Below, piece after piece: positions 1 to 64,000 of a DNA stretch of 64,000 nucleotides; position 1 is the first letter of the stretch; every line of letters starts with the position of its first letter. Origin of the DNA: Candidatus Hebobacterum abditum (GTDB lineage: Bacteria > Armatimonadota > Hebobacteria > Hebobacterales > Hebobacteraceae). The notes below the pieces were generated by a model that worked only from the letters and a program-made list of their open reading frames with translations, searched no databases and was not told where the DNA came from. The translations under genes and the position numbers were made by a program. Where the stretch lies: positions 124,001 through 188,000 of the forward strand of contig JALGXW010000002.1 in NCBI GenBank assembly GCA_029821875.1. Reading direction: 5' to 3'.

Positions 1-168
1 CCTCTATCCGTGACGGTCTACCTGCCTGGATCACCGCGTGAGAGCGAAGGGGGCCCATGGCCGGAGTACCGGGCGGAGAGTGAGCGGTTTGAGATCGGCC
101 CGGGAGAGAAGACGTATGACGTCGGCGACATCGTCCTCGAGCCGTACGAGTACCCCGAGACGGACTAG
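1..168 (+). CDS. C-terminal end of a protein with a carboxypeptidase-regulatory-like domain (partial)
   Basis: An open frame enters from the left edge and ends at TAG 166-168, giving 55 residues without a start. The tail reads 'FEIGPGEKTYDVGDIVLEP', the usual last strand pattern of carboxypeptidase-regulatory-like or fibronectin-type beta-sandwich domains, which often end in 'DlGdivL.p'. Such domains are common at the ends of large secreted or surface proteins. The rest of the gene lies outside the window, so the full function cannot be read. Its stop shares the CTAG at 165-168 with the stop of the convergent minus-strand gene, so the two genes overlap by 4 nt. Confidence 0.6.
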   Translation, partial: PLSVTVYLPGSPRESEGGPWPEYRAESERFEIGPGEKTYDVGDIVLEPYEYPETD

Positions 169-1400
169 CCTGCGGGCCTCAGCCCTACGCTCGCGAAGCT
201 CACGCACGATTGCGTCTGCGGTTCGGTCGCCTGCTTGTAGGAGAGCAGGCGGCCTTCCTTTACGGGGAGCGACCGTAGGAGGGCGTAGATGCAGGGGAAG
301 CCGCAGACGTTGTAGCGGTCTTGCACTTCGGCAACGGTGAAGTACAGGTTCTCTGTGTCGCCGCGCTGAGCCCTGTCCAGAACCGCCATGTCGTGCCTGC
401 GCGCCAGATCGAGATGGGCCTGGGTGAGGGGAGGGGGCTGGCCGAACCGCGCCCCGATGTGGCTCAGGTCGGCCGAGGCGATGAGGGCTATGCGGCGGTC
501 ATCGCCTGCGAGAGTGTCGCGCAGTGCTTCGAGAAAGCCGTTGACGGATCCCTCATCTGCTGGGTTGACGAATTCACCATTGCGCCGATGGTAGCCGCCG
601 CAGAGGATGGGCACGATCTTCGGCGGCTCCTCCTCCGCGTGATACAGGAAGTGGAGCAGCACGGCCTGGAACTCGACCGAATGCTCGTCGCGATGGATGA
701 ATTCGTCGGCGAAGACATCGAAACTCGCGGCGTTGGCGAGCCGCGCGATGATCTCCTCGTCGGTCTCCAACGCACCGAAGGGAGTCTCGAAGGGCTTGCG
801 CGTGAGAATGAAGGGTGACTCGCGGCTGTTGTGTGCGGTGCCCAGGATCACCGCGACGTCCGGCCGGGGCGTCTCCCGGAGGAGCCTGTAGGCGAGGGCG
901 TACGCGTCGGCGGCGTTGTTCATGTCGTAGTGTGGTGCAATGAGCGTCGGCCGCCGCTCGTCCAGCGCAAAGTCGTTGGGAGGGCTCGCCGCCTGCAGCG
1001 TCGGCTCCCACGCCGCCACGAAGGCGCCGGCGCCTTCGTCGTACGATCGCCCGGCGTGTGCTGGGGCGCGGGTGGACCCGGAGCGGAATTCGGCCTCGAT
1101 TTCTGCCACGAACTTTCGGAACCGGTCGGTGTCTAAGAAGAGAGCATCGTCGAGCTGCTGCACGAGCTCGTTGATCCTGTCGGTGGTGATCAGCGAGCCG
1201 AAGCGGCGCACATAGCTGACCTGGGCCTCCCGGACAGTGTGGGCCCCATCGAACTGAGCGATGAGGAACGCGATGTCCATCGGGACCGCGATCTCGCTCT
1301 CGGAGAGGCGCAGCGGGTCGCGCAGCACGACGCGCTGACCCGCGGGCGTCTGCACCGGGAGCATGTCGAGAGGTCTCAGTTTCGGCCGTTCGTCTGGCAT
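165..1400 (-). CDS. amrB: AmmeMemoRadiSam system protein B (MEMO family)
   Basis: A 411-residue protein of the MEMO family, which is structurally related to non-heme iron dioxygenases. In bacteria it often accompanies an AMMECR1 protein and a radical SAM enzyme, with unknown chemistry. MEMO-type blocks visible are 'LIAPHYDMNNAA', 'GTAHNSRESPF', 'SVEFQAVLLHFL', 'CGGYH' and the late 'NVCGFPCIYALL', which holds the conserved Cys. Residues 1-115 form a PqqD-like domain ('VVLRDPLRLSESEIAVP', 'FDGAHTVREA') often fused to this family. The ATG at 1400 (MPDERPKL) is preferred over an upstream in-frame start at 1448 because homology begins there. No clear ribosome site is visible. The other two AmmeMemoRadiSam partners are not in this window. 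Confidence 0.85.
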   Translation of the reverse strand: MPDERPKLRPLDMLPVQTPAGQRVVLRDPLRLSESEIAVPMDIAFLIAQFDGAHTVREAQVSYVRRFGSLITTDRINELVQQLDDALFLDTDRFRKFVAEIEAEFRSGSTRAPAHAGRSYDEGAGAFVAAWEPTLQAASPPNDFALDERRPTLIAPHYDMNNAADAYALAYRLLRETPRPDVAVILGTAHNSRESPFILTRKPFETPFGALETDEEIIARLANAASFDVFADEFIHRDEHSVEFQAVLLHFLYHAEEEPPKIVPILCGGYHRRNGEFVNPADEGSVNGFLEALRDTLAGDDRRIALIASADLSHIGARFGQPPPLTQAHLDLARRHDMAVLDRAQRGDTENLYFTVAEVQDRYNVCGFPCIYALLRSLPVKEGRLLSYKQATEPQTQSCVSFASVGLRPAG

Positions 1401-1491
1401 GATCGGAGCATGGTTGCGGCACTGATTTGCACTAGAGATACGACGCACGCCGGGCGCTTTCCCCTCGTGCGCACGCCCTCTTCTGCACGCG

Positions 1492-1519
1492 TTGACACCA
1501 ACGCAACTCGTGTGATATC
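1492..1519 (+). promoter_or_regulatory. Sigma-70-like promoter of tRNA-Thr
   Basis: TTGACA (1492-1497), a 16-bp spacer and GATATC (1514-1519) preceded by TG at 1511-1512, which makes an extended -10. Predicted initiation is near 1526, about 5 nt before the mature tRNA. Confidence 0.55.
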
Positions 1520-1530
1520 GTCGGGCGTGG

Positions 1531-1602
1531 GCCGGCGTGGCTCAGTGGTAGAGCAGCGGTTTCGTAAACCGCAGGTCGTCGGTTCGAATCCGACCGCCGG
1601 CT
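1531..1602 (+). tRNA. tRNA-Thr (anticodon CGT)
   Basis: A full cloverleaf can be drawn by hand. The acceptor GCCGGCG (1531-1537) pairs perfectly with CGCCGGC (1595-1601). The D arm is GCTC...GAGC. The anticodon stem GCGGT/ACCGC holds loop TTCGTAA with anticodon CGT, which reads ACG (Thr). The T arm is GTCGG-TTCGAAT-CCGAC. The discriminator base is T1602 and no CCA is encoded. It is a single tRNA with its own promoter. Confidence 0.96.
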
Positions 1603-1707
1603 GTTCTGGCCAGTCTAGCATGCTGCCGTACAGGGCAGGATGAGGGAGGAAGGTCGCTCGATGACCCGGCGCGCCGTGACATTGTCTACTGGGAGGACAG
1701 GCGCGGT

Positions 1708-2890
1708 ATGGACAAGATGAAGGCGGGGTACGGCAGCGCCCGGGCGGTGGAGATCCCCCGGATCGACTTGCGGCAGCAGCACCGCGATCTCCAGCACAAG
1801 ATATACGCGGCGCTGCGCCAGGTATTCGACAGCACCGCATTTGTCAACGGACCCAACGTACGGGCCTTCGAAGAGGAGATGGCGTGCTTCCTGGAGGTCA
1901 GGCATGCCGTCGGCGTGGCCTCTGGTACGGATGCCCTGATCCTGTCTCTCGACGCCCTCGGCATCAAGCCGGGCGATGAAGTGCTCGTGCCGTCGTTCAC
2001 CTACGCGGCCACGGCGGCCGCCGTCAGCCACCACGGCGCGACGCCGGTCTTCGTTGACTCGCTTCCGGGCGGGTTCAACCTGGACCCAGAAGACGCGGCT
2101 CGCCGGATCACCCCCAGGACCCGGGCCATCATTCCGGTCCACCTCTATGGCGAGGCCGCGCCAATGGCGGAGATCATGGCCTTGGCCGGGGCGCACGACC
2201 TGTTCGTCGTGGAGGATGTTGCGCAGGCGGTTGGGGGATACTGGGACGGTCGCCGACTTGGATCGATCGGCCACACGGGGTGCTTCAGCTTCTATCCGAC
2301 GAAGAACCTCGCCGCCTGCGGCGACGCAGGGATGATAACGACCAACGACGACGAGGTGGCGGACCGCGTCCGTCTGCTGAGGCAGCAGGCTGATGCCTCC
2401 GTTATTGGCGGACAGAAATACACACATCCGGCGGTTGGGTACAACAGCCGGCTTGACGAGGTGCAGGCCGCAGTCCTCCGTGTGAAGCTGCCGCACCTCG
2501 ACGCGTGGAATCGCCTTCGACAGGAGCACGCAGAGCGCTACCGCTGTCATCTGAGAGATTCCGGGATCACGCTGCCAGCGGCAAATCGCAATGGTTCGCA
2601 CGTCTACTGCCTCTACACCATTCGGTGCGAGCGGCGTGACGAGCTGCAGAAGTGGCTGCGAGCCTGCGGCGTGGGCTTCGAGCTGTACTACCCATTGCCG
2701 CTGCACCTTCAGGAGGCATACCGAGGCCTGGGCTATCAGGAAGGCGACTTGCCGTGGGCCGAGCGCCTTTCGAGGGAATGCTTGTCTATACCCCTCTACC
2801 CTGAGTTGACGCACGAGCAGGTCGACCGGGTGGCGGAGGTCATACTGGAGTTCACGGGGGGCGGAGCGGAAGTCGAGGCGGAGGAAGCGG

Positions 2891-2907
<17 letters not shown>
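1708..2907 (+). CDS. DegT/DnrJ/EryC1/StrS family PLP-dependent aminotransferase
   Basis: A 399-residue sugar aminotransferase-type enzyme (fold type I, PLP). Family marks are '[13 protein letters not shown]' near residue 70, '[10 protein letters not shown]', the cofactor Asp in '[11 protein letters not shown]' (D170), and the Schiff-base Lys in 'FSFYPTKNL' (K199). These enzymes usually aminate a nucleotide-linked keto-sugar for surface glycans. The substrate cannot be read from sequence. A GGAG-type site (about 1690-1697) precedes ATG 1708; a second in-frame ATG lies at 1717. It overlaps the next gene by 17 nt, so the two are co-transcribed. A WecG-type glycosyltransferase fusion follows, which fits a glycan role. 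Confidence 0.85.
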
Positions 2908-4153
<1,246 letters not shown>

Positions 4154-4178
4154 CCGGACGCTTCACGGGGGCTAGCCT

Positions 4179-5954
4179 ATGGAGGCGATGGCCAGGCCCT
4201 ATATTGCTGTCGTCCTCGCTTTCCTGATCTCCTTCCTTACGCCCTACTTGGTCGGGCCTCGACTGCGTCGGCAGGCCCGGGAGGAGCTGGCGACCGGCGT
4301 GCGGCCGCGTCGTCAGTGGGCCATCTCTGGCATGAGCATTACCCTGTCCATTGCGCTGCCGTTCCTGCTGCTTGCACGCGGCTCGCCCGAGGCCGGTGCG
4401 GTAGTCGCGCTCGCCGTGATGGGTGGCACGGCCGGCCTGCTGAATGACATCCTGGCACTGTCGCGGATCGTCCTGCTGACCATGGCATTCGCGATCGCGG
4501 CTGCGGGGGTGTCCCTGGGCGTTGTCATCAGCGAGGTCAAGCCGCCGTTCACGGCTCAGATGATCCAGCTCGGCGGGTGGGCGATTCCCGCCACGATGCT
4601 GTGGGTGCTCGCGGTGGCCTACGCGGTCATCTTGCTGCGGCGGCTCCCTCGGCTTACGGCCGGCGTCGTCGCGATGGTCTCGGCGACGTTCGCGGTCGCG
4701 GCGCTGTCTGTCGGACCCTCTGGTTCGGCCGCCGCCGCCGGGGCCATGGGCTTGGTCATGGCAGGCGGGGCGATCGGCGCTGTCCGGCGTGACTATCCCG
4801 CGCTGGGCAGCTCGGCGCACTGGGCCATAGGCTTCGCGCTGGCGGGCATCACGGTAATCGGCATGCTCAAGAACACGGCCTTTCTCGTCTTGGGCGTCCC
4901 GCTGCTTGCGCTGGGCGTGCCTGTGGGCGAGACCACCTATGCTGTGATCTACCGGGTCGGCAGAGGTCGGCAGCGGCTCGCCCTTGGCCAGCGCTGGGAG
5001 CTGCTCCACGAGACGCTCATCCGTACCGGGCTGGACCCGCGACGCACGGTCCTTCTCTTCCACCTGGCCACGTTCTACTTGTGTGCCGTTGCCCTGGCCC
5101 TCGTGCTGGTAATCCAGGTGTCGTTCCTCGTGAAGTCGGCCCTCCTGCTCGTCTCGCTGCTTGTTGGCTTCGCGCTCTTCTTCATGTTGGCCCGGATCTG
5201 GTCGGAGCCGTCTGGCACCGCGGAAGATAGCGTGGACATGCTGGGCGTGCCGCTAGCTCGAATCGACATGGACGAGGCACTGGCGCGGGTAGACCAGTTC
5301 GTCGAGGAGCGGTCCCCACACATGGTCATCACCTCGGATACTCCCAGCATTGTCCGCGCCCAAGACGATGCTGAGTACCAGGAGATCGTGCGAGATGCCG
5401 ACATGGTCACCGCGGACGGAAGGGGCGTCGTCTGGATGGCACGGGTGCTCGGCCTGCCCGTGAGCGAGCGGGTGTCCGGCGTGGACCTCATGGAGAAGAT
5501 CTGCGAACGGGCGGAGGAGAAAGGGTACGCGGTGTATCTGCTCGGCTCTCCCCCCGGGGTGGCCGAGGAGGCCGCACAGACACTCCGGTCACGCTGCCCG
5601 GGCTTGAGAGTCGTGGGAACGCACCACGGCTACTTCACCCCCGAAGAGGAGCCCGAGGTGGTGCGAGCGATTGCGGAGGCGAAGCCGGATATCCTGTTCG
5701 TGGCGCTGGGCGCGCCGAGGCAGGAGAAGTGGATACGTCGTCACATGTCCGAGCTGCGCGTGCCGGTTGCACTCGGAGTGGGCGGCAGCCTCGATGTCTT
5801 GGCGGGCCGCGTCGGGCGCGCGCCGCCGTGGATGCAGAGGACGGGCCTGGAGTGGCTGTATCGTGTTCTCCAGCAGCCGAAACGCCTCCCCCGCCTGTGG
5901 GCCCTGCCGCGGCTCGTGTGGATGACTCTGTGGGAGGCTCTTCGCCACAGGTAG
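4179..5954 (+). CDS. Fusion of a degenerate WecA/MraY-like membrane domain with a WecG/TagA/CpsF glycosyltransferase
   Basis: 591 residues in two parts. Residues 1-345 hold about ten hydrophobic segments that follow the polyprenyl-phosphate sugar-1-phosphate transferase (WecA/MraY) pattern. The key acidic and His motifs are altered: the 'GLxDD' motif is 'GLLND' (86-90), the later 'P..DT' is 'PVGET' (248-252), and the HxHH loop is 'WELLHETL'. Residues 350-591 form a GT26 domain with 'TSDTPSIV', the catalytic-Asp motif 'TADGRGVV' (D413), 'YLLGSPPGVAEEAA', 'LFVALGAPRQEKWI' and 'GVGGSLDVLAGRVGRAP'. These look intact. GT26 enzymes add ManNAc-type sugars to lipid-linked precursors. I infer that the first half has lost transferase activity and now anchors or feeds the GT26 domain. 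It follows ahcY by 25 nt. Confidence 0.82.
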   Translation: MEAMARPYIAVVLAFLISFLTPYLVGPRLRRQAREELATGVRPRRQWAISGMSITLSIALPFLLLARGSPEAGAVVALAVMGGTAGLLNDILALSRIVLLTMAFAIAAAGVSLGVVISEVKPPFTAQMIQLGGWAIPATMLWVLAVAYAVILLRRLPRLTAGVVAMVSATFAVAALSVGPSGSAAAAGAMGLVMAGGAIGAVRRDYPALGSSAHWAIGFALAGITVIGMLKNTAFLVLGVPLLALGVPVGETTYAVIYRVGRGRQRLALGQRWELLHETLIRTGLDPRRTVLLFHLATFYLCAVALALVLVIQVSFLVKSALLLVSLLVGFALFFMLARIWSEPSGTAEDSVDMLGVPLARIDMDEALARVDQFVEERSPHMVITSDTPSIVRAQDDAEYQEIVRDADMVTADGRGVVWMARVLGLPVSERVSGVDLMEKICERAEEKGYAVYLLGSPPGVAEEAAQTLRSRCPGLRVVGTHHGYFTPEEEPEVVRAIAEAKPDILFVALGAPRQEKWIRRHMSELRVPVALGVGGSLDVLAGRVGRAPPWMQRTGLEWLYRVLQQPKRLPRLWALPRLVWMTLWEALRHR

Positions 5955-6000
5955 CGATGGCGGCCCGCTAGCCGAAGGAGGGCGCTGGACTTCGGCGAGG

Positions 6001-6029
6001 CGCGGGGCGGCTGACAGAGCCGCCCGCGC
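6001..6029 (+). terminator. GC-rich hairpin after the glycosyltransferase fusion
   Basis: GGGCGGCT (6005-6012) and AGCCGCCC (6018-6025) form an 8-bp stem with loop GACAG. CGC/GCG pairs extend it beyond one bulge. It lies 46 nt past the stop at 5954 and before the next gene at 6069. There is no strong T tail, so it may be a weak terminator or only a 3'-end hairpin. Confidence 0.4.
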
Positions 6030-6068
6030 GCGGAAGCGAACAGCCGATGGCAGAGAGGAGGGGCAGCG

Positions 6069-7013
6069 ATGATGCGCCAGCAGTCTGGCTCCCGACCCGC
6101 GTTCGGTCGATGCTTTGGCAGTGCCTCCCTGGCATTGCTATGCCTGCCGGCGATGGCGCAAGCTGGTGCTCAGGAGGAGGGCGCGACCTTTCGGTTTGAG
6201 CCACCGGACGGGACACGATATGTGGTGACGAGCAACACGACCCAGGTGCTCGACTTCGGCCAGGGGCGCACGACGAGCACGCGGTCTGAGTTCAACGTTC
6301 GATACTCCTTCCGCAAGCTGCCAGATGGCTACTCGGTTACCTCCCGCGCGTTAGGGGGCGTCGTTGAGGGACCTGGGGCAGAGGGGAAGCAGTTTATGGT
6401 GGAGGTGCTCAAGGGGGCGTCGCTGACGTACAAGATCGACGACGCCGGGAGGCTCGTCGGTGTCTCAGGAATCGAGGAGGTCGGGAGGCGACTCCGAGAG
6501 ACGTTGCCACCCGAGGCGCTGGCGGCGGCAGGTGACGCGTTCTCCGAGGAGAGTATGATCGCAACCGCGCGAGCGGACTGGGAGGGCGAAGTCCTGAACT
6601 ACAAAGATCGCTCGTCCACACCGGGATCGGTTTGGCTGGCAACCGAGCACTACCTTTTGCCAACCAGTGACATGGTGGAGTTCCACGTCGCGCTCAAGGT
6701 GACGGGCGAGCAGATAGTGGGCGGCAAGGAGTGTGTGCGTGTCGAGTTCAAGTACGCCAGCGATCCCGTCGAGCTCCGGGGCTTTCTCGGCACTGAGCAC
6801 GAGTCTCTGCTCTCCGGCAAGAAGTCCTTCCGGGGAGGAGCGCGCATGTCTGGCCGCGGCCACAGGATCGTCGATCCGAGAACGCTCCTTTCATACGGGC
6901 AGAAGATTGAGCGCGTCATAGAGACGACTATCGCGGTGCCCTCCCGGGGACACATGCCCGTCAGCATCCGTCAGGACGAGACCTACTGGTACTCCCACCA
7001 ACCGGCCGACTAG
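6069..7013 (+). CDS. Secreted hypothetical protein
   Basis: 314 residues with a signal peptide: a short basic start, a hydrophobic stretch 'SASLALLCLPAMAQAG', and predicted cleavage after the AQA/AGA region. There is no lipobox Cys. The mature part begins 'FRFEPPDGTRYVVTSN' and is rich in alternating beta-type residues, with few Cys and no catalytic motif I recognise. A second secreted protein here (36608-37477) starts similarly ('LRYDPPLGQVAEYRVTL'), so both may belong to one broad beta-rich envelope family; this is a weak similarity by eye. GGAGGGG at about 6057-6063 supports ATG 6069 or ATG 6072. The gene converges with the ATP-grasp gene. Confidence 0.6.
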   Translation: MMRQQSGSRPAFGRCFGSASLALLCLPAMAQAGAQEEGATFRFEPPDGTRYVVTSNTTQVLDFGQGRTTSTRSEFNVRYSFRKLPDGYSVTSRALGGVVEGPGAEGKQFMVEVLKGASLTYKIDDAGRLVGVSGIEEVGRRLRETLPPEALAAAGDAFSEESMIATARADWEGEVLNYKDRSSTPGSVWLATEHYLLPTSDMVEFHVALKVTGEQIVGGKECVRVEFKYASDPVELRGFLGTEHESLLSGKKSFRGGARMSGRGHRIVDPRTLLSYGQKIERVIETTIAVPSRGHMPVSIRQDETYWYSHQPAD

Positions 7014-7107
7014 CGGCAAGGGGGGCTCGCGCGGTGCGGCCGATGCTCCGCCCCTGGCGCGCTGCGAGCGCGGGGCGCGACTGGGGTAGGTCGAGGGGCG
7101 GGCGAAG

Positions 7108-8163
7108 CTACGCTGGCTCTTTGATGTCAGAGCTGCCGACAAAGTGCTCAGTCGTGTAGCGCAGGCAAACGGTGTCCGTGCCGTACCGCAGGTTCCGTCC
7201 TGTGCTCTCCGGCGACTCCTTCAGCACGAACAGCCGCAGCGCGGCCTCGCACTCGTTCCATCCCAGCGCGGCTCGCACGGCGGTGATGCCGGTGAACCGC
7301 GGGTTCACCTCATAGAGCACCAGGCCCGAGTCAGTCAAGCGGCCCTGGATGTTGCACGGACCCACGTGTCCCATCCCAATAAAGACCTCGAAGACGCGCC
7401 GCGCAAAGGCGAGTGTATCGGGGTCCAGCGTTGGGCAGATGCGTATGGGGACTCCATCCCGCAACTCGTTGATGCTGGCGAAGATGCCGATGATCTCGCC
7501 GCCCGGACCTATGGCCGCCTGAATGGAGACCTCATCTTCTTGACGGAGTCTGCCCGCCTTCAGGACGTCGGCCGGCCCTGGCTTCCCGAGCCCCCACGAC
7601 TTGGGCACGAGGTACTCCTGCACTATGTCTTCCGCGTCCAGCCGAGCCGTCGCCAACTCCTCAGGCTCGTGAAACACCTTCGCGCCAACCGATCCCGAGC
7701 CGCCTCTCGGTTTGACGATGACTGGAAAGGACGCGTCCGACGACGACTTGGCGAATTCCTCGACCGAGGTTGTCCAGACGAAGGGAATGCCGACTTCTGT
7801 GAGAGCCGCGTAGCTGAGCAGTTTGTCCCGGGATGTGCGGACGAAGTCGGGGTCGCTGATGATCGGGCAACAGCCGGCCTCGATCAGCCTCTCGCGCACG
7901 TCGGCGACCGGCTGAAGCTCGAAGTCGGTCCCAGGGATGAGCACGTCGATGTTGCGCTCGCGGACCACCTTCTCGAGGGCCGCCGCGTATGCTTCACCGT
8001 CGGACACAGTGGGGATGACGGCGTGATCGTCGCATTGATAGAGGCCAACGGCCCAGGGATCCGCGTCGAGCCCCATGATATTGATCGGCAGCCTCGACCG
8101 GCGAAGGGCGCGGATGATCGCCTGGCCGACACCCCCTCCGACTCCGGTGACCGCTACCTTCAT
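7108..8163 (-). CDS. ATP-grasp domain protein (carbamoyl-phosphate-synthase/PylC-like ligase)
   Basis: 351 residues. An N-terminal Rossmann-like part ('VAVTGVGGGVGQAIIRAL', 'GLDADPWAVGLYQ') is followed by an ATP-grasp fold. ATP-grasp marks are 'FPVIVKPRGGSGSVG' (ATP-binding Lys and Gly loop), 'IVQEYL' and the metal-binding 'YEVNPRFTG' near the end. Relatives join an acid to an amine using ATP, for example in amino-acid ligation or carbamoyl phosphate synthesis. The layout matches the carbamoyl-phosphate-synthase large-subunit-like group, but the substrate is unknown. ATG 8163 is supported by AAGGGG 8 nt upstream. The 247 bp before it show nothing I can name. Confidence 0.75.
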   Translation of the reverse strand: MKVAVTGVGGGVGQAIIRALRRSRLPINIMGLDADPWAVGLYQCDDHAVIPTVSDGEAYAAALEKVVRERNIDVLIPGTDFELQPVADVRERLIEAGCCPIISDPDFVRTSRDKLLSYAALTEVGIPFVWTTSVEEFAKSSSDASFPVIVKPRGGSGSVGAKVFHEPEELATARLDAEDIVQEYLVPKSWGLGKPGPADVLKAGRLRQEDEVSIQAAIGPGGEIIGIFASINELRDGVPIRICPTLDPDTLAFARRVFEVFIGMGHVGPCNIQGRLTDSGLVLYEVNPRFTGITAVRAALGWNECEAALRLFVLKESPESTGRNLRYGTDTVCLRYTTEHFVGSSDIKEPA

Positions 8164-8410
8164 CTGGGGTGCCCCTTGGGCGACGCGGGTGAGCAGCCTG
8201 TCCTCGCTTCGTGTGCCACCGGTGCGATCTACTCCCTATATTGCGTTTCCTGGCACTCCTGGCGGCTTCCTCGCGCGGACAGCGTTAAATCGTGCCCATA
8301 TGTACGAAGTTTCCACACCTGGCCGCCAAGGAAGAACAGAGCAGCCCGTCTGCCCCCCCGTCGGGCTCCGGCGTGACGGGCATCTGGCGCTGCTCACAGG
8401 CACGAACGGG

Positions 8411-9295
8411 CTACTCTGAGGGCACCATCACGGTGAGAGCGCCGGGGGCAACGGTCACCTCGACGGGCGTGCTCCCCGCCGGGTCGCCGTCCAGCTGCAC
8501 GGCCACATCCGGCTCGCAGTGGAAGCGGAGGCGCTTCGCCCGCAGGTGTCGGACGCCGGGGTGGGCCGAGTGCCGTCCGCCGAGTGTGGCCACGACCTGG
8601 CCCGCGGTCTGCAAGGCGGACTCACTGGCGAAGAAGCACAGGTCGAGCCAGCCATCATCTATCCGGGCGTCGGGCGCGAGCCGCCAGTGGTAGGTGTAGC
8701 GGCTCGCATTGGCAACAACGGCAAGCCATCCCGCTGCCTCGACCTCCTCGCCGTCGGCCTCAATGTGAAAGCGGGTCTGCGGATAGGACGCAAGCACCTG
8801 TAGGCCCCGCGCAACGTAGGCAAAGGAACCGATAAGATTCTTCAGATCGGGCGCCACGCTCCGCACCACCTCGGCGTCAAACCCAATCCCCGCCATCAGA
8901 GCGAACGGGCGTCCGTTAGCATAGCCAAGGTCTATCTGCCGTTCCCGGCCGCGCCCCGCCACTCGTATCGCCGCGTCGAGAGATGTCGGAATGCCGAGGT
9001 CGCGTGCGAGGACGTTTACTGACCCGACAGGCAGGATGGCCAGCGGCACACCGGTGTCGGCGAGCGCCGGCAAGGCCGCGTGGATCGTGCCATCTCCGCC
9101 CGCGACCACGACCCTCGCGGTATCCGCTGATTCCCGCGCCAGGGCCTCCCGCAGCGCCTCCGCCACGCCCTCCTGCGTCGCGGCCTCGACCGGCACCACC
9201 TTGAGGGCGCTTTCCCGTAAAGAACCTTCCACCGTCGCGCGGCTGCTCCCGCGCATCCGGCCTGCGCTCGGGTTGGCCACCAGAAAGGCCTTCAT
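8411..9295 (-). CDS. Diacylglycerol kinase-family lipid kinase (YegS/BmrU type)
   Basis: 294 residues from ATG 9295 (MKAFLVANPSAG). An in-frame start at 9376 would only add sequence that overlaps the divergent gene. The DAGK catalytic domain shows 'NPSAG', the nucleotide loop 'VVAGGDGTIHAAL', 'PVGSVNVLARDLGIP' and 'AGIGFDAEVV'. The C-terminal half is the beta-sandwich with 'QLDGDPAG' (usual form 'q.DGe'). These enzymes phosphorylate lipids such as diacylglycerol or a bacterial equivalent. Exact specificity cannot be assigned. It is divergent from the nucleotidyltransferase gene, 107 bp apart. Confidence 0.85.
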   Translation of the reverse strand: MKAFLVANPSAGRMRGSSRATVEGSLRESALKVVPVEAATQEGVAEALREALARESADTARVVVAGGDGTIHAALPALADTGVPLAILPVGSVNVLARDLGIPTSLDAAIRVAGRGRERQIDLGYANGRPFALMAGIGFDAEVVRSVAPDLKNLIGSFAYVARGLQVLASYPQTRFHIEADGEEVEAAGWLAVVANASRYTYHWRLAPDARIDDGWLDLCFFASESALQTAGQVVATLGGRHSAHPGVRHLRAKRLRFHCEPDVAVQLDGDPAGSTPVEVTVAPGALTVMVPSE

Positions 9296-9402
9296 ACCCA
9301 CCAGTTCTAGCAGAAACTGAGATGGAAAGCCAGCGGTCGAGGTCAACAGGAATCGGGCGGATACATCGCCAATCAACCGCCGGAGGGAATGGAAGCCATC
9401 CC

Positions 9403-10161
9403 ATGGTGAACGCAGTCGTGCTCGGAGGCGGGGGCAGAGACCCTCGGCTTGAGGGTCTCTACAACGGCCCCAGCAAAGGGCTCATCGAGCTGCGTGGCCG
9501 CCCCTCGATCCAGTACGTCCTCGAGGCGCTCCGCGGGGCCCCGGGCCTCGATCGGATCGCCCTGGCCGGGCCCCAGGCCGTCCTCGACCATCCCGTCGCA
9601 GCGCTTGCCGACGTCCCTCTGCCAGAAGATGTGACCATCGTCGAGAAGCTGACGGCGGCGGCCAAGGCCTTTGACGACGGCCGCAGGCTCCTCCTGGCCA
9701 CGTGCGACATCCCCCTCGCCACCAAAGAGACCTACGGTGATGTCATCGAGCGCTGTCCGGCCGACGCTGCCTTCTTCCACCCTCTCGTCACGAAATCCGC
9801 CGCCCTGCGCGACTTCCCGCAGCACGAATGGCTCTTTCTCAAGCTCCGCGACAGAGAAGTCGTCACCACCAATGTCTTCATCATCGATTCGGAGCTTCTC
9901 CTCAGGCGTCCCGATCTGGCCATCACGCTGGAAGACCTCCGCCGCCACCCCCTTCGCCTGGCGCTTCGGTTCGGCCTCGGCTTTGTGCTCAAGTTCAAGC
10001 TCGGCCTGCTTCGCCTCGACGCCTGTGAGCGCTTCTTCTCCGATCTCCTCGGCGCGCCAGTGCGTGGCGCGATCACCGAGCACACTGACCTCGCCATGGA
10101 TCTCGACCGTCCCGAGGACGCGCCCATGCTGGAGGCGCGACTCGCCTCTCGGCGGGGCTAG
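9403..10161 (+). CDS. MobA-like NTP transferase domain protein
   Basis: 252 residues from ATG 9403 (MVNAVVLGGGG); GGAAG lies 8 nt upstream. The nucleotide-binding start 'AVVLGGGGRDPRLEG' is followed by 'PSKGLIELRGRPSIQYVLEAL', and 'LLATCDIPLATKETY' carries the metal-binding Asp. The fold is that of nucleotidyltransferases such as MobA or GlmU. Unlike true MobA, the substrate segment is not recognisable and no molybdenum cofactor genes lie nearby. The family often sits by lipid kinases or glycan genes in Terrabacteria. The substrate is unknown. Confidence 0.72.
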   Translation: MVNAVVLGGGGRDPRLEGLYNGPSKGLIELRGRPSIQYVLEALRGAPGLDRIALAGPQAVLDHPVAALADVPLPEDVTIVEKLTAAAKAFDDGRRLLLATCDIPLATKETYGDVIERCPADAAFFHPLVTKSAALRDFPQHEWLFLKLRDREVVTTNVFIIDSELLLRRPDLAITLEDLRRHPLRLALRFGLGFVLKFKLGLLRLDACERFFSDLLGAPVRGAITEHTDLAMDLDRPEDAPMLEARLASRRG

Positions 10162-10168
10162 CGCGCCC

Positions 10169-11215
10169 TCAATCCCACGAGAAGCCCGGCCCCTGCGGCA
10201 GCGAGACGCACCCATCGTCCAGCTCCATGGGTGAGTCCGGCCCGATCAGCCCTGTTTCCACATACATCGTGTTCGGCAGACAGGCCATCACGTTGAGGTG
10301 CGCGCATTCGCCTCCGTGTGATGCGTAGGGCCGCCGGAAGGCCGCCGCCATCAACCCAATCTGCAGCAGAGCGGTCGGCCCGCCTGCACGGCGGAGGTCG
10401 GGCTGCACGATGTCCACCGCCTCCCGACGCAGGAACCGAGCGAAGTCGGCCGGCGTGTAGAGGTTCTCTCCCGTTGCTACTGGGATGTCCAGAGCGCGGG
10501 CCAGCTCCGCGTACCCGTCGATGTCGTCGGCCGGAATAGGTTCCTCCCACCAGACGCAGCCGAGATCCTGGAAGGCCCGGCCGCGCCGAACCGCCTCCGC
10601 GGTCGTAAGGGACTGGTTCGCGTCCACCATGATGCCGATGTCATGGCCCACGGCCTGCCGCACTGTCTTTACCCGCGCCACATCCTCCGCCAGCGTCGGG
10701 AAGCCGACCTTGATCTTGACGGCGCGGAAGCCCTGCTCGACGGCCTTGGCGCAGATGCGCTGCACCTCGTCATCGCCGTAGTTGAGCCATCCCACCATCG
10801 CATAGGCCGGGATGCGGTCATGCAGCGCCCCCCACAGTTGCCAGCACGGCACGCCGTGGGCCTTCGCCAGGCAGTCCCATAGAGCCGTGTCGATCGCCGC
10901 GATGCCGAACATGGCGAGCCCGAAGGAGCCGTGGTATTCGGTCTCCCGGAGCATCGCCTGATGGGTCGCACGGACGAAGGTGGGATCCGTGCCGAGCACG
11001 ATCGGCTTCAGTTCGTGCTCGATCAGCGCTGATAGTGCGTCGGGCGCGCCCTGGATGCGGCCGAAGTAGATCTCTCCCCGGCCGGAGACGCCCTCGTCGG
11101 TATGAACGCGGACCTCTACGGTGCCTGTGCCCGGCAGGACCTGAATCGCATCGCGGATCGGGTCGGCGCTGGGCTCGCGGCGCTGGGTGTTCACATCTAT
11201 GCTGGTTATCTTCAC
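10169..11215 (-). CDS. Enolase-superfamily enzyme (mandelate racemase/muconate lactonizing type)
   Basis: 348 residues starting at GTG 11215, with GAGG upstream. The full set of superfamily residues is visible: catalytic 'KIK' (K167, K169), metal ligands D198 ('VDANQ'), E224 ('WWEEP') and E250 ('ATGEN'), then D273 and H300 ('SHGGE') in the place of the mandelate-racemase His-Asp dyad. The chemistry is proton abstraction next to a carboxylate, typically dehydration or racemisation of a sugar acid. The neighbouring fucosidase on the other strand suggests deoxysugar or sugar-acid breakdown, but that is only context. It converges with the nucleotidyltransferase gene 8 nt away. Confidence 0.85.
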   Translation of the reverse strand: MKITSIDVNTQRREPSADPIRDAIQVLPGTGTVEVRVHTDEGVSGRGEIYFGRIQGAPDALSALIEHELKPIVLGTDPTFVRATHQAMLRETEYHGSFGLAMFGIAAIDTALWDCLAKAHGVPCWQLWGALHDRIPAYAMVGWLNYGDDEVQRICAKAVEQGFRAVKIKVGFPTLAEDVARVKTVRQAVGHDIGIMVDANQSLTTAEAVRRGRAFQDLGCVWWEEPIPADDIDGYAELARALDIPVATGENLYTPADFARFLRREAVDIVQPDLRRAGGPTALLQIGLMAAAFRRPYASHGGECAHLNVMACLPNTMYVETGLIGPDSPMELDDGCVSLPQGPGFSWD

Positions 11216-11382
11216 TGAGTTTGCCTCGGCGAGTCAGACGTGGCTCATGGCCACAGTACGGCTACTCTGCCTTGCCGCTCAGTCCTTCTGCCTCGGGTTG
11301 GTGAAGGGGAATCCCCGGTGTGCTGCGAAGTAACGTCCGTCCAGCCGGCCAAGATCAGTCTGTGATTTGAGGAGTTGGGTTC

Positions 11383-12684
11383 ATGGATCGCATGAAGTGG
11401 TTTCTGCATGATCGCTTTGGAATGTTCATCCACTGGGGCCTGTATGCGCTGCCCGCGCGGCATGAGTGGGTCAAGCAGCAGGAGCAGCTCGACGACGATT
11501 GGTATGACCGTTACTTCCAGCACTTCGACCCCGATCTTTTTCGACCCGAGGAATGGGCCGACCGCGCCGCCGAGGCGGGCATGACGTACATGGTCATCAC
11601 CAGCAAGCACCACGAGGGGTTCTGTCTCTGGGATTCCAAGCTCACCGACTACAAGGCCACCAACACTCCCGCCGGCCGAGATCTGCTGCGGCCCATGTTC
11701 GACGCGCTCCGATCTCGCGGTCTCAAGGTGGGGTTCTACCATTCCCTGATAGACTGGCACCATCCGGACTTCCTGATCGACGACATGCACCCCCTCCGCA
11801 ACCACCCCGACCGCGAGAAACTCAACGAGGGACGCGACCCGAAGAAGTATGCCCAGTACCTCCACGGCCAGGTGCGGGAGTTGCTGACCGACTACGGCAA
11901 GATAGACGTCCTCTTCTATGATTTCAGCTATCCGAAGCGGGATGAGGACGGGAACCCGCGACCGTGGCTGGGCAAGGGCCGCGAGGAGTGGGAGAGCGAG
12001 AAGCTGCTGGAGATGACGCGCGAGCTACAGCCGCACATCGTCGTCAACGATCGGCTGGACCTCATCGACCAGGGCGGTTGGGACTATCGCACGCCCGAGC
12101 AGTACGTCCCCAAAGACGGCGTCACCATGGAGGGCAAGCCCGTTCCCTGGGAGGCCTGTCAGACCTTCTCCGGCTCCTGGGGGTACCATCGCGACGAGGC
12201 CTCGTGGAAGAGCGTCGAGCAGCTCGTCCAGCTCCTCATCGACCATGTCAGCAAGGCCGGCAACCTGCTTCTCAATGTCGGCCCCACCGCGCGCGGGGAG
12301 TTCGACTCTCGCGCCATTGATCGGCTCCAGGGCATGGGTGAATGGATGCGGTCTCACGAGCGCTCCATCTACGGCTGCGGGCCCGCGGCCGAAGGCTTCG
12401 AGACTCCGCGGGACTGCCGGCTCACCTACAACGCTGAGACCAAGCGCCTCTACGTCCACGTGTTCGCCTGGCCCATCCACCATCTGCACCTGGAGGGCAT
12501 GGGGGGCAAGGTCGAGTACGCACAGCTCCTGAACGACGCCTCGGAGGTCAAGATGATCGAGGCGGGGCCGAGTCACCTGGCAGGTCCGGTAGAGCAGAAG
12601 GGGCAATCCAAGCTCCTCACGCTTCAGCTGCCGGTCCGCAAACCTCCCGTCACCGTGCCGGTGATCGAGCTGCTCCTGAAGTAG
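11383..12684 (+). CDS. Alpha-L-fucosidase (glycoside hydrolase family 29)
   Basis: 433 residues, no signal peptide, so probably cytosolic. GH29 marks are 'RFGMFIHWGLYA' (12-22), 'EWADRAAEAGMTYMVITSKHHEGF' as separate blocks around 57-80, and the nucleophile region 'DVLFYDF' with D180. Later blocks are 'NLLLNVGPTARGEFD' and 'RSIYGCGPA'. It should remove terminal alpha-L-fucose with retention of configuration. The acid/base residue varies across the family and cannot be fixed by eye. GAGGAG (11367-11372) supports ATG 11383. It is divergent from the enolase-superfamily gene, which may act on the released sugar. Confidence 0.9.
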   Translation: MDRMKWFLHDRFGMFIHWGLYALPARHEWVKQQEQLDDDWYDRYFQHFDPDLFRPEEWADRAAEAGMTYMVITSKHHEGFCLWDSKLTDYKATNTPAGRDLLRPMFDALRSRGLKVGFYHSLIDWHHPDFLIDDMHPLRNHPDREKLNEGRDPKKYAQYLHGQVRELLTDYGKIDVLFYDFSYPKRDEDGNPRPWLGKGREEWESEKLLEMTRELQPHIVVNDRLDLIDQGGWDYRTPEQYVPKDGVTMEGKPVPWEACQTFSGSWGYHRDEASWKSVEQLVQLLIDHVSKAGNLLLNVGPTARGEFDSRAIDRLQGMGEWMRSHERSIYGCGPAAEGFETPRDCRLTYNAETKRLYVHVFAWPIHHLHLEGMGGKVEYAQLLNDASEVKMIEAGPSHLAGPVEQKGQSKLLTLQLPVRKPPVTVPVIELLLK

Positions 12685-12799
12685 CGCGCTCGCGTCACCG
12701 TCGACGTCTGCGGGCGGCGGCTGGAATGGCCTCGGCGCCCGAGCGCCACCTCGGCTCGTACGGGAGGTCGAGCTTCTCCTCTGCGGGAGGGGCCCCCAG

Positions 12800-13180
12800 T
12801 CAACACTCTCCCTCGCGCATAGAGAAGAGCGTCCATCGCTGCCGGGACCTACTCCTGCCGGCCGGGGGCTGGCGGTCGAAGTAGAGCGTCATGACCTCTC
12901 CGGTCGCCGTCAGGATGCGATACCAGTGCTTGCGTACGTATCGCTCCGTGCCTCCGTCCCTATCGGGGCCGGCCGACTTCCAGGATTCCAGCACCTGCGC
13001 CACCGAGTACTCCCGGTCGCGCCAGGTGAAAGCAGCGGGCAGTCCGGGCTCGCCTCGCGCCATGGCGGCCGAAGCGAAGCTCCCCGACGCGGGCTTGATC
13101 GGCTCGGAGATGAATGACTCGTCGGCGTCGATGCCGGGCTCGTCGCGCACGGTAGGCGCCTGTTCTCGGTCGTTCGGCAT
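12800..13180 (-). CDS. DUF6504 family small protein
   Basis: About 126 residues from ATG 13180. The conserved core is 'ESFISEPIKPASGSF', 'MARGEPGLPAAFTWRDREY', 'VAQVLESWKS' and 'GTERYVRKHWYRI', then 'GEVMTLYFDRQP'. This matches the DUF6504 pattern, small proteins of unknown function that occur near DNA-repair genes in actinobacteria. The start is uncertain. A promoter-like element abuts ATG 13180, so GTG 13150 could be the real start of a short-leader message. It is divergent from bioY. No function can be stated. Confidence 0.65.
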   Translation of the reverse strand: MPNDREQAPTVRDEPGIDADESFISEPIKPASGSFASAAMARGEPGLPAAFTWRDREYSVAQVLESWKSAGPDRDGGTERYVRKHWYRILTATGEVMTLYFDRQPPAGRSRSRQRWTLFSMREGEC

Positions 13181-13181
13181 G

Positions 13182-13210
13182 ATCGTATGGGGATAGGTGC
13201 CTGCTGTCAA
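13182..13210 (-). promoter_or_regulatory. Possible sigma-70-like promoter of the DUF6504 gene
   Basis: On the minus strand TTGACA (13210-13205), a 17-bp spacer and TACGAT (13187-13182) are seen. The -10 ends 1 nt before ATG 13180. Transcription would then begin inside the first codons, which favours a later GTG start at 13150. The match could be accidental. Confidence 0.35.
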
Positions 13211-13260
13211 GGCACTCTCGCCGCAGGTCCCCCTCCTCTCCTTGCCGAACTGTCCCCACT

Positions 13261-13851
13261 ATGCACAAGCATGACACCGGCACGACGGCAGCACAAGTCC
13301 GGACCGGCCATCGCCTTGGGGTTGACCTGGCGGCGGTCACAGCCTTCGCTGCCCTGACCGCTCTCGGCGCGCGAGTGCAAGTTCGGCTCCCCTTCACACC
13401 GGTGCCGGTCACCGGCCAGGTCTTTGCTGTGCTTCTGGCCGGCACGGTGCTCGGCTGGCGGCTCGGCTTCATCAGCCAGGTGCAGTACCTGGCTGCCGGT
13501 GCGGCCGGCCTGCCCGTGTTCGCCCACGGAGGCGGGCCTGCCGCTTTGCTCGGGCCCACCGGCGGCTATCTGGTCGGCTTTCCGCTGGCCGCCGCCGTGG
13601 TTGGCACGCTGTACGGTCGGGTCGGCTCCCGGCGCTGGCTCGCGTTTCCGGCCTGTCTCAGCGGAGTGGCGGTCATCTACATCTTCGGCGCGGCCTGGTA
13701 CGCGATCTGGACCGCCGCCATCGGCGGGGCCGTGGCGCTTCCTGTCGTCCTGACGCAGTCTGTCTTTCCGTTCGTGCCTGTTGACGCGGCCAAGGCCCTC
13801 CTCGTCGCGGCCGCGGCGCCGTGGCTGAGGCGTTGGCTGCCCCTTGGCTAA
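13261..13851 (+). CDS. bioY: BioY biotin-uptake protein (ECF transporter S component)
   Basis: 196 residues and about six membrane helices. BioY marks are 'ALTALGARVQVRLPFTPVP', 'TGQVFAVLLAGTVLG', and the late 'FPFVPVDAAKALLVAAAAP' with the conserved Asp-Lys pair. BioY binds biotin in the membrane and works alone or with the shared EcfA/EcfT module, which is not in this window. No Shine-Dalgarno site is visible before ATG 13261 and no BirA-type operator was recognised. It stands alone, divergent from the DUF6504 gene. Confidence 0.9.
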   Translation: MHKHDTGTTAAQVRTGHRLGVDLAAVTAFAALTALGARVQVRLPFTPVPVTGQVFAVLLAGTVLGWRLGFISQVQYLAAGAAGLPVFAHGGGPAALLGPTGGYLVGFPLAAAVVGTLYGRVGSRRWLAFPACLSGVAVIYIFGAAWYAIWTAAIGGAVALPVVLTQSVFPFVPVDAAKALLVAAAAPWLRRWLPLG

Positions 13852-13926
13852 TGCCCCCTGGGTTGTTCCTCCAGCCGAAATCCAGTAGAATCCCAAACTA
13901 GCCCGGCCGCAAGGAGTGATCCTAGC

Positions 13927-14529
13927 ATGGCTCTGCGAATTGTGGCGATTTCGCTTCTTCTCCTGTGCACTGGCGCGGTGTATGCCGAGGAAGCCGATCA
14001 ACCTGCCCCTGCTTCTCTCTCCCCTGCGGAGGCCGAGCGCCAGGTTCTGGAGGCGCGCGACTTCCTGGTGGAGTTGCTCTGGGACGGCACCGAGCAGTAC
14101 TGGCACACCGGCCGATGGGACGAGGCCATCCGCCTATCCCGCCAGATAGTCCAGATCGATCCAACGTTCGTGGAGGCGTACAACGGCGCGGCCTGGATGC
14201 TCTGGAGTATGGATCGGGACGAAGAGGCGATCGAGCTCTACGAGGCCGGCGTGGCGGCCAACCCGAACAGATACGAGATCTACCACGACTTCGGGATGTA
14301 CTACTACCATAGGCACAAGTGGGACAAGGCCGCCGAGCAGTTCAGGAAATCGGTGGAGACCGAGGCGCCGATGTACTACCAGCACATGCTCCCCAACTCC
14401 CTGGAGCGCGGCGGCCGAGTGGCGGAAGCGCTGGCGGAGTGGCGAGCGCTGCTGGAGCGGTTCCCAGACGACCCGATTGCCAAGCGACACATAGACGGCC
14501 TGGAGAAGCAGCTGGGCGAGAACGACTAG
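13927..14529 (+). CDS. Secreted TPR-repeat protein
   Basis: 200 residues with a signal peptide ('LRIVAISLLLLCTGAVYAEE', cleavage near residue 20). About three tetratricopeptide units follow, seen as 'YWHTGRWDEAIRLSRQIVQIDP', 'GAAWMLWSMDRDEEAIELYE' and 'YYYHRHKWDKAAEQFRKSV' blocks. TPRs bind other proteins. As an exported protein it probably works in the periplasm or at the cell surface. AGGAG about 10 nt upstream supports ATG 13927. It precedes the lipoamide dehydrogenase gene by 63 nt, but no functional link is evident. Confidence 0.75.
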   Translation: MALRIVAISLLLLCTGAVYAEEADQPAPASLSPAEAERQVLEARDFLVELLWDGTEQYWHTGRWDEAIRLSRQIVQIDPTFVEAYNGAAWMLWSMDRDEEAIELYEAGVAANPNRYEIYHDFGMYYYHRHKWDKAAEQFRKSVETEAPMYYQHMLPNSLERGGRVAEALAEWRALLERFPDDPIAKRHIDGLEKQLGEND

Positions 14530-14592
14530 GCTGGTGGCGCGGGCCGGTCTGCACGCTTCTCCAGCCACGCATCTGCGTTTGAGGAGGCGGCG

Positions 14593-15972
14593 TTGGCGCA
14601 TCTGGCAATACTGGGGGGAGGCCCGGGGGGCTACGTAGCTGCCGTGCGCGCGCGGCAGCTCGGCGCCGAGGTCACGCTCGTGGAGATGGACGCGCTCGGC
14701 GGCACCTGTCTCAATCGCGGCTGCATACCAAGCAAGGCATTTCTCCGATCATCCGAGTTGAGGCAACTGGCGGCCAGGCTGTCCGAGTTTGGCGTCCAGG
14801 CAGAGGTAACGGGCGTCGACTGGGGGAGGGTCCTCGAGCGGAAGAACGAGGTCGTGGATCAGGTGGTAAGCGGCGTCGAGTTCCTGATGAAGAAGAACGA
14901 CGTCCATGTGGTGCACGGCCGCGGACGCCTTGTGGACCCGAAGACCATTGCCGTAGACATCGGCGGCGGAGAGGAGACAGTCGCGGCCGACTTCATCCTC
15001 TTGGCGACAGGCTCCGTTCCGGCTCGGCTGCCGCTGCCCGGCTGCGACGGCCCGGGCGTCCTGTCGAGCACTGAGATGCTGGACATCGACGAGATACCAG
15101 AGCGACTCGTCATCATGGGCGCGGGTTACGTAGGGGTGGAGTTCGCGGACATATTCAACGCCGTCGGTTCCAAGGTAACTATCATTGAGATGATGCCGCA
15201 GATAGTCCCGACCGAGGACCCGGACATTGCGGCCGAACTGGCGCGCGCCTTCCGCCGGCGTCGGATCCAGATGCATACGAACGCTCGCGTAGGTGAAGTG
15301 TCGGACAGAGATGGCACCAAGGTCGTCCGCTTCACGAGGAATGACAAGGAACAGGAGGTCGAGGCAGACGTCGTTCTCTCGGCCGTCGGCCGGTGGCCGA
15401 ATGCTGAGGGAATCGGCCTGCAGGAAGCTGGCGTCGAGATGGATGGGCGTGCCATCAAGGTGAACAGCCGTATGGAGACGAGCGTGCCGGGCGTGTACGC
15501 GTGCGGCGATGTCATCGGAGGCATCATGCTCGCCCACGTCGCCTCGGCCGAGGGAAAGGTCGCCGTCGCCAACGCGCTCGGGAAGTACGTTCAGATGGAT
15601 TACACCGCGATCCCATCCGTGACCTACACCCACCCGGAGATTGGCTCTGTCGGGCTGACGGAAGCACAGGCACAGGAGCGAGGAGTGCCGGCGAAGGTCG
15701 GCACCTTCTTCTTCCGGGCCGCGGGCAAGGCGACGGCCGAGGGCTCGCGCGAGGGCCTGGTGAAGGTCGTGGCCGACGCGGCCTCGGGGAAGGTGATCGG
15801 CGGCCAGATCTGCGGGCCGCACGCCACGGACTTGATACATGAACTCGTCCTGGCCGTACACGTCGGCGCGACGGCCGAACAGGTGGGAGAGATGGTTCAC
15901 GCGCATCCCACTCTGATGGAACCGATCATGGAGGCAGCCGAGGATACGCTCGGCATCGCGATACACAAGTAG
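14593..15972 (+). CDS. lpdA: Dihydrolipoyl dehydrogenase
   Basis: 459 residues. This flavoprotein reoxidises dihydrolipoamide with NAD in 2-oxoacid dehydrogenase or glycine cleavage complexes. The FAD loop is 'ILGGGPGGYVAAVRA' and the redox disulfide is 'GGTCLNRGCIPSK' (C39, C44). The NAD loop is 'IMGAGYVGVEFADIF', then 'VYACGDVIGG', and the C-terminal catalytic pair is 'HAHPTLMEPIMEA'. The start is TTG 14593 behind GAGGAGG (14581-14587). No E1, E2 or lipoylation gene is near, so its parent complex is unknown. Confidence 0.92.
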   Translation: MAHLAILGGGPGGYVAAVRARQLGAEVTLVEMDALGGTCLNRGCIPSKAFLRSSELRQLAARLSEFGVQAEVTGVDWGRVLERKNEVVDQVVSGVEFLMKKNDVHVVHGRGRLVDPKTIAVDIGGGEETVAADFILLATGSVPARLPLPGCDGPGVLSSTEMLDIDEIPERLVIMGAGYVGVEFADIFNAVGSKVTIIEMMPQIVPTEDPDIAAELARAFRRRRIQMHTNARVGEVSDRDGTKVVRFTRNDKEQEVEADVVLSAVGRWPNAEGIGLQEAGVEMDGRAIKVNSRMETSVPGVYACGDVIGGIMLAHVASAEGKVAVANALGKYVQMDYTAIPSVTYTHPEIGSVGLTEAQAQERGVPAKVGTFFFRAAGKATAEGSREGLVKVVADAASGKVIGGQICGPHATDLIHELVLAVHVGATAEQVGEMVHAHPTLMEPIMEAAEDTLGIAIHK

Positions 15973-16053
15973 GCGCCGTTCCGCCGAAAGTGATGCTCTG
16001 AGATTGGCCGCACGCGGTCGGCCTGCCGGCCCGAGCAGAGGGAGACAGACGCA

Positions 16054-16533
16054 ATGGAAGAGATACTGCAACTGCTCAGCGAGGATGCTCACCTGACGGC
16101 CGCTCAGATCGCCGAGCGCACCGGCAAGTCTGAGGACGAAGTTGCGAACGCCGTAGCCAAGTTCGAGGAAGACAAGGTCATCCGCCGCTACAAGACCGTG
16201 GTCGACTGGGAGAGGGCGGGGATCGAGCACGTCTTCGGTTTCATCGAGGTCAGGTGCGCCCCGGAGCGTGGCGTGGGCTTCGACGCGGTGGCCGAGCGCA
16301 TCATGGAATTCCCGGAGGTGCACTCGCTCTACCTGATGTCGGGCGCCTACGACTTCCTGGTCGTCGTCCAGGGAGGCAACATGCGGGACATCGCCTACTT
16401 CGTGGCCGAGAAGCTGGCCCCGCTGGATCATGTGGTCGGCACGGCAACTCACTTCGTCCTCAAGCGCTACAAGGTCGACGGAGACATCATGATAGACCGC
16501 GCTCAGGCGAAGCGCCTACCCATCACCCCTTAG
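16054..16533 (+). CDS. Lrp/AsnC-family transcriptional regulator
   Basis: 159 residues. The N-terminal winged helix-turn-helix is 'EILQLLSEDAHLTAAQIAERTGKSEDEV', split around residues 3-30. The C-terminal RAM/AsnC effector domain carries 'FGFIEVRCAPERG' and 'VHSLYLMSGAYDFLVVVQGGNM'. Such proteins sense amino acids and form octamers. The next gene, 12 nt away, is a class I/II aminotransferase, a common pairing, so this regulator probably controls its own operon in response to an amino acid. GGGAGA lies before ATG 16054. Confidence 0.85.
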   Translation: MEEILQLLSEDAHLTAAQIAERTGKSEDEVANAVAKFEEDKVIRRYKTVVDWERAGIEHVFGFIEVRCAPERGVGFDAVAERIMEFPEVHSLYLMSGAYDFLVVVQGGNMRDIAYFVAEKLAPLDHVVGTATHFVLKRYKVDGDIMIDRAQAKRLPITP

Positions 16534-16545
16534 CGGAGACGTCCC

Positions 16546-17718
16546 TTGGCGCGCACGCAACCACGCATCTCACAGCGGGTACAAGGTCTGCCGCCCTCAG
16601 GCATCAGACGGTTCTTCGAGCTTGTCGAGAAGATGCCGGATGCGATCTCGCTCGGCATCGGGGAGCCCGACTTCGTCACCCCGTGGCGGGTCAGGGAGGC
16701 CGGCATATACTCGCTCGAGCGGGGGCACACCCACTACACGCCCAGCCGTGGAATGCGGCCGCTCCTCCAGGAGCTTGCGCTCTATCTTGAGCGGCGGTTT
16801 GGGCTGCGCTATGACCCGGAGCGCGAGCTCCTGGTCACCGTTGGCGGCAGCGAGGCCATCGACATCGCTCTCCGCGCCGTCCTCGAACCCGGCGACGGCG
16901 TGCTGATCCCGCAGCCGTGCTTCGTCTCCTATGTCCCGTGTGCCGCGCTGGGCGGCGGCAGGGCGCTGCCGGTCAGCACCTCTGTCGAGCACAACTTCCA
17001 GGTCCAAGTCGACAATCTCGCTGAAGCGTGTGACGAGACGACGCGAGTCCTGCTGATCTCCTACCCGTCGAACCCCACTGGTGCAGTGATGCCTCGGGCC
17101 GGGATGGAGGCCCTGGTCGAGTTCGCGGCGGCGCGCGACCTCTTGGTAATCTCGGACGAAATCTACGCTGAACTCACGTACAATGGCCCGCACAGCTCCG
17201 CGGCGGCAGCGCCAGGCGCGCGGGAACGCACGATTCTCGTCGGAGGGTTCTCCAAGGCCTGGGCGATGACGGGGTGGCGGCTGGGCTTTGCGGCCGGGCC
17301 GGCGGACATCATCGAAGCCATGGTGAAGGTGCACAGCTATGCCGTAATGTGCTCGCCGACAACGGCTCAGGAAGCAGCGATCGAGGCCCTGAGGGCCTGC
17401 GACGAAGACGTCGATCACATGCGCCGCGAATACAACCAGCGGCGGCGTGTGATCGTCAACCGGCTCAACGCGATGGGATTGGACTGCTTCGAGCCGAAGG
17501 GCGCCTTCTATGCCTTTCCAGCCATCTCGGCAACGGGCCTGACCTCGGAGCAGTTTGCAGAGCGTCTCCTCGAAGAGGAGGAGGTCGCGGTCGTGCCAGG
17601 CACGGCCTTCGGCCCGGGCGGCGAGGGCTTTGTGCGGTGCTCGTACGCAACATCTATGTCGCTCATCGAGGAAGCCATGTCGAGGATGGCCTCCTTCATG
17701 AGTCGCGTGAGCGGCTGA
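16546..17718 (+). CDS. Class I/II pyridoxal-phosphate aminotransferase
   Basis: 390 residues from TTG 16546, supported by GGAG at 16534-16537. Class I motifs are 'ISLGIGEPDFVTP', 'YTPSRGMRPL', 'VTVGGSEAIDIAL', 'SYPSNPTGAV', 'ISDEIYAELTY', the PLP Lys in 'VGGFSKAWAMTGWRLGF', and 'RCSYATSMSLIEEAM'. It resembles aspartate/aromatic aminotransferases of the PatA type. The exact amino acid cannot be told. It is co-transcribed with the Lrp-type regulator, and ispH begins 12 nt after its stop. Confidence 0.88.
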   Translation: MARTQPRISQRVQGLPPSGIRRFFELVEKMPDAISLGIGEPDFVTPWRVREAGIYSLERGHTHYTPSRGMRPLLQELALYLERRFGLRYDPERELLVTVGGSEAIDIALRAVLEPGDGVLIPQPCFVSYVPCAALGGGRALPVSTSVEHNFQVQVDNLAEACDETTRVLLISYPSNPTGAVMPRAGMEALVEFAAARDLLVISDEIYAELTYNGPHSSAAAAPGARERTILVGGFSKAWAMTGWRLGFAAGPADIIEAMVKVHSYAVMCSPTTAQEAAIEALRACDEDVDHMRREYNQRRRVIVNRLNAMGLDCFEPKGAFYAFPAISATGLTSEQFAERLLEEEEVAVVPGTAFGPGGEGFVRCSYATSMSLIEEAMSRMASFMSRVSG

Positions 17719-17729
17719 CGGCTGATCGC

Positions 17730-18584
17730 GTGGAGATCATTGTTGCCAAGAACGCCGGCTTCTGCTTCGGTGTAACGCGCGCCCTCGAACTCGTTGCACG
17801 GGCAGCGGACGACCGCTCGCGCCGAGTCCATACGCTCGGCCCGCTCATCCACAATCCTCAAGAGATCGCGCGTCTCGAAGCGCGCGGCGTGCGGCAGGTC
17901 CGATCCCTGGACGAAGTCAGCGAGGGAGCGGTAGTGCTCTCCGCGCATGGTGTTGATCCGCGAGTTGAGGAGGCCGCGCAGGAGCGGGGCCTGCCCATCA
18001 TCGACGCCACCTGCCCCTTCGTGAGACGCGCCCACGGCCACATCCGGACCCTCGCGGAGGAGGGCTACGCGGTGGTGATTCTGGGCGACCGCGGCCACCG
18101 TGAGGTCGAGGGTCTCGCCGCCCGAGTAGGCGGCAAGGCCGACATCGTGACGGCCGCCGATGAGGCTCAGCAGCTTCCCTTCCGGAGGCGATACGGGCTG
18201 GTGGTGCAGACGACTCAGCGACCGGCGGCCCTGCGCGAGGTGGCAGGCGTGTTGGCGGAACGCTGCCGCGAGCTGCGCGTATTCAACACGATCTGCGAGG
18301 CCACCATGAAGCGCCAGGAGAGCGCGAGAGAGCTGGCCGAGACGACCGATGTGATGATCGTGGTCGGCGGACGCAACAGCGCGAACACAAGGCGCCTCCA
18401 CGAGATCTGTGCCGCGACCGGCACCCCCACCTACCATGTGGAAACGGCCGATGAGGTGAATGCCGCGTGGGTGAGAGGAGTCGGTGGGGCGGGCGTAACG
18501 GCCGGCGCGTCGACGCCCGATTGGATCGTCGATGAAGTCGTCGAGAGACTGCAAGACCTAGAGGGAGGCGTCGGCGCCGTATGA
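17730..18584 (+). CDS. ispH: 4-hydroxy-3-methylbut-2-enyl diphosphate reductase
   Basis: 284 residues. IspH is the iron-sulfur enzyme of the last MEP-pathway step and makes IPP and DMAPP from HMBPP. The three cluster Cys are clear: C12 in 'KNAGFCFGVTRAL', C95 in 'IDATCPFVRR' and C189 in 'NTICEATMKRQ'. 'HGVDPRV' and 'VVGGRNSANTRRLHEI' also match. GTG 17730 is chosen because homology begins there (VEIIVAKNAGF). A longer open frame reaching back into the aminotransferase gene has no homology. The stop overlaps the next gene by 4 nt (ATGA). Confidence 0.93.
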   Translation: MEIIVAKNAGFCFGVTRALELVARAADDRSRRVHTLGPLIHNPQEIARLEARGVRQVRSLDEVSEGAVVLSAHGVDPRVEEAAQERGLPIIDATCPFVRRAHGHIRTLAEEGYAVVILGDRGHREVEGLAARVGGKADIVTAADEAQQLPFRRRYGLVVQTTQRPAALREVAGVLAERCRELRVFNTICEATMKRQESARELAETTDVMIVVGGRNSANTRRLHEICAATGTPTYHVETADEVNAAWVRGVGGAGVTAGASTPDWIVDEVVERLQDLEGGVGAV

Positions 18585-19894
18585 AGACGGCCGACCAGGC
18601 GGCAGTGGCATCGGTCGTGAGCGGCAGTCCCGCTGGCCGAGCGGGCATCCGACCGGGAGAACGACTTCTGCGCGTGAATGGGAGGGTCGCTCGCGACTAC
18701 ATAGACTACCGCTATCTGGCTGCTGAGAGAGAGGTCGAGCTTTTGCTCGTCGGCGGCAGCGGGCAACGGCATCGTGTCATGATATGCAAGGAGGTCGACG
18801 AGGACGTCGGTCTGCGTTTCTCTCAGGACGTGTTCGACGGCCTGATCACGTGTGCGAATCACTGTCCCTTCTGCTTTGTCTCTCAGCTCCCAAGCGGTCT
18901 TCGACCGAGTCTCTATGTGCGCGATGACGACTATCGCCTCTCCTTCCTGCACGGCAACTTCATCACGCTTACGAACCTGACATCGGCCGACAGGGCGCGC
19001 ATCGCCGAGCTCCACCTGTCGCCACTCTATGTCTCAGTCCACGCGACTGAGCCCAGCGTGAGGGAGCAGATCTTCGGCGGGCCGACACCCGATGTGCTCT
19101 CGGAGATGCAGCAGCTCGGCGCAGAGGGCATCGAGTTTCACTGCCAGATCGTTGTTTGCCCCGGCATCAACAACGGTGTCCACCTGGAGAGAACTGTGCG
19201 CGACCTGGCCGCTCTGCATCCCGCAGTTCGATCGGTCGGCGTCGTGCCAGTCGGCTTGACGAAACACAGAAGCGGGCGGCCTCCCATGCGTCCAGTCACG
19301 GCAGCGATGCGGCGGAAGTTGGTCGAGGCGATCCACGGGTGGCAGAGCGGTTTACGACGGGAGCTGGGCACACGACTTGTGTTTGCCGCAGATGAGCTGT
19401 ATCTTCAGGCCGGCCTGCCACTGCCGAAGCGTTCTGAGTACGAGGGCTTCGCTCAATTGGGCAACGGGATCGGGAATGCTCGTCTCTTCCTCGAAAGCCT
19501 ACACCGAACACGGCCACCGAAACTCCAGCGGCCGGCGGCAGTGGCGCTGGTCACCGGCGAGATGGCGGCCCCGCTGGTCCAGCGGCTGGCGGAGACGCTT
19601 GGCGCTGGCGACGTCAGGCCGGAGGTCTGTGTCGTGGCGAACGAGCTGCTCGGCCCGGCGGTCACTGCCGCGGGCCTGCTGGCCGGCCGCGATGTGGCCC
19701 GGGCACTACGCGGCGCACGCGTCGATCTAGTGATCGTTCCCGGGACCGCGCTCAAGGACGAGACGCTCTTCTTGGACGACGTGACGCTTGACGAAGTGTC
19801 CCAGTTGGCCGGGGTGGCTGTGGCAGCGGCGAGCACGCCGGGCGAGGCAACGGCCGCCATACGAAGATTCGACCGCAGGAGACATCGGCGGTGA
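18581..19894 (+). CDS. DUF512 family protein (PDZ-like plus radical-SAM-like)
   Basis: 437 residues. Residues 1-65 look like a PDZ domain ('VVSGSPAGRAGIRPGERLLRVNG' as two blocks). The middle carries 'CANHCPFCFV' (C91, C95, C98), a CxxxCxxC cluster motif of radical SAM type, followed by 'LHLSPLYVSVHATEP'. The C-terminal DUF512 part has 'VALVTGEMAAPL' and 'VPGTALKDETLFLDDVTL'. The family is conserved beside der in many Gram-positive-type lineages, but its reaction is unknown. It overlaps ispH and der by 4 nt each, so all three are translationally coupled. Confidence 0.88.
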   Translation: MKTADQAAVASVVSGSPAGRAGIRPGERLLRVNGRVARDYIDYRYLAAEREVELLLVGGSGQRHRVMICKEVDEDVGLRFSQDVFDGLITCANHCPFCFVSQLPSGLRPSLYVRDDDYRLSFLHGNFITLTNLTSADRARIAELHLSPLYVSVHATEPSVREQIFGGPTPDVLSEMQQLGAEGIEFHCQIVVCPGINNGVHLERTVRDLAALHPAVRSVGVVPVGLTKHRSGRPPMRPVTAAMRRKLVEAIHGWQSGLRRELGTRLVFAADELYLQAGLPLPKRSEYEGFAQLGNGIGNARLFLESLHRTRPPKLQRPAAVALVTGEMAAPLVQRLAETLGAGDVRPEVCVVANELLGPAVTAAGLLAGRDVARALRGARVDLVIVPGTALKDETLFLDDVTLDEVSQLAGVAVAAASTPGEATAAIRRFDRRRHRR

Positions 19895-21258
19895 CTGCCA
19901 TCCGAGACCGCGGCGTTGTCGCCATCGTGGGTCGGCCCAACGTCGGAAAGTCGACGTTGTTCAACCGCATCGCCGGTCGCCGTATCTCCATCGAGGAGGA
20001 GACGCCGGGGATCACCCGGGATCGCCTCTACGCCGACTGCGAATGGATGGGGAAGCGCTTCACGTTGATCGACACGGGGGGCCTCGCCACGGAGAAAGAC
20101 AACTTGCATGCGCAGGTGAGGCGGCAGATCGAGTTCGCGATCGAAGAGGCGGATGTCATTGTCTTCGTGGTGGATGCAAAGGACGGCATTGCCCCGTTCG
20201 ACGAGGAAATCGCCGAGCGTCTACGCAAGACGGGGAAGCCCATCGCGGTCGCCGTCAACAAGGTGGACAGCAGGCGCCGCGAAGATGGCGTGCCGGACTT
20301 CTACCGCCTCGCGACCGGCAACGTTGTCGGCATTTCCGCGGCCCACGGCCTGCTCGTGGACGAGCTGCTGGACATCGTCGCCGAGCATCTGCCCGAGACG
20401 GCGCCGGCCGCCGAGGATGAAGATGTCGTCAGGGTCGCCATCGTCGGCCGGCCGAACGTCGGGAAGTCATCTCTGCTCAACGCGATTCTGGGCGAGGACA
20501 GGGTCGTCGTCGACTCTCGTCCCGGCACGACGCGAGATTCCATCGACACGAACTACGAGTGGCGCGGCCAGCCCCTCATCCTTATCGACACGGCCGGGGT
20601 GAGGAGGAAGAGCCGCGTGAGGGAATCGTTCGAGTACTACAGCGTTCTCCGCGCCTTCGGCGCCATAGAGCGTTGTGATGTGGCGCTCACTCTGATCGAC
20701 GCGTCGGCCGGGCTGACCGACCAGGACAAGCGAATCGCGGGCCGCGCGCATGAGGAGGGAAAGGCTCAAGTTTTCGTCGTGAGCAAGTGGGATCTGCGAG
20801 CGTCCAGTGATGTAGCCGAGCAGGCCGGCCGGACGCTCATGGCCGACTTCGGGCGCGAGATACAGGCATGGCTCCCCGAGATCAGCTACGCTCCGGTCGC
20901 CTTCACCTCCGCTCTGGAGCACACGGGGATCGAGGCTCTGCTGGATACGGCGGTTGAGGTGGCGGAGCAGCACGCCTACCGCTTCCAGACCGCGGAGCTC
21001 AATCGTATCTTCGAGGAGGCAACCTGGGACCGGCCGCTCTCCCGGAAGGGCAAGCAACTCAAGATCTACTACGTGACCCAGGTCGGCGTCCGGCCTCCGA
21101 CGCTTGCGCTCTACGTCAACGACCCGCGGCTTGTGCATTTCTCGCATCGAGCTTACCTGCAGAACCAACTCCGGAAGCGTGTCTCCTTGGAGGGCACGCC
21201 GATTCGGTTTCTCGTCCGGAAAGCTCGCGGACGGGAGAGCCGAGCGAGGAGGCGATGA
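19891..21258 (+). CDS. der: Ribosome biogenesis GTPase Der (EngA)
   Basis: 455 residues with the tandem GTPase domains diagnostic of Der, which acts in 50S ribosome assembly. The first G domain has 'GRPNVGKSTLFNRI' and 'DTGG'. The second has 'GRPNVGKSSLLNAI', 'DTAGVRRKSRV' and 'SKWDL'. The C-terminal KH-like domain contains 'LKIYYVTQVGVRPPT'. GTG 19891 overlaps the previous stop by 4 nt, and the stop overlaps plsY by 4 nt. Confidence 0.96.
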   Translation: MTAIRDRGVVAIVGRPNVGKSTLFNRIAGRRISIEEETPGITRDRLYADCEWMGKRFTLIDTGGLATEKDNLHAQVRRQIEFAIEEADVIVFVVDAKDGIAPFDEEIAERLRKTGKPIAVAVNKVDSRRREDGVPDFYRLATGNVVGISAAHGLLVDELLDIVAEHLPETAPAAEDEDVVRVAIVGRPNVGKSSLLNAILGEDRVVVDSRPGTTRDSIDTNYEWRGQPLILIDTAGVRRKSRVRESFEYYSVLRAFGAIERCDVALTLIDASAGLTDQDKRIAGRAHEEGKAQVFVVSKWDLRASSDVAEQAGRTLMADFGREIQAWLPEISYAPVAFTSALEHTGIEALLDTAVEVAEQHAYRFQTAELNRIFEEATWDRPLSRKGKQLKIYYVTQVGVRPPTLALYVNDPRLVHFSHRAYLQNQLRKRVSLEGTPIRFLVRKARGRESRARRR

Positions 21259-21869
21259 TGCGCATCGTCCTGCTGATTATGGGCTCCTACCTCTTGGGCG
21301 GCGTCCCCTTTGGTGTGATCGTGGGCCGGCTCCGCGGCGTGGACGTCCGCAGATATGGCAGTGGTAACATCGGCTCCTCGAACGTGCTGCGAGTCCTCGG
21401 GCCGGGTCCGGCATCGCTCGTCCTCGTGGCCGACGCGATGAAGGGCGCTTTGCCCGTTGTCCTCGGCCGGTGGCTCATGCGGACGTGGTCGCTGGGCGAG
21501 GCCGATCTGTGGGTTCTCGCCTTCGGGGCGGCGGCGATTCTCGGCCATACGTTCTCCGTCTTCCTGACCTTCCGAGGGGGGAGGGCTGTCGCCGCGACGC
21601 TCGGGGTCCTCCTCGCGATGGCGTGGCAGGCGGCGCTCTTTGGTCTCGCCGTGTGGCTGCTGGTGGTCGCCGTTAGCCGGTACATCTCCGTCGCCTCGAT
21701 CACGGCCTCGGCCACGGTCCCCATCTACCTGGCCGCAACCGCGGTTCGCTGGGAATGGGTCGCTTTCTGGACTGCGGTCGCGGCGCTTATCATCGCGCGG
21801 CACATCCCCAACCTGGGAAGGCTCCTCGAGGGCACTGAGTCGAAGATAGGCGAGAGAGTGGAGTTGTAG
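21255..21869 (+). CDS. plsY: Glycerol-3-phosphate acyltransferase PlsY
   Basis: 204 residues, multi-pass membrane enzyme that moves acyl from acyl-phosphate to glycerol-3-phosphate, the first phospholipid step. PlsY motifs are 'SYLLGGVPFGVIVG', 'YGSGNIGSSNVLRVLG', 'LGHTFSVFLTFRGGRAVA' and 'IARHIPNLGRLLEGTESKI'. The usual 'GxKGVAT' is here 'RGGRAVAATLG', with Gly-Arg in place of Gly-Lys. It overlaps der by 4 nt and lies before gpsA, which makes its substrate glycerol-3-phosphate. Confidence 0.93.
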   Translation: MMRIVLLIMGSYLLGGVPFGVIVGRLRGVDVRRYGSGNIGSSNVLRVLGPGPASLVLVADAMKGALPVVLGRWLMRTWSLGEADLWVLAFGAAAILGHTFSVFLTFRGGRAVAATLGVLLAMAWQAALFGLAVWLLVVAVSRYISVASITASATVPIYLAATAVRWEWVAFWTAVAALIIARHIPNLGRLLEGTESKIGERVEL

Positions 21870-21944
21870 CGAGTTCTCTGGGGTCGCCAGTGGCGCAGGC
21901 GCCACGATCTCTGTCAGAAGGGCGACCAGGAGAGGGATCCTGGA

Positions 21945-22967
21945 GTGGCTGCAGAGCGCGGGACAATTGCCGTCGTCGGCGCCGGAAGCTGGGGGACGGC
22001 ACTCAGCATTGCCCTGGGCCGTGCCAACTGGAACGTCTCGCTCTGGGCGCGGCGGCCCGAGCTCGCCAAGGCCATGGGGCGCCGAGGGCGCAACCCGGAA
22101 TACCTCTCTGAGTTCCAGCTGCCCGAGAGCCTGCAAGCCACGGCGGATTTGGGTGAGGCCGTCGGGGGCGCGAGTTTGATCGTGCTGGCGGTCCCATCAC
22201 AGGGAGTCCGGACCGTCTGCCAGCGATTGGCGACCAGGCTGGGGGAGCGGCCGGGCCTGGTGAGCGCCGCCAAGGGACTCGAGCCGGAGACGGGCCAGAG
22301 ACTGTCCGAGGTTATCGCCGAATGCTTGGGCGGGAACAGCAAGGCCCGCATCGCGGTGCTGTCGGGGCCAAACCTGGCTGCGGAGGTGGCGGCAGGACAC
22401 GCCACCGTCAGCGTTGCCGCCTCGCGCGACAGGCAGTTCGCGACCGAGGTGCAGGCAGCCATGAGTACGGCTCGCTTTCGGGTCTACACCAACCCGGATG
22501 TCCTCGGCGTCGAGCTCGGGGGCGTACTGAAGAACATCGTTGCGATCGGCGCCGGCATCAGCGACGGACTCGGCTTCGGCGACAACACGAAGGCGGCACT
22601 CGTGACCCGGGGCCTGGCAGAGATGACGCGCCTCGGTGTGGCTCTGGGAGCGCAGGCGGCGACGTTCGGCGGACTCTCGGGGATGGGAGACTTGGTCGTC
22701 ACATGCGCGGGAAGGAAGAGCCGGAACTATAGGGTCGGCTACGAGCTAGCCCAGGGCCGGCGTCTCGAAGACGTGCTCCGGGAAATGGCCCCTCAGATCG
22801 TGGAGGGTGTCGAGACGACCGGGCCGGCACTGCGTCTGGCAGCGGCGCACGGCGTGGAGATGCCGATCGCGGCCGCGGTGCACCAGGTGTTGTTCGAAGG
22901 CGTGGAACCTGTGGATGCAGTCGCCTCCCTGATGACCAGAGCGTGGCGCGACGAGTTGGACGGTTGA
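21945..22967 (+). CDS. gpsA: Glycerol-3-phosphate dehydrogenase [NAD(P)+]
   Basis: 340 residues. It reduces dihydroxyacetone phosphate to glycerol-3-phosphate for lipid synthesis. The cofactor loop is 'VVGAGSWGTALSIAL', then 'SAAKGLEPETG', 'LSGPNLAAEVA', and the catalytic Lys in 'ALKN'-type 'GGVLKNIVAIGAGISDGL'. 'LSGMGDLVVTCAGRKSRN' is typical of GpsA. GTG 21945 follows AGGAGAGG (21929-21936). The 75-nt gap after plsY holds no evident promoter, so it is probably the last gene of the ispH-der operon. Confidence 0.95.
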   Translation: MAAERGTIAVVGAGSWGTALSIALGRANWNVSLWARRPELAKAMGRRGRNPEYLSEFQLPESLQATADLGEAVGGASLIVLAVPSQGVRTVCQRLATRLGERPGLVSAAKGLEPETGQRLSEVIAECLGGNSKARIAVLSGPNLAAEVAAGHATVSVAASRDRQFATEVQAAMSTARFRVYTNPDVLGVELGGVLKNIVAIGAGISDGLGFGDNTKAALVTRGLAEMTRLGVALGAQAATFGGLSGMGDLVVTCAGRKSRNYRVGYELAQGRRLEDVLREMAPQIVEGVETTGPALRLAAAHGVEMPIAAAVHQVLFEGVEPVDAVASLMTRAWRDELDG

Positions 22968-22993
22968 GATGACGCTTGGCGGGGCGCGGTGCG

Positions 22994-23380
22994 CTAGACA
23001 GAGACTCGCGCGCCGGAGGTGACCTCTTCGAGCAGCTTCGTCACCTGCGACAGGCTGAAGGGCTTGCAGAGGCAGGCCGCGGCCCCGCTCTGCAGCGCCT
23101 CGTCGATGATGTCGTCCTTGGCGAAGCCGGTGATCATGACGAAGGTCGCTTCGGGCTGGAGCTCTCGCAGCTTCTTCAGCGCCTCCAGGCCGCTCATGCC
23201 GGGCATGCGGATGTCGAGGAACACGAGGTCGAAGGTGTTCTCGCCCGCCAGCTCGATCCCAGCGGCGCCGTCCTGGCATGTGGTCACACTGTGTCCGAAG
23301 CGTGTGAGGACGTCCTGCAGGAGCATGCAGATGCTCTGCTCGTCGTCGACAACCAGTATCTGAAGTGGCTTGGCGGACAC
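22994..23380 (-). CDS. Stand-alone response-regulator receiver protein
   Basis: 128 residues, receiver domain only, with no output domain. The acidic pair is D12/D13 ('VVDDEQ'), the phosphorylation site D56 ('VFLDIRMPG'), T84 ('MITGFA') and K106 ('CLCKPF'). GTG 23380 is chosen because GGGAGG lies 6 nt upstream and the domain begins there; upstream in-frame residues lack homology. CheY- or Spo0F-like, so it probably acts by protein contact in a phosphorelay. No sensor kinase is in the window. It is divergent from the HEAT protein gene. Confidence 0.88.
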   Translation of the reverse strand: MSAKPLQILVVDDEQSICMLLQDVLTRFGHSVTTCQDGAAGIELAGENTFDLVFLDIRMPGMSGLEALKKLRELQPEATFVMITGFAKDDIIDEALQSGAAACLCKPFSLSQVTKLLEEVTSGARVSV

Positions 23381-23541
23381 GTTCTGCCTCCCGCGAGGGC
23401 AATCTGGGGTCCGGGGTCCGTCATCCGCCTCCCGTGCACCAGACTTATTCCACAATTCGGCAGGGCGGCGGGAAGCGAAGAGGACTGGGGCGGCCTGCGC
23501 CGAAGAGGCGAACTGCAAACAGCGTACGGAGGGTTCCGGCT

Positions 23542-24993
23542 ATGGAAGGTCGTCGTCGGCCGACCGGCTACATCGTGGTTGCTGTGATCGCCCTCGTGCT
23601 CATCGGCTGGCTGGTGCAGCGGTACGTGGTGAAGCGTGGGCTGATAAGGGATCTGGGCACGAACAACATGCAGGTCAGGATCGATGCGGCTCGCAGGTTG
23701 ATCGAGATGGAGAAGCTGTCCGACTCCCTGCCGGCCCAGCATATCATCGTCCGGAGCAAGACCGCCAGAGCACTCGGTGAGATCGGTGATGACGATGCTT
23801 TGGGCGTCTTGGGCGAGATCCTTGAGGATCAGGAGGAGGCGCCGCGGAGATGGGCGCGCAATGCCCTCGTGGCCCAGGGCATGAGGGCAATGCCGGTGCT
23901 CTTCGCCGCGCTGTCGGCAGGGGGCGGTACGCAGGAGGAGGCCCTCAACGGGCTGGAGCAGATAGCTGAGGACATCGGGCCTCAGCGGGTCGCAGCGCAG
24001 CTCCGTTTCTTCCTGTCCGACGGCTCAGCCGCCGCCGGCGCAGCTGAGGCCTGTGCGCGCGTTGGCGCAGTGGGCATCGATGCGCTCCTGCGGGCATGCT
24101 ACAACGATCACGACAAGATGCGTGACAGGGGCCTTGGCAATCTGGGGAAGGAGGGGATCGAGGCGGCCGTCGAGCCGGCCCTCTATAACCTTGAGCCGCT
24201 GGACAAGAGCCGCAAGGGCGGCGCCATTAAGGCACTGGGCCTGATCGGCGACCCGAGCGTCGTTCCGGCGATCATTCCCTTCCTGGAGGACAAGGACAAC
24301 CGCGAGGCCGCCGCAACGGCCCTTGGGCGAATCGGCGACGCCCGGGCCGTCGAGCCGATAGTCGCCACGCTCATGGAGACCGAGAAGCGCTACCGGAACG
24401 CGGCCATCCTGGCCTTGCGCAGACTGGGCCCGGGTGGGTTCCCTGCCCTGACAAGAGAGCTCCGATCTGACGAAGTGCTCATGCGCCGCGGCGCGGCCGC
24501 CGCTCTCGTCGGGTCTCGGTCGCCCAGGGTCAACGGACCCCTCACGACAGCACTGAGGGACCCGGATGCCGAGGTCCGCGCCTCGGCCGCGCTTGCCCTC
24601 GGCTGGCCGGGGAACATCGGTGTCGTTCCAGCTCTCGTTGGGGCGCTTTCCGACACGAGCTGGCAGGTCGTGGACGCGGCGGTGACTGCTCTCGGTGACA
24701 TAGGCCTCCATGCCATACACCCGCTTCTGAATGTGCTTCGGGACCCGAGCTCGGACCTCACAGTCCGCTACCAGATCTCTCGTGCCTTTGCCGCAATCGG
24801 CAGGCCGGCCGTGCCCAAGCTCACGGTCGCTCTGCGCGACTCGGACCCCGATGTCGTCACGTGGTGTGCCGTTGCCCTGGGCGAGATCGGGGACCAGAGG
24901 GCCGTTGCGCCGCTGCAGGAGCTGGCCGATAGGGCTGATCCTGACCTGCGCTGGGTCTTGGAAGAACAGCTGAGGCGCCTGGCGACCCTCTGA
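23542..24993 (+). CDS. Membrane-anchored HEAT-repeat protein
   Basis: 483 residues. One N-terminal membrane helix ('GYIVVAVIALVLIGWLV', about 9-25) is followed by about a dozen HEAT/PBS-lyase-type repeats ('ARALGEIGDDDALGVLGEIL', 'TALGRIGDARAVEPIVATL', 'VALGEIGDQRAVAPLQEL'). HEAT solenoids bind other proteins; no enzyme motif is present. ATG 23542 is preferred over an upstream in-frame start because GGAGGG (23528-23533) lies 8 nt upstream and the helix starts right after. A second protein of this design is at 44310-45695. Confidence 0.82.
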   Translation: MEGRRRPTGYIVVAVIALVLIGWLVQRYVVKRGLIRDLGTNNMQVRIDAARRLIEMEKLSDSLPAQHIIVRSKTARALGEIGDDDALGVLGEILEDQEEAPRRWARNALVAQGMRAMPVLFAALSAGGGTQEEALNGLEQIAEDIGPQRVAAQLRFFLSDGSAAAGAAEACARVGAVGIDALLRACYNDHDKMRDRGLGNLGKEGIEAAVEPALYNLEPLDKSRKGGAIKALGLIGDPSVVPAIIPFLEDKDNREAAATALGRIGDARAVEPIVATLMETEKRYRNAAILALRRLGPGGFPALTRELRSDEVLMRRGAAAALVGSRSPRVNGPLTTALRDPDAEVRASAALALGWPGNIGVVPALVGALSDTSWQVVDAAVTALGDIGLHAIHPLLNVLRDPSSDLTVRYQISRAFAAIGRPAVPKLTVALRDSDPDVVTWCAVALGEIGDQRAVAPLQELADRADPDLRWVLEEQLRRLATL

Positions 24994-25003
24994 GAGCACT
25001 CCC

Positions 25004-25020
25004 AAGCCACGTCTTGGCTT
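25004..25020 (+). terminator. Weak hairpin after the HEAT-protein gene
   Basis: AAGCCA and TGGCTT form a 6-bp stem with loop CGTCT, followed by the pyrimidine-rich CCTCTCTG. It lies 10 nt after the stop and before the dnaK promoter. Weak; it may only reduce read-through. Confidence 0.3.
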
Positions 25021-25101
25021 CCTCTCTGAGCAAGAAGATCTGCTGTAGTCTCTGGAATCTACCCCAGATGGGCGCAGAGCCTCACATCTTCGCTTGCCAC
25101 C

Positions 25102-25126
25102 CGCTTGACAACAATGTTGTCAAGCG
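25102..25126. promoter_or_regulatory. HspR-type operator (HAIR-like palindrome)
   Basis: A perfect inverted repeat: CGCTTGACAACA (25102-25113), one central A, and TGTTGTCAAGCG (25115-25126). The HspR-associated inverted repeat known from Streptomyces and Mycobacterium is CTTGAGT-N7-ACTCAAG. Here it is CTTGACA-N7-TGTCAAG, with the same spacing and five of seven bases per arm. It covers the -35 box and spacer of the dnaK promoter, and an hspR-type gene lies in the operon, so autoregulated repression is expected. Confidence 0.85.
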
Positions 25127-25134
25127 ATTACAAT
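25105..25134 (+). promoter_or_regulatory. dnaK operon promoter
   Basis: TTGACA (25105-25110), an 18-bp spacer and TACAAT (25129-25134) form a strong sigma-70-like promoter. The -35 box is part of the palindromic operator. Initiation near 25141 would leave a leader of about 105 nt before the dnaK start. Confidence 0.8.
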
Positions 25135-25246
25135 TGGGTACGCTAATACCTGCTGCGAAGCTGTGCAGGGGGAAAGTGCCGTACGTTCCGATTCTGGCCG
25201 TCTGGGGCGCCTGGCGCCTCATAGGCACTAACGGAGGTCTACTGTC

Positions 25247-27169
25247 GTGGCAAAAGTGATCGGGATTGACTTAGGTACGACCAACTCGGTGGTAGCCGTG
25301 ATCGAAGGGGGCGAGCCGGTCGTCATTCCCAACGCGGAGGGAAGTCGGCTGACGCCGTCGGTGGTGGGCTTCACCAAGGGCGGAGAACGTCTCGTGGGCC
25401 AGCCTGCGAAACGGCAGGCCGTCATCAACGCAGAGAATACAGTCTACTCGATAAAGCGGTTCATGGGTCGGCGCTTCTCGGAGGTGGAGAGCGAACGCGC
25501 CATGGTGCCGTTTCGAGTGGTGCAGGGCCAGAACGACATGGCCGTGGTCGAAATCGGGGAGAAGCGGTACACCCCGGAGGAGGTCTCGGCCATGGTGCTC
25601 AGGAAGCTGCGGGAGGACGCGGAGGCCTACCTCGGCGAGAAGGTAGCGCGGGCAGTCGTAACGGTTCCTGCCTACTTCAACGATGCGCAACGCACCGCCA
25701 CCAAGAACGCGGGGGAGATCGCGGGACTGGAAGTGCTGCGCATTGTCAACGAGCCGACGGCCGCGGCGCTGGCCTACGGATTTGCGCGCGGCGACTCCGC
25801 GACCGAACAGAAGATCCTCGTCTGGGACCTCGGCGGCGGCACCTTCGACGTGTCCCTGCTGGAGGTGGGCGAGGCGGTGTGCGAGGTCAAGGCCACGAAC
25901 GGCGACACCCATCTCGGCGGCGACGACTGGGACGAGCGTATCGTCAACCACGTGGCCGATGAGTTCCAGAAGGAACAGGGCATCGACCTCAGGCAGGACC
26001 GGCAGGCGTTGCAGCGCCTGCGAGAGGCGGCCGAGAAGGCGAAGGTCGAGCTCTCGTCCATGGTCCAGACAAGCATCAACCTGCCGTTCGTCACGGCCGA
26101 TCAGACGGGTCCCAAGCACCTGGACACGAACCTCACCCGAGCGAAGTTCGAGGAGCTCACCCAGGATCTTCTGGAGCGGATGGTGGGTCCTTTCGAGCAG
26201 GCGTTAAGCGATGCCAAGATCAAGGCGCAGGATTTGGATGCGGTGGTCCTCGTCGGTGGCGCGACGCGGATGCCTATGGTTCAGGAACTGATCCGCCGGC
26301 TGACCGAGAGGGAGCCCCACAAGGGTGTGAACCCCGATGAAGTGGTAGCGATGGGGGCGGCGATACAGGCGGGCATCATCGTCCGCGAGGTGCACGATGT
26401 GCTGCTGCTGGACGTAACTCCTCTCTCGCTTGGCATTGAGACCCTCGGCGGTGTCATGACCAGGCTGATCGAGCGGAACACGACGATCCCGACGCAGAAG
26501 ACGGAGGTGTTCACGACCGCCGCTGACAGCCAAACCGAGGTGGAGGTGCACGTATGTCAGGGCGAGCGTCCCATGTCCAAGGACAACCGAAGCCTGGGCC
26601 GCTTTCGCCTGACCGGCATCCCTCCCGCGCCGCGGGGCGTGCCGAAGGTCGAGGTGTCGTTCAACATCGACGCCAACGGCATCCTCCAAGTCGCTGCCAA
26701 GGACATGGCGACTGGCAACAAGCAGGAGATCACGATCTCAGGCTCCAGCCAGCTTGAGCGCGGCGAGGTCGAGCGGATGGTCACAGAGGCCGAGCACCAT
26801 GCAGAGGAGGACCGCCAGGCGCGTGACGAGGCGGATACGCGCAATCAGGCGGAGACGCTCATGTACACCGCCGAGCGAAGTCTCAAGGATCTCGGCGACA
26901 AAGTGCCTCCTGACAAGAAGCAGGCGGCCGAGGAGGCGATCAAGGAGGTCCGGGAGGTGCTTCAGGGCCAGGACGCAGCTCGCATCCGGGCCGCCGCCGA
27001 TCGCCTTCAGCAGCTCTTCGCGGAGATCTCCCAGGCCGCCTACGAGCAAGCCGGTGCAGGGCAGGAGGCCGCTGGCACCCCGACTGAAGGCGCTGGCGAG
27101 GCCGAGGAAGCGGGAGCCGAGGGGGGCGATGAAGGCGTGATTGATGCCGAGTTCCGAGAAAGCGAGTAG
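25247..27169 (+). CDS. dnaK: Chaperone DnaK (Hsp70)
   Basis: 640 residues, the usual length. The ATPase domain has '[13 protein letters not shown]', '[19 protein letters not shown]', '[11 protein letters not shown]', '[10 protein letters not shown]' and '[14 protein letters not shown]'. The substrate domain has '[17 protein letters not shown]' and '[15 protein letters not shown]'. The C-terminal tail ends '[11 protein letters not shown]', matching the conserved EEV-like bacterial tail. GTG 25247 stands 8 nt after ACGGAGGT (25231-25238). It is the first gene of the HspR-type operon. Its nucleotide exchange partner GrpE is not encoded in this operon. Confidence 0.97.
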
Positions 27170-27200
27170 GTGTAGCCGCCGGGGCTGAAGGGGCAGTGCG

Positions 27201-27632
27201 ATGACATTCGGAGACTGGGAGGTTTTCGGTGATCTCACGCGGCTTCGGAGAAGCCTGAATGGCCACTCCGAAGCCGGCCGGCCCGGCCGCTATCCCACCG
27301 ATCAGGATGGTGTATGGGTCCCGCCTGTGGACATCTACGAGGAGGATGAGGCGCTCGTCCTTCTGGTGGACCTGCCAGGTCTCACGCGTGATGGCATAGA
27401 CCTGACGATCCACCAGGACAGCCTGACGCTGGAGGGCGAGAGGGCTGCCCCCGATGGCTGCGCCAGCATTCGCCTGGAACGGCCGATGGGCCGTTTTCGT
27501 CGCTCCTTCCGAATGCGTATGCCCGTCGATCCGGCAAGTGTCCAGGCGACATATCGGCACGGCGTCCTGCGCATTCGTCTGCCACGGTCTGCACCGCGCG
27601 GCCCGACACGCGTGAGTGTCAACGTCAAGTGA
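27201..27632 (+). CDS. Small heat-shock protein (Hsp20/alpha-crystallin family)
   Basis: 143 residues. The alpha-crystallin domain spans about 38-130: 'VPPVDIYEEDEALVLLVDLPG', split here as two blocks, then 'GIDLTIHQDSLTLEGER', the 'RSFRMRMPVD' strand, and 'ATYRHGVLRIRLPR' with the A-x-x-x-n-GvL motif. It is an ATP-independent holdase for unfolding proteins. It sits 31 nt after dnaK and 11 nt before dnaJ, the slot grpE often holds in HspR-controlled operons. AAGGGG before ATG 27201 is the likely ribosome site. Confidence 0.93.
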   Translation: MTFGDWEVFGDLTRLRRSLNGHSEAGRPGRYPTDQDGVWVPPVDIYEEDEALVLLVDLPGLTRDGIDLTIHQDSLTLEGERAAPDGCASIRLERPMGRFRRSFRMRMPVDPASVQATYRHGVLRIRLPRSAPRGPTRVSVNVK

Positions 27633-27643
27633 GGCGGAGCTAG

Positions 27644-28657
27644 GTGCCTGCCAGGCGTTCGCGCGACTACTACGAGATACTGGGCGTTAGCCGAGATGCC
27701 GACGAGAAGGCGGTCAAGAGCGCCTTCCGCCGCTTGGCGCGCAAGTACCATCCCGACGTGAACCCTGGCGACAAGAAGGCCGAACAACACTTCAAGGAGA
27801 TCAGCGAGGCGTACGAAGTCCTTCGCGACCCCAAGAAGCGATCGCAGTATGATCGCTTCGGCCATCTGGGCGATGCCTGGCGCCAAGCTGCGGCAGGAGC
27901 GCCCGGCGGCGGGGCCGGGCCTTCGGCAGCCGGCCCGGATTTCGACTTCAGCGGCTTCGGCGGCAATCTGAACGATCTCCTGGAGGATCTGCTCGGCGCT
28001 CGCGGCGCGCCGTTCTCGCAGCCCCGCGCGCGGCGGGGCCAGGATGTGCGAGCGGAGATTCAGCTTACACTGGAGGATGCCTTTCGAGGTGTGTCTCGGG
28101 ATGTCACCTTGCCCATCCCCGAAGTCTGCCCAACGTGCAGCGGCGCGGGCATCTTTGGCCAGGGATCAGTCTGCACAAACTGCAAGGGAGGCGGCCAGGT
28201 AGAGCAGGTGAAGAGGCTGCAGGTCAAGATCCCGCCGGGCGTGCGCACAGGGTCCCGCGTTCGCCTCGCAGGTCAGGGGGTCGTCGGACCATCGGGGCAG
28301 CGGGGGGATCTGTACCTGATCCCGAAAGTCCAGCCACATCGGCTGTTCAAGCGGCAGGGAGACGACCTGCACATGGAGGTGCCGGTCTCCTTCGTAGAGG
28401 CGGCACTGGGGGCGGAGATTGAGGTGCCGACTCTGAACGGCCGCGTCACGATGAAGCTGCCTGCCGGCGCGTCGTCGGGACAGCAGCTCCGTCTGGCGGG
28501 GCGCGGCATGCCTCGCATGAAGGGCGGAGGGAGCGGGGACCTGTATGTGCGCATCCGCGTAGTCGTGCCAAAGAACCTGTCCGGGGAGGAGAAGGACCTC
28601 ATCGGACGTCTGAAGGGCCTGCGGCGGGACGACCCGCGCGCCAATCTTCGCGCGTGA
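27644..28657 (+). CDS. dnaJ: DnaJ-type co-chaperone with a shortened zinc finger
   Basis: 337 residues. The J domain (7-75) has the HPD triad at 36-38 ('KYHPDVN') that stimulates DnaK ATPase. A Gly/Phe-rich linker (75-125) follows. The Cys-rich region has only two CxxC units, 'CPTCSGAG' (C162, C165) and 'CTNCKGGG' (C177, C180), against four in standard DnaJ, so one zinc site instead of two. The C-terminal substrate domains run to the end ('QVKIPPGVRTGSRVRLAG', 'FVEAALGAEIEVPTL'). GTG 27644 follows GGCGGAG. It may be called DnaJ or CbpA-like with a mini zinc finger. Confidence 0.88.
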   Translation: MPARRSRDYYEILGVSRDADEKAVKSAFRRLARKYHPDVNPGDKKAEQHFKEISEAYEVLRDPKKRSQYDRFGHLGDAWRQAAAGAPGGGAGPSAAGPDFDFSGFGGNLNDLLEDLLGARGAPFSQPRARRGQDVRAEIQLTLEDAFRGVSRDVTLPIPEVCPTCSGAGIFGQGSVCTNCKGGGQVEQVKRLQVKIPPGVRTGSRVRLAGQGVVGPSGQRGDLYLIPKVQPHRLFKRQGDDLHMEVPVSFVEAALGAEIEVPTLNGRVTMKLPAGASSGQQLRLAGRGMPRMKGGGSGDLYVRIRVVVPKNLSGEEKDLIGRLKGLRRDDPRANLRA

Positions 28658-28687
28658 TCGGTGGACGAGGGGAGGAAGGCGATTCAT

Positions 28688-29035
28688 ATGAGACGAGACT
28701 CCTCTGAGCCACTATATGTGATAAGCGTAGCGGCGAAGCTCGTGGATATGCATCCACAGACGCTGCGCATGTACGAGCGGCTGGGGCTCGTGAAGCCCGC
28801 GCGAACGGAGAACAACATCCGGCTCTACTCGGATGAGGACATAGACCGCTGTCGGCAGATCCAGCGTCTGACGGGCGTTGGCCTGAACCTCGCTGGCGTC
28901 GAGATGGTGCTGGAGCTGCTGCAGAGGATGGAGACCATGCGGCGCGACCTCGAGGAGGAGATGGAGCGGCGGGAGGAGGAGCTGGCGCGGGAGATCCAGC
29001 GACTTCGCCGGGAGGCGGCGACGGCAAGGCGGTAG
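28688..29035 (+). CDS. hspR: HspR heat-shock repressor (MerR family)
   Basis: 115 residues. The MerR-type winged helix starts 'LYVISVAAKLVDMHPQTLR', then 'MYERLGLVKPAR', 'NNIRLYSDEDIDRC' and 'LTGVGLNLAGVEMVLEL', all matching actinobacterial HspR. A charged coiled coil (about 80-112) follows. HspR represses chaperone genes and often uses DnaK as co-repressor. ATG 28688 is preferred over a GTG at 28661 because GGGGAGGAAG (28670-28679) lies 9 nt before it. A HAIR-like operator lies in the promoter of this operon, so it should regulate itself. Confidence 0.93.
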   Translation: MRRDSSEPLYVISVAAKLVDMHPQTLRMYERLGLVKPARTENNIRLYSDEDIDRCRQIQRLTGVGLNLAGVEMVLELLQRMETMRRDLEEEMERREEELAREIQRLRREAATARR

Positions 29036-29115
29036 CGCCGACGCGGCCGCTGTTCCCGCGATTCTACGGGCATTCGGCCCGGCGCGTGCCGCGGCAGGTT
29101 GGAGTCATCAGGACC

Positions 29116-31581
29116 ATGGACATAAACAAGTTCACCGACAGAGCAAAGCAAGCGCTGATGGCGAGCCAGGAGGCGATGCGCCGCCACCAGCATTCTCAGG
29201 TCGATGTCGAGCACCTGCTGCTCGCTCTGCTTGAGTCGAGCGACGGCCTCGCCAGCGAAATCATCGCCAAGGCTGGCGGTGACCCGGCCGGCGTGAAGCG
29301 CGACGTCGAGTCCGCCCTCGCACGCGGTCCCAGGGCGGAGGTCACCGGCGGCGGCACGGGCCAGGTCTACGTCACTCCTGCTCTGCTGGAGATCCTCGAG
29401 CGTACTGCCTGGGAGCACGCTCAGCGAATGCAGGACGACCTGATCGCGATCGAGCACCTTCTGCTGGCAATCGTGACGCAGGAGAGGTCCGACGCGGCGC
29501 GGATGCTTCGCTCCAATGGCGTCACGGTGGAGGGTCTGCAGCGCGCTGTCGCCGAGGTGAGGGGCGGCCAGCGCGTGACGGATCAGGGCGCGGAAGGGCG
29601 CTACCAGGCGCTCGAGCGCTTCAGCCGCGATCTGACCGAACTGGCCCGCCAGGGAAAGCTCGACCCCGTGATCGGCCGGGATGCCGAGATCCAGCGAGTC
29701 ATCCAGATCCTGAGCCGCCGGACCAAGAGCAACCCTGTGCTGATCGGAGATCCGGGCGTTGGCAAGACGGCGGTGGCCGAAGGCCTCGCACAGAAGATCG
29801 TGTCCGGAGAGATCCCGCGCACGCTGAAGGAGAAGCGCATACTCGCGCTCGACCTGGGCGCGATGGTGGCCGGGTCGAAGTTCCGCGGGGAGTTCGAGGA
29901 GCGCCTGAAGGCCGTGATGGACGAGATCCGCGAGGCCGAAGGCAAGGTAATGGTCTTCATCGACGAGCTGCATACGGTGGTGGGAGCCGGCGCGGCCGAA
30001 GGCGCCATCGATGCCTCCAACATGCTCAAGCCGGCGCTCGCGCGGGGGGAGCTGCAGGCCATCGGCGCGACCACGCTCGATGAGTACAGGAAGCACATCG
30101 AGAAGGACACCGCGCTGGAGCGCCGCTTCGCCCCTGTCTTCGTGGAAGAGCCGAGTGTCGAGGATACGATTGCCATCCTGAAGGGCCTCCGAGAGCGCTA
30201 CGAAGAGCACCACAGTGTCTCCTACGACGAGGACGCGCTGGAGGCGGCGGCCCGTCTGTCGGCCCGGTACATCACAGATCGATTCCTCCCAGACAAGGCC
30301 ATAGACCTCATCGATGAGGCAGGATCGAAGAAGCACCTGCAGGTCGTGCTGTCCCCGCCGGACATCGCCCAGCTGGAGACTCAGGTGTCGCGGCTGGAGG
30401 AGCAACGGGAGGCCGCCGCTCTTCGCCAGGACTACGAGACGGCGGCGAAGATCAAGCAGGAGATCGAGGTGCTGCGCTCACAGCTCGATGAGAAGGAGAA
30501 GGAGTGGGAGTCGGAGACAGGCGAGGCCGATTCTCGCGTGACGGCCGAGGACATAGCGCAGATCGTCGCCACATGGACAGGCATCCCGGTCTCCCGCATG
30601 TTCGAGGAGGAGAGCGACAAGCTTCTGCGGATGGAGGAGGAGCTGCACAAGCGCGTCATTGGGCAGGACGAGGCGGTCCACGCCATATCGGAGAGCATCC
30701 GGCGGGCAAGAGCCGGCCTCAAGGACCCGAAGCGGCCCATCGGATCGTTCGTCTTCCTCGGGCCGACCGGGGTGGGCAAGACGGAGCTCGCACGCGCGTT
30801 GGCGGAGTTTCTGTTCGACGACGAAGACGCCATGATCCGCCTCGACATGTCGGAGTACATGGAGCGGTTCGCCGTCTCGCGCATGGTCGGCGCTCCGCCT
30901 GGCTACGTCGGCTACGAGGAGGGCGGCCAGCTCACCGAAGCGGTGCGGCGCCGGCCCTACCGAGTCGTCCTCTTCGACGAGATCGAGAAGGCCCACCCCG
31001 ACGTATTCAACATGCTGCTGCAGATTCTGGAGGACGGGCGCCTGACCGATGCTGCCGGGCGTGTCGTCGACTTCAGGAACACCGCGTTGATCATGACGAG
31101 CAACCTGGGAAGCCAGCATGCTCGGTCCGGCTCCCTCGGACTGGGTGCCGGCGACGCGGCCAAGGATTTCGCTCGCACGCGAGAGCAGATGCTGGAGGAG
31201 TTGAGGAAGACCTTCCGGCCCGAGTTGCTCAACAGAATCGACGAGATCGTCGTTTTCGAGCCCTTGAGCAGGGAGCAGATCGAGCAGATCGTGGACCTCA
31301 TGCTCAACCGCGTGCGCGAGCAACTCACGGAGCGCGACATCAGCCTCGAGGTCACGGAGCCCGCGCGCTTGCTCCTTGCGAAGGAGGGATTCGACCCGGA
31401 TTATGGCGCCCGACCCCTCCGGCGTACGATCCAACGTCTGGTCGAGAACCCAGTCGCGCGGGGCATTCTCCAGGGCGAGTACCGCGGGGGCGACACGGTC
31501 GTGCTCGATGTAGAGGACGACAAGCTTGTGCCCCGTCTGCTCGTCCCCACGACGGAGAAGCAGGCGACGGCCTCCGAGTAG
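29116..31581 (+). CDS. clpC: Clp-family AAA+ unfoldase, ClpC-like
   Basis: 821 residues from ATG 29116 (MDINKF). The double N-domain is 1-145. The first AAA+ module has Walker A 'GDPGVGKT' (211-218) and 'VFIDELHTV'. The second has 'GPTGVGKT' (549-556) and '[16 protein letters not shown]'. The middle region (about 413-470) is short and holds a UVR-like stretch '[18 protein letters not shown]', as in ClpC, not the ~120-residue ClpB M-domain. An insert after the second sensor region has 'GSLGLGAG' with L-G-L at 674-676, in the place of the ClpP-docking [LIV]-G-[FL] loop. So it probably feeds ClpP rather than acting only as a disaggregase; many pipelines would call it ClpB. It ends the HspR operon. 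Confidence 0.82.
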
Positions 31582-31652
31582 GCACAGCCCTACGCCAAAG
31601 CGCCCTGCTTACTTCACAGGAATGTCACAGGCCAGACGTAAGCTCCCAACAG

Positions 31653-31678
31653 CGGGCCAGCGCGTCGACGCTGGCCCG
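31653..31678 (+). terminator. Hairpin terminator after the heat-shock operon
   Basis: CGGGCCAGCG (31653-31662) and CGCTGGCCCG (31669-31678) make a perfect 10-bp stem with loop CGTCGA, 72 nt past the clpC stop. The T tail is short (TCTGCTC), so termination may be partial. Confidence 0.6.
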
Positions 31679-31707
31679 TCTGCTCCCGAACTGAACTGGA
31701 GGTCCCA

Positions 31708-32997
31708 GTGGAGAAGCTGGGAGATGCAGTAGACCTCTTCAAGTGCTGCATATTCACCCTCAACGCCTTCACAATCGTGCTGCCGGCCTTTCTCGTCGCC
31801 GGCGCCCTCGTTGTATTCGTCCCGAGCTACTCGGTGATGAAGTACCTCGGGGCAAGGGCCAGCCGTATCATCTCCTACGGGGTGGCAGCGGTCTCCGGCA
31901 ACGTGCTCACCGTGTGCTCATGCAATGTCGTGCCGATCTTCGCCGGCATTCTTCGTCGAGGCGCAGGGATCGGGCCGGCCTTCTGCTTCGTGTTCGCGGC
32001 CCCCGCCATTCACATCGTCAACACGGCATTCACGTACCAGGTCATCGGCCCGCGCCTCGCGCTGTGGCGTTTCTTCACCGTCCCCATCATCGCCGTTGTG
32101 CTCGGGGCGATCATGGCGACGATCTTCCGCAAGGAGGAGAAGGACCGCCAGTGCGAGGTGCAAGGCGGGGGGGCTGTCTCGCTGGTTGCGGCGACGGCCG
32201 AGCAAGCCAGACGCGGCGAGTTGTTCCTAGGGCTCCTCATTGGCGTGCTCATCTTCGGCGCGTGGATGCCGCTCGACGGGAATCTGCCCGGCAAGCTCGG
32301 CCAATACGTGAGGCTGGCCGGCGTCCTCATCGCTGCCGGCGTCCTCACTAGGCTGGCAGTGAAGTGGTTCGGGCGGGAGGAATCCAGGGAGTGGGGACGC
32401 CAGACGTGGCTGCTGCTGCGGATGATCCTCCCCATCTTCGCAGTTTCCGTGATCGTGATCGCCTTCATTATCCAGCGGATCGAGCTGAAGTGGATCATGC
32501 CGACCGCCGCTGACACGGGCGGAATCCGGTTTGGCCATCCCGAGGGAAACTCGCTGCCCGCTGTCTTCATCGCCTCTGTATTCAGCACACTGATGTACTT
32601 CCCCATGCTGACAGAGGTGGCGTTTGCCAAGGGGCTGCTGCTCCGCCACTTCGCTCTCGGGCCGGCTCTCGCACTGCTGCTGGGCGGTCCGGGGCTCAGC
32701 CTGCCCGGGCTCCTGCTGGTGAGCAAGGTCGCGGGCTGGAAGAAGATGATCGTCTACTGGTTGCTGATGGTGACTCTCATCACTCTCGTCGCCTTCGCCT
32801 TCGGCACCCACTACGGGGAATACGAATGCTCCTGTCAGCTGAAGGGACCTGGCTCGGAGATGCTGGTGGACTCGCCTCCCGCGGTGGGATGGGTCGGTCT
32901 GGGATGGTATGCTGTGTTGATGGCGTGGATCGCGCTGATGCTGGCGAAGGCGGGGCGCGGTAGGGGCCCGGACGACGCCGTCGAGGATAGCGCCTAG
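31708..32997 (+). CDS. Permease of the DUF318/ArsP-like family
   Basis: 429 residues with about ten membrane helices. The two symmetric halves of this permease family can be seen: 'VSGNVLTVCSCNVVPIFAGILRRGAGIGPAFCF' (given here as contiguous family blocks 'VCSCNVVPIFAG' and 'FAAPAIHIVN') and a later 'LMYFPMLTEVAFAKGLL'. Relatives (YraQ, ArsP) export small molecules, including organoarsenicals in ArsP, and are often linked to redox or metal proteins. The Cys-Ser-Cys in the membrane and a late 'CSC' (near 'YECSCQLKG') could bind metal; this is inference. GTG 31708 follows GGAGG (31698-31702). Confidence 0.72.
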   Translation: MEKLGDAVDLFKCCIFTLNAFTIVLPAFLVAGALVVFVPSYSVMKYLGARASRIISYGVAAVSGNVLTVCSCNVVPIFAGILRRGAGIGPAFCFVFAAPAIHIVNTAFTYQVIGPRLALWRFFTVPIIAVVLGAIMATIFRKEEKDRQCEVQGGGAVSLVAATAEQARRGELFLGLLIGVLIFGAWMPLDGNLPGKLGQYVRLAGVLIAAGVLTRLAVKWFGREESREWGRQTWLLLRMILPIFAVSVIVIAFIIQRIELKWIMPTAADTGGIRFGHPEGNSLPAVFIASVFSTLMYFPMLTEVAFAKGLLLRHFALGPALALLLGGPGLSLPGLLLVSKVAGWKKMIVYWLLMVTLITLVAFAFGTHYGEYECSCQLKGPGSEMLVDSPPAVGWVGLGWYAVLMAWIALMLAKAGRGRGPDDAVEDSA

Positions 32998-33071
32998 GCG
33001 AGGCAGGCGAGGGCGCGCAGGGCGCCTCGTCGACGCGCGGAGAAGCAGGCGCTGTGACGGCGCGCTGAGGG

Positions 33072-35777
33072 CTATTCCGCTGAGGTCGGAGATTCCTCTA
33101 CCGGGCCCGCCAGTACCGCGACATATCCATCCGGGTGCAGGAACTTCCCAGCAGCGCTGTGCACCTCTCCCGTCGTGATGGCCCCTAGGATCCCCGGGTA
33201 CTCGTAGGCATGGTAGAGCCCTAGGTCGTAGAAGGCGGCGAGGACCAGCTCCCGCGCAATCCCGGCGTATGTCTCCATTCTGCGGGCGACGGTGCCCTTC
33301 ACGTAGTCCTTCCAGAGCTGCAGCTCCTCCGCGGACGGCTCCTCCTGCTGGATGCGGCGAAGCTCCGCCAGCGCTGCCTGCAGCGCCTTGTCGGCGTTCT
33401 CGGGATTGACGCCCATATGGAGGACCCACGGCCCCGGACCCCAGTACGCATAGTAGTAGCTGTACACGTAGTAGGCCAGCCCCAGCTCCTCCCGTATCTG
33501 CATGTTCAGGCGACTCATGAAGCCTCGTCCCAGGACGTAGTTCATGAGATCGGCCCGGTAGTACTCGGGGTCTCTTCTGCTGATGCCGGGGAAGCCGAGC
33601 GCGATGTCGACTTGGGTCTTGTTCGGTACCGGCACCAGGTGGGTGACCGGCTGCGCGGGCACACTCACCGGCGTGAGCTGCGGCTCTGCCGGCTCGCCGC
33701 GCCGCTGCCATTCGGCGAAGGCCTTCTGCACGATGTCGGCGGCCTCCCCAGGTTCGATGTCGCCAACGATGGCAAGGAACGTGTTCTCCGGGCGGTAGTA
33801 GCGGGCGTGGAAGGCCGCGAGGTCGTCTCTTGTGATTGAGGCAACTGTCTCGGCTGTCCCAAGCCGCGGCGAGTGGAAGGGATGGCCTTCAGGATGGAGC
33901 CGGGCGAACAGCTCCTTCTCAGCGACTTCATACGTGTCCTCGTCGCGACGCTGCTGGGCGGCGATGATCTCCGAGCGAACGTTCTCGAGCTCGTCCTCGG
34001 GGAACGCAGGCATCATCAGTTGCTCGGCTGCCGCCTCGAGCAGGAGGCCGAGGTCGCCCTTCAGGCAGCGGCCGGCGATGGTTCCCACCTGAACTCCGGT
34101 GCTGAGAGAGAGGTCTGCTGCGGCCGTCTCGAGCTCCCCCCGGATCTCCTGCCAGGAGTGCTTCGTCGTGCCGCGAGACAGCATCTCGGCGCAGAACGCC
34201 GCCAGCCCAGACTTCCCCTGCGGGTCAAACACGGGGCCGGCCATGACGTTGCCGTACATCACGAGGAAGGGGGCAGAATGGTTCTCCTGTATCACCACGA
34301 CCATGCCGTTGTCGAGTTCGATTCGATGGATCGGCGCCACACTCCCCAGGCCGGCCGGCGGCGGCACGAGCATATCATCTGCTCCGGGCCACGATGGTCC
34401 GTGCGAATCGCGGCGCCAGTGGACGTCGATGGGCGGACGGGCGGCCTCGCCGCCGCCAGGCTCCTCGCCGGTGGGGATGAGCCAGCCAACCGTGCGGTTG
34501 TCCTCGACGAAATACTGGCGGGCCACGCGCCGGATGTCCTCTGCCGTCACCTCGTCGACCTTTGCGGGGAATGTCTCGAGGTAGGTGTGATCGTGGATGA
34601 TGTGATAGTAGCCGATCTGTCGTGCGAGCTTGGTGACGCCATCCCCTGAGTAGACGAAGTTGGCCTTCGTCTTGTTCTTGGCCTTCGTCAGCTCGCGCTC
34701 GTCAACGGGTTCGTTCTTGACGGCCTCCATGATCTCGTCGAAAGCGGCCTCGACCTTCTCGTGGTCCACGCCGGGCCGAATGGCTACCTCGAACGAGAAG
34801 ACCGTGGGCGTGGGGTTCTCGTACTGCCACCCACCTGCCGTGGAGGCGAGCCCGCTGTGAACGAGCGCGCGGTAGAGCCGGCTGGTTCGGCCGCTGCTCA
34901 CGATGTTCTGGAAGACCTCGAGCGCCACATGGTCTGGATGGTGAATCGGAGGAACTTCGTAGACGGCCTGCAAGTAGGCGGTCCGGCCCGGCACCTCCAG
35001 AGTGACGCGCCTTTCGCCGGCGGGCCCGCGCCCCGGGTTGGGCGCGGGGGGAGGAGTGTCGCTCGAGGGGATCGCGCCGAAGTACTGCTCTGCCTTCTCG
35101 AACACATCCTCCGCCGCAACGTCGCCCACGACGACGAGCACGGCGTTGCCGGGGGCATAGTGGCTCTTGTAGTAGGACACCACGTCCTCTCGCGAGAGCG
35201 AGCGCAGGTCGTCCTTCTCGCCAATGACCGTTCTGCCATACGGCTGGCCAGGAAACTGCTCGGCCATCACTTTGCGCCGAAGCAGGAACGTCGGGTCGTT
35301 CTCGGCTCCCTCGAATTCCGACAGCACGACGCCCTTCTCAGCCTCGATATCCTCGGCCGACAGCGCGCAGCCGGCCATACGATCGGACTCGATGTCGAAC
35401 GCGAGGTCGAGGGCGTCGGCCGGGAGTGTCTCGACGTAGGCCGTGTAGTCCATTGATGTGAAGCCGTTGAGATAGCCGCCCTGGGCGGTGACGAGGCGGT
35501 TCGCCTCCCGGCCGCTCAGCCGTTCCGTTCCCTTGAACGCCGTGTGTTCCAGGAAGTGGCTGATCCCAGCCTGGCCAGGCAGCTCGTGCCTGATCCCAAC
35601 TCGGTACCAGATGTACGACGAGACCAGGGGAGCCGAATGATCCTCCTGCACCAGCACCTCGAGACCGTTTGGCAAGGTCCGCTGCTGAACGCCGTCGGTC
35701 TCGGCGCCGGCCGGGTTGCCGGCCAGCAGGAAGACTGCGATAAGGCCGAGTAGCATCCACGGGTCAGTACTAGCCAT
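33072..35777 (-). CDS. Secreted M16 family zinc metallopeptidase (two-repeat)
   Basis: 901 residues. Signal peptide 'MLLGLIAVFLLAGNPAGA' (cleavage about 25). The first M16 half has the inverted zinc motif HxxEH as 'HFLEH' (H74, E77, H78), with 'GYLNGFTSMDYTAYVETLP' following. The second half starts 'HRIELDNGMVVVIQENHSAP' but lacks HxxEH, so it is the inactive partner lobe usual for pitrilysin-type clam-shell peptidases. It degrades unfolded peptides in the envelope. ATG 35777 is chosen because the signal peptide begins there and GGAG lies 10 nt upstream. It is the last gene of the mreD-PBP2 operon, 30 nt from its neighbour. Confidence 0.88.
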   Translation of the reverse strand: MASTDPWMLLGLIAVFLLAGNPAGAETDGVQQRTLPNGLEVLVQEDHSAPLVSSYIWYRVGIRHELPGQAGISHFLEHTAFKGTERLSGREANRLVTAQGGYLNGFTSMDYTAYVETLPADALDLAFDIESDRMAGCALSAEDIEAEKGVVLSEFEGAENDPTFLLRRKVMAEQFPGQPYGRTVIGEKDDLRSLSREDVVSYYKSHYAPGNAVLVVVGDVAAEDVFEKAEQYFGAIPSSDTPPPAPNPGRGPAGERRVTLEVPGRTAYLQAVYEVPPIHHPDHVALEVFQNIVSSGRTSRLYRALVHSGLASTAGGWQYENPTPTVFSFEVAIRPGVDHEKVEAAFDEIMEAVKNEPVDERELTKAKNKTKANFVYSGDGVTKLARQIGYYHIIHDHTYLETFPAKVDEVTAEDIRRVARQYFVEDNRTVGWLIPTGEEPGGGEAARPPIDVHWRRDSHGPSWPGADDMLVPPPAGLGSVAPIHRIELDNGMVVVIQENHSAPFLVMYGNVMAGPVFDPQGKSGLAAFCAEMLSRGTTKHSWQEIRGELETAAADLSLSTGVQVGTIAGRCLKGDLGLLLEAAAEQLMMPAFPEDELENVRSEIIAAQQRRDEDTYEVAEKELFARLHPEGHPFHSPRLGTAETVASITRDDLAAFHARYYRPENTFLAIVGDIEPGEAADIVQKAFAEWQRRGEPAEPQLTPVSVPAQPVTHLVPVPNKTQVDIALGFPGISRRDPEYYRADLMNYVLGRGFMSRLNMQIREELGLAYYVYSYYYAYWGPGPWVLHMGVNPENADKALQAALAELRRIQQEEPSAEELQLWKDYVKGTVARRMETYAGIARELVLAAFYDLGLYHAYEYPGILGAITTGEVHSAAGKFLHPDGYVAVLAGPVEESPTSAE

Positions 35778-35807
35778 TCTCTCTTCACTCCACACGAGAT
35801 CCATGGG

Positions 35808-36596
35808 TCAGCTGCCGCGGCGCCGCATGCGAGCACTGAGCACCATGACAAACACAGGCAACGCAAGTAGGACGGCCACGCTCATCAGCTTCATCGCACC
35901 GGGTGCCCACGACAGCACCGCGGCTGCGGCCGCTGCGGCTCCGACCGCCGACCCGAGCCACAGAGCCTTCCGCCACGGGTCCATTGCCTCTAGGCCGTGC
36001 CGCCATGTTTCGATGCTGGAGTACGGCCGGCCGCATTCTGCGCACTCCAGAGAGCGGTTGCGGCGCGGTGTGCCGCATCGCGGGCATGTCATCTCCTTCG
36101 CCGCCGCGTCCTCGATCTCCGTTCTCATCTTCTCCAGCCAGTAGCGCTCCTGCTTCAGGCTGGGGTCGAGCTCCAGCGCCGCCTCGTACTCCTGCGCGGC
36201 TAGCTCACGCTTCCCCAGCCGGCGATACACATCGGCCAGCAGCGAGTGGGCATGGGGGTTGTCAGGGTAGCCCTCGATAGCCGTGCGGTACTTGGCGATC
36301 TCAGCATCGTCGAGCTTGCTGCTGATCCTGCGGTCCGCATAGCGTCCCAAGGAGCGGAGAAGAAGCGCAGGGCCAAACACGCCGACACAGAGGATGAGCA
36401 GCCCCGGTCCGCCGTGGAGCATGTGGGAGATCGAGAAGAACATCAGGAAGAACAGCCCGACCCCCAACATCACTGCCTCGCGCGCTGAGATGCGGCGGTC
36501 GAACAGGGCTGAGAGAATCCAGAAGCCGCCTGCGAAGCCTATCAGCGCGCAGACGACGATCTTGAACGCGATGACGAACGCTTCCCCGAAGGGCAT
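35808..36596 (-). CDS. Membrane protein with TPR and zinc-ribbon segments
   Basis: 262 residues. Two to four membrane helices are at 7-80 ('FKIVVCALIGFAGGFWILSALF', given as the first helix region) and two more at about 205-255. The cytosolic middle has a TPR unit ('NPHAHSLLADVYRRLGKREL', 'AAQEYEAALELDPSLKQ'). A four-Cys zinc ribbon follows ('CPRCGTP' and 'CAECGRPY'). ATG 36596 is taken over TTG 36602. It lies 11 nt after the secreted-protein gene upstream in the operon. The function is unknown; the position suggests a cell-envelope or protein-quality role. Confidence 0.68.
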   Translation of the reverse strand: MPFGEAFVIAFKIVVCALIGFAGGFWILSALFDRRISAREAVMLGVGLFFLMFFSISHMLHGGPGLLILCVGVFGPALLLRSLGRYADRRISSKLDDAEIAKYRTAIEGYPDNPHAHSLLADVYRRLGKRELAAQEYEAALELDPSLKQERYWLEKMRTEIEDAAAKEMTCPRCGTPRRNRSLECAECGRPYSSIETWRHGLEAMDPWRKALWLGSAVGAAAAAAAVLSWAPGAMKLMSVAVLLALPVFVMVLSARMRRRGS

Positions 36597-36607
36597 GTGC
36601 AAGGTCG

Positions 36608-37477
36608 TCAGCTCGGTCCCACGGGCTGCCCGTCGACGGCGACGAGTTGAACATCGAAGTCGACTGTCAGATCCGCTTGGATGTCGAATTGCTCAGCGCC
36701 GTCAGGCAGATCAAGGGAGGCAACGGAGTCCGTGTGCATTTCCGTCTGTCCCTTGTGCGCCAACACCAATCCTTGGTCCACCAGCAGCCGCAGCTCGGAC
36801 TCCTGCGTCATACGTCCGCTGAGACTGGTCTGGAGTCCCAGAGCGGAGCTGCCCTCCGACAGCTCCAGATCGCCGGCTCTGCGGCTGGATATGAGCGCGA
36901 CTGTTCCTGAGCCCGACTCGCTCAGCGACAGCAGCTGGCTTATCTGACGGCCGCCACCTGTATCGGCCCGCCACTCGTCTCCCGCCTCGACGCGTCCCGC
37001 CGGCAGCACTGCCAATCCCGGCTGCGCCGCGAGCGAGAGGAAGGCCCGCTCCCTTGGTCCGGACGCCCTCTCGCCGGTCGCCACGGAGACGTCGATGACC
37101 TCCCCGAGAGGGCTCATGCGTACGTGTACGGCGGGGTACTGCGCCGGCATCGCGCCCGCGAGTGTGCCGGTGGCGTCCCTCGCCTCCACGATATCTGTTC
37201 GGACTCTCAGCCAGAGCGTCCCATCGACGCCTTTCGCAATGACCTCCTCGGTCACCTCAAGCCCTCCGCGCCATCGCACAGGTAGGCTCTCGCCGAGACT
37301 GGTCTGCTCGCCCCGCACGTCCAGTGTCACGCGATACTCGGCCACCTGTCCAAGGGGGGGGTCATATCTGAGGAGAACGCCGGTGTCCGGAGGCCGTGGC
37401 AGCATCCAGGGAGCCCGAGCCCCGGCGAGCGGTGGCGCTGCTGTGGACAACACGAGGACCACAAGAAGAGAGACCAT
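36608..37477 (-). CDS. Secreted hypothetical protein in the mreD-PBP2 operon
   Basis: 289 residues with a signal peptide ('VSLLVVLVLSTAAPPLAGA', cleavage about 20). The mature part begins 'LLRYDPPLGQVAEYRVTLDV' and is mostly beta-type, with no Cys and no enzyme motif seen. It ends 'VQLVAVDGQPVGPS'. GAGG before ATG 37477 overlaps the PBP2 stop region; the genes are 5 nt apart, so they are co-transcribed. The position beside PBP2 suggests an envelope role, but nothing in the sequence proves it. It resembles weakly the secreted protein at 6069-7013. Confidence 0.62.
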   Translation of the reverse strand: MVSLLVVLVLSTAAPPLAGARAPWMLPRPPDTGVLLRYDPPLGQVAEYRVTLDVRGEQTSLGESLPVRWRGGLEVTEEVIAKGVDGTLWLRVRTDIVEARDATGTLAGAMPAQYPAVHVRMSPLGEVIDVSVATGERASGPRERAFLSLAAQPGLAVLPAGRVEAGDEWRADTGGGRQISQLLSLSESGSGTVALISSRRAGDLELSEGSSALGLQTSLSGRMTQESELRLLVDQGLVLAHKGQTEMHTDSVASLDLPDGAEQFDIQADLTVDFDVQLVAVDGQPVGPS

Positions 37478-37482
37478 GCTGG

Positions 37483-39270
37483 CTAATCCTCTGGGGCTCT
37501 ACCGGAATCGGGGTCGCTCCCCGGAGGCACCCACTCCGGCCGCTCGGGCGCGGGCAGGAGCGCTGTGTCGAAGATGTGGCGGGCGATGGGGGCGGCGATC
37601 TCGGGTCCGCCGCCGCCGTGCTCCACTACCACGACGACTGCGAGCGTCGCGTTCTCGGCCGGCGCATAGCCACCGAACCAAGCATGGGGCTCGCCCCCCG
37701 GTGCCTGCGCAGTGCCTGTCTTGCCCGCGATCTCATAGCGGGCCCCAGCTATGCCGGCTGCGGTTCCGCCCGGTGACACGACGGCATTCATCCCGGCCTG
37801 GAGGGCCTGGATCGTGGCCGCCCGCAGACCGATCGACTGTCTGAGCGCGCCGTAGTGCTTCGGCTGCTCTCCCTCCACCCGAAGAGCCACATGGGGCTGG
37901 ACCAGATTGCCCCCGTTGGCCACCGCGGCCACCGCGCGCACTACCTGGAGCGGGGTGGCGAGACAGTCTCCCTGCCCCACGGCCATCTGACAGGTGTCCC
38001 CAGGGTACCATGTCTCGTCCCGAGTCCTGCGCTTCCACTCAGGCGTCGGGACGAGACCCTTTGACTCCTCGGGGAGGTCGATATCGGACTGCGCGCCGAA
38101 GCCGAAGTCGCGGGCCATGTCCGCGAGAGAGTCGTGCCCGACGCGGCGCCCGAGGGTGGCGAACATCGTGTTGCAGGACTGAGCGAACCCCTCCGTGAAG
38201 CTCAGCTCGCCGTGCCCGCTTCGCTTCCAGCAGCGCAGGCCCCACGGGCCTATCCGGTAGACCCCATCACACCGAAAACGGTCTCTCGTCGTGCACTTCC
38301 CAGTTTCCAAAGCGGCCGCTGCGGTGATGATCTTCAGCAGGGACCCCGGGGGGTAGTGGGCCGTGGTTGCCCGATTGTGCTGGGGATTGCCGGGTCCACT
38401 GAGCCTGCTCCAGTCTTCGGGGCTGAGTGTCCCCACAAAGAGATTCGGATCGTAGGCGGGGCTGCTCGCCAGAGCCAGAATCTCCCCGTTGCGAGGGTCC
38501 ATCACCACAACGGCTCCGGGCCGATCGCCGAGAGCCTCCTCGGCCGCGCGCTGGAGGTCGAAATCAAGCGTCAACCAGAGTGCCCTGCCGGGCTCTGGAT
38601 CGACGGTCCCGAGAGTCCTGACGGGGCGCCCGCGCGCATCCACCTCGATCTGCTCCCCGCCGTCGGTGCCGCGGAGCACATGCTCCGCTACCTTCTCGAC
38701 CCCTGCCTTCCCTATCAGGTCGAGAGGCCGGTACTCAACGTTCTCCGGGTGGCGCAGCTCTTCGCTGCTGATCTCCCGCACATAACCAAGGACATGGGCG
38801 GCCAGTTCATTCCCGGGATAGAGACGTACCGCGTCCGCGAGCACTTCCACCCCCGACAGGTACAGGGAATGCTCTTTGAGGCGCGCGACGAGTTCCGGGG
38901 AGGCATCCCGGCAGAGGACGACGGACTCGTGCGGCGCCGCCTCCCGCTGAGTGAGTCGGGCTTGGACCTGATCCACAGGCATGTCGACGAGCTTCGCCAG
39001 TGCTGCAACCGCGTCATCGGCACCGGCTACGTGGAGTTCCTCGGGCACGACGCTGACTGAGAACGCAGGCCGACTTGTGGCTAAGACGCGATCGTGTCGG
39101 TCGTACAGCTTGCCGCGTGGCGCCAGACGCCTGACGATGCGTATCCTGTTCTCGTCTGCCAGCTCGCGGTTCCGCGCGCCCTCTACTATCTGCAGCTGCA
39201 CGAGTCGTCCCAGCACGAGGGCGCAGACTATCACGACGATGACTCGGAAGGCGATAAGGCGTTGCGCCAT
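37483..39270 (-). CDS. mrdA: Penicillin-binding protein 2 (peptidoglycan D,D-transpeptidase)
   Basis: 595 residues. N-terminal membrane anchor 'IVVIVCALVLGRLVQLQIV' (10-29), then the PBP dimer domain ('APRGKLYDRHDRVLA', 'HVLGYVREIS') and the transpeptidase domain. Active-site motifs are S310-L-L-K313 in 'YPPGSLLKI', S365-C-N367 and 'GKTGTAQ' near residue 520. It cross-links peptidoglycan during cell elongation with RodA and the Mre proteins. GAGGTGA lies 8 nt before ATG 39270. It starts 4 nt after the mreD stop. RodA is not in the window. Confidence 0.93.
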   Translation of the reverse strand: MAQRLIAFRVIVVIVCALVLGRLVQLQIVEGARNRELADENRIRIVRRLAPRGKLYDRHDRVLATSRPAFSVSVVPEELHVAGADDAVAALAKLVDMPVDQVQARLTQREAAPHESVVLCRDASPELVARLKEHSLYLSGVEVLADAVRLYPGNELAAHVLGYVREISSEELRHPENVEYRPLDLIGKAGVEKVAEHVLRGTDGGEQIEVDARGRPVRTLGTVDPEPGRALWLTLDFDLQRAAEEALGDRPGAVVVMDPRNGEILALASSPAYDPNLFVGTLSPEDWSRLSGPGNPQHNRATTAHYPPGSLLKIITAAAALETGKCTTRDRFRCDGVYRIGPWGLRCWKRSGHGELSFTEGFAQSCNTMFATLGRRVGHDSLADMARDFGFGAQSDIDLPEESKGLVPTPEWKRRTRDETWYPGDTCQMAVGQGDCLATPLQVVRAVAAVANGGNLVQPHVALRVEGEQPKHYGALRQSIGLRAATIQALQAGMNAVVSPGGTAAGIAGARYEIAGKTGTAQAPGGEPHAWFGGYAPAENATLAVVVVVEHGGGGPEIAAPIARHIFDTALLPAPERPEWVPPGSDPDSGRAPED

Positions 39271-39273
39271 CGG

Positions 39274-39765
39274 TCAGCTCACCTCGACGCGTGTACCCAG
39301 CAGCGCTTGACGAGCTCGCATGACAAGCCAGAAGGTGATGGGTGTCAGGACTGCATGGTATAGGACGCGACCCAGAACCAGCTTCCCCGCGTCGGGCCGG
39401 GCGCCTCCAGGCAAGAGGAGGAACACTGCCTCGTTGGCCAGAGTCAGCAATGCTCCCGTAAGGGCGGGCACAACCCAGTTCTCTCTGAAGAGCCTCGTGG
39501 CCAGTAGCCCGGCCCCGAGCCCGCTGACCCCCTTGCTGATGGCCAGCGCCGCTATCGCTGACTGTCGCAGTGATCCCTCGAGGATTCCCGAGGCAAAGCC
39601 GACGACTACGCCGGCGCGAGTGCCGCCCAGGAGGCCGACACAGACCGTCCAGACGAACAGCAGGTCCGGCGGAACACCTGCGATAGACAGGCGCGCGCCG
39701 AGCGTGGCCTGGAATACGGCCAGCAGGTAGGTGACGATCACGCCCGCGAGTATGCATCGAGCCAT
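39274..39765 (-). CDS. mreD: Rod shape-determining protein MreD
   Basis: 163 residues with about five membrane helices. It shows the MreD pattern 'GVPPDLLFVWTVCVGLLGG' and 'GVVVGFASGILEGSL', then 'LTLANEAVFLLLPGG'. MreD links the MreBC elongasome to peptidoglycan enzymes in the membrane. The PBP2 gene follows 3-4 nt later. mreB and mreC, which usually come just before mreD, are not here, so the cluster is split in this genome. No Shine-Dalgarno site is obvious. Confidence 0.82.
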   Translation of the reverse strand: MARCILAGVIVTYLLAVFQATLGARLSIAGVPPDLLFVWTVCVGLLGGTRAGVVVGFASGILEGSLRQSAIAALAISKGVSGLGAGLLATRLFRENWVVPALTGALLTLANEAVFLLLPGGARPDAGKLVLGRVLYHAVLTPITFWLVMRARQALLGTRVEVS

Positions 39766-39857
39766 GGAGCGTCGCGATCCGGGTCCGCGCAGACTGTCTG
39801 GAAAGGTTCCACGCTAGCCCGTCGCACCCTCTCCAGTCTTCCCCCCCGGCCAAGCGA

Positions 39858-39881
39858 GAGGGCGGAGCGAACTCCGCCCTC
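39858..39881. terminator. Strong hairpin upstream of mreD
   Basis: GAGGGCGGAG (39858-39867) and CTCCGCCCTC (39872-39881) form a perfect 10-bp stem closed by a CGAA loop. No T-rich tail follows on either strand, so it may be a terminator, an mRNA-stability element or a protein site in the mreD leader. Confidence 0.45.
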
Positions 39882-39889
39882 CTCATCAT

Positions 39890-39908
39890 GGGAGGTGAGT
39901 CACCTCCC
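39890..39908. repeat. Near-perfect palindrome in the mreD leader
   Basis: GGGAGGTGA (39890-39898), one G, then TCACCTCCC (39900-39908). The 9-bp arms with a 1-bp centre look like a dimeric repressor site. It lies 8 nt from the hairpin above. Its binding protein, if any, is unknown. Confidence 0.45.
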
Positions 39909-39977
39909 CACTGCAAACTGTCGCCGGTCTTCTTCCCCTAGCAGTAGTCCCCCGTCCGCCTCAAGGGCGGCCCCAAT

Positions 39978-40241
39978 TCAGTCCGCAACGATCCCCGTTG
40001 TCTGCGCGTCCGTCCTAAGACGGGAGCGCATCTCCGATCCCGTCCGTTGGGCCTCGAGGTTCCGGCGCCGAAACGACTCGTCGATCTGCTCGTGCCAGCT
40101 CAGCACCGATTCCTCGTAGGAGCCCTGTGCGGGAAACCAACCCACTTCATCACTACGCACTCTGGCCACAACCGTTGCTCCTGAGCCCCTAGCCCGAGGC
40201 TGGTATGGTTGGATCAGCACAGGTGGGTACACGGACGTCAT
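39978..40241 (-). CDS. Possible small hypothetical protein
   Basis: An 87-residue frame from ATG 40241 (MTSVYPPVLIQPYQ) to TGA at 39978. The composition is protein-like, with mixed charged residues ('SYEESVLSWHEQIDESFRRR', 'LRTDAQTTGIVAD'). It has no signal peptide or membrane helix, and I recognise no family. The Shine-Dalgarno site is poor (GGGGG is about 25 nt away). It would be the only gene in this stretch. It may be spurious. Confidence 0.4.
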   Translation of the reverse strand: MTSVYPPVLIQPYQPRARGSGATVVARVRSDEVGWFPAQGSYEESVLSWHEQIDESFRRRNLEAQRTGSEMRSRLRTDAQTTGIVAD

Positions 40242-40435
40242 CTGAATCGGTTACTCTATGGATTTCCCCCAGTCGGCGGCTCATCACCGGCCCGCCTCTG
40301 CCAATTCCACGTCTAAAGATACAGCAGCCGCCGCGGGGTTGTCAATCCATACTTGGATCCCGTTGGACGATCTTGTCCGCAACATTCTACATGTGCAGTG
40401 CATCGCCCGAACGCCATCTTCGCCAGACAGACAAC

Positions 40436-40467
40436 AAGCGCGGGCCCTCGTCAAAGGGCCCGCGCTT
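40436..40467 (-). terminator. Intrinsic terminator of the small secreted-protein gene
   Basis: A perfect 13-bp stem: AAGCGCGGGCCCT (40436-40448) and AGGGCCCGCGCTT (40455-40467), loop CGTCAA. It lies 28 nt past the stop at 40495. On the minus strand it is followed by the T-rich GTTGTCTGTCT. Confidence 0.75.
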
Positions 40468-40494
40468 CGCGACTGACGCCTGATTCTGGCTAAT

Positions 40495-40914
40495 CTATAA
40501 ATCGCTAGCTTGGAGAGGCTGCTTGTAGTATATCTTCTGTCTGACGATCTGTCCGGTCTGCGTGTCCAGCACGACATATCCCTTGACGAGCTGGGGCCAG
40601 ACCACTGGCTGCTCGACGACGTTGAGCCCAGCTTCCCTCGTCACAGCAGTCACGTAGCCGTCCACGGAATAGCGGCCGATCTCCTCTCCGGTTGGGTCCA
40701 GGGGCTGCTCGAGCACCTGGCCCTTTGAATTTGTCAGACGGCCGGTTGCTGTATCTAGCACCAGGTCCGGCACAGCAACCTGGAAGCGCCCAACTGGCTC
40801 TTGTTCGTCCTGCTCGGCCGCACCGCGCGTGATGCCCCAGCCCAGCAACACCGTAGCGGCGCAGATGAGGATCACCGCCCCGAACACCTTCATGGCTCGC
40901 TCGCCTCTGTGCAC
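40495..40914 (-). CDS. Small secreted or membrane-anchored protein
   Basis: About 139 residues from GTG 40914, chosen because AAAGGAGA stands 7 nt upstream; ATG 40893 (MKVFGAV) is the alternative. An N-terminal hydrophobic helix 'VFGAVILICAATVLLGWGI' is either a signal peptide or an anchor. The rest shows 'VLDTATGRLTNSKGQVLEQP' and 'GYVVLDTQTGQIVRQKIY'. These two copies of a 'VLDTxTGxxxxxK/R' motif suggest a small beta-type repeat. No family is recognised. It ends with a strong terminator and is divergent from the HAD hydrolase gene. Confidence 0.68.
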   Translation of the reverse strand: MHRGERAMKVFGAVILICAATVLLGWGITRGAAEQDEQEPVGRFQVAVPDLVLDTATGRLTNSKGQVLEQPLDPTGEEIGRYSVDGYVTAVTREAGLNVVEQPVVWPQLVKGYVVLDTQTGQIVRQKIYYKQPLQASDL

Positions 40915-41013
40915 TGAGATCTCCTTTCTCGCCCCGCTCATGTCCAATATACCATATGTGGCTCCCCGTATAGTGCAGGGGCTGACACACGGCCAGCGAA
41001 ACGAGAACAACCC

Positions 41014-41892
41014 ATGGCCGCGACAAGATCATTGCCCCCACGAAGACGGTTTCGCCTGGTTGCTCTGGACCTGGATGGCACGCTGCTCGACGACGGAGGG
41101 AACATCTCTCCCGCCGACGCGGCGGCGCTTCAGGGCTTCTCCGTCGCCGGCGGCATAGTCGTGCTGGCGTCGGGCCGCATGACGCCGAACATCCGTCCGT
41201 TCTACGACGTCATCCGCATCGACGGGCCAACGATCGCGTACAACGGCGCGCTCGCCCGGGATTCACAGGCGGCTGGCGGTGGCGTAGTCCTGGAGACGCC
41301 GGTGCCTGCTCGCTACGCCGACGAGATCATCGAGTATACCGAGAGCGAGCGTTTCCACCTCAACTACTACATCGGGGAGAAACTGTATGCACGAGACGAC
41401 CCCGATCTGCGGCGCTTTGCGAAGCTCTACTCCCGGCAGACTGGCGCCGTCTACCACTTCCTGCCCGACCTCGAACACTTCAGGGGCGGCGAGCCAACGA
41501 AGCTCATCATCATCACTGACCCAAGTGATCCCGCACGGCCCGACCCGCGACACCGCGACGAGCTCTATGGCTTCTGGCACGCGCGCTGGGGAGCGGAGCC
41601 GGGCGTGATGCTCTACAAGACGAATCCCGAGTACCTCGAATTCTGCCACCGCGAGGCAGGCAAGGGGAACGCACTGCTGGCCGTCGCCCGACACTACGGC
41701 ATAGACCAGTCCCTGACGATGGCCTTCGGGGACAACTTCAACGACGTGTCGATGCTCCAGGCGGCCGGCTGTGGGGTCGCCGTCGCCAATGCTAATGAGG
41801 AAGCGCTTGCCGCTGCGGACTGGGCCTCGCCTCTGACGAATAACGAGAGTGCGGTCGCCGACGCGCTTGAGCGGCTCGTCACCGCTGCTTAG
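41014..41892 (+). CDS. Cof-type HAD-superfamily phosphatase (HAD-IIB)
   Basis: 292 residues. Motif I is 'VALDLDGTLLDD' with the two catalytic Asp, motif II 'VVLASGRM', the cap region 'IAYNGAL', motif III Lys in 'EAGKGNALL', and motif IV 'MAFGDNFNDVSML'. It is a Mg-dependent phosphatase of sugar phosphates or similar small molecules. The substrate is unknown. ATG 41014 has only a weak ribosome site. Its stop overlaps the stop of the convergent LarA-like gene by 4 nt. Confidence 0.87.
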   Translation: MAATRSLPPRRRFRLVALDLDGTLLDDGGNISPADAAALQGFSVAGGIVVLASGRMTPNIRPFYDVIRIDGPTIAYNGALARDSQAAGGGVVLETPVPARYADEIIEYTESERFHLNYYIGEKLYARDDPDLRRFAKLYSRQTGAVYHFLPDLEHFRGGEPTKLIIITDPSDPARPDPRHRDELYGFWHARWGAEPGVMLYKTNPEYLEFCHREAGKGNALLAVARHYGIDQSLTMAFGDNFNDVSMLQAAGCGVAVANANEEALAAADWASPLTNNESAVADALERLVTAA

Positions 41893-43163
41893 CCGAGGGC
41901 GCCGTCGCCTCGCGCCAGCCGCTTGAGATTGCCGCTTCGATCGAAGCGCAGATGAGATAGTCGGCCGACTACCGTGACCCGGGGGTGTCGACGCGCCTCC
42001 TCCAGCAGTCCCTCCGATACCCACACCCGCCCAAGCCGCAGTGTGTCCGCTATCCTGACGAGGCGGACGGCGCGCGGGTCCGGATCACCCAGGGCCGTCA
42101 GTGCTGCGTTCATCAGTTCGCGGTCGTTCGGCAATATGAGAGGGCGCTTGGCCCGGTTGAGGAAGCCCGTGTGGAGAACGTTCGTGCGCACGACGGACCA
42201 GTCGATCTTCCGCGCCAGTCGCTTCGTCGCGAGGTCGGCAAGTCCAACTCCGAGTGCGTTGCCGTGGGAGCCGGGAGTGAGGTCGAGCGCCGCGACTATC
42301 CCGATGTTGCTGCCCCGGAATTCGGGCTCGCCCCAGATCATTCTCCGGCCGAGCACATGTGTGTCGAAGCCTACGCCGCTGACGTCCTTCCCGATCCAGT
42401 CGACCAGCAGGATGTCGATCGAGGGGAAGGGGAGGCGCGCGGCCGTCCTGCGCGCACGCCGAAGGAGGAGCTTCTCCTCAGACAGGATACGGTCGGGGGA
42501 GAGCCCGATCAACTCGGCCATCTGGTGGTGGCCGTTCTCCAGGACGGCAATCCCCGCCAGGATCGGAACTCGTTGCAGAACCAGTCGAGCTGCGCCCGGC
42601 ACATCCTCCCTCAGGCTTCTGCAGCCCTGGGAGTGCATGGCGGCAGCTCCCTCCCGCTTGCCGAGGCCGATAGCGAGCATCTTCACGAGGCCGCTCTCGT
42701 AGGGGCCGGTGAAATCGGTGTGCTGCTTGACGCGGTTGACGACGATGATTCCATCTGAGCGGGTGGCCTCCCGGGCGGTGTAGACTGGAAGGCCGTTCGG
42801 GGTCTGCCCCAGGCGCACGGTGGCCATGGAGGCGCGGACGGGGGCGCCGACTGAGGCTGGTGTCATGCCCAGAGATGCCAGGACGGCCGTCTGCCCCGCC
42901 GGAGTCGCTCCACCGTGGCTGCCCATTGCCGGGAGGAGGAAGGGCCTGGCGCCGGCCCCTCTGATGAGCTCGGCCAACCGCGAGACGATGGCCGCGATGC
43001 TGTCGATCCCCCGGCTCCCCACGGCAATGCCAACTCGGTCGCCCTTGCGGATGCGTCTCTGGCCTCCGGAGCGATCCCAGGCCAGATGGACGGCGGCGGC
43101 AAGGTCGCCGACGCGCTTCGCGTAGAGCTTCTGCTCGATCTCGACGAGGCGGGGTAATCGCAT
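41889..43163 (-). CDS. LarA-like (DUF2088, lactate-racemase-domain) protein
   Basis: 424 residues from ATG 43163 (MRLPRLVEIEQ), with AGGAGA 10 nt upstream; an in-frame extension to 43286 is not homologous. It shows 'LLPAMGSHGGATPAGQ', 'VNRVKQHTDFTGPYESGLVKML' (as two blocks) and 'DILLVDWIGKDVSGVGFD'. True LarA uses a nickel-pincer cofactor made by LarB, LarC and LarE, none of which is here, and many LarA-like proteins act on other hydroxy acids. The substrate is unknown. It diverges from the PfkB gene, so sugar-acid metabolism is possible. Confidence 0.75.
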   Translation of the reverse strand: MRLPRLVEIEQKLYAKRVGDLAAAVHLAWDRSGGQRRIRKGDRVGIAVGSRGIDSIAAIVSRLAELIRGAGARPFLLPAMGSHGGATPAGQTAVLASLGMTPASVGAPVRASMATVRLGQTPNGLPVYTAREATRSDGIIVVNRVKQHTDFTGPYESGLVKMLAIGLGKREGAAAMHSQGCRSLREDVPGAARLVLQRVPILAGIAVLENGHHQMAELIGLSPDRILSEEKLLLRRARRTAARLPFPSIDILLVDWIGKDVSGVGFDTHVLGRRMIWGEPEFRGSNIGIVAALDLTPGSHGNALGVGLADLATKRLARKIDWSVVRTNVLHTGFLNRAKRPLILPNDRELMNAALTALGDPDPRAVRLVRIADTLRLGRVWVSEGLLEEARRHPRVTVVGRLSHLRFDRSGNLKRLARGDGALG

Positions 43164-43322
43164 CAGCCTGCCATCTCCTGGTGCTCGTGAGTCAGCTCTG
43201 CATAGGTGAGTTCGGCTCCCGCAAGAGCGATCCTGTTCTGGAGCAGGGGAGGAAGGGCGAGCGCCGGCGTCAAAGATGTCGGACAACGTCGTGGGCTCGC
43301 CGCTTGCCCCGGAGGACCATAC

Positions 43323-44288
43323 GTGCCCGAAGCCATTACCCTAGGTGAGCTGCTGGTAGACTTCGTGTCCATGGAGAAGGACATCTCACTTGCGGACCTG
43401 CCGGACTTCTCGGGAGCGGCGGGCGGCGCGCCCGCCAACGTGGCCGTGGGGCTCGCCCGGCTTGGTGTCTCCGCGGGCTTCATCGGCAAGATCGGCAAGG
43501 ACCCGTTCGGGGAGTTCCTCCGCAGGACGCTTGACGACGCGGGTGTTGACACGCAGTTCCTTCGGATCAGCGAAGGCGCTCGCACTACGCTGGCCTTCGT
43601 TGCCACCCGCAGCGACGAGCAGAAGGACATCTGCTTCTACCGCAATCCCGGCGCGGACATGCTCCTGACTGCCGACGAGGTAATACCGACCTACGTGACG
43701 TCGGCCCGCCTGCTGCACTTCGGCTCGGTGAGTCTGAGCAGATCGCCCGCGCGAGAGGCCACGGTTCACGCAGCGCTCTTGGCCCGCAGTGCCGGCCTGA
43801 CTGTCTCCTATGACCCGAACTGGCGGCCGACGCTGTGGGACGATCCGCGTGAGGCTCGGGGGCGCATCTGGGAGGCGATGGCGCTCGCCCACATCGTGCA
43901 CTGCGCGGAAGAAGAGTGGGAGTTCATCACGGGCACGCCAGATCTCGAAGTGGGCGCCCGGAAGGTACTCGACGCAGGGCCGCGACTCGTGGTCGTCACC
44001 CTTGGGGCGCGGGGATGCTACTTCGACAACGGCGAAGTGCGAGGGGAGGTCTCGGGGTTCCGCGTGGAGGTTCTCGACCCACTCGGGGCCGGCGATGCCT
44101 TTGTCGCCGGCATGTTGTCACAACTCATGTACGGCGCCAGGGACCGCCGGCTGGCCGAGGAGCAGCTCCGGGAGGTGATGGCGTACGGGAATGCCGCGGG
44201 AGCGTTGGCGTGCACACGCCGCGGGGTGATTCCTTCGCTGCCTACGGCCGCCGAGTTGGATGAGTTCCTGCAGCCGCAGAAGGGATGA
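43323..44288 (+). CDS. PfkB-family carbohydrate kinase
   Basis: 321 residues from GTG 43323, 6 nt after GGAGGA (43311-43316); sequence upstream of this start lacks homology. Family signature 1 region is 'GGAPANVAVGLARLGV', then 'GFIGKIGKDPFGEFL' and 'DICFYRNPGADMLL'. The C-terminal signature 'DPLGAGDAFVAGML' carries the catalytic Asp. It phosphorylates a sugar such as fructose, ribose or 2-keto-3-deoxygluconate. It most resembles fructokinase/KDG kinase types, but this is not certain. Confidence 0.88.
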   Translation: MPEAITLGELLVDFVSMEKDISLADLPDFSGAAGGAPANVAVGLARLGVSAGFIGKIGKDPFGEFLRRTLDDAGVDTQFLRISEGARTTLAFVATRSDEQKDICFYRNPGADMLLTADEVIPTYVTSARLLHFGSVSLSRSPAREATVHAALLARSAGLTVSYDPNWRPTLWDDPREARGRIWEAMALAHIVHCAEEEWEFITGTPDLEVGARKVLDAGPRLVVVTLGARGCYFDNGEVRGEVSGFRVEVLDPLGAGDAFVAGMLSQLMYGARDRRLAEEQLREVMAYGNAAGALACTRRGVIPSLPTAAELDEFLQPQKG

Positions 44289-44309
44289 ACGGGCGAGCGG
44301 CCCGCCGCC

Positions 44310-45695
44310 CTACTCCGTGAGCTCTTTCGTGGCCTCGCGAGTGACCACTGCGCGCAGCGCAGTGGTTGCCGCGAGCCTGACGTTCGGATCTGGGTCCTGA
44401 AGGCAGCGTGCCAGCGCGCCAAGAGAGTCCACCGAGCCGATGTGCGCCAGCGAGCGCGCCACCTCCGCCCTGACCATAGCATCAGGGTCACAGAGCGCTG
44501 CCGCGAGCGGCTCTGCGGCCGGGCCGCCGAGCTCGCTCAAGCGCCGCGCGCCCTCCGCTCTCTGGGCCGGATCGGGGCTACGCAGCAACGCCACGGCGGC
44601 CGATGCCTCTACCAGCTCATCGCCGGTCAGAGAGGTCGCGACGGCGCCGTGCTCTGCCGCGGCCACCTCGTCCTCAGTGAATCCCAGCATCCTGAGGCCG
44701 GCTATGATCGCTCGGCGGACGCGTCGTGAGCCTTCGGTAAAGGACTCCACGCTGTGGCCGTCCTCGGAGAACCCTTCGAACTCCGGCTCGAAGGAGGCCA
44801 GCCCGTCGAGCAGATACTGCACGGCTCCTTCGACGTCAGTCTCGGCGAGCAGCGAGTACGCACGCGCCCTCACGAACCAATCGGGATCGAAGCGGGCGAG
44901 TCGGCGCAACTCGACGGTCGCGGTGTCGCCATCGACGCGCGCGAGCGCGCTGGCGACAGCAGCTCTCACTCCAGGGTCTGGGTCGGAGCTCAGCAGCGGC
45001 ACGAGCGCTTCCTTCAGGTGCTCCTCACCTATGTTTCCGAGGGACTCGGCCGCGAGCCGTCGCGCTTGTGGGCTCAGACTGGCGAGTTGGCCGACCAGGT
45101 AGTCAACGGCCTCCTCTCCCATGTGAACCAACGCGGCCGCCGCCGTTTCTGCCAGACGGCGGCTTGGGGAGGAGAGGGCATCCGCAAGGCGAGTGCATGC
45201 GTAGTCGGCGTCCCGCGCGGACATTGCGCGTGCGGCCGGGCCTGCAATGCCGGGGTCGTCGTCGCCCAACGCTTCGAGCAGTTCGTCTATAGCTCGCTCA
45301 TCCCCGACCTCACCCAGGGCTTCGATGGCCCGGAGCTTCGCCTGGAAGGCGCCCCTGCGCAGATCGCGGCCCCATCGGTCCAGCGCGCGCGTCTGCCGCA
45401 GCACCTCGATGGCAGCGGCGCGGGCGGTGTGGTCTTCCTCCGAAAGGAGCTCGCGGGCAACCGCGGCGGCGGCGCGGGCATCGGAGAACTCGATCAGCTC
45501 CTCGGTGGCGGCAGATCGGTCCTCGACGGCCGACAGGCTGGAGGGCGGCTCTCTCAGCCGGTCGGCGATCCGCCGGGCGCGCGCGAGGGCGTTCGCGTAT
45601 CGCCATCGTAGGATCACCCGCAGGCCCACCGCTGCCATCACAAGGCCTGCGAGGAACAGCGAGAGACCTCTCAACACGTCATACTCAACACCCAT
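44310..45695 (-). CDS. Membrane-anchored HEAT-repeat protein in the polysaccharide locus
   Basis: 461 residues. N-terminal helix 'LSLFLAGLVMAAVGLRVIL' (about 10-28), then HEAT/PBS-lyase-type repeats ('ATEELIEFSDARAAAAVARE', 'AIEALGEVGDERAIDELLEA', 'AAESLGNIGEEHLKEALVPL', 'VARSLAHIGSVDSLGALARC'). There is no enzyme motif, so it is a scaffold or interaction protein. It begins 22 nt after the GT2 gene and ends that operon, so it may position the glycosyltransferase in the membrane. A similar protein is at 23542-24993. Confidence 0.8.
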   Translation of the reverse strand: MGVEYDVLRGLSLFLAGLVMAAVGLRVILRWRYANALARARRIADRLREPPSSLSAVEDRSAATEELIEFSDARAAAAVARELLSEEDHTARAAAIEVLRQTRALDRWGRDLRRGAFQAKLRAIEALGEVGDERAIDELLEALGDDDPGIAGPAARAMSARDADYACTRLADALSSPSRRLAETAAAALVHMGEEAVDYLVGQLASLSPQARRLAAESLGNIGEEHLKEALVPLLSSDPDPGVRAAVASALARVDGDTATVELRRLARFDPDWFVRARAYSLLAETDVEGAVQYLLDGLASFEPEFEGFSEDGHSVESFTEGSRRVRRAIIAGLRMLGFTEDEVAAAEHGAVATSLTGDELVEASAAVALLRSPDPAQRAEGARRLSELGGPAAEPLAAALCDPDAMVRAEVARSLAHIGSVDSLGALARCLQDPDPNVRLAATTALRAVVTREATKELTE

Positions 45696-45716
45696 GAACA
45701 GACCGTTCCTCTGTCC

Positions 45717-46994
45717 TCAGCGACCCGATGGGCGAGCGGCCAAGGGTACTCTGACAGTCTTCTCCCAGCTGAGTCTCTCTTGTCTTACCACATCCAGCCA
45801 GTGCGCTTTAGCGCAGACGTAGATCCACAACTGGCAGTACGTGAAGTACATCGCCGTCGCAACCAACAGATTGAGGGGCGTGTTCTCTCCTTCGATCGCC
45901 AGGCCTATCGCCAACTGAAGAACGAAGATGGTGAAGGCGAGCACCCATAGAATCAGGAGCGGGCTGTGAATCGGCCCTACCGCAATGCCGGCAATGAGAC
46001 CCGCGAGGAAGATCAGGTCAGAAAGGAGCACCAGGAGGAAGAACACGTGGTAGATGGTCAGCAGGTGGAGCACCTCCAGCACGAGCTCCCGGCGGCGCAG
46101 TCTCCTCAGGCGCGGCAGGAACTTCCGCACGACATAGGTGCCGCCGCGCGCCCAACGGAGACGCTGGCGAAGCCAGACGCCCCAGTGCTGCGGCTCCGGC
46201 TCCCACGTCACGGCGTAGGGGACGAACTTCACGTGATAGCCCTCTTGCCCCAGCCTTACCGTCAACTCGGCGTCGTCGGCGATGGCGTCCACATCCCAAC
46301 CGCCGGCCCGCTCGAGCACCTCCCGCCTTATCACGTAGTTGGTCCCGGGCAGAGAGGAGAGACCGAGGAGGCGCCATCGGCCTGCCTGCACGGCCCACTG
46401 GAAGCTGATGAACTCTATACTGATGCAGCGCGTGAGCAGGTTCGTCGTGCGATTCAGGGTCCGCACCTTGCCGACAGCGGCCGCCAGCCGATCGTCCTGC
46501 ATGAGTTCGGCCACCAGCCCGCGCAGCGCGTGGGGCTCCGGGGCGTTGTCTGCGTCGTAGACGGCGATGAGTTCATATCGAGCGTGCTTCACGCCCTGGT
46601 TGAGGGCATGTGACTTCCCCCGCCCGCCCAGACCCGGTGGAATGGCGACCAGCTTCAGCCTGCGGTCCGTGGCCATCATGTGCTCGACGACCCGTCGGGT
46701 CCTGTCGGTGGATGAGTCGTCGATGACGATGACCTCCATCCGGTCTCGCGGGTAGTCGAGGTGCAGCAGGCTTTCTATGGTCCCCACCATTACGATCTCT
46801 TCGTTGTAGGCGGGGACGAGGATGGATACGCCTGGCCACTCCTCGGGGTCGGGCGCGCCGCGGCGCCTGGCCTCTCGGGAGTAGAGGAAGCCTGCCACCG
46901 TCAGCACGATGTAGAATCCAAGCACAGACCAGAGCCCGATCAGGCACAGGGCCAGCAAGAGGTCGCGCAGCAGGGCCAGCGTTGTGCCGCTCAC
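45717..46994 (-). CDS. Processive family 2 glycosyltransferase, membrane-bound (PgaC/BcsA-like)
   Basis: 425 residues. N-terminal helices 'LLLALCLIGLWSVLGFYIVL' (12-31), then a GT2 domain and three to four C-terminal helices (about 300-400). Catalytic set: 'VIDDSSTDRT' (D92), 'VYDADN' (D147-A-D149), 'IADDAELTVRL' (D240/D241) and QRLRW (277-281). The last motif marks processive synthases such as cellulose, poly-N-acetylglucosamine or hyaluronan synthase. The polymer and sugar donor are unknown. GTG 46994 overlaps the stop of the upstream gene by 4 nt. I infer an exopolysaccharide synthase. Confidence 0.85.
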   Translation of the reverse strand: MSGTTLALLRDLLLALCLIGLWSVLGFYIVLTVAGFLYSREARRRGAPDPEEWPGVSILVPAYNEEIVMVGTIESLLHLDYPRDRMEVIVIDDSSTDRTRRVVEHMMATDRRLKLVAIPPGLGGRGKSHALNQGVKHARYELIAVYDADNAPEPHALRGLVAELMQDDRLAAAVGKVRTLNRTTNLLTRCISIEFISFQWAVQAGRWRLLGLSSLPGTNYVIRREVLERAGGWDVDAIADDAELTVRLGQEGYHVKFVPYAVTWEPEPQHWGVWLRQRLRWARGGTYVVRKFLPRLRRLRRRELVLEVLHLLTIYHVFFLLVLLSDLIFLAGLIAGIAVGPIHSPLLILWVLAFTIFVLQLAIGLAIEGENTPLNLLVATAMYFTYCQLWIYVCAKAHWLDVVRQERLSWEKTVRVPLAARPSGR

Positions 46995-49555
46995 GGGAGT
47001 CCCTCGTATGCGTGCTTGAGAAGGGGCCAGGCCGCCTTGCTATCGATGGCGGCCGAATGGTAGCACTCGATCCCCTGGGCCTCGACGGGCCGAAGGCGGT
47101 CGATGGTTGTCGCGATCTTGGTAGGAGTCATCTGCTGCGATCCGAAGTCCGTCAGCTCCACGTGAAGGAGCACGCGCGCCCGCCCGTCTGTGCGCCGCAC
47201 CAGCCGCTGTGCCGTCTCTTCCGCCCAGTCATAGTTGAACACCTGAGTGCCGTAGATCGCGGCCCACTGCTGCCAGATGATCTCGAAGTTGACCCAGTCC
47301 GGCGGGTACGGCCCTTCGAGCAGGGCCTCCAGGTCAAACCCCGATTCGGCTGCCTGACGGCGGGGGCTGAGAATGGCGCCGTTGCTCCACGCGTCGCTGA
47401 TGGTCATAATGTAGGTGTCGATTCCCTCCTCTGCCACAGCCTTGATGCACTCTGACAGGAACTCCGTCAGCCCCTCTGCCCGGAATGCTCGCCAGACTCC
47501 GCCGCCCAGCGGCTCGCCGGAATGCGCGCGCGCGAACTCATCGCGGCACGCGTCGCAGTAGCACGCTTGACTGCCAAACCAGTTGACCACCGGCTCACAA
47601 AGCTCGATGCCGTCCAGAGTGGGATACCGGCGAGCCAGGTCCCTCAGAAGACCCGAGTACCACTCCCGGACTTCGGGATTCCGCGGGCACAGGAAGTAGG
47701 CCACGTGCAATCGGAGCGGATTGTGCGCTCGGCCGTCTCGTGTGCGCTCGCGCCACTCAGGATGGTTCTTCCACATCTTCTTGTCGCGCCCGCTGTACAG
47801 CCATGCCACCACGCGTATGCCGCGTGCGTGGCATGCCTCCAGCATGTGTGCCAGCAGGTCTTGCCGGCCCCAGTCGCTGAGTGACGCGCCGCGGTGGCGC
47901 GTTCGGTAGGCGGCACCCTCGCTCACGTTGTAAGCATAGAAGAATACCGTATTCACTCCGTTTCGCTGATAGCGCTCCGCGAGCATTCCGGCCAGTTCCC
48001 TGCTCGGCAATCCGGTGCTGCTGTAGGCCCACGGGTCGAGAGTCACACCCTTGATGAAGGGACGAGGAGCCTGCTCTCTCACCAGCTCCACAACGACCAC
48101 CCGCCGCTCGGGTGCTTTCACGCGAAGTGGCCCGGGACTAGACTCGCCTACCTCCCATCTCTCTTCACGTTCTACATCCCAGCGCGGACCGAGTGTGGTC
48201 AGTCTCACTGGAGTCCCAGCCGGGACGCGGAGATCGGCCAGGCCGGAGACAAGGGTCCGCCGTTTGTCCTCCACGAGCGCGTCGAAGTCGCGGAGATCGG
48301 CGAGGAGCCACCCCTTGGCCTCTCTGTCGCGCAGGAAGCTCTGGAATGGTTTCGGCGGGGCCCAGAGACCGAAGGAGACCAGTGCGACGGCGTCGCGAAC
48401 CACCGACAGCATGTCCAGGCGAGCATCATCCGCCGCCGATACATTGCCCGCGTCGCTGATGTCCACTGGAGCAGGCATAGCTCCCCCCGCGCAGTAGGGA
48501 GGGGACTCATCCGGGCCCTCGATCCGCAGCCGGAATGGATTCTCGGACGTCGTGGGGCCCGCCCAGGCGAGCGGGTGCAGGCCCACCTCCCAGGCCAGGC
48601 GGAAGTGCTCGAGAGGGTCCAGACCCGTGTCCGCCACGAGCGCGACGGTGGCCCCCATCGACTCCGCTGTGCGAAGGCCTTCCGCTGCGTCCGGTCGGTC
48701 CGCCAGTGGGACGTCCCGCCAGTTCGTCCAGGCCATGACAGCAACAGGTGTCCCGGACTCCAGCATCGGAGCGACTGCGTGTGGGACCTGAGTTGTGCGC
48801 GCCCATATGGGAACATCGCGGAGCACCGGCACGAGTCTCTGCGGCCGGCCGGAGTGAGGCCGCGCCAGTATCTCGTGCAGAACGTCCGCCCAGATGCACG
48901 CGGTCCAGAAGCGGTCACGCCTCAGAGAGGGGCCTGCAGCCGCGTACCAGAGCCGGTTGCTCCCCGCGACAAACGGGCGTGTTTCGGACTGCCGATCTGC
49001 TACAACTAGGACCGCGGTTGGCTCCTCGATCTCAACAGCGGGGACGGCCAGTCGCTCAACGTGCTTCTCAGCTTGGTAGGTTATCCTCCAGTCGACTGCC
49101 TCGGGCAGCATTTCGTCGGCCGCGCCCTTGCGGAGGCCGAGTCTCGCCAAGGCCTCTCCGCCAAGGATCGCAACTCCCGGCCCCACCCACGCGGCGATGC
49201 CCGTGAAGCGCTCGAGATCCGCCAGGAAGCTCGCCCTCGCGTCTTCATCGGGCTTCCCGGCTAGATAGAACACGGAGTAGTACCCAAGCGCTGTTCCTTC
49301 GTCATAGTGCTCGGCCGCCACGATGTCGCAATACTCTTCGAAATGAGCGACGAGAGTTTCGAGCACCTCGGCGCTCTCCGCCACCGCCGCGCCCTGCGGG
49401 CCCTCGGTCTCCGTGATCAGCAACACGCGTGCCGCGTGGTCGACCGGAATGAAGGAGAGGTCGGGCCGCGCCGGCAGCTCCGGCGGAGGAGCGCGGTCAC
49501 AGGAGGCGCCGATGAAGACCAGCAGAGAACAGAGGAGCAGTCGCGCCAACCTCAT
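46991..49555 (-). CDS. Lipoprotein-like protein: deacetylase-like domain plus TIM-barrel hydrolase-like domain
   Basis: 854 residues. Start 'LLLCSLLVFIGASCDRAP' is a probable lipoprotein signal (Cys at 19; the lipobox is not perfect). Residues about 40-420 resemble DUF2334-type polysaccharide-deacetylase-like proteins ('FVAGSNRLWYAAAG', 'LVPVLRDVPIWA') without a clear His-rich active site. Residues about 500-850 form a glycoside-hydrolase-like TIM barrel: 'RYQRNGVNTVFFYAYN', 'ARGIRVVAWLYSG', 'NHPEWRERTRDG', 'LDGIELCEP', 'CYCDACRDEF'. This fits hypothetical hydrolase families (GHL6/GHL10-like). By analogy with PgaB it may trim or deacetylate the polymer made by the adjacent GT2. It overlaps both neighbours by 4 nt. 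Confidence 0.62.
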   Translation of the reverse strand: MRLARLLLCSLLVFIGASCDRAPPPELPARPDLSFIPVDHAARVLLITETEGPQGAAVAESAEVLETLVAHFEEYCDIVAAEHYDEGTALGYYSVFYLAGKPDEDARASFLADLERFTGIAAWVGPGVAILGGEALARLGLRKGAADEMLPEAVDWRITYQAEKHVERLAVPAVEIEEPTAVLVVADRQSETRPFVAGSNRLWYAAAGPSLRRDRFWTACIWADVLHEILARPHSGRPQRLVPVLRDVPIWARTTQVPHAVAPMLESGTPVAVMAWTNWRDVPLADRPDAAEGLRTAESMGATVALVADTGLDPLEHFRLAWEVGLHPLAWAGPTTSENPFRLRIEGPDESPPYCAGGAMPAPVDISDAGNVSAADDARLDMLSVVRDAVALVSFGLWAPPKPFQSFLRDREAKGWLLADLRDFDALVEDKRRTLVSGLADLRVPAGTPVRLTTLGPRWDVEREERWEVGESSPGPLRVKAPERRVVVVELVREQAPRPFIKGVTLDPWAYSSTGLPSRELAGMLAERYQRNGVNTVFFYAYNVSEGAAYRTRHRGASLSDWGRQDLLAHMLEACHARGIRVVAWLYSGRDKKMWKNHPEWRERTRDGRAHNPLRLHVAYFLCPRNPEVREWYSGLLRDLARRYPTLDGIELCEPVVNWFGSQACYCDACRDEFARAHSGEPLGGGVWRAFRAEGLTEFLSECIKAVAEEGIDTYIMTISDAWSNGAILSPRRQAAESGFDLEALLEGPYPPDWVNFEIIWQQWAAIYGTQVFNYDWAEETAQRLVRRTDGRARVLLHVELTDFGSQQMTPTKIATTIDRLRPVEAQGIECYHSAAIDSKAAWPLLKHAYEGLP

Positions 49556-51312
49556 CTCTCGCGTGCGCCCCGACGCTGAGCAACGTGCAAGCTGTAGATG
49601 AGCAGCAAGAGCGCACTAGCCCCAATCGCGAACAGCACGACGACACGCGCAATCCGTTGCACTGCCCTCTCTGTGATCTGCTGTGGGTCGCCCTCGAAGG
49701 CGAACACGGTCTTCGGCTTCGACCCGCGTCTGTATGTCAACAGGAGCGCGCCCGGAGATACGAGTGTCTGCTCCTTCTCTCGCGCGTCGGACTGACCGAA
49801 GGAGTCCATCGTCCCGGGCTCCGGCCCCAACACCGTGGCATCCCAGCCGTCGGGAAGCACATCGGCCAACACCTGTTCCGAATCGAAGGTCCGAACACGG
49901 AGGGAGTCGCCTTGGATCGTGTTCGTCATGTCGCGGAGGTCCACGAACTCGTATCCCATGCTCTGCAGCCCGGTGACGAGCAGCGTGATCGACTGTAGCG
50001 GCGCCTCCGGGGCTATCCTGACAGTGATCCACGGGTCCGGGACCGCGGCTTGGCGTCGGGCCGCCTCGAGCAGTGTCTCCACCTCTCCCCTGCCCTCAAT
50101 GAGCGGGGACAGATTGTCGGGCATGACGCGCAGGTCGTTCTCATTGTCCTCGATCAGGAATGGCATGGCCGGGGGCAGATAGCGGCCCTCGACAGCCACG
50201 CGGCGCTCGAGGACCGTAGAGCAGGCCCGCGCCAGTGTTGGGTGCTCCTGCCCTATGTCCCCGTCCCTCGGGGCCGCCAACGCGACCGGATACAGTCCGC
50301 AGCGCGCCAACTCCCCGATCACCTGCTCCAGGCCCGCTCGGAGCGAGGGGCCGGCAGCGCCCGAGGCAGGGGCCGCGCCGCCTGTGTGCTCACCCTCGGC
50401 GGGCAGTGATGCAACGATGCTGGCGCCTTCCCGCTGGGCGCCGCGCAAGACCCCAATCAATCCTCTCTTGCTGCTCAGTCGGATGGGCTCTCCTGGCACA
50501 GGTCCCGGCGTGAGGGCCGCGACCTCTATGACAAAGGGGGTTCGGGCCCCGTTGAGCTGGCGCATGAGAGCGGAGAGGCCCCCGGCGTCCGTGTCCGGGT
50601 CCACCGCCGTCACGACGAGCAAGGCGAGACGCTGGTCCCCGTGAGTCTGGGCGAGCACCTCGTGCATCTCGTTGGCAAGGATCAAGTAGGTCCCGCCCCT
50701 GCGGGCGTGGTCCAGCAGCACCTCCGGGAAGTACCAGAGACGGCCGCTCCGCACCGCGTAGGGGCGCTGGTCTGTGTCGCCGCGTACCGTGGCAAGAACG
50801 GCACACACGTCGGGCCTCGTGCAGGTGATACGCGGCAGCGGCAGCTCGGCCCGCCAGTACGGCATCCCCTGGTAGATGACTCGCGTGGGCGCGGGCTCCG
50901 GCGATGTTGGGCCGATCTCGAAGCCGTAGCGGCCCAGAGAGTAACGTGCGGCAAGCTGCTCGAAGTTGGCTCCGATCCAACAGACCGTGCGGTCGAGATC
51001 GTAGCAGTCGACGAGGAAGGCGTCGGGCAGGTTGACTCCCTCCCTCAGGCCAAGGTAGATCGTAGCGCTGTACTCGACCAGCAAGTGAGATGTGTAGTCC
51101 TGAACAGGAACTACAGTGACATCGACGTCGAAGTGGAACAGGAGGTCCACCGCGGATGAGATCAGTCTGCGCTCTGCCGGCCCGGGGTCGCGGCCGGCAT
51201 CGTGCACGAGCAGTACGCTCTGGGTAGCGGCCTCCCCGCCAGTGACCGATGCTGCCAGAAGGAGTACAGCGAGGGCGATTCTTCCCCTGATTGCTGGTTG
51301 GATGGTTGCCAT
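49552..51312 (-). CDS. Secreted, membrane-anchored degenerate deacetylase-like protein
   Basis: 586 residues from ATG 51312. Signal peptide 'IALAVLLLAASVTGGEA' and a C-terminal helix 'VVLFAIGASALLLLIYSL'. The layout is like the first half of the next protein: 'SVLLVHDAG', 'YAVRSGRLWYFPE', 'LALLVVTAVDPDTDAGG', 'MRQLNGARTPFVIEVAAL'. This is a DUF2334/polysaccharide-deacetylase pattern, but the metal-binding 'DD' and His motifs are missing, so it is probably not catalytic. It may bind the glycan. First gene of the four-gene operon (4-nt overlap with the next). Confidence 0.6.
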   Translation of the reverse strand: MATIQPAIRGRIALAVLLLAASVTGGEAATQSVLLVHDAGRDPGPAERRLISSAVDLLFHFDVDVTVVPVQDYTSHLLVEYSATIYLGLREGVNLPDAFLVDCYDLDRTVCWIGANFEQLAARYSLGRYGFEIGPTSPEPAPTRVIYQGMPYWRAELPLPRITCTRPDVCAVLATVRGDTDQRPYAVRSGRLWYFPEVLLDHARRGGTYLILANEMHEVLAQTHGDQRLALLVVTAVDPDTDAGGLSALMRQLNGARTPFVIEVAALTPGPVPGEPIRLSSKRGLIGVLRGAQREGASIVASLPAEGEHTGGAAPASGAAGPSLRAGLEQVIGELARCGLYPVALAAPRDGDIGQEHPTLARACSTVLERRVAVEGRYLPPAMPFLIEDNENDLRVMPDNLSPLIEGRGEVETLLEAARRQAAVPDPWITVRIAPEAPLQSITLLVTGLQSMGYEFVDLRDMTNTIQGDSLRVRTFDSEQVLADVLPDGWDATVLGPEPGTMDSFGQSDAREKEQTLVSPGALLLTYRRGSKPKTVFAFEGDPQQITERAVQRIARVVVLFAIGASALLLLIYSLHVAQRRGARER

Positions 51313-51416
51313 CACATCGAGGCGGGAGTTGCTGTTCCGCTCACTGCCAATGCCAGTGTACCATGCCACGTTAGCCTACACACACGCGAGGCGGCCGCGG
51401 GTCCGGGGCGAAGAGA

Positions 51417-51453
51417 AGGCCCGGCCGGGCGCGGAGGACACCCGACCGGGCCT
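51417..51453 (-). terminator. Terminator of the membrane-anchored hydrolase-like gene
   Basis: AGGCCCGGCCGGG (51417-51429) and CCCGACCGGGCCT (51441-51453) form a 13-bp stem with one mismatch and an 11-nt loop. On the minus strand TCTCTTC follows. It separates the gene at 51587 from the next operon. Confidence 0.6.
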
Positions 51454-51586
51454 CTGCCTGCAGCGCCGACCCGCTGCGAGAGCGGCCTCGGCGCTCGGCT
51501 GGTGTGGGCCACTGCCCCCTGCCTCCGGCTCCCTGACCCTGGGGGCCGGAGGAGCGCTGTCCACCACAGTGAGTCTTTGCTTGACC

Positions 51587-53275
51587 CTACTGACCGAGGC
51601 CGAGCCAGGCGGTCCTCAGGTATGGAGTAGCCGCCTCGGTCTCTGCGAGCAAGTGAGCGTCGTAGATGTCGATTCCGGCCGGGCCTCCCTGGGCCGCTGA
51701 CGCGATTGTGCGGCCGAGCTGAGGGCCATCCAGCGCACCCGCGCCGAAGTCGGTCACTTCGATATGCGCGATGAGCCTGGCGCGACCGCGCACCATCTCC
51801 CTTGCCTCGCGTACGGCGCCCTCGGTCCACTCTGGCGTGAAGGTGACTGGATCGCCGTAGAGGGCCGCCCACTGCTGCCATATCAGCTCGGCCTGCAAGA
51901 CGTCGGGCCGGTCCGGGCTGCTCAGCACAGCCTCCAGGTCGAAGCCGATTGCGTCGCGGACCTGTGCGCTCGACATGAGTCGCCCGTCCCTTCGTGCTGT
52001 CGCCACCGTTGTGACGTGGACCTCTTTCCCGTGGCCGTGCGCAAGTCTGCTGCTTGCCGACAGCAGTTGCGTTAGCCCGTGAGCGCGGAACTCTCGCCAT
52101 GCCTTGCTGGGCGCCACTGCGGCTGGATGAGCCTGGGCAAACTGCCTGCGGCAGTGCTCACAGTGGCACGCGTTGTCGCCCCAGAGATCCAGCTGGAACT
52201 CAGCAAGGTCGATGCCATCGAGCTCGGGATAGCCGGTCAACAGATCGTCCAGCAGGCCGAGCCACCACTGAACCACTTCCGGGTTCCGAACACAGAGGAG
52301 GAAGCTATCCGGGTCCGGCTTGTAGTCAGTGCCGTCGGAGTTCTTCTCGCGCCACTCGGGGTACTTCTCCCACATCTGTTTGTGCTGCACGCCCTGGACC
52401 CACGCTATGATCTTGATGTCCCGGTGGTGGGCCTCCCGGAGGACGTGCCGCAGCAGATCCTGGCGGCCGTAGTCCTCCATGATGTTCCCGTCATACGACG
52501 TGCGGTAGCGAGCGCCGTACACTCGGTTGTAGGCATAGTAGTAGACCAGATTGACGCCTTGCTCGGCCCAGGAGTCGGCGAGCTCGACCGCGAGTTGTCT
52601 CGCGGATAGCCCGCGTCCATAGTAGTAGCCTGCGTCGAACCTGACCGCGCGGACGTGTCGCATCGCCGGCGGTCTTGCGCTTGGCTCAGCAGTCTGCAGG
52701 GAAGAGATCTTGGGCGGCGACGACGGCTCGGGTGCGGGGGCCATAGGAACAACAGTGGCCGGCGCCAGCCTCGGCGCGCTTGCGACAGCAGGCGGCGGTT
52801 CGCTGGCTCGCAGCGCAGCCTCGTTAGAGGGGGCGACCGGTTCCGGCGCCGGCCGAATATGAGTGCTTTGGGGGTCAGGTGGTGTTCGCTGGCCTGACGA
52901 CGGCGGCGGTGTAGGAGAACGGGCCTCTACATCCACATCCGCGCGTGAGTCTGCGTCCTCTGTGTGGCCTTGAGGGAGACCAACCTCGGGGATGGCATTC
53001 TCAGTGCGACTGTGAGGCGCCTCGGCCGCGGCAGGCGTGCTGCTTGGGGCGTCCCGGTGCGGCAGAGGGGCAGGCCGGGCGGCCGGGGCGGGTGCCCGTC
53101 TGTCGCGCAGCGACGGCTTCCATGGGGGCTGGGCGAAGCGCCGTCCCGCAATGCCGGCCAGCGCAACGAGCGAGAGCGCAAGCGGCAATGGCAACAGCAG
53201 CCGCCACAGGCGCGCCCTCACGCGTCGCCTGACGGTCCGTGAATCCCCAGTGTGTCTGGTCCCGCTCGCACGCAT
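51587..53275 (-). CDS. Membrane-anchored TIM-barrel hydrolase-like protein with a proline-rich stalk
   Basis: 562 residues. A basic N terminus and one helix 'LLLPLPLALSLVALAGIAG' (about 26-44) anchor it. Residues 45-205 are a Pro/Ala/Ser-rich stalk. Residues 208-562 are the same hydrolase-like barrel as in the gene at 46991-49555: 'EQGVNLVYYYAYN', 'HRDIKIIAWVQG', 'KYPEWREKNSDG', 'LDGIDLAEF', 'CHCEHCRRQF', 'IWQQWAALYGDP', 'IEVTDFGAG'. Acidic residues at strand ends (D/E in 'GIDLAE') could be catalytic. It is probably a cell-surface glycan hydrolase; this is inferred from fold-type motifs only. Confidence 0.65.
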   Translation of the reverse strand: MRASGTRHTGDSRTVRRRVRARLWRLLLPLPLALSLVALAGIAGRRFAQPPWKPSLRDRRAPAPAARPAPLPHRDAPSSTPAAAEAPHSRTENAIPEVGLPQGHTEDADSRADVDVEARSPTPPPSSGQRTPPDPQSTHIRPAPEPVAPSNEAALRASEPPPAVASAPRLAPATVVPMAPAPEPSSPPKISSLQTAEPSARPPAMRHVRAVRFDAGYYYGRGLSARQLAVELADSWAEQGVNLVYYYAYNRVYGARYRTSYDGNIMEDYGRQDLLRHVLREAHHRDIKIIAWVQGVQHKQMWEKYPEWREKNSDGTDYKPDPDSFLLCVRNPEVVQWWLGLLDDLLTGYPELDGIDLAEFQLDLWGDNACHCEHCRRQFAQAHPAAVAPSKAWREFRAHGLTQLLSASSRLAHGHGKEVHVTTVATARRDGRLMSSAQVRDAIGFDLEAVLSSPDRPDVLQAELIWQQWAALYGDPVTFTPEWTEGAVREAREMVRGRARLIAHIEVTDFGAGALDGPQLGRTIASAAQGGPAGIDIYDAHLLAETEAATPYLRTAWLGLGQ

Positions 53276-53312
53276 CTGCTTGTGGCCTGTCAGGCCCTCT
53301 GGGCCAAAGAGA

Positions 53313-53341
53313 GAGCCAAGGGGCCGTCGTCCCCTTGGCTC
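53313..53341 (-). terminator. Terminator of the zinc-ribbon gene
   Basis: GAGCCAAGGGG (53313-53323) and CCCCTTGGCTC (53331-53341) form a perfect 11-bp stem with a 7-nt loop, about 60 nt past the stop at 53402. The minus strand continues CTCTTTGG. Confidence 0.65.
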
Positions 53342-53401
53342 AGGCTTAACCTTTGGCGCTCTGGCTCTAGGTCGCGCTCAGACTCAACCGTCTACATCGC
53401 T

Positions 53402-53599
53402 CTACCGATACTCGATGTTGATGTTCTCACCGGTGATCACAACATCTCGTCGACAGAGCTTGCAGCGTAAGATGAGCGTGTCACCGTTTCTGTAGGCCCA
53501 CCACTTCCCGCATAGACAACGCACCTTGCTGAGCTCAGACTCGGGGTCTTGTGTCTCCGCGGTCTTCGGGGGCCCCTGCTTGGGCCGTGCCGCAGACAT
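53402..53599 (-). CDS. Small zinc-ribbon protein
   Basis: 65 residues. One zinc-ribbon-like unit: 'CLCGKWWAYRNGD' and 'CKLCRRDVVITGENI', giving CxC and CxxC pairs. The first 25 residues are charged and Pro-rich ('PKQGPPKTAETQDPESEL'). No family is recognised. Such small ribbons often bind RNA or protein partners. GGAGGT stands 12 nt before ATG 53599. It sits upstream of the polysaccharide genes but has its own terminator. Confidence 0.65.
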   Translation of the reverse strand: MSAARPKQGPPKTAETQDPESELSKVRCLCGKWWAYRNGDTLILRCKLCRRDVVITGENINIEYR

Positions 53600-54178
53600 C
53601 TGTCGATCATACCTCCAGGCTCATCCGAGGTGGGTTGTTCCACATTCGCTGGCCAAACCCACAGTCCGATTCGGTCGACCGATGTCCAAGCATGCACGCG
53701 GCAAATCTGCTGTGTCTGCGTCGAGACGGAAGGGCGCGGACTCCTCGCTCGTGCACGTGTGACGAGGGACGGGATGAGTGCGACGAGGAGGAGCATCATC
53801 GTGCAGATACGCGTGTGACGGGGGGGGGGGGGTCAACACCACCAGCGATGCCGTGCCCTGCAGAGCTCTGCGCGCCTCCAGGGATCGCATCGGGTGCCCA
53901 GGCCGCCCAGGATAGCGTGCACGGCGGGGCTGGCCTGGACGCCGGTGGCCGCCGAATAGGCCAGTCCCAGAAGTGCTGCGCAGCCTCGAGGCAGGCCGCG
54001 GCCACGGACGCCTCCGGAGGTGTGAGAGCGCGAGACGCCGATCGTCGGCGTCAGCCGCGTGACGAGCCGTCAGCAGGTCAGATCGTCACGCCTGCAACAG
54101 CGGCGAACGAGTCCGCGCCCGGGCAGGCCCCCCAGATGGGCTCAGCCGGGCGCGCACCTTGGCAGGAGTGAACAGAAT
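53600..54178. other. Stretch without a supported gene
   Basis: 579 bp. The only notable element is a run of 13 G (53820-53832). Open frames on both strands have low-complexity Arg/Ala/Pro-rich translations with no homology visible. One minus-strand frame begins with a hydrophobic stretch ('MMLLLVALIPSLV') but runs into the zinc-ribbon gene. It probably contains the promoter of the zinc-ribbon gene. Confidence 0.45.
53820..53832 (+). repeat. Poly-G tract of 13 bases
   Basis: An uninterrupted run of G from 53820 to 53832 in a region with no supported gene. Such tracts can slip and alter promoters or frames, or can mark a sequencing or assembly weak spot. Confidence 0.9.
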
Positions 54179-55087
54179 CTAAAGCGGGATCGAGTGGAAC
54201 CAGGTGAAGATGGCGTCCTCGTTGTCGGCATACACGCCAATGGCCTGCTGCGAATTCATCTGGTAGTAGAACGCGCCTACCCAGCCGTCTTGGCCTTCGA
54301 AGTATGCGCAGGCCCCGGCCTGAGCTGGCACGTAGCCGACTGGGATGTCGCGATTGTAGAAGACGAGAATCCAAGCCTTCCCATCGTCGCGCAGATGGGC
54401 ATCGCTGAGCCTGATCCCGTACACGTGAGCGTCTTCATCCCCGAAGTCGGCTGCCTCGCCGAACAAGGTCAGCCAGGACAAGGCCTCGATCTGGAGGTCC
54501 AGACTGGTGCCGGTGTCATCGAGGACGTCGAGCCAGCTTCCAGCCAGCACCACCGGCGCGCGTGCATCGTGCCTGGTGAGAGGGACCGCCAACCGCAGGG
54601 CGGTCATGCTCTCATCGCTCGACGCCCGAGGCCCCGCGTGCGTGAAACGGGTCGTGCCAGTCCCTGGCGTGAACGCGATCGTGCCAGCTATCGCCTGCAG
54701 TTGCCATCTGTTGATGTCCACCCCGAGTTCCCCGCCGAACAGACCTGGAGAGACGAGGATGCCCGCGGGCCCGAACATGGTGTACTTGCGACCAGCTGCC
54801 AGGTAGAGCGGCGCGTGGCCGAAGTCGACGCATGCGTCACCCACAAAGGACGTGTTGTCTTCGGTGCCGCCGATCCACCAGCCCTCGATCTTGGCGCTCA
54901 TGTAATCTGCAATAGGTCCCGAGAAGCCGGCGCTCACCTGATAGCGCGCCGTGTCATCGCTCGAGAGCGACACGGTGTACCGGAACAAGCTCGGCCACTG
55001 CGTGTCAGCGCCGGAAACGCCGGCCGTCAATGCCAAGATCGCAACCACCAGCAGATGTGGCGCGGCACAACGTGTGAGGTGCTGCAT
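54179..55087 (-). CDS. Secreted beta-rich protein, possibly an outer-membrane barrel
   Basis: 302 residues from ATG 55087. Signal peptide 'HLLVVAILALTAGVSGA' (cleavage about 27). The mature part has many alternating strands ending in aromatics ('KIEGWWIGGTEDNTSFVGD', 'LYLAAGRKYTMFG', 'GWVGAFYYQMNSQQAIGVYA'). That is typical of a beta barrel or a beta sandwich. No known family is recognised. GGGAGA lies before the chosen ATG; an in-frame extension to 55252 has no homology. It lies next to SLH-domain proteins, which tether surface layers or outer membranes to the wall. Confidence 0.6.
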   Translation of the reverse strand: MQHLTRCAAPHLLVVAILALTAGVSGADTQWPSLFRYTVSLSSDDTARYQVSAGFSGPIADYMSAKIEGWWIGGTEDNTSFVGDACVDFGHAPLYLAAGRKYTMFGPAGILVSPGLFGGELGVDINRWQLQAIAGTIAFTPGTGTTRFTHAGPRASSDESMTALRLAVPLTRHDARAPVVLAGSWLDVLDDTGTSLDLQIEALSWLTLFGEAADFGDEDAHVYGIRLSDAHLRDDGKAWILVFYNRDIPVGYVPAQAGACAYFEGQDGWVGAFYYQMNSQQAIGVYADNEDAIFTWFHSIPL

Positions 55088-55219
55088 GTTGCCTGTCTCC
55101 CATCGGGTGGGGCTGCGCGACCGGCCGGCGCGCCTGGCCCCGCTCTCCCTCGCGGGACTCACAGGCGGACGGCCGTCACGACCCCTCGCATATACCACGC
55201 ACCGACTTCGACACACTAC

Positions 55220-55246
55220 ACGGGGCAAGCCAGCGGCTTGCCCCGT
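55220..55246 (-). terminator. Terminator after the first SLH-protein gene
   Basis: ACGGGGCAAGCC (55220-55231) and GGCTTGCCCCGT (55235-55246) form a perfect 12-bp stem with a 3-nt loop, 32 nt past the stop at 55279. Confidence 0.65.
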
Positions 55247-55278
55247 CCTCATTGTCGGCTCCGTCTCGCAGGCGGCTA

Positions 55279-56967
55279 TTAGGATATCGGTAGGTTGAAC
55301 GCGCGGCAGATGTAGACGGCCATCTGGCCGCGAGTCACGATGAACTCTGGATGGTACATGCCGTCGAGGTAACCTCTGACGATATCGTTCTCGGAGCAGT
55401 ACTCGATGTGCTTGTGGGCCCAGAAGGTATTGGGCACGTCGGCGAAGGTGGGATCATCGGGTGGCGTGTAGCCTTCCAGCCCCTCTTCTCCCTGTGGCGC
55501 CACATCTGCCCGGGCGATGTAGACGGCCATCTGGCCCCTGTCCACCGGCTGAGACGGGTGATAGCCGCCATCCGCATAGCCTTGAACGACCTTCACCTCG
55601 AACAGGAACTCGATGTACTTGCAGGCCCAGAAGGAATACCAGATGTCGTTGAAGGATGGCACGAGGGGAGGCTGGGGGACCTCGTCGTCCCCGCCGGCCA
55701 GGGCGCGCGCGATGTAGACAGCCATCTGGTCCCGAGTGACTTCCGAGGTGGGCCAGTAGAACTCCACGATCTCGCAGTAGAGCCCCGTGTCAGTGCCATA
55801 GCCTCGCACGACGTCGGCCTCATAGCAGGCGACGATCTCGTCCAGGGCCCAGTGCCAGCATTCGACATCGTAGAAGGGACTGCAGATGGTCTGCAGGCAC
55901 ATGACTCGGTTCCCGTTCTCGTCAGCCACCCACACGGTGTCGTCGTTGGGGTCGACGGCGAGCGCGGGCGCGTGGGAGATGCCGCCATAGGAGGCGCGGT
56001 GCGTGCCGTCGGGGTCCAGATGGACTACCTCGGAGGCGGCCGCCACCCAGCAGTCGCCGTGGTTCGGGTTGACGACAAGCGCCCGCGGCTCCTGCACGGC
56101 GACCCTCTGCAGTTCTGTCCCGTCGGCGGCCAGGTGGATCACCTCATGAGCGTAGGGATCGGCCACCCAGCAGGAGCCATCGACTTCGTTGACGGCCACC
56201 GCAATCGGGTAGAGGAAACTCCCGCCCCGCCACAGCTCCGAGCCACTGGCGGAGAGATGCACAACCTGCGCATTGGCGTTGTCGGCCACCCAGGCGGTGC
56301 CGTCGGTCGGATTGACGGAGATCGATGTCGGCAGGTTGAAGCCGCCCAGTCGCCACAGGATGCTGCCGGCGCTGGAGAGCTTGAGCACCTCATGGTTCTC
56401 GGTGTTGGCCACCCAGCAGGAGTTGTCATTGCGGTTGATGGAGATGGAACGCGGGTTCACTACGTCTAACACCGCCCACAGCACACGGCGTCGCTCATCG
56501 AGGTGCAGCACCTGCCCCGGCTCGGCCACCCATACACTGTCATCGGTCGGGCTGACCGCCAGGTCCGCCACCGGCCGGAAGTCGTTGGTGAACATGTTCT
56601 CGAAGCGGGGTCTGGCAATCTCCTGACACACATCGCAGTATAGGATCTCACAGTCACATTCACACTTCTCGGGACACCATGGCTTCCGCTCGCTCCAGTG
56701 GGGGAACCCGATGATCACCCGCCCTGGATGCTCGACGTCCCATCTGCCGGAGCAGCACCCCACCCACTCGGCTCCATACCAGCAGCGACCGTCGGAGGTG
56801 TTGACCGCGATGGCGGTGGGAGCGCCGGCCGGGAGGGCATCCAAGTAGACCTGATCCTGACGCACCGGGATGACCCTCTGCTGAATCAGCTCGACCGCGG
56901 CCTCAGCCAGCGCAGAGCATGCCAGAAGCAGCAGCACCATCGTGGGGCATAGCACTCGTGTCGACAT
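55279..56967 (-). CDS. Secreted seven-repeat beta-propeller protein with three SLH domains
   Basis: 562 residues from ATG 56967 (GGAGGG 8 nt upstream). Signal peptide 'CPTMVLLLLACSALAEA'. Seven repeats of about 42 residues with the core 'VNPxDGSCWVAD..N.EVVHL' span about 35-355, matching one seven-bladed NHL-type propeller. Three SLH units follow: one with 'EVTRDQMAVYIARAL', 'YADGGYHPSQPVDRGQMAVY', and 'YLDGMYHPEFIVTRGQMAVY'. SLH units bind pyruvylated secondary wall polymer, so it is probably a surface-layer-associated protein. A four-Cys cluster precedes the propeller repeats near 'EKCECDCEILYCDVC'. It is a paralogue of the next two genes. Confidence 0.8.
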   Translation of the reverse strand: MSTRVLCPTMVLLLLACSALAEAAVELIQQRVIPVRQDQVYLDALPAGAPTAIAVNTSDGRCWYGAEWVGCCSGRWDVEHPGRVIIGFPHWSERKPWCPEKCECDCEILYCDVCQEIARPRFENMFTNDFRPVADLAVSPTDDSVWVAEPGQVLHLDERRRVLWAVLDVVNPRSISINRNDNSCWVANTENHEVLKLSSAGSILWRLGGFNLPTSISVNPTDGTAWVADNANAQVVHLSASGSELWRGGSFLYPIAVAVNEVDGSCWVADPYAHEVIHLAADGTELQRVAVQEPRALVVNPNHGDCWVAAASEVVHLDPDGTHRASYGGISHAPALAVDPNDDTVWVADENGNRVMCLQTICSPFYDVECWHWALDEIVACYEADVVRGYGTDTGLYCEIVEFYWPTSEVTRDQMAVYIARALAGGDDEVPQPPLVPSFNDIWYSFWACKYIEFLFEVKVVQGYADGGYHPSQPVDRGQMAVYIARADVAPQGEEGLEGYTPPDDPTFADVPNTFWAHKHIEYCSENDIVRGYLDGMYHPEFIVTRGQMAVYICRAFNLPIS

Positions 56968-57023
56968 GAGCCGGCCCTCCACTCGTGAGAAGCTATCGGG
57001 TTGTGCGCGTCCTGCCCATCGAA

Positions 57024-58724
57024 CTAGGAGATCGGCAGCTCGAACGCGCGGCAGATGTAGACGGCCATCTGGTCCCGCGTCACTGGGAACTCGGGGTGAT
57101 ACGTCCCGTCGATGTAGCCTTTGACGATGTCGTTTTCGGCGCAGTACTCGATATGCTTGTAGGACCAGAAACTCGTCGGCACATCGGGAAAGGTCGGCTG
57201 CTCAGGTGGGACGTAACCCTCCAAGCCGTCCTCTCCAGTCGGGTCCACCACGGAGCGTGAGATATAGACGGCCATCTGTCCCCGATCGACCGGGATGGAA
57301 GGACCATAGGAGCCATCCGCGTAGCCCTGAGCCACGTTCTCGGCGTAGATGTGCTCGACGTACTTGTAGGCCCAATGAGAATACCAGACATCGCTGAACG
57401 TCGGCTGATACGGGCCGGGGGGCACGAAGGCATCGCCGCCGGCCAGCGCGCGAGCGATGTAGACAGCCATCTGGTCGCGGGTCACGAAGTACTCTGGGTG
57501 ATACACGTAGATGGTGCAGTCAGCGAAGTTCTTCTCCTCATACCCCCGAACCAGGTCGGCATCGTAGCAGGCGACGATCTGGTCGAGGGACCAGTGCCAG
57601 CAGTCGATGTCGCTGAATGGGCTGCAGATGGGGGCCAGATGAGAGACTCTGTTGCCCTCCTCATCCGACAGCCAAACCGTATCGTCGGCCACACAGACCG
57701 ACAGCTGGCCCGCGCCGGAGGGCCCAGCAGTGGTGGCACGCACGCTGCCGTCGGGGTCCAGATGGATCACCTGTGACCCAGCGATGACCCAGCAGTCACC
57801 ATGCTTTGGATTCACTGCCAATGCTCGTGGGGTGCTCATGTTGACTCGATGCAGCTCCGCGCCCCCGGAGTCCAGATGCACGAGCACGTTGGCGTGTTTG
57901 TCCGCCACCCAGCAGGAGCCATCGGATCTGTCGACCGCGACGGCCACCGGGTAGACGAGGTCGCCGCCGCGCCACAGTTCCGTCCCGGCGGAGTCCAGGT
58001 GAACGACCTGCGCGTTGCCGTTATCGGCGACCCAGGCGGTGCCGTTCTTCGGGTTGACGGAGACCGAGGTCGGCAGATTGAAGCCGCCTACGCGCCAGAG
58101 GATGGAGCCAGAACTCGATACGCGCAGCACCTCGTGGTTCTCCGTGTTGGCGACCCAGCAGGAGCCATCAACGCGATTCACCGAAACCGACCGCGGGTTG
58201 ACGTAGTCCGTTCCCACCCAGATGACATTGCCGTCTCTGTTGAGGTGAAGCAGCTGCCCCGGCTCGGCCACCCAGACGCTGCCATCAGTGGGGTTGACGG
58301 CGAGCGAGGCCGGCCGGCGGTAGTCCGCGTCAGCGTGGCCGAGGAAGCGGGGCATCAGGTAGTCTTCACACCGATACACAGGTGGAGTCTCTTCGGGAAG
58401 CTCGCAGGGGCCGCACCAGCTCATGCGCTCTGATAGGGGCGGGAAGCTGACGATCACCCAGCCAGTCAACTCGATGTACCAGTTGTGGCCGTCACAGCAC
58501 CGTACCCAGTCGGCCCCATACCAGCAGTGGCCGTCCACAGGATTCACAGCGACGGCCGAGGGACTGCCGGCCACTAGATAGGAGGCGCTCAGCGGCTGAT
58601 CGCAGTTGTAGCCCCAGCCGCGCGACAGCCCAACGAGTTCGATGGTCTCGAAGGCCGCCCACGCCGGAGTGGGTGCGACCAGAGGCAGAGCAGCCACGAT
58701 CAGGAGAAGCATCTTCTTGAGCAT
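57024..58724 (-). CDS. Secreted seven-repeat beta-propeller protein with three SLH domains (paralogue 2)
   Basis: 566 residues. Signal peptide 'MLLLIVAALPLVAPTPAWA' (cleavage about 24). Seven ~42-residue repeats (e.g. 'VNPTDGSVWVAEPGQLLHL', 'VNRVDGSCWVANTENHEVL', 'VDRSDGSCWVADKHANVLV') then three SLH units, the last 'YIDGTYHPEFPVTRDQMAVY'. Strong similarity to the previous gene, including 'NHEVL.....GSILWR.GGFNLPTS', shows recent duplication. GGAGGAA 8 nt before ATG 58724 is a good ribosome site. Role: surface or S-layer-associated binding protein, by inference. Confidence 0.8.
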   Translation of the reverse strand: MLKKMLLLIVAALPLVAPTPAWAAFETIELVGLSRGWGYNCDQPLSASYLVAGSPSAVAVNPVDGHCWYGADWVRCCDGHNWYIELTGWVIVSFPPLSERMSWCGPCELPEETPPVYRCEDYLMPRFLGHADADYRRPASLAVNPTDGSVWVAEPGQLLHLNRDGNVIWVGTDYVNPRSVSVNRVDGSCWVANTENHEVLRVSSSGSILWRVGGFNLPTSVSVNPKNGTAWVADNGNAQVVHLDSAGTELWRGGDLVYPVAVAVDRSDGSCWVADKHANVLVHLDSGGAELHRVNMSTPRALAVNPKHGDCWVIAGSQVIHLDPDGSVRATTAGPSGAGQLSVCVADDTVWLSDEEGNRVSHLAPICSPFSDIDCWHWSLDQIVACYDADLVRGYEEKNFADCTIYVYHPEYFVTRDQMAVYIARALAGGDAFVPPGPYQPTFSDVWYSHWAYKYVEHIYAENVAQGYADGSYGPSIPVDRGQMAVYISRSVVDPTGEDGLEGYVPPEQPTFPDVPTSFWSYKHIEYCAENDIVKGYIDGTYHPEFPVTRDQMAVYICRAFELPIS

Positions 58725-58984
58725 CGAACCATTCCTCCACAGCTCGACGAGGTCGAGCCGGCGGCTGTGCGCTGGTTGGGAGAACGCGATACTCAGCAGA
58801 AATCAGAGGTTCTCGCCGTCATTGCCCCCATGGGACCATAGCGGCGCCCCGCCCAGACACACCATTAGACGGGTCACGGCCTCGAAAAGCTCTCATGTGG
58901 CGACGCGCCGCGCCGGGCCCTCAGTTCTATTCTCCGCTTGCCGCGGAGGTCCCTGCACACGCGCTGTCGGCAGGAGGATCGACG

Positions 58985-61378
58985 TCACTCGACAAGCAAC
59001 TCAAAGGCGCGGCAGATGTACACGGCCATTTGGTCTCTGCTGACGATGAACTCGGGGTGGTAGTGACCGTCATCGTAGCCTTGCACGACGCCGGCCCCCG
59101 CGCAGTACTCGATATGAGTGTAGGCCCAGAAGGGCTCCGTGCCATGATCGCCATAGCCGGTGTCGGGCACATCCGGGAAGGTGGGTGTGGCCGGCGGGAC
59201 GTACTCAGCCAAGCCTTCCTCCCCGGTTGGGGTGACGATAGAGCGAGCGACGTAGACAGCCATCTGGGCTCTGTCGACCGGCACTTCCGGCCTATAGTCG
59301 CCCTCCGCGTAGCCCTCGACCACGTTCGAGGCCGCGACGTAGGCGATGTACTTGTAGGCCCAGAAGGTATCGGGGACATCGGGGAAGCCCAGGTCTTGAG
59401 TTGGTGCGGGCACGTATGAGTCACCGCCGGCCAAAGCGCGCGCGATGTACACGGCCATCTGGTCGCGCGTCACCGGCCAGTTGGGACGGTAGAGGCCATC
59501 CCCATAGCCGGACACCACATCCGCCGCCACACAAGCCGCTATCTCCTCGCCGGCCCAGAAGCCCGGAGGGACATCTGGGAAGATGCCGGCTACCGCGAAG
59601 CGAACGACTTGGCTGTTGCCGGCGTCTGCCACCCAGACGCCGCCGTCCGTAGGGCTCACGGAAACCGCAGTTGGATCGTGGAGTCCGCCGGTTCTCGACA
59701 GCTCCGTTCCCACTGCCGAAGTGTGAATGAGCTCGCCAAGATACCCGTCGACGATCCAGATGGACGCGTCGCGGGGGTCCACCGAGAGCGAAACCGGGCT
59801 GCCGAACTCAGTGCTCTGGAACAAGATCTCCCCCGAGGCTGAGAAGTGAACGACTCGGTGGTTCTGCCATTCGGCGACCCAACAGGAGCCGTCGTGCGGG
59901 TCAACGGACACGGAGCACGCGTCGTATTCGGCCGTACTCCGCCACAGCTCTGTGCCGTCAGCTGCGAGGTGCACGACCGCCTCACTTCCCTCCGCCGCCA
60001 CCCAGCAAGAGCCGTCCGTTGGGTCGACGGCCAGACACTGAGTGAGGAAGAGACCCCAACGCCGCCACAGCTCGTCGCCGTTGGCGAACAGGTGGATCAC
60101 CTCGTCGGTCACCCAGTCGCTCACCCAGACTGAGCCATCTCCTGGATCCACAGCTATGGCTTTCGGCTGAGTCAGATCGCCACCGCGCCACAGCGAAGCA
60201 CCTGACTCGGCCAGGTGCAGGACGCAGCCATTGCCCTGATCGGCGATCCAACAGGAGCCGTCGGCAGGATTCGCGGCGACGCCCTGGGGCCCGTTGAAGT
60301 TGCTGCTGCTCCACAGCTCGGCGCCATCTGCCGCGAAGTGGTGCGCCTGGTTGAGTTCCGGGTCAGTGACCCAGCAGGATCCGTCAGGGGTATCAGCCGA
60401 GAGGTATGACGGCGCTCTCATGCCACCGAGTCGGAAGAGCTCATATCCCCAGGATACGAGGCGCAGCACTCGATCCAGCTGGCGATCCGCTATCCAGACG
60501 GAGCCGTCGAGCGACGTGACCGACAGGGACAGCGGGGCCACCACGCTGCCCCCTCTCCAGATCTCATAGCCGTACTTGTCGAACTGCACCACTTGGGAGT
60601 CGGTCGCGCTCCCTACCCAGCAGGATCCGTCAGAGGAGTTGACCGAGACTACCTCGGGCCGCGCCACATCGCCGCCTCGCCACAGTTCCGCGCCTTCTTG
60701 CGAGAGATGAACGACCTGATCGTTGAGCGTGTCAGCGACCCAGCAGGAGCCATCTCGTGAGTCCACGCTCACGGACTCCGGACGGGCGAAACCGCGGCCT
60801 CGCCACAGTTCATTGCCGTCGGCGTCGAGATGCACGACCTCGCCAGCCAACTTGTTGGCCACCCAGCATGACCCATCGGTCTCGCTCACCGACACCGAGC
60901 AGGGCCCGTTGAATGACCCCCCGCGCGATAGCTCGCGTCCCTCAGCGTCCAAGTGGATGATCTCATGCCCGTCCAGATCAGCCACCCAGCAGGAGCCATC
61001 GGTCGGGTTGACCGAGAGTGCCCAGGGCACTTGGAAACCTGCGTGGCGGCCGAGCACGCCGCCGCCCGCCGAGATGTGGACCACCTCGCCGCTACCTGTG
61101 TCCGCGACCCAGCATGAGCCATCGGCGGAGTTGGCGCATACCCCACGAGCGCTCCAGAAGCCCGGCGTCTCGCTCAGGACCTGGCCGCTGGTGGACAAGT
61201 GAAGAACGCTGTTGCCTACGGAGGCCCAGCAGGAACGGTCGGCCTGGTTGACGGACACACACCAGGGAGTCCCCCAGGGACTCCGCCACGTCTCGACGAC
61301 CTCCTCGCTGGCAGCCGCGCGCACCAAGCACAGAGCCGCTGCCAGCGATAGGATGATTGTTGCAGCCTTCGCGCGCAT
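58985..61378 (-). CDS. Secreted 14-repeat beta-propeller protein with three SLH domains (paralogue 3)
   Basis: 797 residues. Signal peptide 'TIILSLAAALCLVRAAAS'. I count 14 propeller-type repeats (core 'DGSCWVAD', or variants such as 'DGSVWIAD' and 'DASIWIVD') between about residues 30 and 615, exactly twice the number in the two paralogues. Three SLH units end the protein ('PVTRDQMAVYIARALAGG', 'PVDRAQMAVYVARSI', 'IVSRDQMAVYICRAF'). It has weaker Shine-Dalgarno support than the others. Two stacked seven-bladed propellers are a simple reading. It is probably a surface protein. Confidence 0.8.
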   Translation of the reverse strand: MRAKAATIILSLAAALCLVRAAASEEVVETWRSPWGTPWCVSVNQADRSCWASVGNSVLHLSTSGQVLSETPGFWSARGVCANSADGSCWVADTGSGEVVHISAGGGVLGRHAGFQVPWALSVNPTDGSCWVADLDGHEIIHLDAEGRELSRGGSFNGPCSVSVSETDGSCWVANKLAGEVVHLDADGNELWRGRGFARPESVSVDSRDGSCWVADTLNDQVVHLSQEGAELWRGGDVARPEVVSVNSSDGSCWVGSATDSQVVQFDKYGYEIWRGGSVVAPLSLSVTSLDGSVWIADRQLDRVLRLVSWGYELFRLGGMRAPSYLSADTPDGSCWVTDPELNQAHHFAADGAELWSSSNFNGPQGVAANPADGSCWIADQGNGCVLHLAESGASLWRGGDLTQPKAIAVDPGDGSVWVSDWVTDEVIHLFANGDELWRRWGLFLTQCLAVDPTDGSCWVAAEGSEAVVHLAADGTELWRSTAEYDACSVSVDPHDGSCWVAEWQNHRVVHFSASGEILFQSTEFGSPVSLSVDPRDASIWIVDGYLGELIHTSAVGTELSRTGGLHDPTAVSVSPTDGGVWVADAGNSQVVRFAVAGIFPDVPPGFWAGEEIAACVAADVVSGYGDGLYRPNWPVTRDQMAVYIARALAGGDSYVPAPTQDLGFPDVPDTFWAYKYIAYVAASNVVEGYAEGDYRPEVPVDRAQMAVYVARSIVTPTGEEGLAEYVPPATPTFPDVPDTGYGDHGTEPFWAYTHIEYCAGAGVVQGYDDGHYHPEFIVSRDQMAVYICRAFELLVE

Positions 61379-61554
61379 CTCTTACACTCTGCTTCGCCGA
61401 CCTGAGGGGCATTCCGCTCACTTTATTAGACGCGTCTGGGGCGACGGTAGTTCTGGCCCCGAGAGCGACCCGCACAACAGCGCCCGCCCACTGAAGGACG
61501 GGGTTGGTGGGGCGGCGAAAGCACCGAGCGAATCGCGCAGCAAAGGGTGATGCC

Positions 61555-62715
61555 ATGGAGCGTGATCAGTTGTGTAAGCTGGCGGCTGAACTGGTGGCAA
61601 TACCCAGCGTCAACCCCCTCGAGCGTCCCGTCGGCGACGGCCGCGGCGAGGCCGAAGTGGCAGCCTACGTCGAGTCCACGCTGAGGGAGGCCGGCATCGA
61701 AGTGGGGCTGAGGGAGATCCTGCCCGGTCGACCCAATGTGGTCGCGCGCGTGCCGGGCCAAAGCGATGAGGCCGTCTGGTTCGATGCGCATCTGGACACT
61801 GTGTCCGCCGAGGGGATGGCGTTCGAGCCGTTCGAAGCGAACACGGAGGACGGGAAACTCCTCGGACGGGGTGCCGCCGATGACAAGGCAAGCGTTGCGG
61901 CGATGATGGCCGCGCTGATCGCGGTGGCGCAAGGCGGCTACAAGCCTCCGATGACGGTGCTGTTCACGGCGACGGCCGACGAAGAGTATCAGATGCGGGG
62001 CCTGATGGGCCTGCTCGAGGAGGGCGTGACAGCGACCTCCGCTATCGTCGGCGAGCCGACGGGCTTGGAGATCATCATCGCGCACAAGGGCGTCGCACGC
62101 TTTAGGATAACCACGAGCGGAAAGGCGGTTCACAGCTCGCGCCCCGACGATGGGGTCAACGCGATCTACAGGATGGGCAAGGTGCTCGCCGCGATCGATG
62201 CCTACGCAAAGGGCGGAGTGGGCCGGGAGAGTCACCCTATGCTGGGCAGGGCGACTCTGAGCGTGGGTGTCATCCGCGGGGGCGAACACGTCAACGTCGT
62301 GCCCGACCGCTGTGAGGTCGTGGTCGACCGCCGGCTTCTCCCGGACGAGGACGCCCGGAGGGCCGTTGGCGATGTGCGTGACTACCTGAACAACGCACTC
62401 CAGGAGGACCTCGGGCTGAAGGTGAGCGGCCCGGAGCTGACCATTCCCGGGATGAGCATCCCGTCGGAGAGCGCGCTCGTGCAAGCTGTGGCGGACGTCG
62501 TCAGGGAAGTCACCGCCAAGGCGCCGTTCAACGGAATGCAGGGAACCACCCATGCGGGCCAGCTCGTGGAGGCAGGCATCCCAGCCCTGGTCTTCGGTCC
62601 CGGCGAAATGGGGCAGTCGCACACCGCGACTGAGGCGTTGAACCTCGATCAGCTCGAACAGGCGGCTGCCGTCTACGAGCGCCTCATGCAGACGGGCTGC
62701 GAGCAAACCAAATAA
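61555..62715 (+). CDS. M20 family metallopeptidase/amidohydrolase (ArgE/DapE type)
   Basis: 386 residues from ATG 61555, with AAGGGTGA just upstream; the longer in-frame start at 61504 lacks homology. Di-zinc motifs are 'WFDAHLDTV', 'GRGAADDKASVA' (bridging Asp), 'ATADEEYQMRG' (Glu pair), 'GEPTGLEI' and the final 'GPGEMGQSHTATEAL'. The dimerisation domain ('AVHSSRPDDGVNAIYRM') is intact. It removes an acyl or amino-acid group, for example from N-acetyl amino acids or dipeptides. Which one cannot be told. It ends 13 nt before the B12 riboswitch promoter. Confidence 0.87.
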   Translation: MERDQLCKLAAELVAIPSVNPLERPVGDGRGEAEVAAYVESTLREAGIEVGLREILPGRPNVVARVPGQSDEAVWFDAHLDTVSAEGMAFEPFEANTEDGKLLGRGAADDKASVAAMMAALIAVAQGGYKPPMTVLFTATADEEYQMRGLMGLLEEGVTATSAIVGEPTGLEIIIAHKGVARFRITTSGKAVHSSRPDDGVNAIYRMGKVLAAIDAYAKGGVGRESHPMLGRATLSVGVIRGGEHVNVVPDRCEVVVDRRLLPDEDARRAVGDVRDYLNNALQEDLGLKVSGPELTIPGMSIPSESALVQAVADVVREVTAKAPFNGMQGTTHAGQLVEAGIPALVFGPGEMGQSHTATEALNLDQLEQAAAVYERLMQTGCEQTK

Positions 62716-62728
62716 CCGCTTGCTGGAA

Positions 62729-62757
62729 TTGACACAGCTGTGCTGAAGTGATATACA
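62729..62757 (+). promoter_or_regulatory. Promoter of the cobalamin riboswitch transcript
   Basis: TTGACA (62729-62734), a 17-bp spacer and TATACA (62752-62757), with TGA just before the -10 (extended type). Initiation is expected near 62764, about 37 nt before the riboswitch. Confidence 0.7.
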
Positions 62758-62800
62758 GAGGGTGTTTGGGCGTGGGATTGACAAGTAAAGAACATGCGCT

Positions 62801-62953
62801 GAGCGGATGTGTTTGGGAAGACGGTGTGAATCCGTCGCTGCCCCGCAACTGTGACCGCGGACGAACGCCGCAGCGAGGCCACTGTCCTGGCGGTGCCGGG
62901 ATGGGAAGGCGCGGCAAGTAGGACGATGCGGAAGCCAGGAGACCGGTCTGCTC
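62801..62953 (+). promoter_or_regulatory. Cobalamin (adenosylcobalamin) riboswitch
   Basis: The class signature is complete: 'GGGAAGACGGTGTGAATCC' (62815-62833), then 'CTGCCCCGCAACTGT' (the conserved B12-box partner), 'CCACTG', 'GGGAAGGCG' and 'GAAGCCAGGAGACC' (the B12 box). The closing stem GAGCGGA (62801-62807) pairs with TCTGCTC (62947-62953). It senses adenosylcobalamin and represses downstream genes, here through the hairpin at 63013-63043. Confidence 0.95.
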
Positions 62954-63012
62954 GGGGAAGTCGAACGCCACTTCGCGGGAAGGGGCTTGGCTGACGGGTC
63001 CTAGCAGATTGC

Positions 63013-63050
63013 GACCCCGGCCACCTTCTCGGAGGCCGGGGTCTTCTTCT
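63013..63050 (+). terminator. Riboswitch-controlled intrinsic terminator
   Basis: GACCCCGGCC (63013-63022) and GGCCGGGGTC (63034-63043) form a perfect 10-bp stem, 11-nt loop, followed by the T-rich TTCTTCT. It lies about 60 nt past the riboswitch and before the pseudopilin gene, as expected for transcription attenuation. Confidence 0.85.
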
Positions 63051-63105
63051 TGGCCCGGGGCCGGCCTCCACATCGCGAAACCGCAGCACACACTCGGAGG
63101 CGGCG

Positions 63106-63882
63106 ATGGGACGCAAGCGAGGATTCACACTCATCGAGTTGTTGGTCGTGATCGCCATCATCGGGATCCTGACAGGGATGATCTTCCCCGTCTTCGCGCG
63201 GGCGAGGGAGAGCGCCCGCCGGGCGGTCTGCATGTCAAATCTCAAGCAGCTCTCCCTGGCCATGCTGATGTACCTCGAGGACAATGGCGGCCAGTTCGTT
63301 CCGGCTCAGAGCGAGGACAACCTGGTCCGCTGGCATGGGCGGCGTGAGAGCCTCGACCAGCCCTTCAGACCCGAGGGCGGTCCGCTGTGGGAGTACTTCA
63401 GGAACGAGGAGGTGAAGGCGTGCCCTAGCTTCTCGCCAACCAGCCGGGAGTACGGATTCGAGCAGGGCACGGGCGGGTACGGCTACAACGGGCAGTACGT
63501 CGGCGGGTCGCCGGCCGGCTGGCCCGCCATGCTCAGACCGGCGAAGGAGTTTGAGATACAGGACCTCGCCGGCACGGTGATGCTCACCGATAGCGCCTTC
63601 CTCGATTGTGAGGGGAACCTATTCGAATACTCGTTCTGTGAGGCGCCGTACAACCAGTTCTGGAACTTGCCCGCCGACCCGTCAACCCACTTCCGACACA
63701 ATGGCCTGACGAACGTCGCGTTTTGCGATGGCCACGCCCGCGCGATGCCCATGGTCTACACCCACTCCAGCGGGTGGTGCTGGACCGGCGGAGATGACGT
63801 CGTCGTCTACACCGAGGACGCCCTGCGCGAGGCGCGCCTCGGATTCCTGGGGGAGGACAACGAACTGTATGATCGCCGGTGA
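63106..63882 (+). CDS. Pseudopilin-like protein with H-X9-DG motif (DUF1559 type)
   Basis: 258 residues. The prepilin signal is '[19 protein letters not shown]' with cleavage before Phe7; '[21 protein letters not shown]' follows (given as the hallmark of this group). The C-terminal half carries the H-X9-DG motif '[18 protein letters not shown]'. Such proteins abound in Armatimonadota and Planctomycetota and may build pseudopilus-like or surface structures. Unusually, it is the first gene after a cobalamin riboswitch and terminator, and its end overlaps the cobU start by 14 nt, so it belongs to the B12-controlled transcript. Confidence 0.85.
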
Positions 63883-64000
63883 CGACACGAGCAAGGAATC
63901 GGAGCCCCGCGAGGGGATCCGAGGACAGCTCTGCTTGGTGCTTGGGGGTGCCCGCAGCGGCAAGAGCGCCTTCGCCCTCCATCTGGCAGCGCGCTCCGGC
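63869..64000 (+). CDS. cobU: Adenosylcobinamide kinase/adenosylcobinamide-phosphate guanylyltransferase (partial, 5' end)
   Basis: The first 44 codons run off the right edge. After a short charged lead ('[16 protein letters not shown]') comes '[20 protein letters not shown]', the P-loop that opens CobU ('GgarSGKS'). CobU phosphorylates and guanylylates adenosylcobinamide in nucleotide-loop assembly of B12. ATG 63869 overlaps the pseudopilin gene by 14 nt; a later start is possible. The riboswitch upstream is consistent with a cobalamin gene. Confidence 0.88.

Follow-up and report, generated by a model that had tools for sequence, protein, structure and literature searches.

The closest described relative of the locus reported here is the Pss exopolysaccharide system of Listeria monocytogenes, encoded by pssA-E (lmo0527-0531), of which pssC and pssE are required for the polymer (PMC4125290), a poly-beta-1,4-N-acetylmannosamine with galactose (PMC5039582). 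Next to the synthase PssC it has PssA, the BcsB-like PssD and the GGDEF receptor PssE, and the gene before pssC encodes PssB, which is annotated as DUF2334 but scores 23.3 bits against a cut-off of 26 and lacks the DUF2334 catalytic motifs. Two further systems follow a related logic. In Pel of Pseudomonas, where PelF with PelG stands in place of a GT2 synthase of this type, the active deacetylase PelA joins a TIM barrel, an alpha/beta and a deacetylase domain (PMC12022489). In the pgaABCD system for PNAG of E. coli, a GT2 synthase is paired with a periplasmic deacetylase/hydrolase protein. PgaC/IcaA annotations have been reported in some Armatimonadota MAGs (PMC10290634).

We propose, with a probability of roughly 0.7, that the window (the whole 64,000-nucleotide stretch analysed) carries a synthase-dependent exopolysaccharide locus of the Listeria Pss type in a diderm bacterium, working in the manner set out below. 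The source genome is a 4.31-Mb MAG. The features concerned are:

44310..45695, minus strand: P0001, HEAT-repeat protein, 461 aa (Pfam HEAT_2, 9.6e-42)
45717..46994, minus strand: P0002, PssC-type processive GT2 synthase, 425 aa (Glyco_tranf_2_3, 1e-33)
46991..49555, minus strand: P0003, lipoprotein, 854 aa (GHL6 2.8e-11, GHL10 4e-10)
49552..51312, minus strand: P0004, predicted PssB-type membrane-anchored pseudo-deacetylase, 586 aa from the ATG at 51312 (profile comparison)
51587..53275, minus strand: P0005, membrane-anchored second GHL10-type barrel, 562 aa (GHL10 2.2e-8)
53313..53341, minus strand: terminator-like hairpin with an 11-bp stem, just upstream of P0005 (pattern scan)
54179..55087, minus strand: P0008, probable outer-membrane beta-barrel protein, 302 aa from an internal ATG
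55279-61378: three SLH/NHL proteins, just upstream in the window

The four touching or overlapping minus-strand genes (44310-51312) described in an earlier, sequence-only reading of this DNA were recovered as open reading frames, with 4-bp overlaps between P0004 and P0003 and between P0003 and P0002 and a gap of 21 bp from P0002 to P0001. P0005 lies 274 bp from P0004 on the upstream side. An in-frame GTG is present at 51369, upstream of the P0004 start, yet both the relatives and the signal peptide point to the ATG at 51312. The hairpin is likely the upstream boundary of the transcription unit, a weak indication given that the region has about as many such sites as expected by chance.

This arrangement is kept throughout the window's own family (f1, genera g1-g6), for which eight genomes were available, the window's being G000. 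Orthologs of P0003 and of the synthase P0002 occur in the same seven of these eight, the remaining genome being 55% complete, and the order P0004-P0003-P0002-P0001, then a convergent pfkB gene, is conserved wherever contigs allow; P0001 follows the synthase in every member whose contig covers that position. P0005 precedes P0004 in g1, g4 and g5 and likewise in g3, there at a scaffold mis-join, and its g6 ortholog lies on another contig, not upstream of P0004. Given an order conserved across the family, the arrangement is more than chance. The sequence-only reading had proposed a search for co-occurrence in related genomes and held that an unconserved gene order would speak against it; since the neighbourhood is conserved across the family, this objection does not arise. 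Among 201 Armatimonadota, a close GT2 was found beyond f1 in only two genomes (family f3), where the gene has no DUF2334 neighbour, and one more genome gave a weaker match. What looked like a second cluster, in CP070816 (2.80 Mb), proved to be a scaffold mis-join, both fragments sharing one P0004 stretch at runs of N.

P0002, with membrane segments at both ends, is the processive GT2 with a QRLRW motif (residues 277-281) that had been recognised from sequence: D93, D147, D149 and D241 together with Q277-R-x-R-W281 are invariant in 14 relatives. Aligned end to end it is 44% identical to Listeria PssC (339 bits), against 29% for E. coli PgaC (110 bits), and scores fall to 94 bits with BcsA and 88 bits with NodC; homologs in Enterococcus faecalis and Acinetobacter are 40% and 38% identical. 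A tree sets the P0002/PssC group apart from Pga, its deep branches being open and BcsA a long branch. PgaC_IcaA is the best NCBIfam model both for P0002 (170 bits) and for PssC itself (184 bits), with a cut-off of 422. Membership in Pga was rejected on this score and on the locus holding no PgaA, no PgaD and no PgaB-type protein of CE4 and GH153 domains, and membership in Pel on the synthase being a GT2, with no PelF or PelG among the locus proteins in Pfam and NCBIfam scans. A cellulose synthase was rejected likewise, since P0002 reaches 100 bits with CelA against a cut-off of 699 and none of the eight f1 genomes gave a BcsB match. The earlier claim of an undescribed and distinct glycan system thus stands insofar as the locus is neither Pga nor Pel, but not in the sense of a system without known kin, given its PssC and PssB homologs.

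P0004 consists of a signal, an alpha/beta domain, a degenerate DUF2334 domain and a C-terminal membrane helix (550-579), the layout of Listeria PssB. P0004 itself has no Pfam match, DUF2334 (PF10096) included, but its g6 ortholog L064 reaches 84.7 bits (cut-off 26), and in hhalign the f1 orthologs match intact DUF2334 proteins with 100% probability (E = 1e-71, 454 columns); against PssB of Listeria and Enterococcus, a profile of two sequences only, the family gives 95% (E 3e-8). An AF2 model (pLDDT 82.8) finds PelA (9cgy) as its best fold match in the PDB (E 1.4e-9), with a low whole-chain TM-score and about 11% sequence identity, further matches being the heparan sulfate N-deacetylase NDST1 and PgdA and, lower, the CE4 pseudo-enzyme BA3943. 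Sequence searches of the PDB with the DUF2334 and barrel profiles gave weak, non-specific matches only. A second, shorter degenerate copy makes up the N-terminal half of P0003 (41-470; alpha/beta and DUF2334-like; 99.6%, E 2.5e-24 against the DUF2334 profile), and G000 holds no other DUF2334.

One feature of the family is the stepwise decay of this active site. Deltaproteobacterial, elusimicrobial and acidobacterial DUF2334 proteins retain the motifs RxED, HGxTH, (D)DYEFW, TPHY and (F)HPF (with HGVSH in two), and f3 nearly does, the f3 protein and the distant loci matching DUF2334 at 1e-42 to 1e-50. In g6 the motifs are partly lost (RIADV/RISGV, EGYTHQ/DGYTHQ, EDAEWW, TTPKG/ATPEG), and in the window P0004 they are gone, with VVTAV, SLPAEG, AAPRD and IAPE standing for RxED, HGxTH, TPHY and HP. 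Reading frames of P0004 and P0003 are nevertheless open in all genera examined, and between two g1 species dN/dS is 0.25 for P0004, 0.16 for P0003, 0.25 for P0005, 0.10 for P0002 and 0.13 for P0001. Since the site is lost step by step but dN/dS remains close to 0.25, P0004 is, as judged from sequence, a retained pseudo-enzyme, under constraint without catalysis. The earlier description of P0004 as a degenerate, inactive-looking deacetylase-like protein agrees with these results, whereas its free secretion does not, given the C-terminal helix.

P0003 is indeed, as had been described, a lipoprotein joining a similar domain to a TIM barrel, here of GHL6/GHL10 type (500-854; Pfam match at residues 525-707), so that the DUF2334, GHL6 and GHL10 searches suggested at the time have assigned families, for P0004 by way of the g6 ortholog and profile comparison. 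Against GHL10 (PF02638, cut-off 27.9) P0003 scores 39.7 bits and P0005 34 bits, and the two barrels are 38-40% identical. E654, which follows the DG motif (D648-G649), E758 and the motif itself are the same in all 16 barrels compared, which come from several phyla, the two glutamates being A4 positions E176 and E280; such a pair is as expected of a retaining glycosidase, and the barrels are predicted to be active. In the P0003 model the barrel region is of too low quality (pLDDT about 30-84) to support active-site claims. P0005 has an N-terminal membrane segment (23-45), a Pro/Ala-rich linker of about 150 aa and then its barrel; it does share the hydrolase-like domain of P0003, as had been noted, but its presumed surface anchoring is not borne out, for it has this N-terminal anchor only, and no sorting motif or SLH domain was found in it.

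Related loci occur well outside the Armatimonadota. In genomes of three phyla picked by synthase score alone, 10 of them previously unseen (L092 and L015 are one contig and were counted as one), a DUF2334 protein is encoded directly upstream of the synthase and on the same strand in 10 of 10. In seven, which are all of those from Acidobacteriota and Elusimicrobiota, DUF2334 and a TIM barrel share one open reading frame; the three deltaproteobacterial genomes have no barrel, and a GH8-type gene and an ORF of 1770-1840 aa lie downstream, which corresponds to TPR proteins of L012 and L022 whose C-terminal part looks like a beta-barrel. An acidobacterial ORF next to PssC (L085) runs from a P0005-type barrel, 40% identical to P0005, through an intact DUF2334 to a second barrel. 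Loci of Elusimicrobiota and Acidobacteriota thus have the same domains in the same order up to the synthase, but in a single ORF instead of the two or three genes of the window; their deacetylase motifs are intact, wecB is often adjacent, the C-terminal barrel is of another subtype than that of P0003, and a HEAT gene beside the synthase was not found in any of the loci from other phyla. The difference from Listeria lies elsewhere. There the PssB-type gene precedes the synthase, whereas in the window P0003 sits between P0004 and P0002; no homologs of PssA, PssD or PssE were found in the window or in the related f1 loci; and the window adds two GHL10-type barrel proteins, a HEAT protein and a diderm host. 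The synthase and periplasmic deacetylase/hydrolase logic that the sequence-only reading had likened to Pga and Pel nevertheless holds, with GT2, DUF2334-like and GHL6/GHL10 domains assigned.

A ManNAc polymer would be expected to be built from UDP-ManNAc, the product of wecB. Of 18 genomes from three phyla, 11 (5/6 acidobacterial, 4/7 elusimicrobial and 2/5 deltaproteobacterial) have a wecB-type UDP-GlcNAc 2-epimerase gene near the DUF2334-synthase pair, and the two Acinetobacter records each have one close to the synthase; the five epimerases scanned are of the non-hydrolysing type (TIGR00236, 401-496 bits). A simple binomial gives P < 1e-13 (20-kb neighbourhood, up to five copies per genome), a figure that overstates the association because related genomes are not independent. 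As the Listeria polymer is a poly-ManNAc and wecB adjoins the relatives, the synthase family is predicted to make a ManNAc polymer; for the window locus the prediction is weaker, since there is no epimerase near the locus in f1, G000 having one copy on another contig. A tentative alternative, to which we give clearly less weight, is that the same synthase-dependent system makes another HexNAc polymer, for example a PNAG-like glucosamine polymer: GT2 substrate choice changes easily, the window's family has no adjacent epimerase, and PgaC_IcaA remains the best curated model for P0002 and PssC alike. The far closer identity of P0002 to PssC than to PgaC, the missing PgaA, PgaB and PgaD, and the presence of wecB beside relatives in three phyla and Acinetobacter all weigh against it.

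A different kind of product seems unlikely, namely a glycan attached to the cell envelope or S-layer (a secondary cell-wall-like polymer) that the barrels would trim or anchor and the SLH proteins at 55279-61378 would bind. The three SLH/NHL proteins upstream (at least two in G008) and the membrane tethers of both P0003 and P0005 would suit such a glycan, but SLH genes were not seen beside the system in other phyla, the terminator-like hairpin and P0008/P0013 intervene between the locus and the SLH genes, and the Listeria product of PssC is an exopolysaccharide (PMC4125290). Very improbable, and largely excluded, is the idea that P0004 and P0003 are inactive relics of a decaying locus whose order is inherited by descent only. 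It would account for the stepwise loss of all DUF2334 motifs, but hardly for open frames under the selection reported above or for intact synthase and barrel residues, and PssB shows the same motif loss in a Listeria operon that is active (PMC4125290).

Under the Pss-type reading, P0002 would polymerise a nucleotide sugar at the cytoplasmic face (UDP-ManNAc, judging by its family) and extrude the chain. P0004, its C-terminal helix beside the synthase, would take the emerging chain in its deacetylase-fold groove and, since its metal site is lost, guide or hold the polymer rather than deacetylate it; the barrels of P0003 and P0005, with both candidate catalytic glutamates kept, would then trim or release it. 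P0001 fits the membrane HEAT protein described earlier, with one N-terminal membrane segment (5-25) and a HEAT domain that the charge pattern suggests is cytoplasmic, and may act as a membrane-tethered scaffold or regulator at the place occupied in Listeria by the BcsB-like protein and the c-di-GMP receptor. The cluster yielded no exporter, BcsB or c-di-GMP receptor, and no c-di-GMP riboswitch was found upstream of it.

Hebobacteria-type MAGs encode LPS genes (PMC10290634), so an outer-membrane route for the polymer should be needed. The lack of a PgaA or PelB/C type export protein, already remarked on, is confirmed for the locus and by a genome search with the barrels of two deltaproteobacterial TPR proteins as queries; its one candidate, a conserved 853-aa protein with a weak match (E 0.0006-0.06), reads as a TonB-dependent receptor and was rejected. 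P0008 has no Pfam or NCBIfam family and reads as a probable outer-membrane beta-barrel; such a protein lies upstream in three genomes, with orthologs in G008 (87%) and G012 (47%) that adjoin the one of P0005, making it a candidate for a putative route across the outer membrane.

As a synthase-dependent exopolysaccharide locus this one is ordinary; less ordinary is that DUF2334, pseudo-deacetylases and a Pss-type core are linked across phyla. An orphan locus is now tied to a characterised polymer, and the uncharacterised DUF2334 gains a testable role as deacetylase of a ManNAc polymer. We see about even odds for a wider proposition, namely that a widely distributed class of exopolysaccharide machines, so far unnamed, is built around the PssB-PssC pair and makes poly-ManNAc. 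The class would extend over Armatimonadota, Elusimicrobiota, Acidobacteriota, a deltaproteobacterial phylum and Firmicutes at the least; Acinetobacter, too, has synthases of the PssC type. DUF2334 would serve the class as its dedicated polymer N-deacetylase, repeatedly turned (in the family of the window, and in Listeria/Enterococcus) into a non-catalytic polymer guide, and the exporter (TPR barrel or BcsB-like) and hydrolase (GHL10 or GH8) modules would be swapped. Such modular variants, fused or split, form a comparative set for synthase-dependent export. The orthologs also make a natural series from an intact to a fully degenerate active site, and because the degenerate ones have stayed in position within the synthase operon, a non-deacetylation function of polymer deacetylases becomes testable.

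The locus was not found in the viral contigs searched, and a tblastn of plasmid records, with a deltaproteobacterial synthase as query and then with P0002, returned Listeria among the best matches.

Beyond the exopolysaccharide locus and its upstream barrel gene, P0005 (51587-53275), the window holds several further features:

53405-53599, minus strand: a 65-aa ORF absent from the annotation, whose two Cys pairs (CLCG...CKLC) resemble a zinc ribbon
55279-61378, minus strand: three secreted, paralogous SLH proteins, each with NHL/beta-propeller repeats and three C-terminal SLH domains
62788-62965, plus strand: a cobalamin riboswitch (97.6 bits)

The 65-aa ORF had no match in Pfam, and counterparts at 60-92% were found in five genomes of the window's own family, directly upstream of the P0005 ortholog. 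In the DNA of the three SLH genes, the NHL/beta-propeller repeats appear as a 123-bp repeat.

Two of the family records call for comment on their assembly or labelling. The 'complete' chromosome CP070816.1 (genome G007; locus records L009 and L057) contains scaffold joins at N-runs, one of which splits the P0004 gene. The two halves of that gene are placed 1.5 Mb from each other, and both edges share a stretch of sequence. JAUVSA010000055.1 (L020), titled Bacillota bacterium CSMAG_728, carries a Hebobacteria-type locus with a 77% identical synthase and an unchanged gene order, pfkB included; its genome (G010) is placed within the family, and the title looks wrong.

Loci of the PssC-type synthase in other phyla vary in their neighbouring genes. 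In an acidobacterium (L017, 7040-10005), two additional genes, one of them encoding a lactonase-like beta-propeller, separate the DUF2334-barrel ORF from the synthase. Two Acinetobacter operons (L069 and L081) combine the synthase with wecB and a BcsB-like protein, which is annotated as such in L069, and hold no recognisable DUF2334 gene. In five deltaproteobacterial loci (L089, L090, L091, L012 and L022), a GH8-like gene lies between the synthase and a giant ORF, which in L012 and L022 is a TPR protein.
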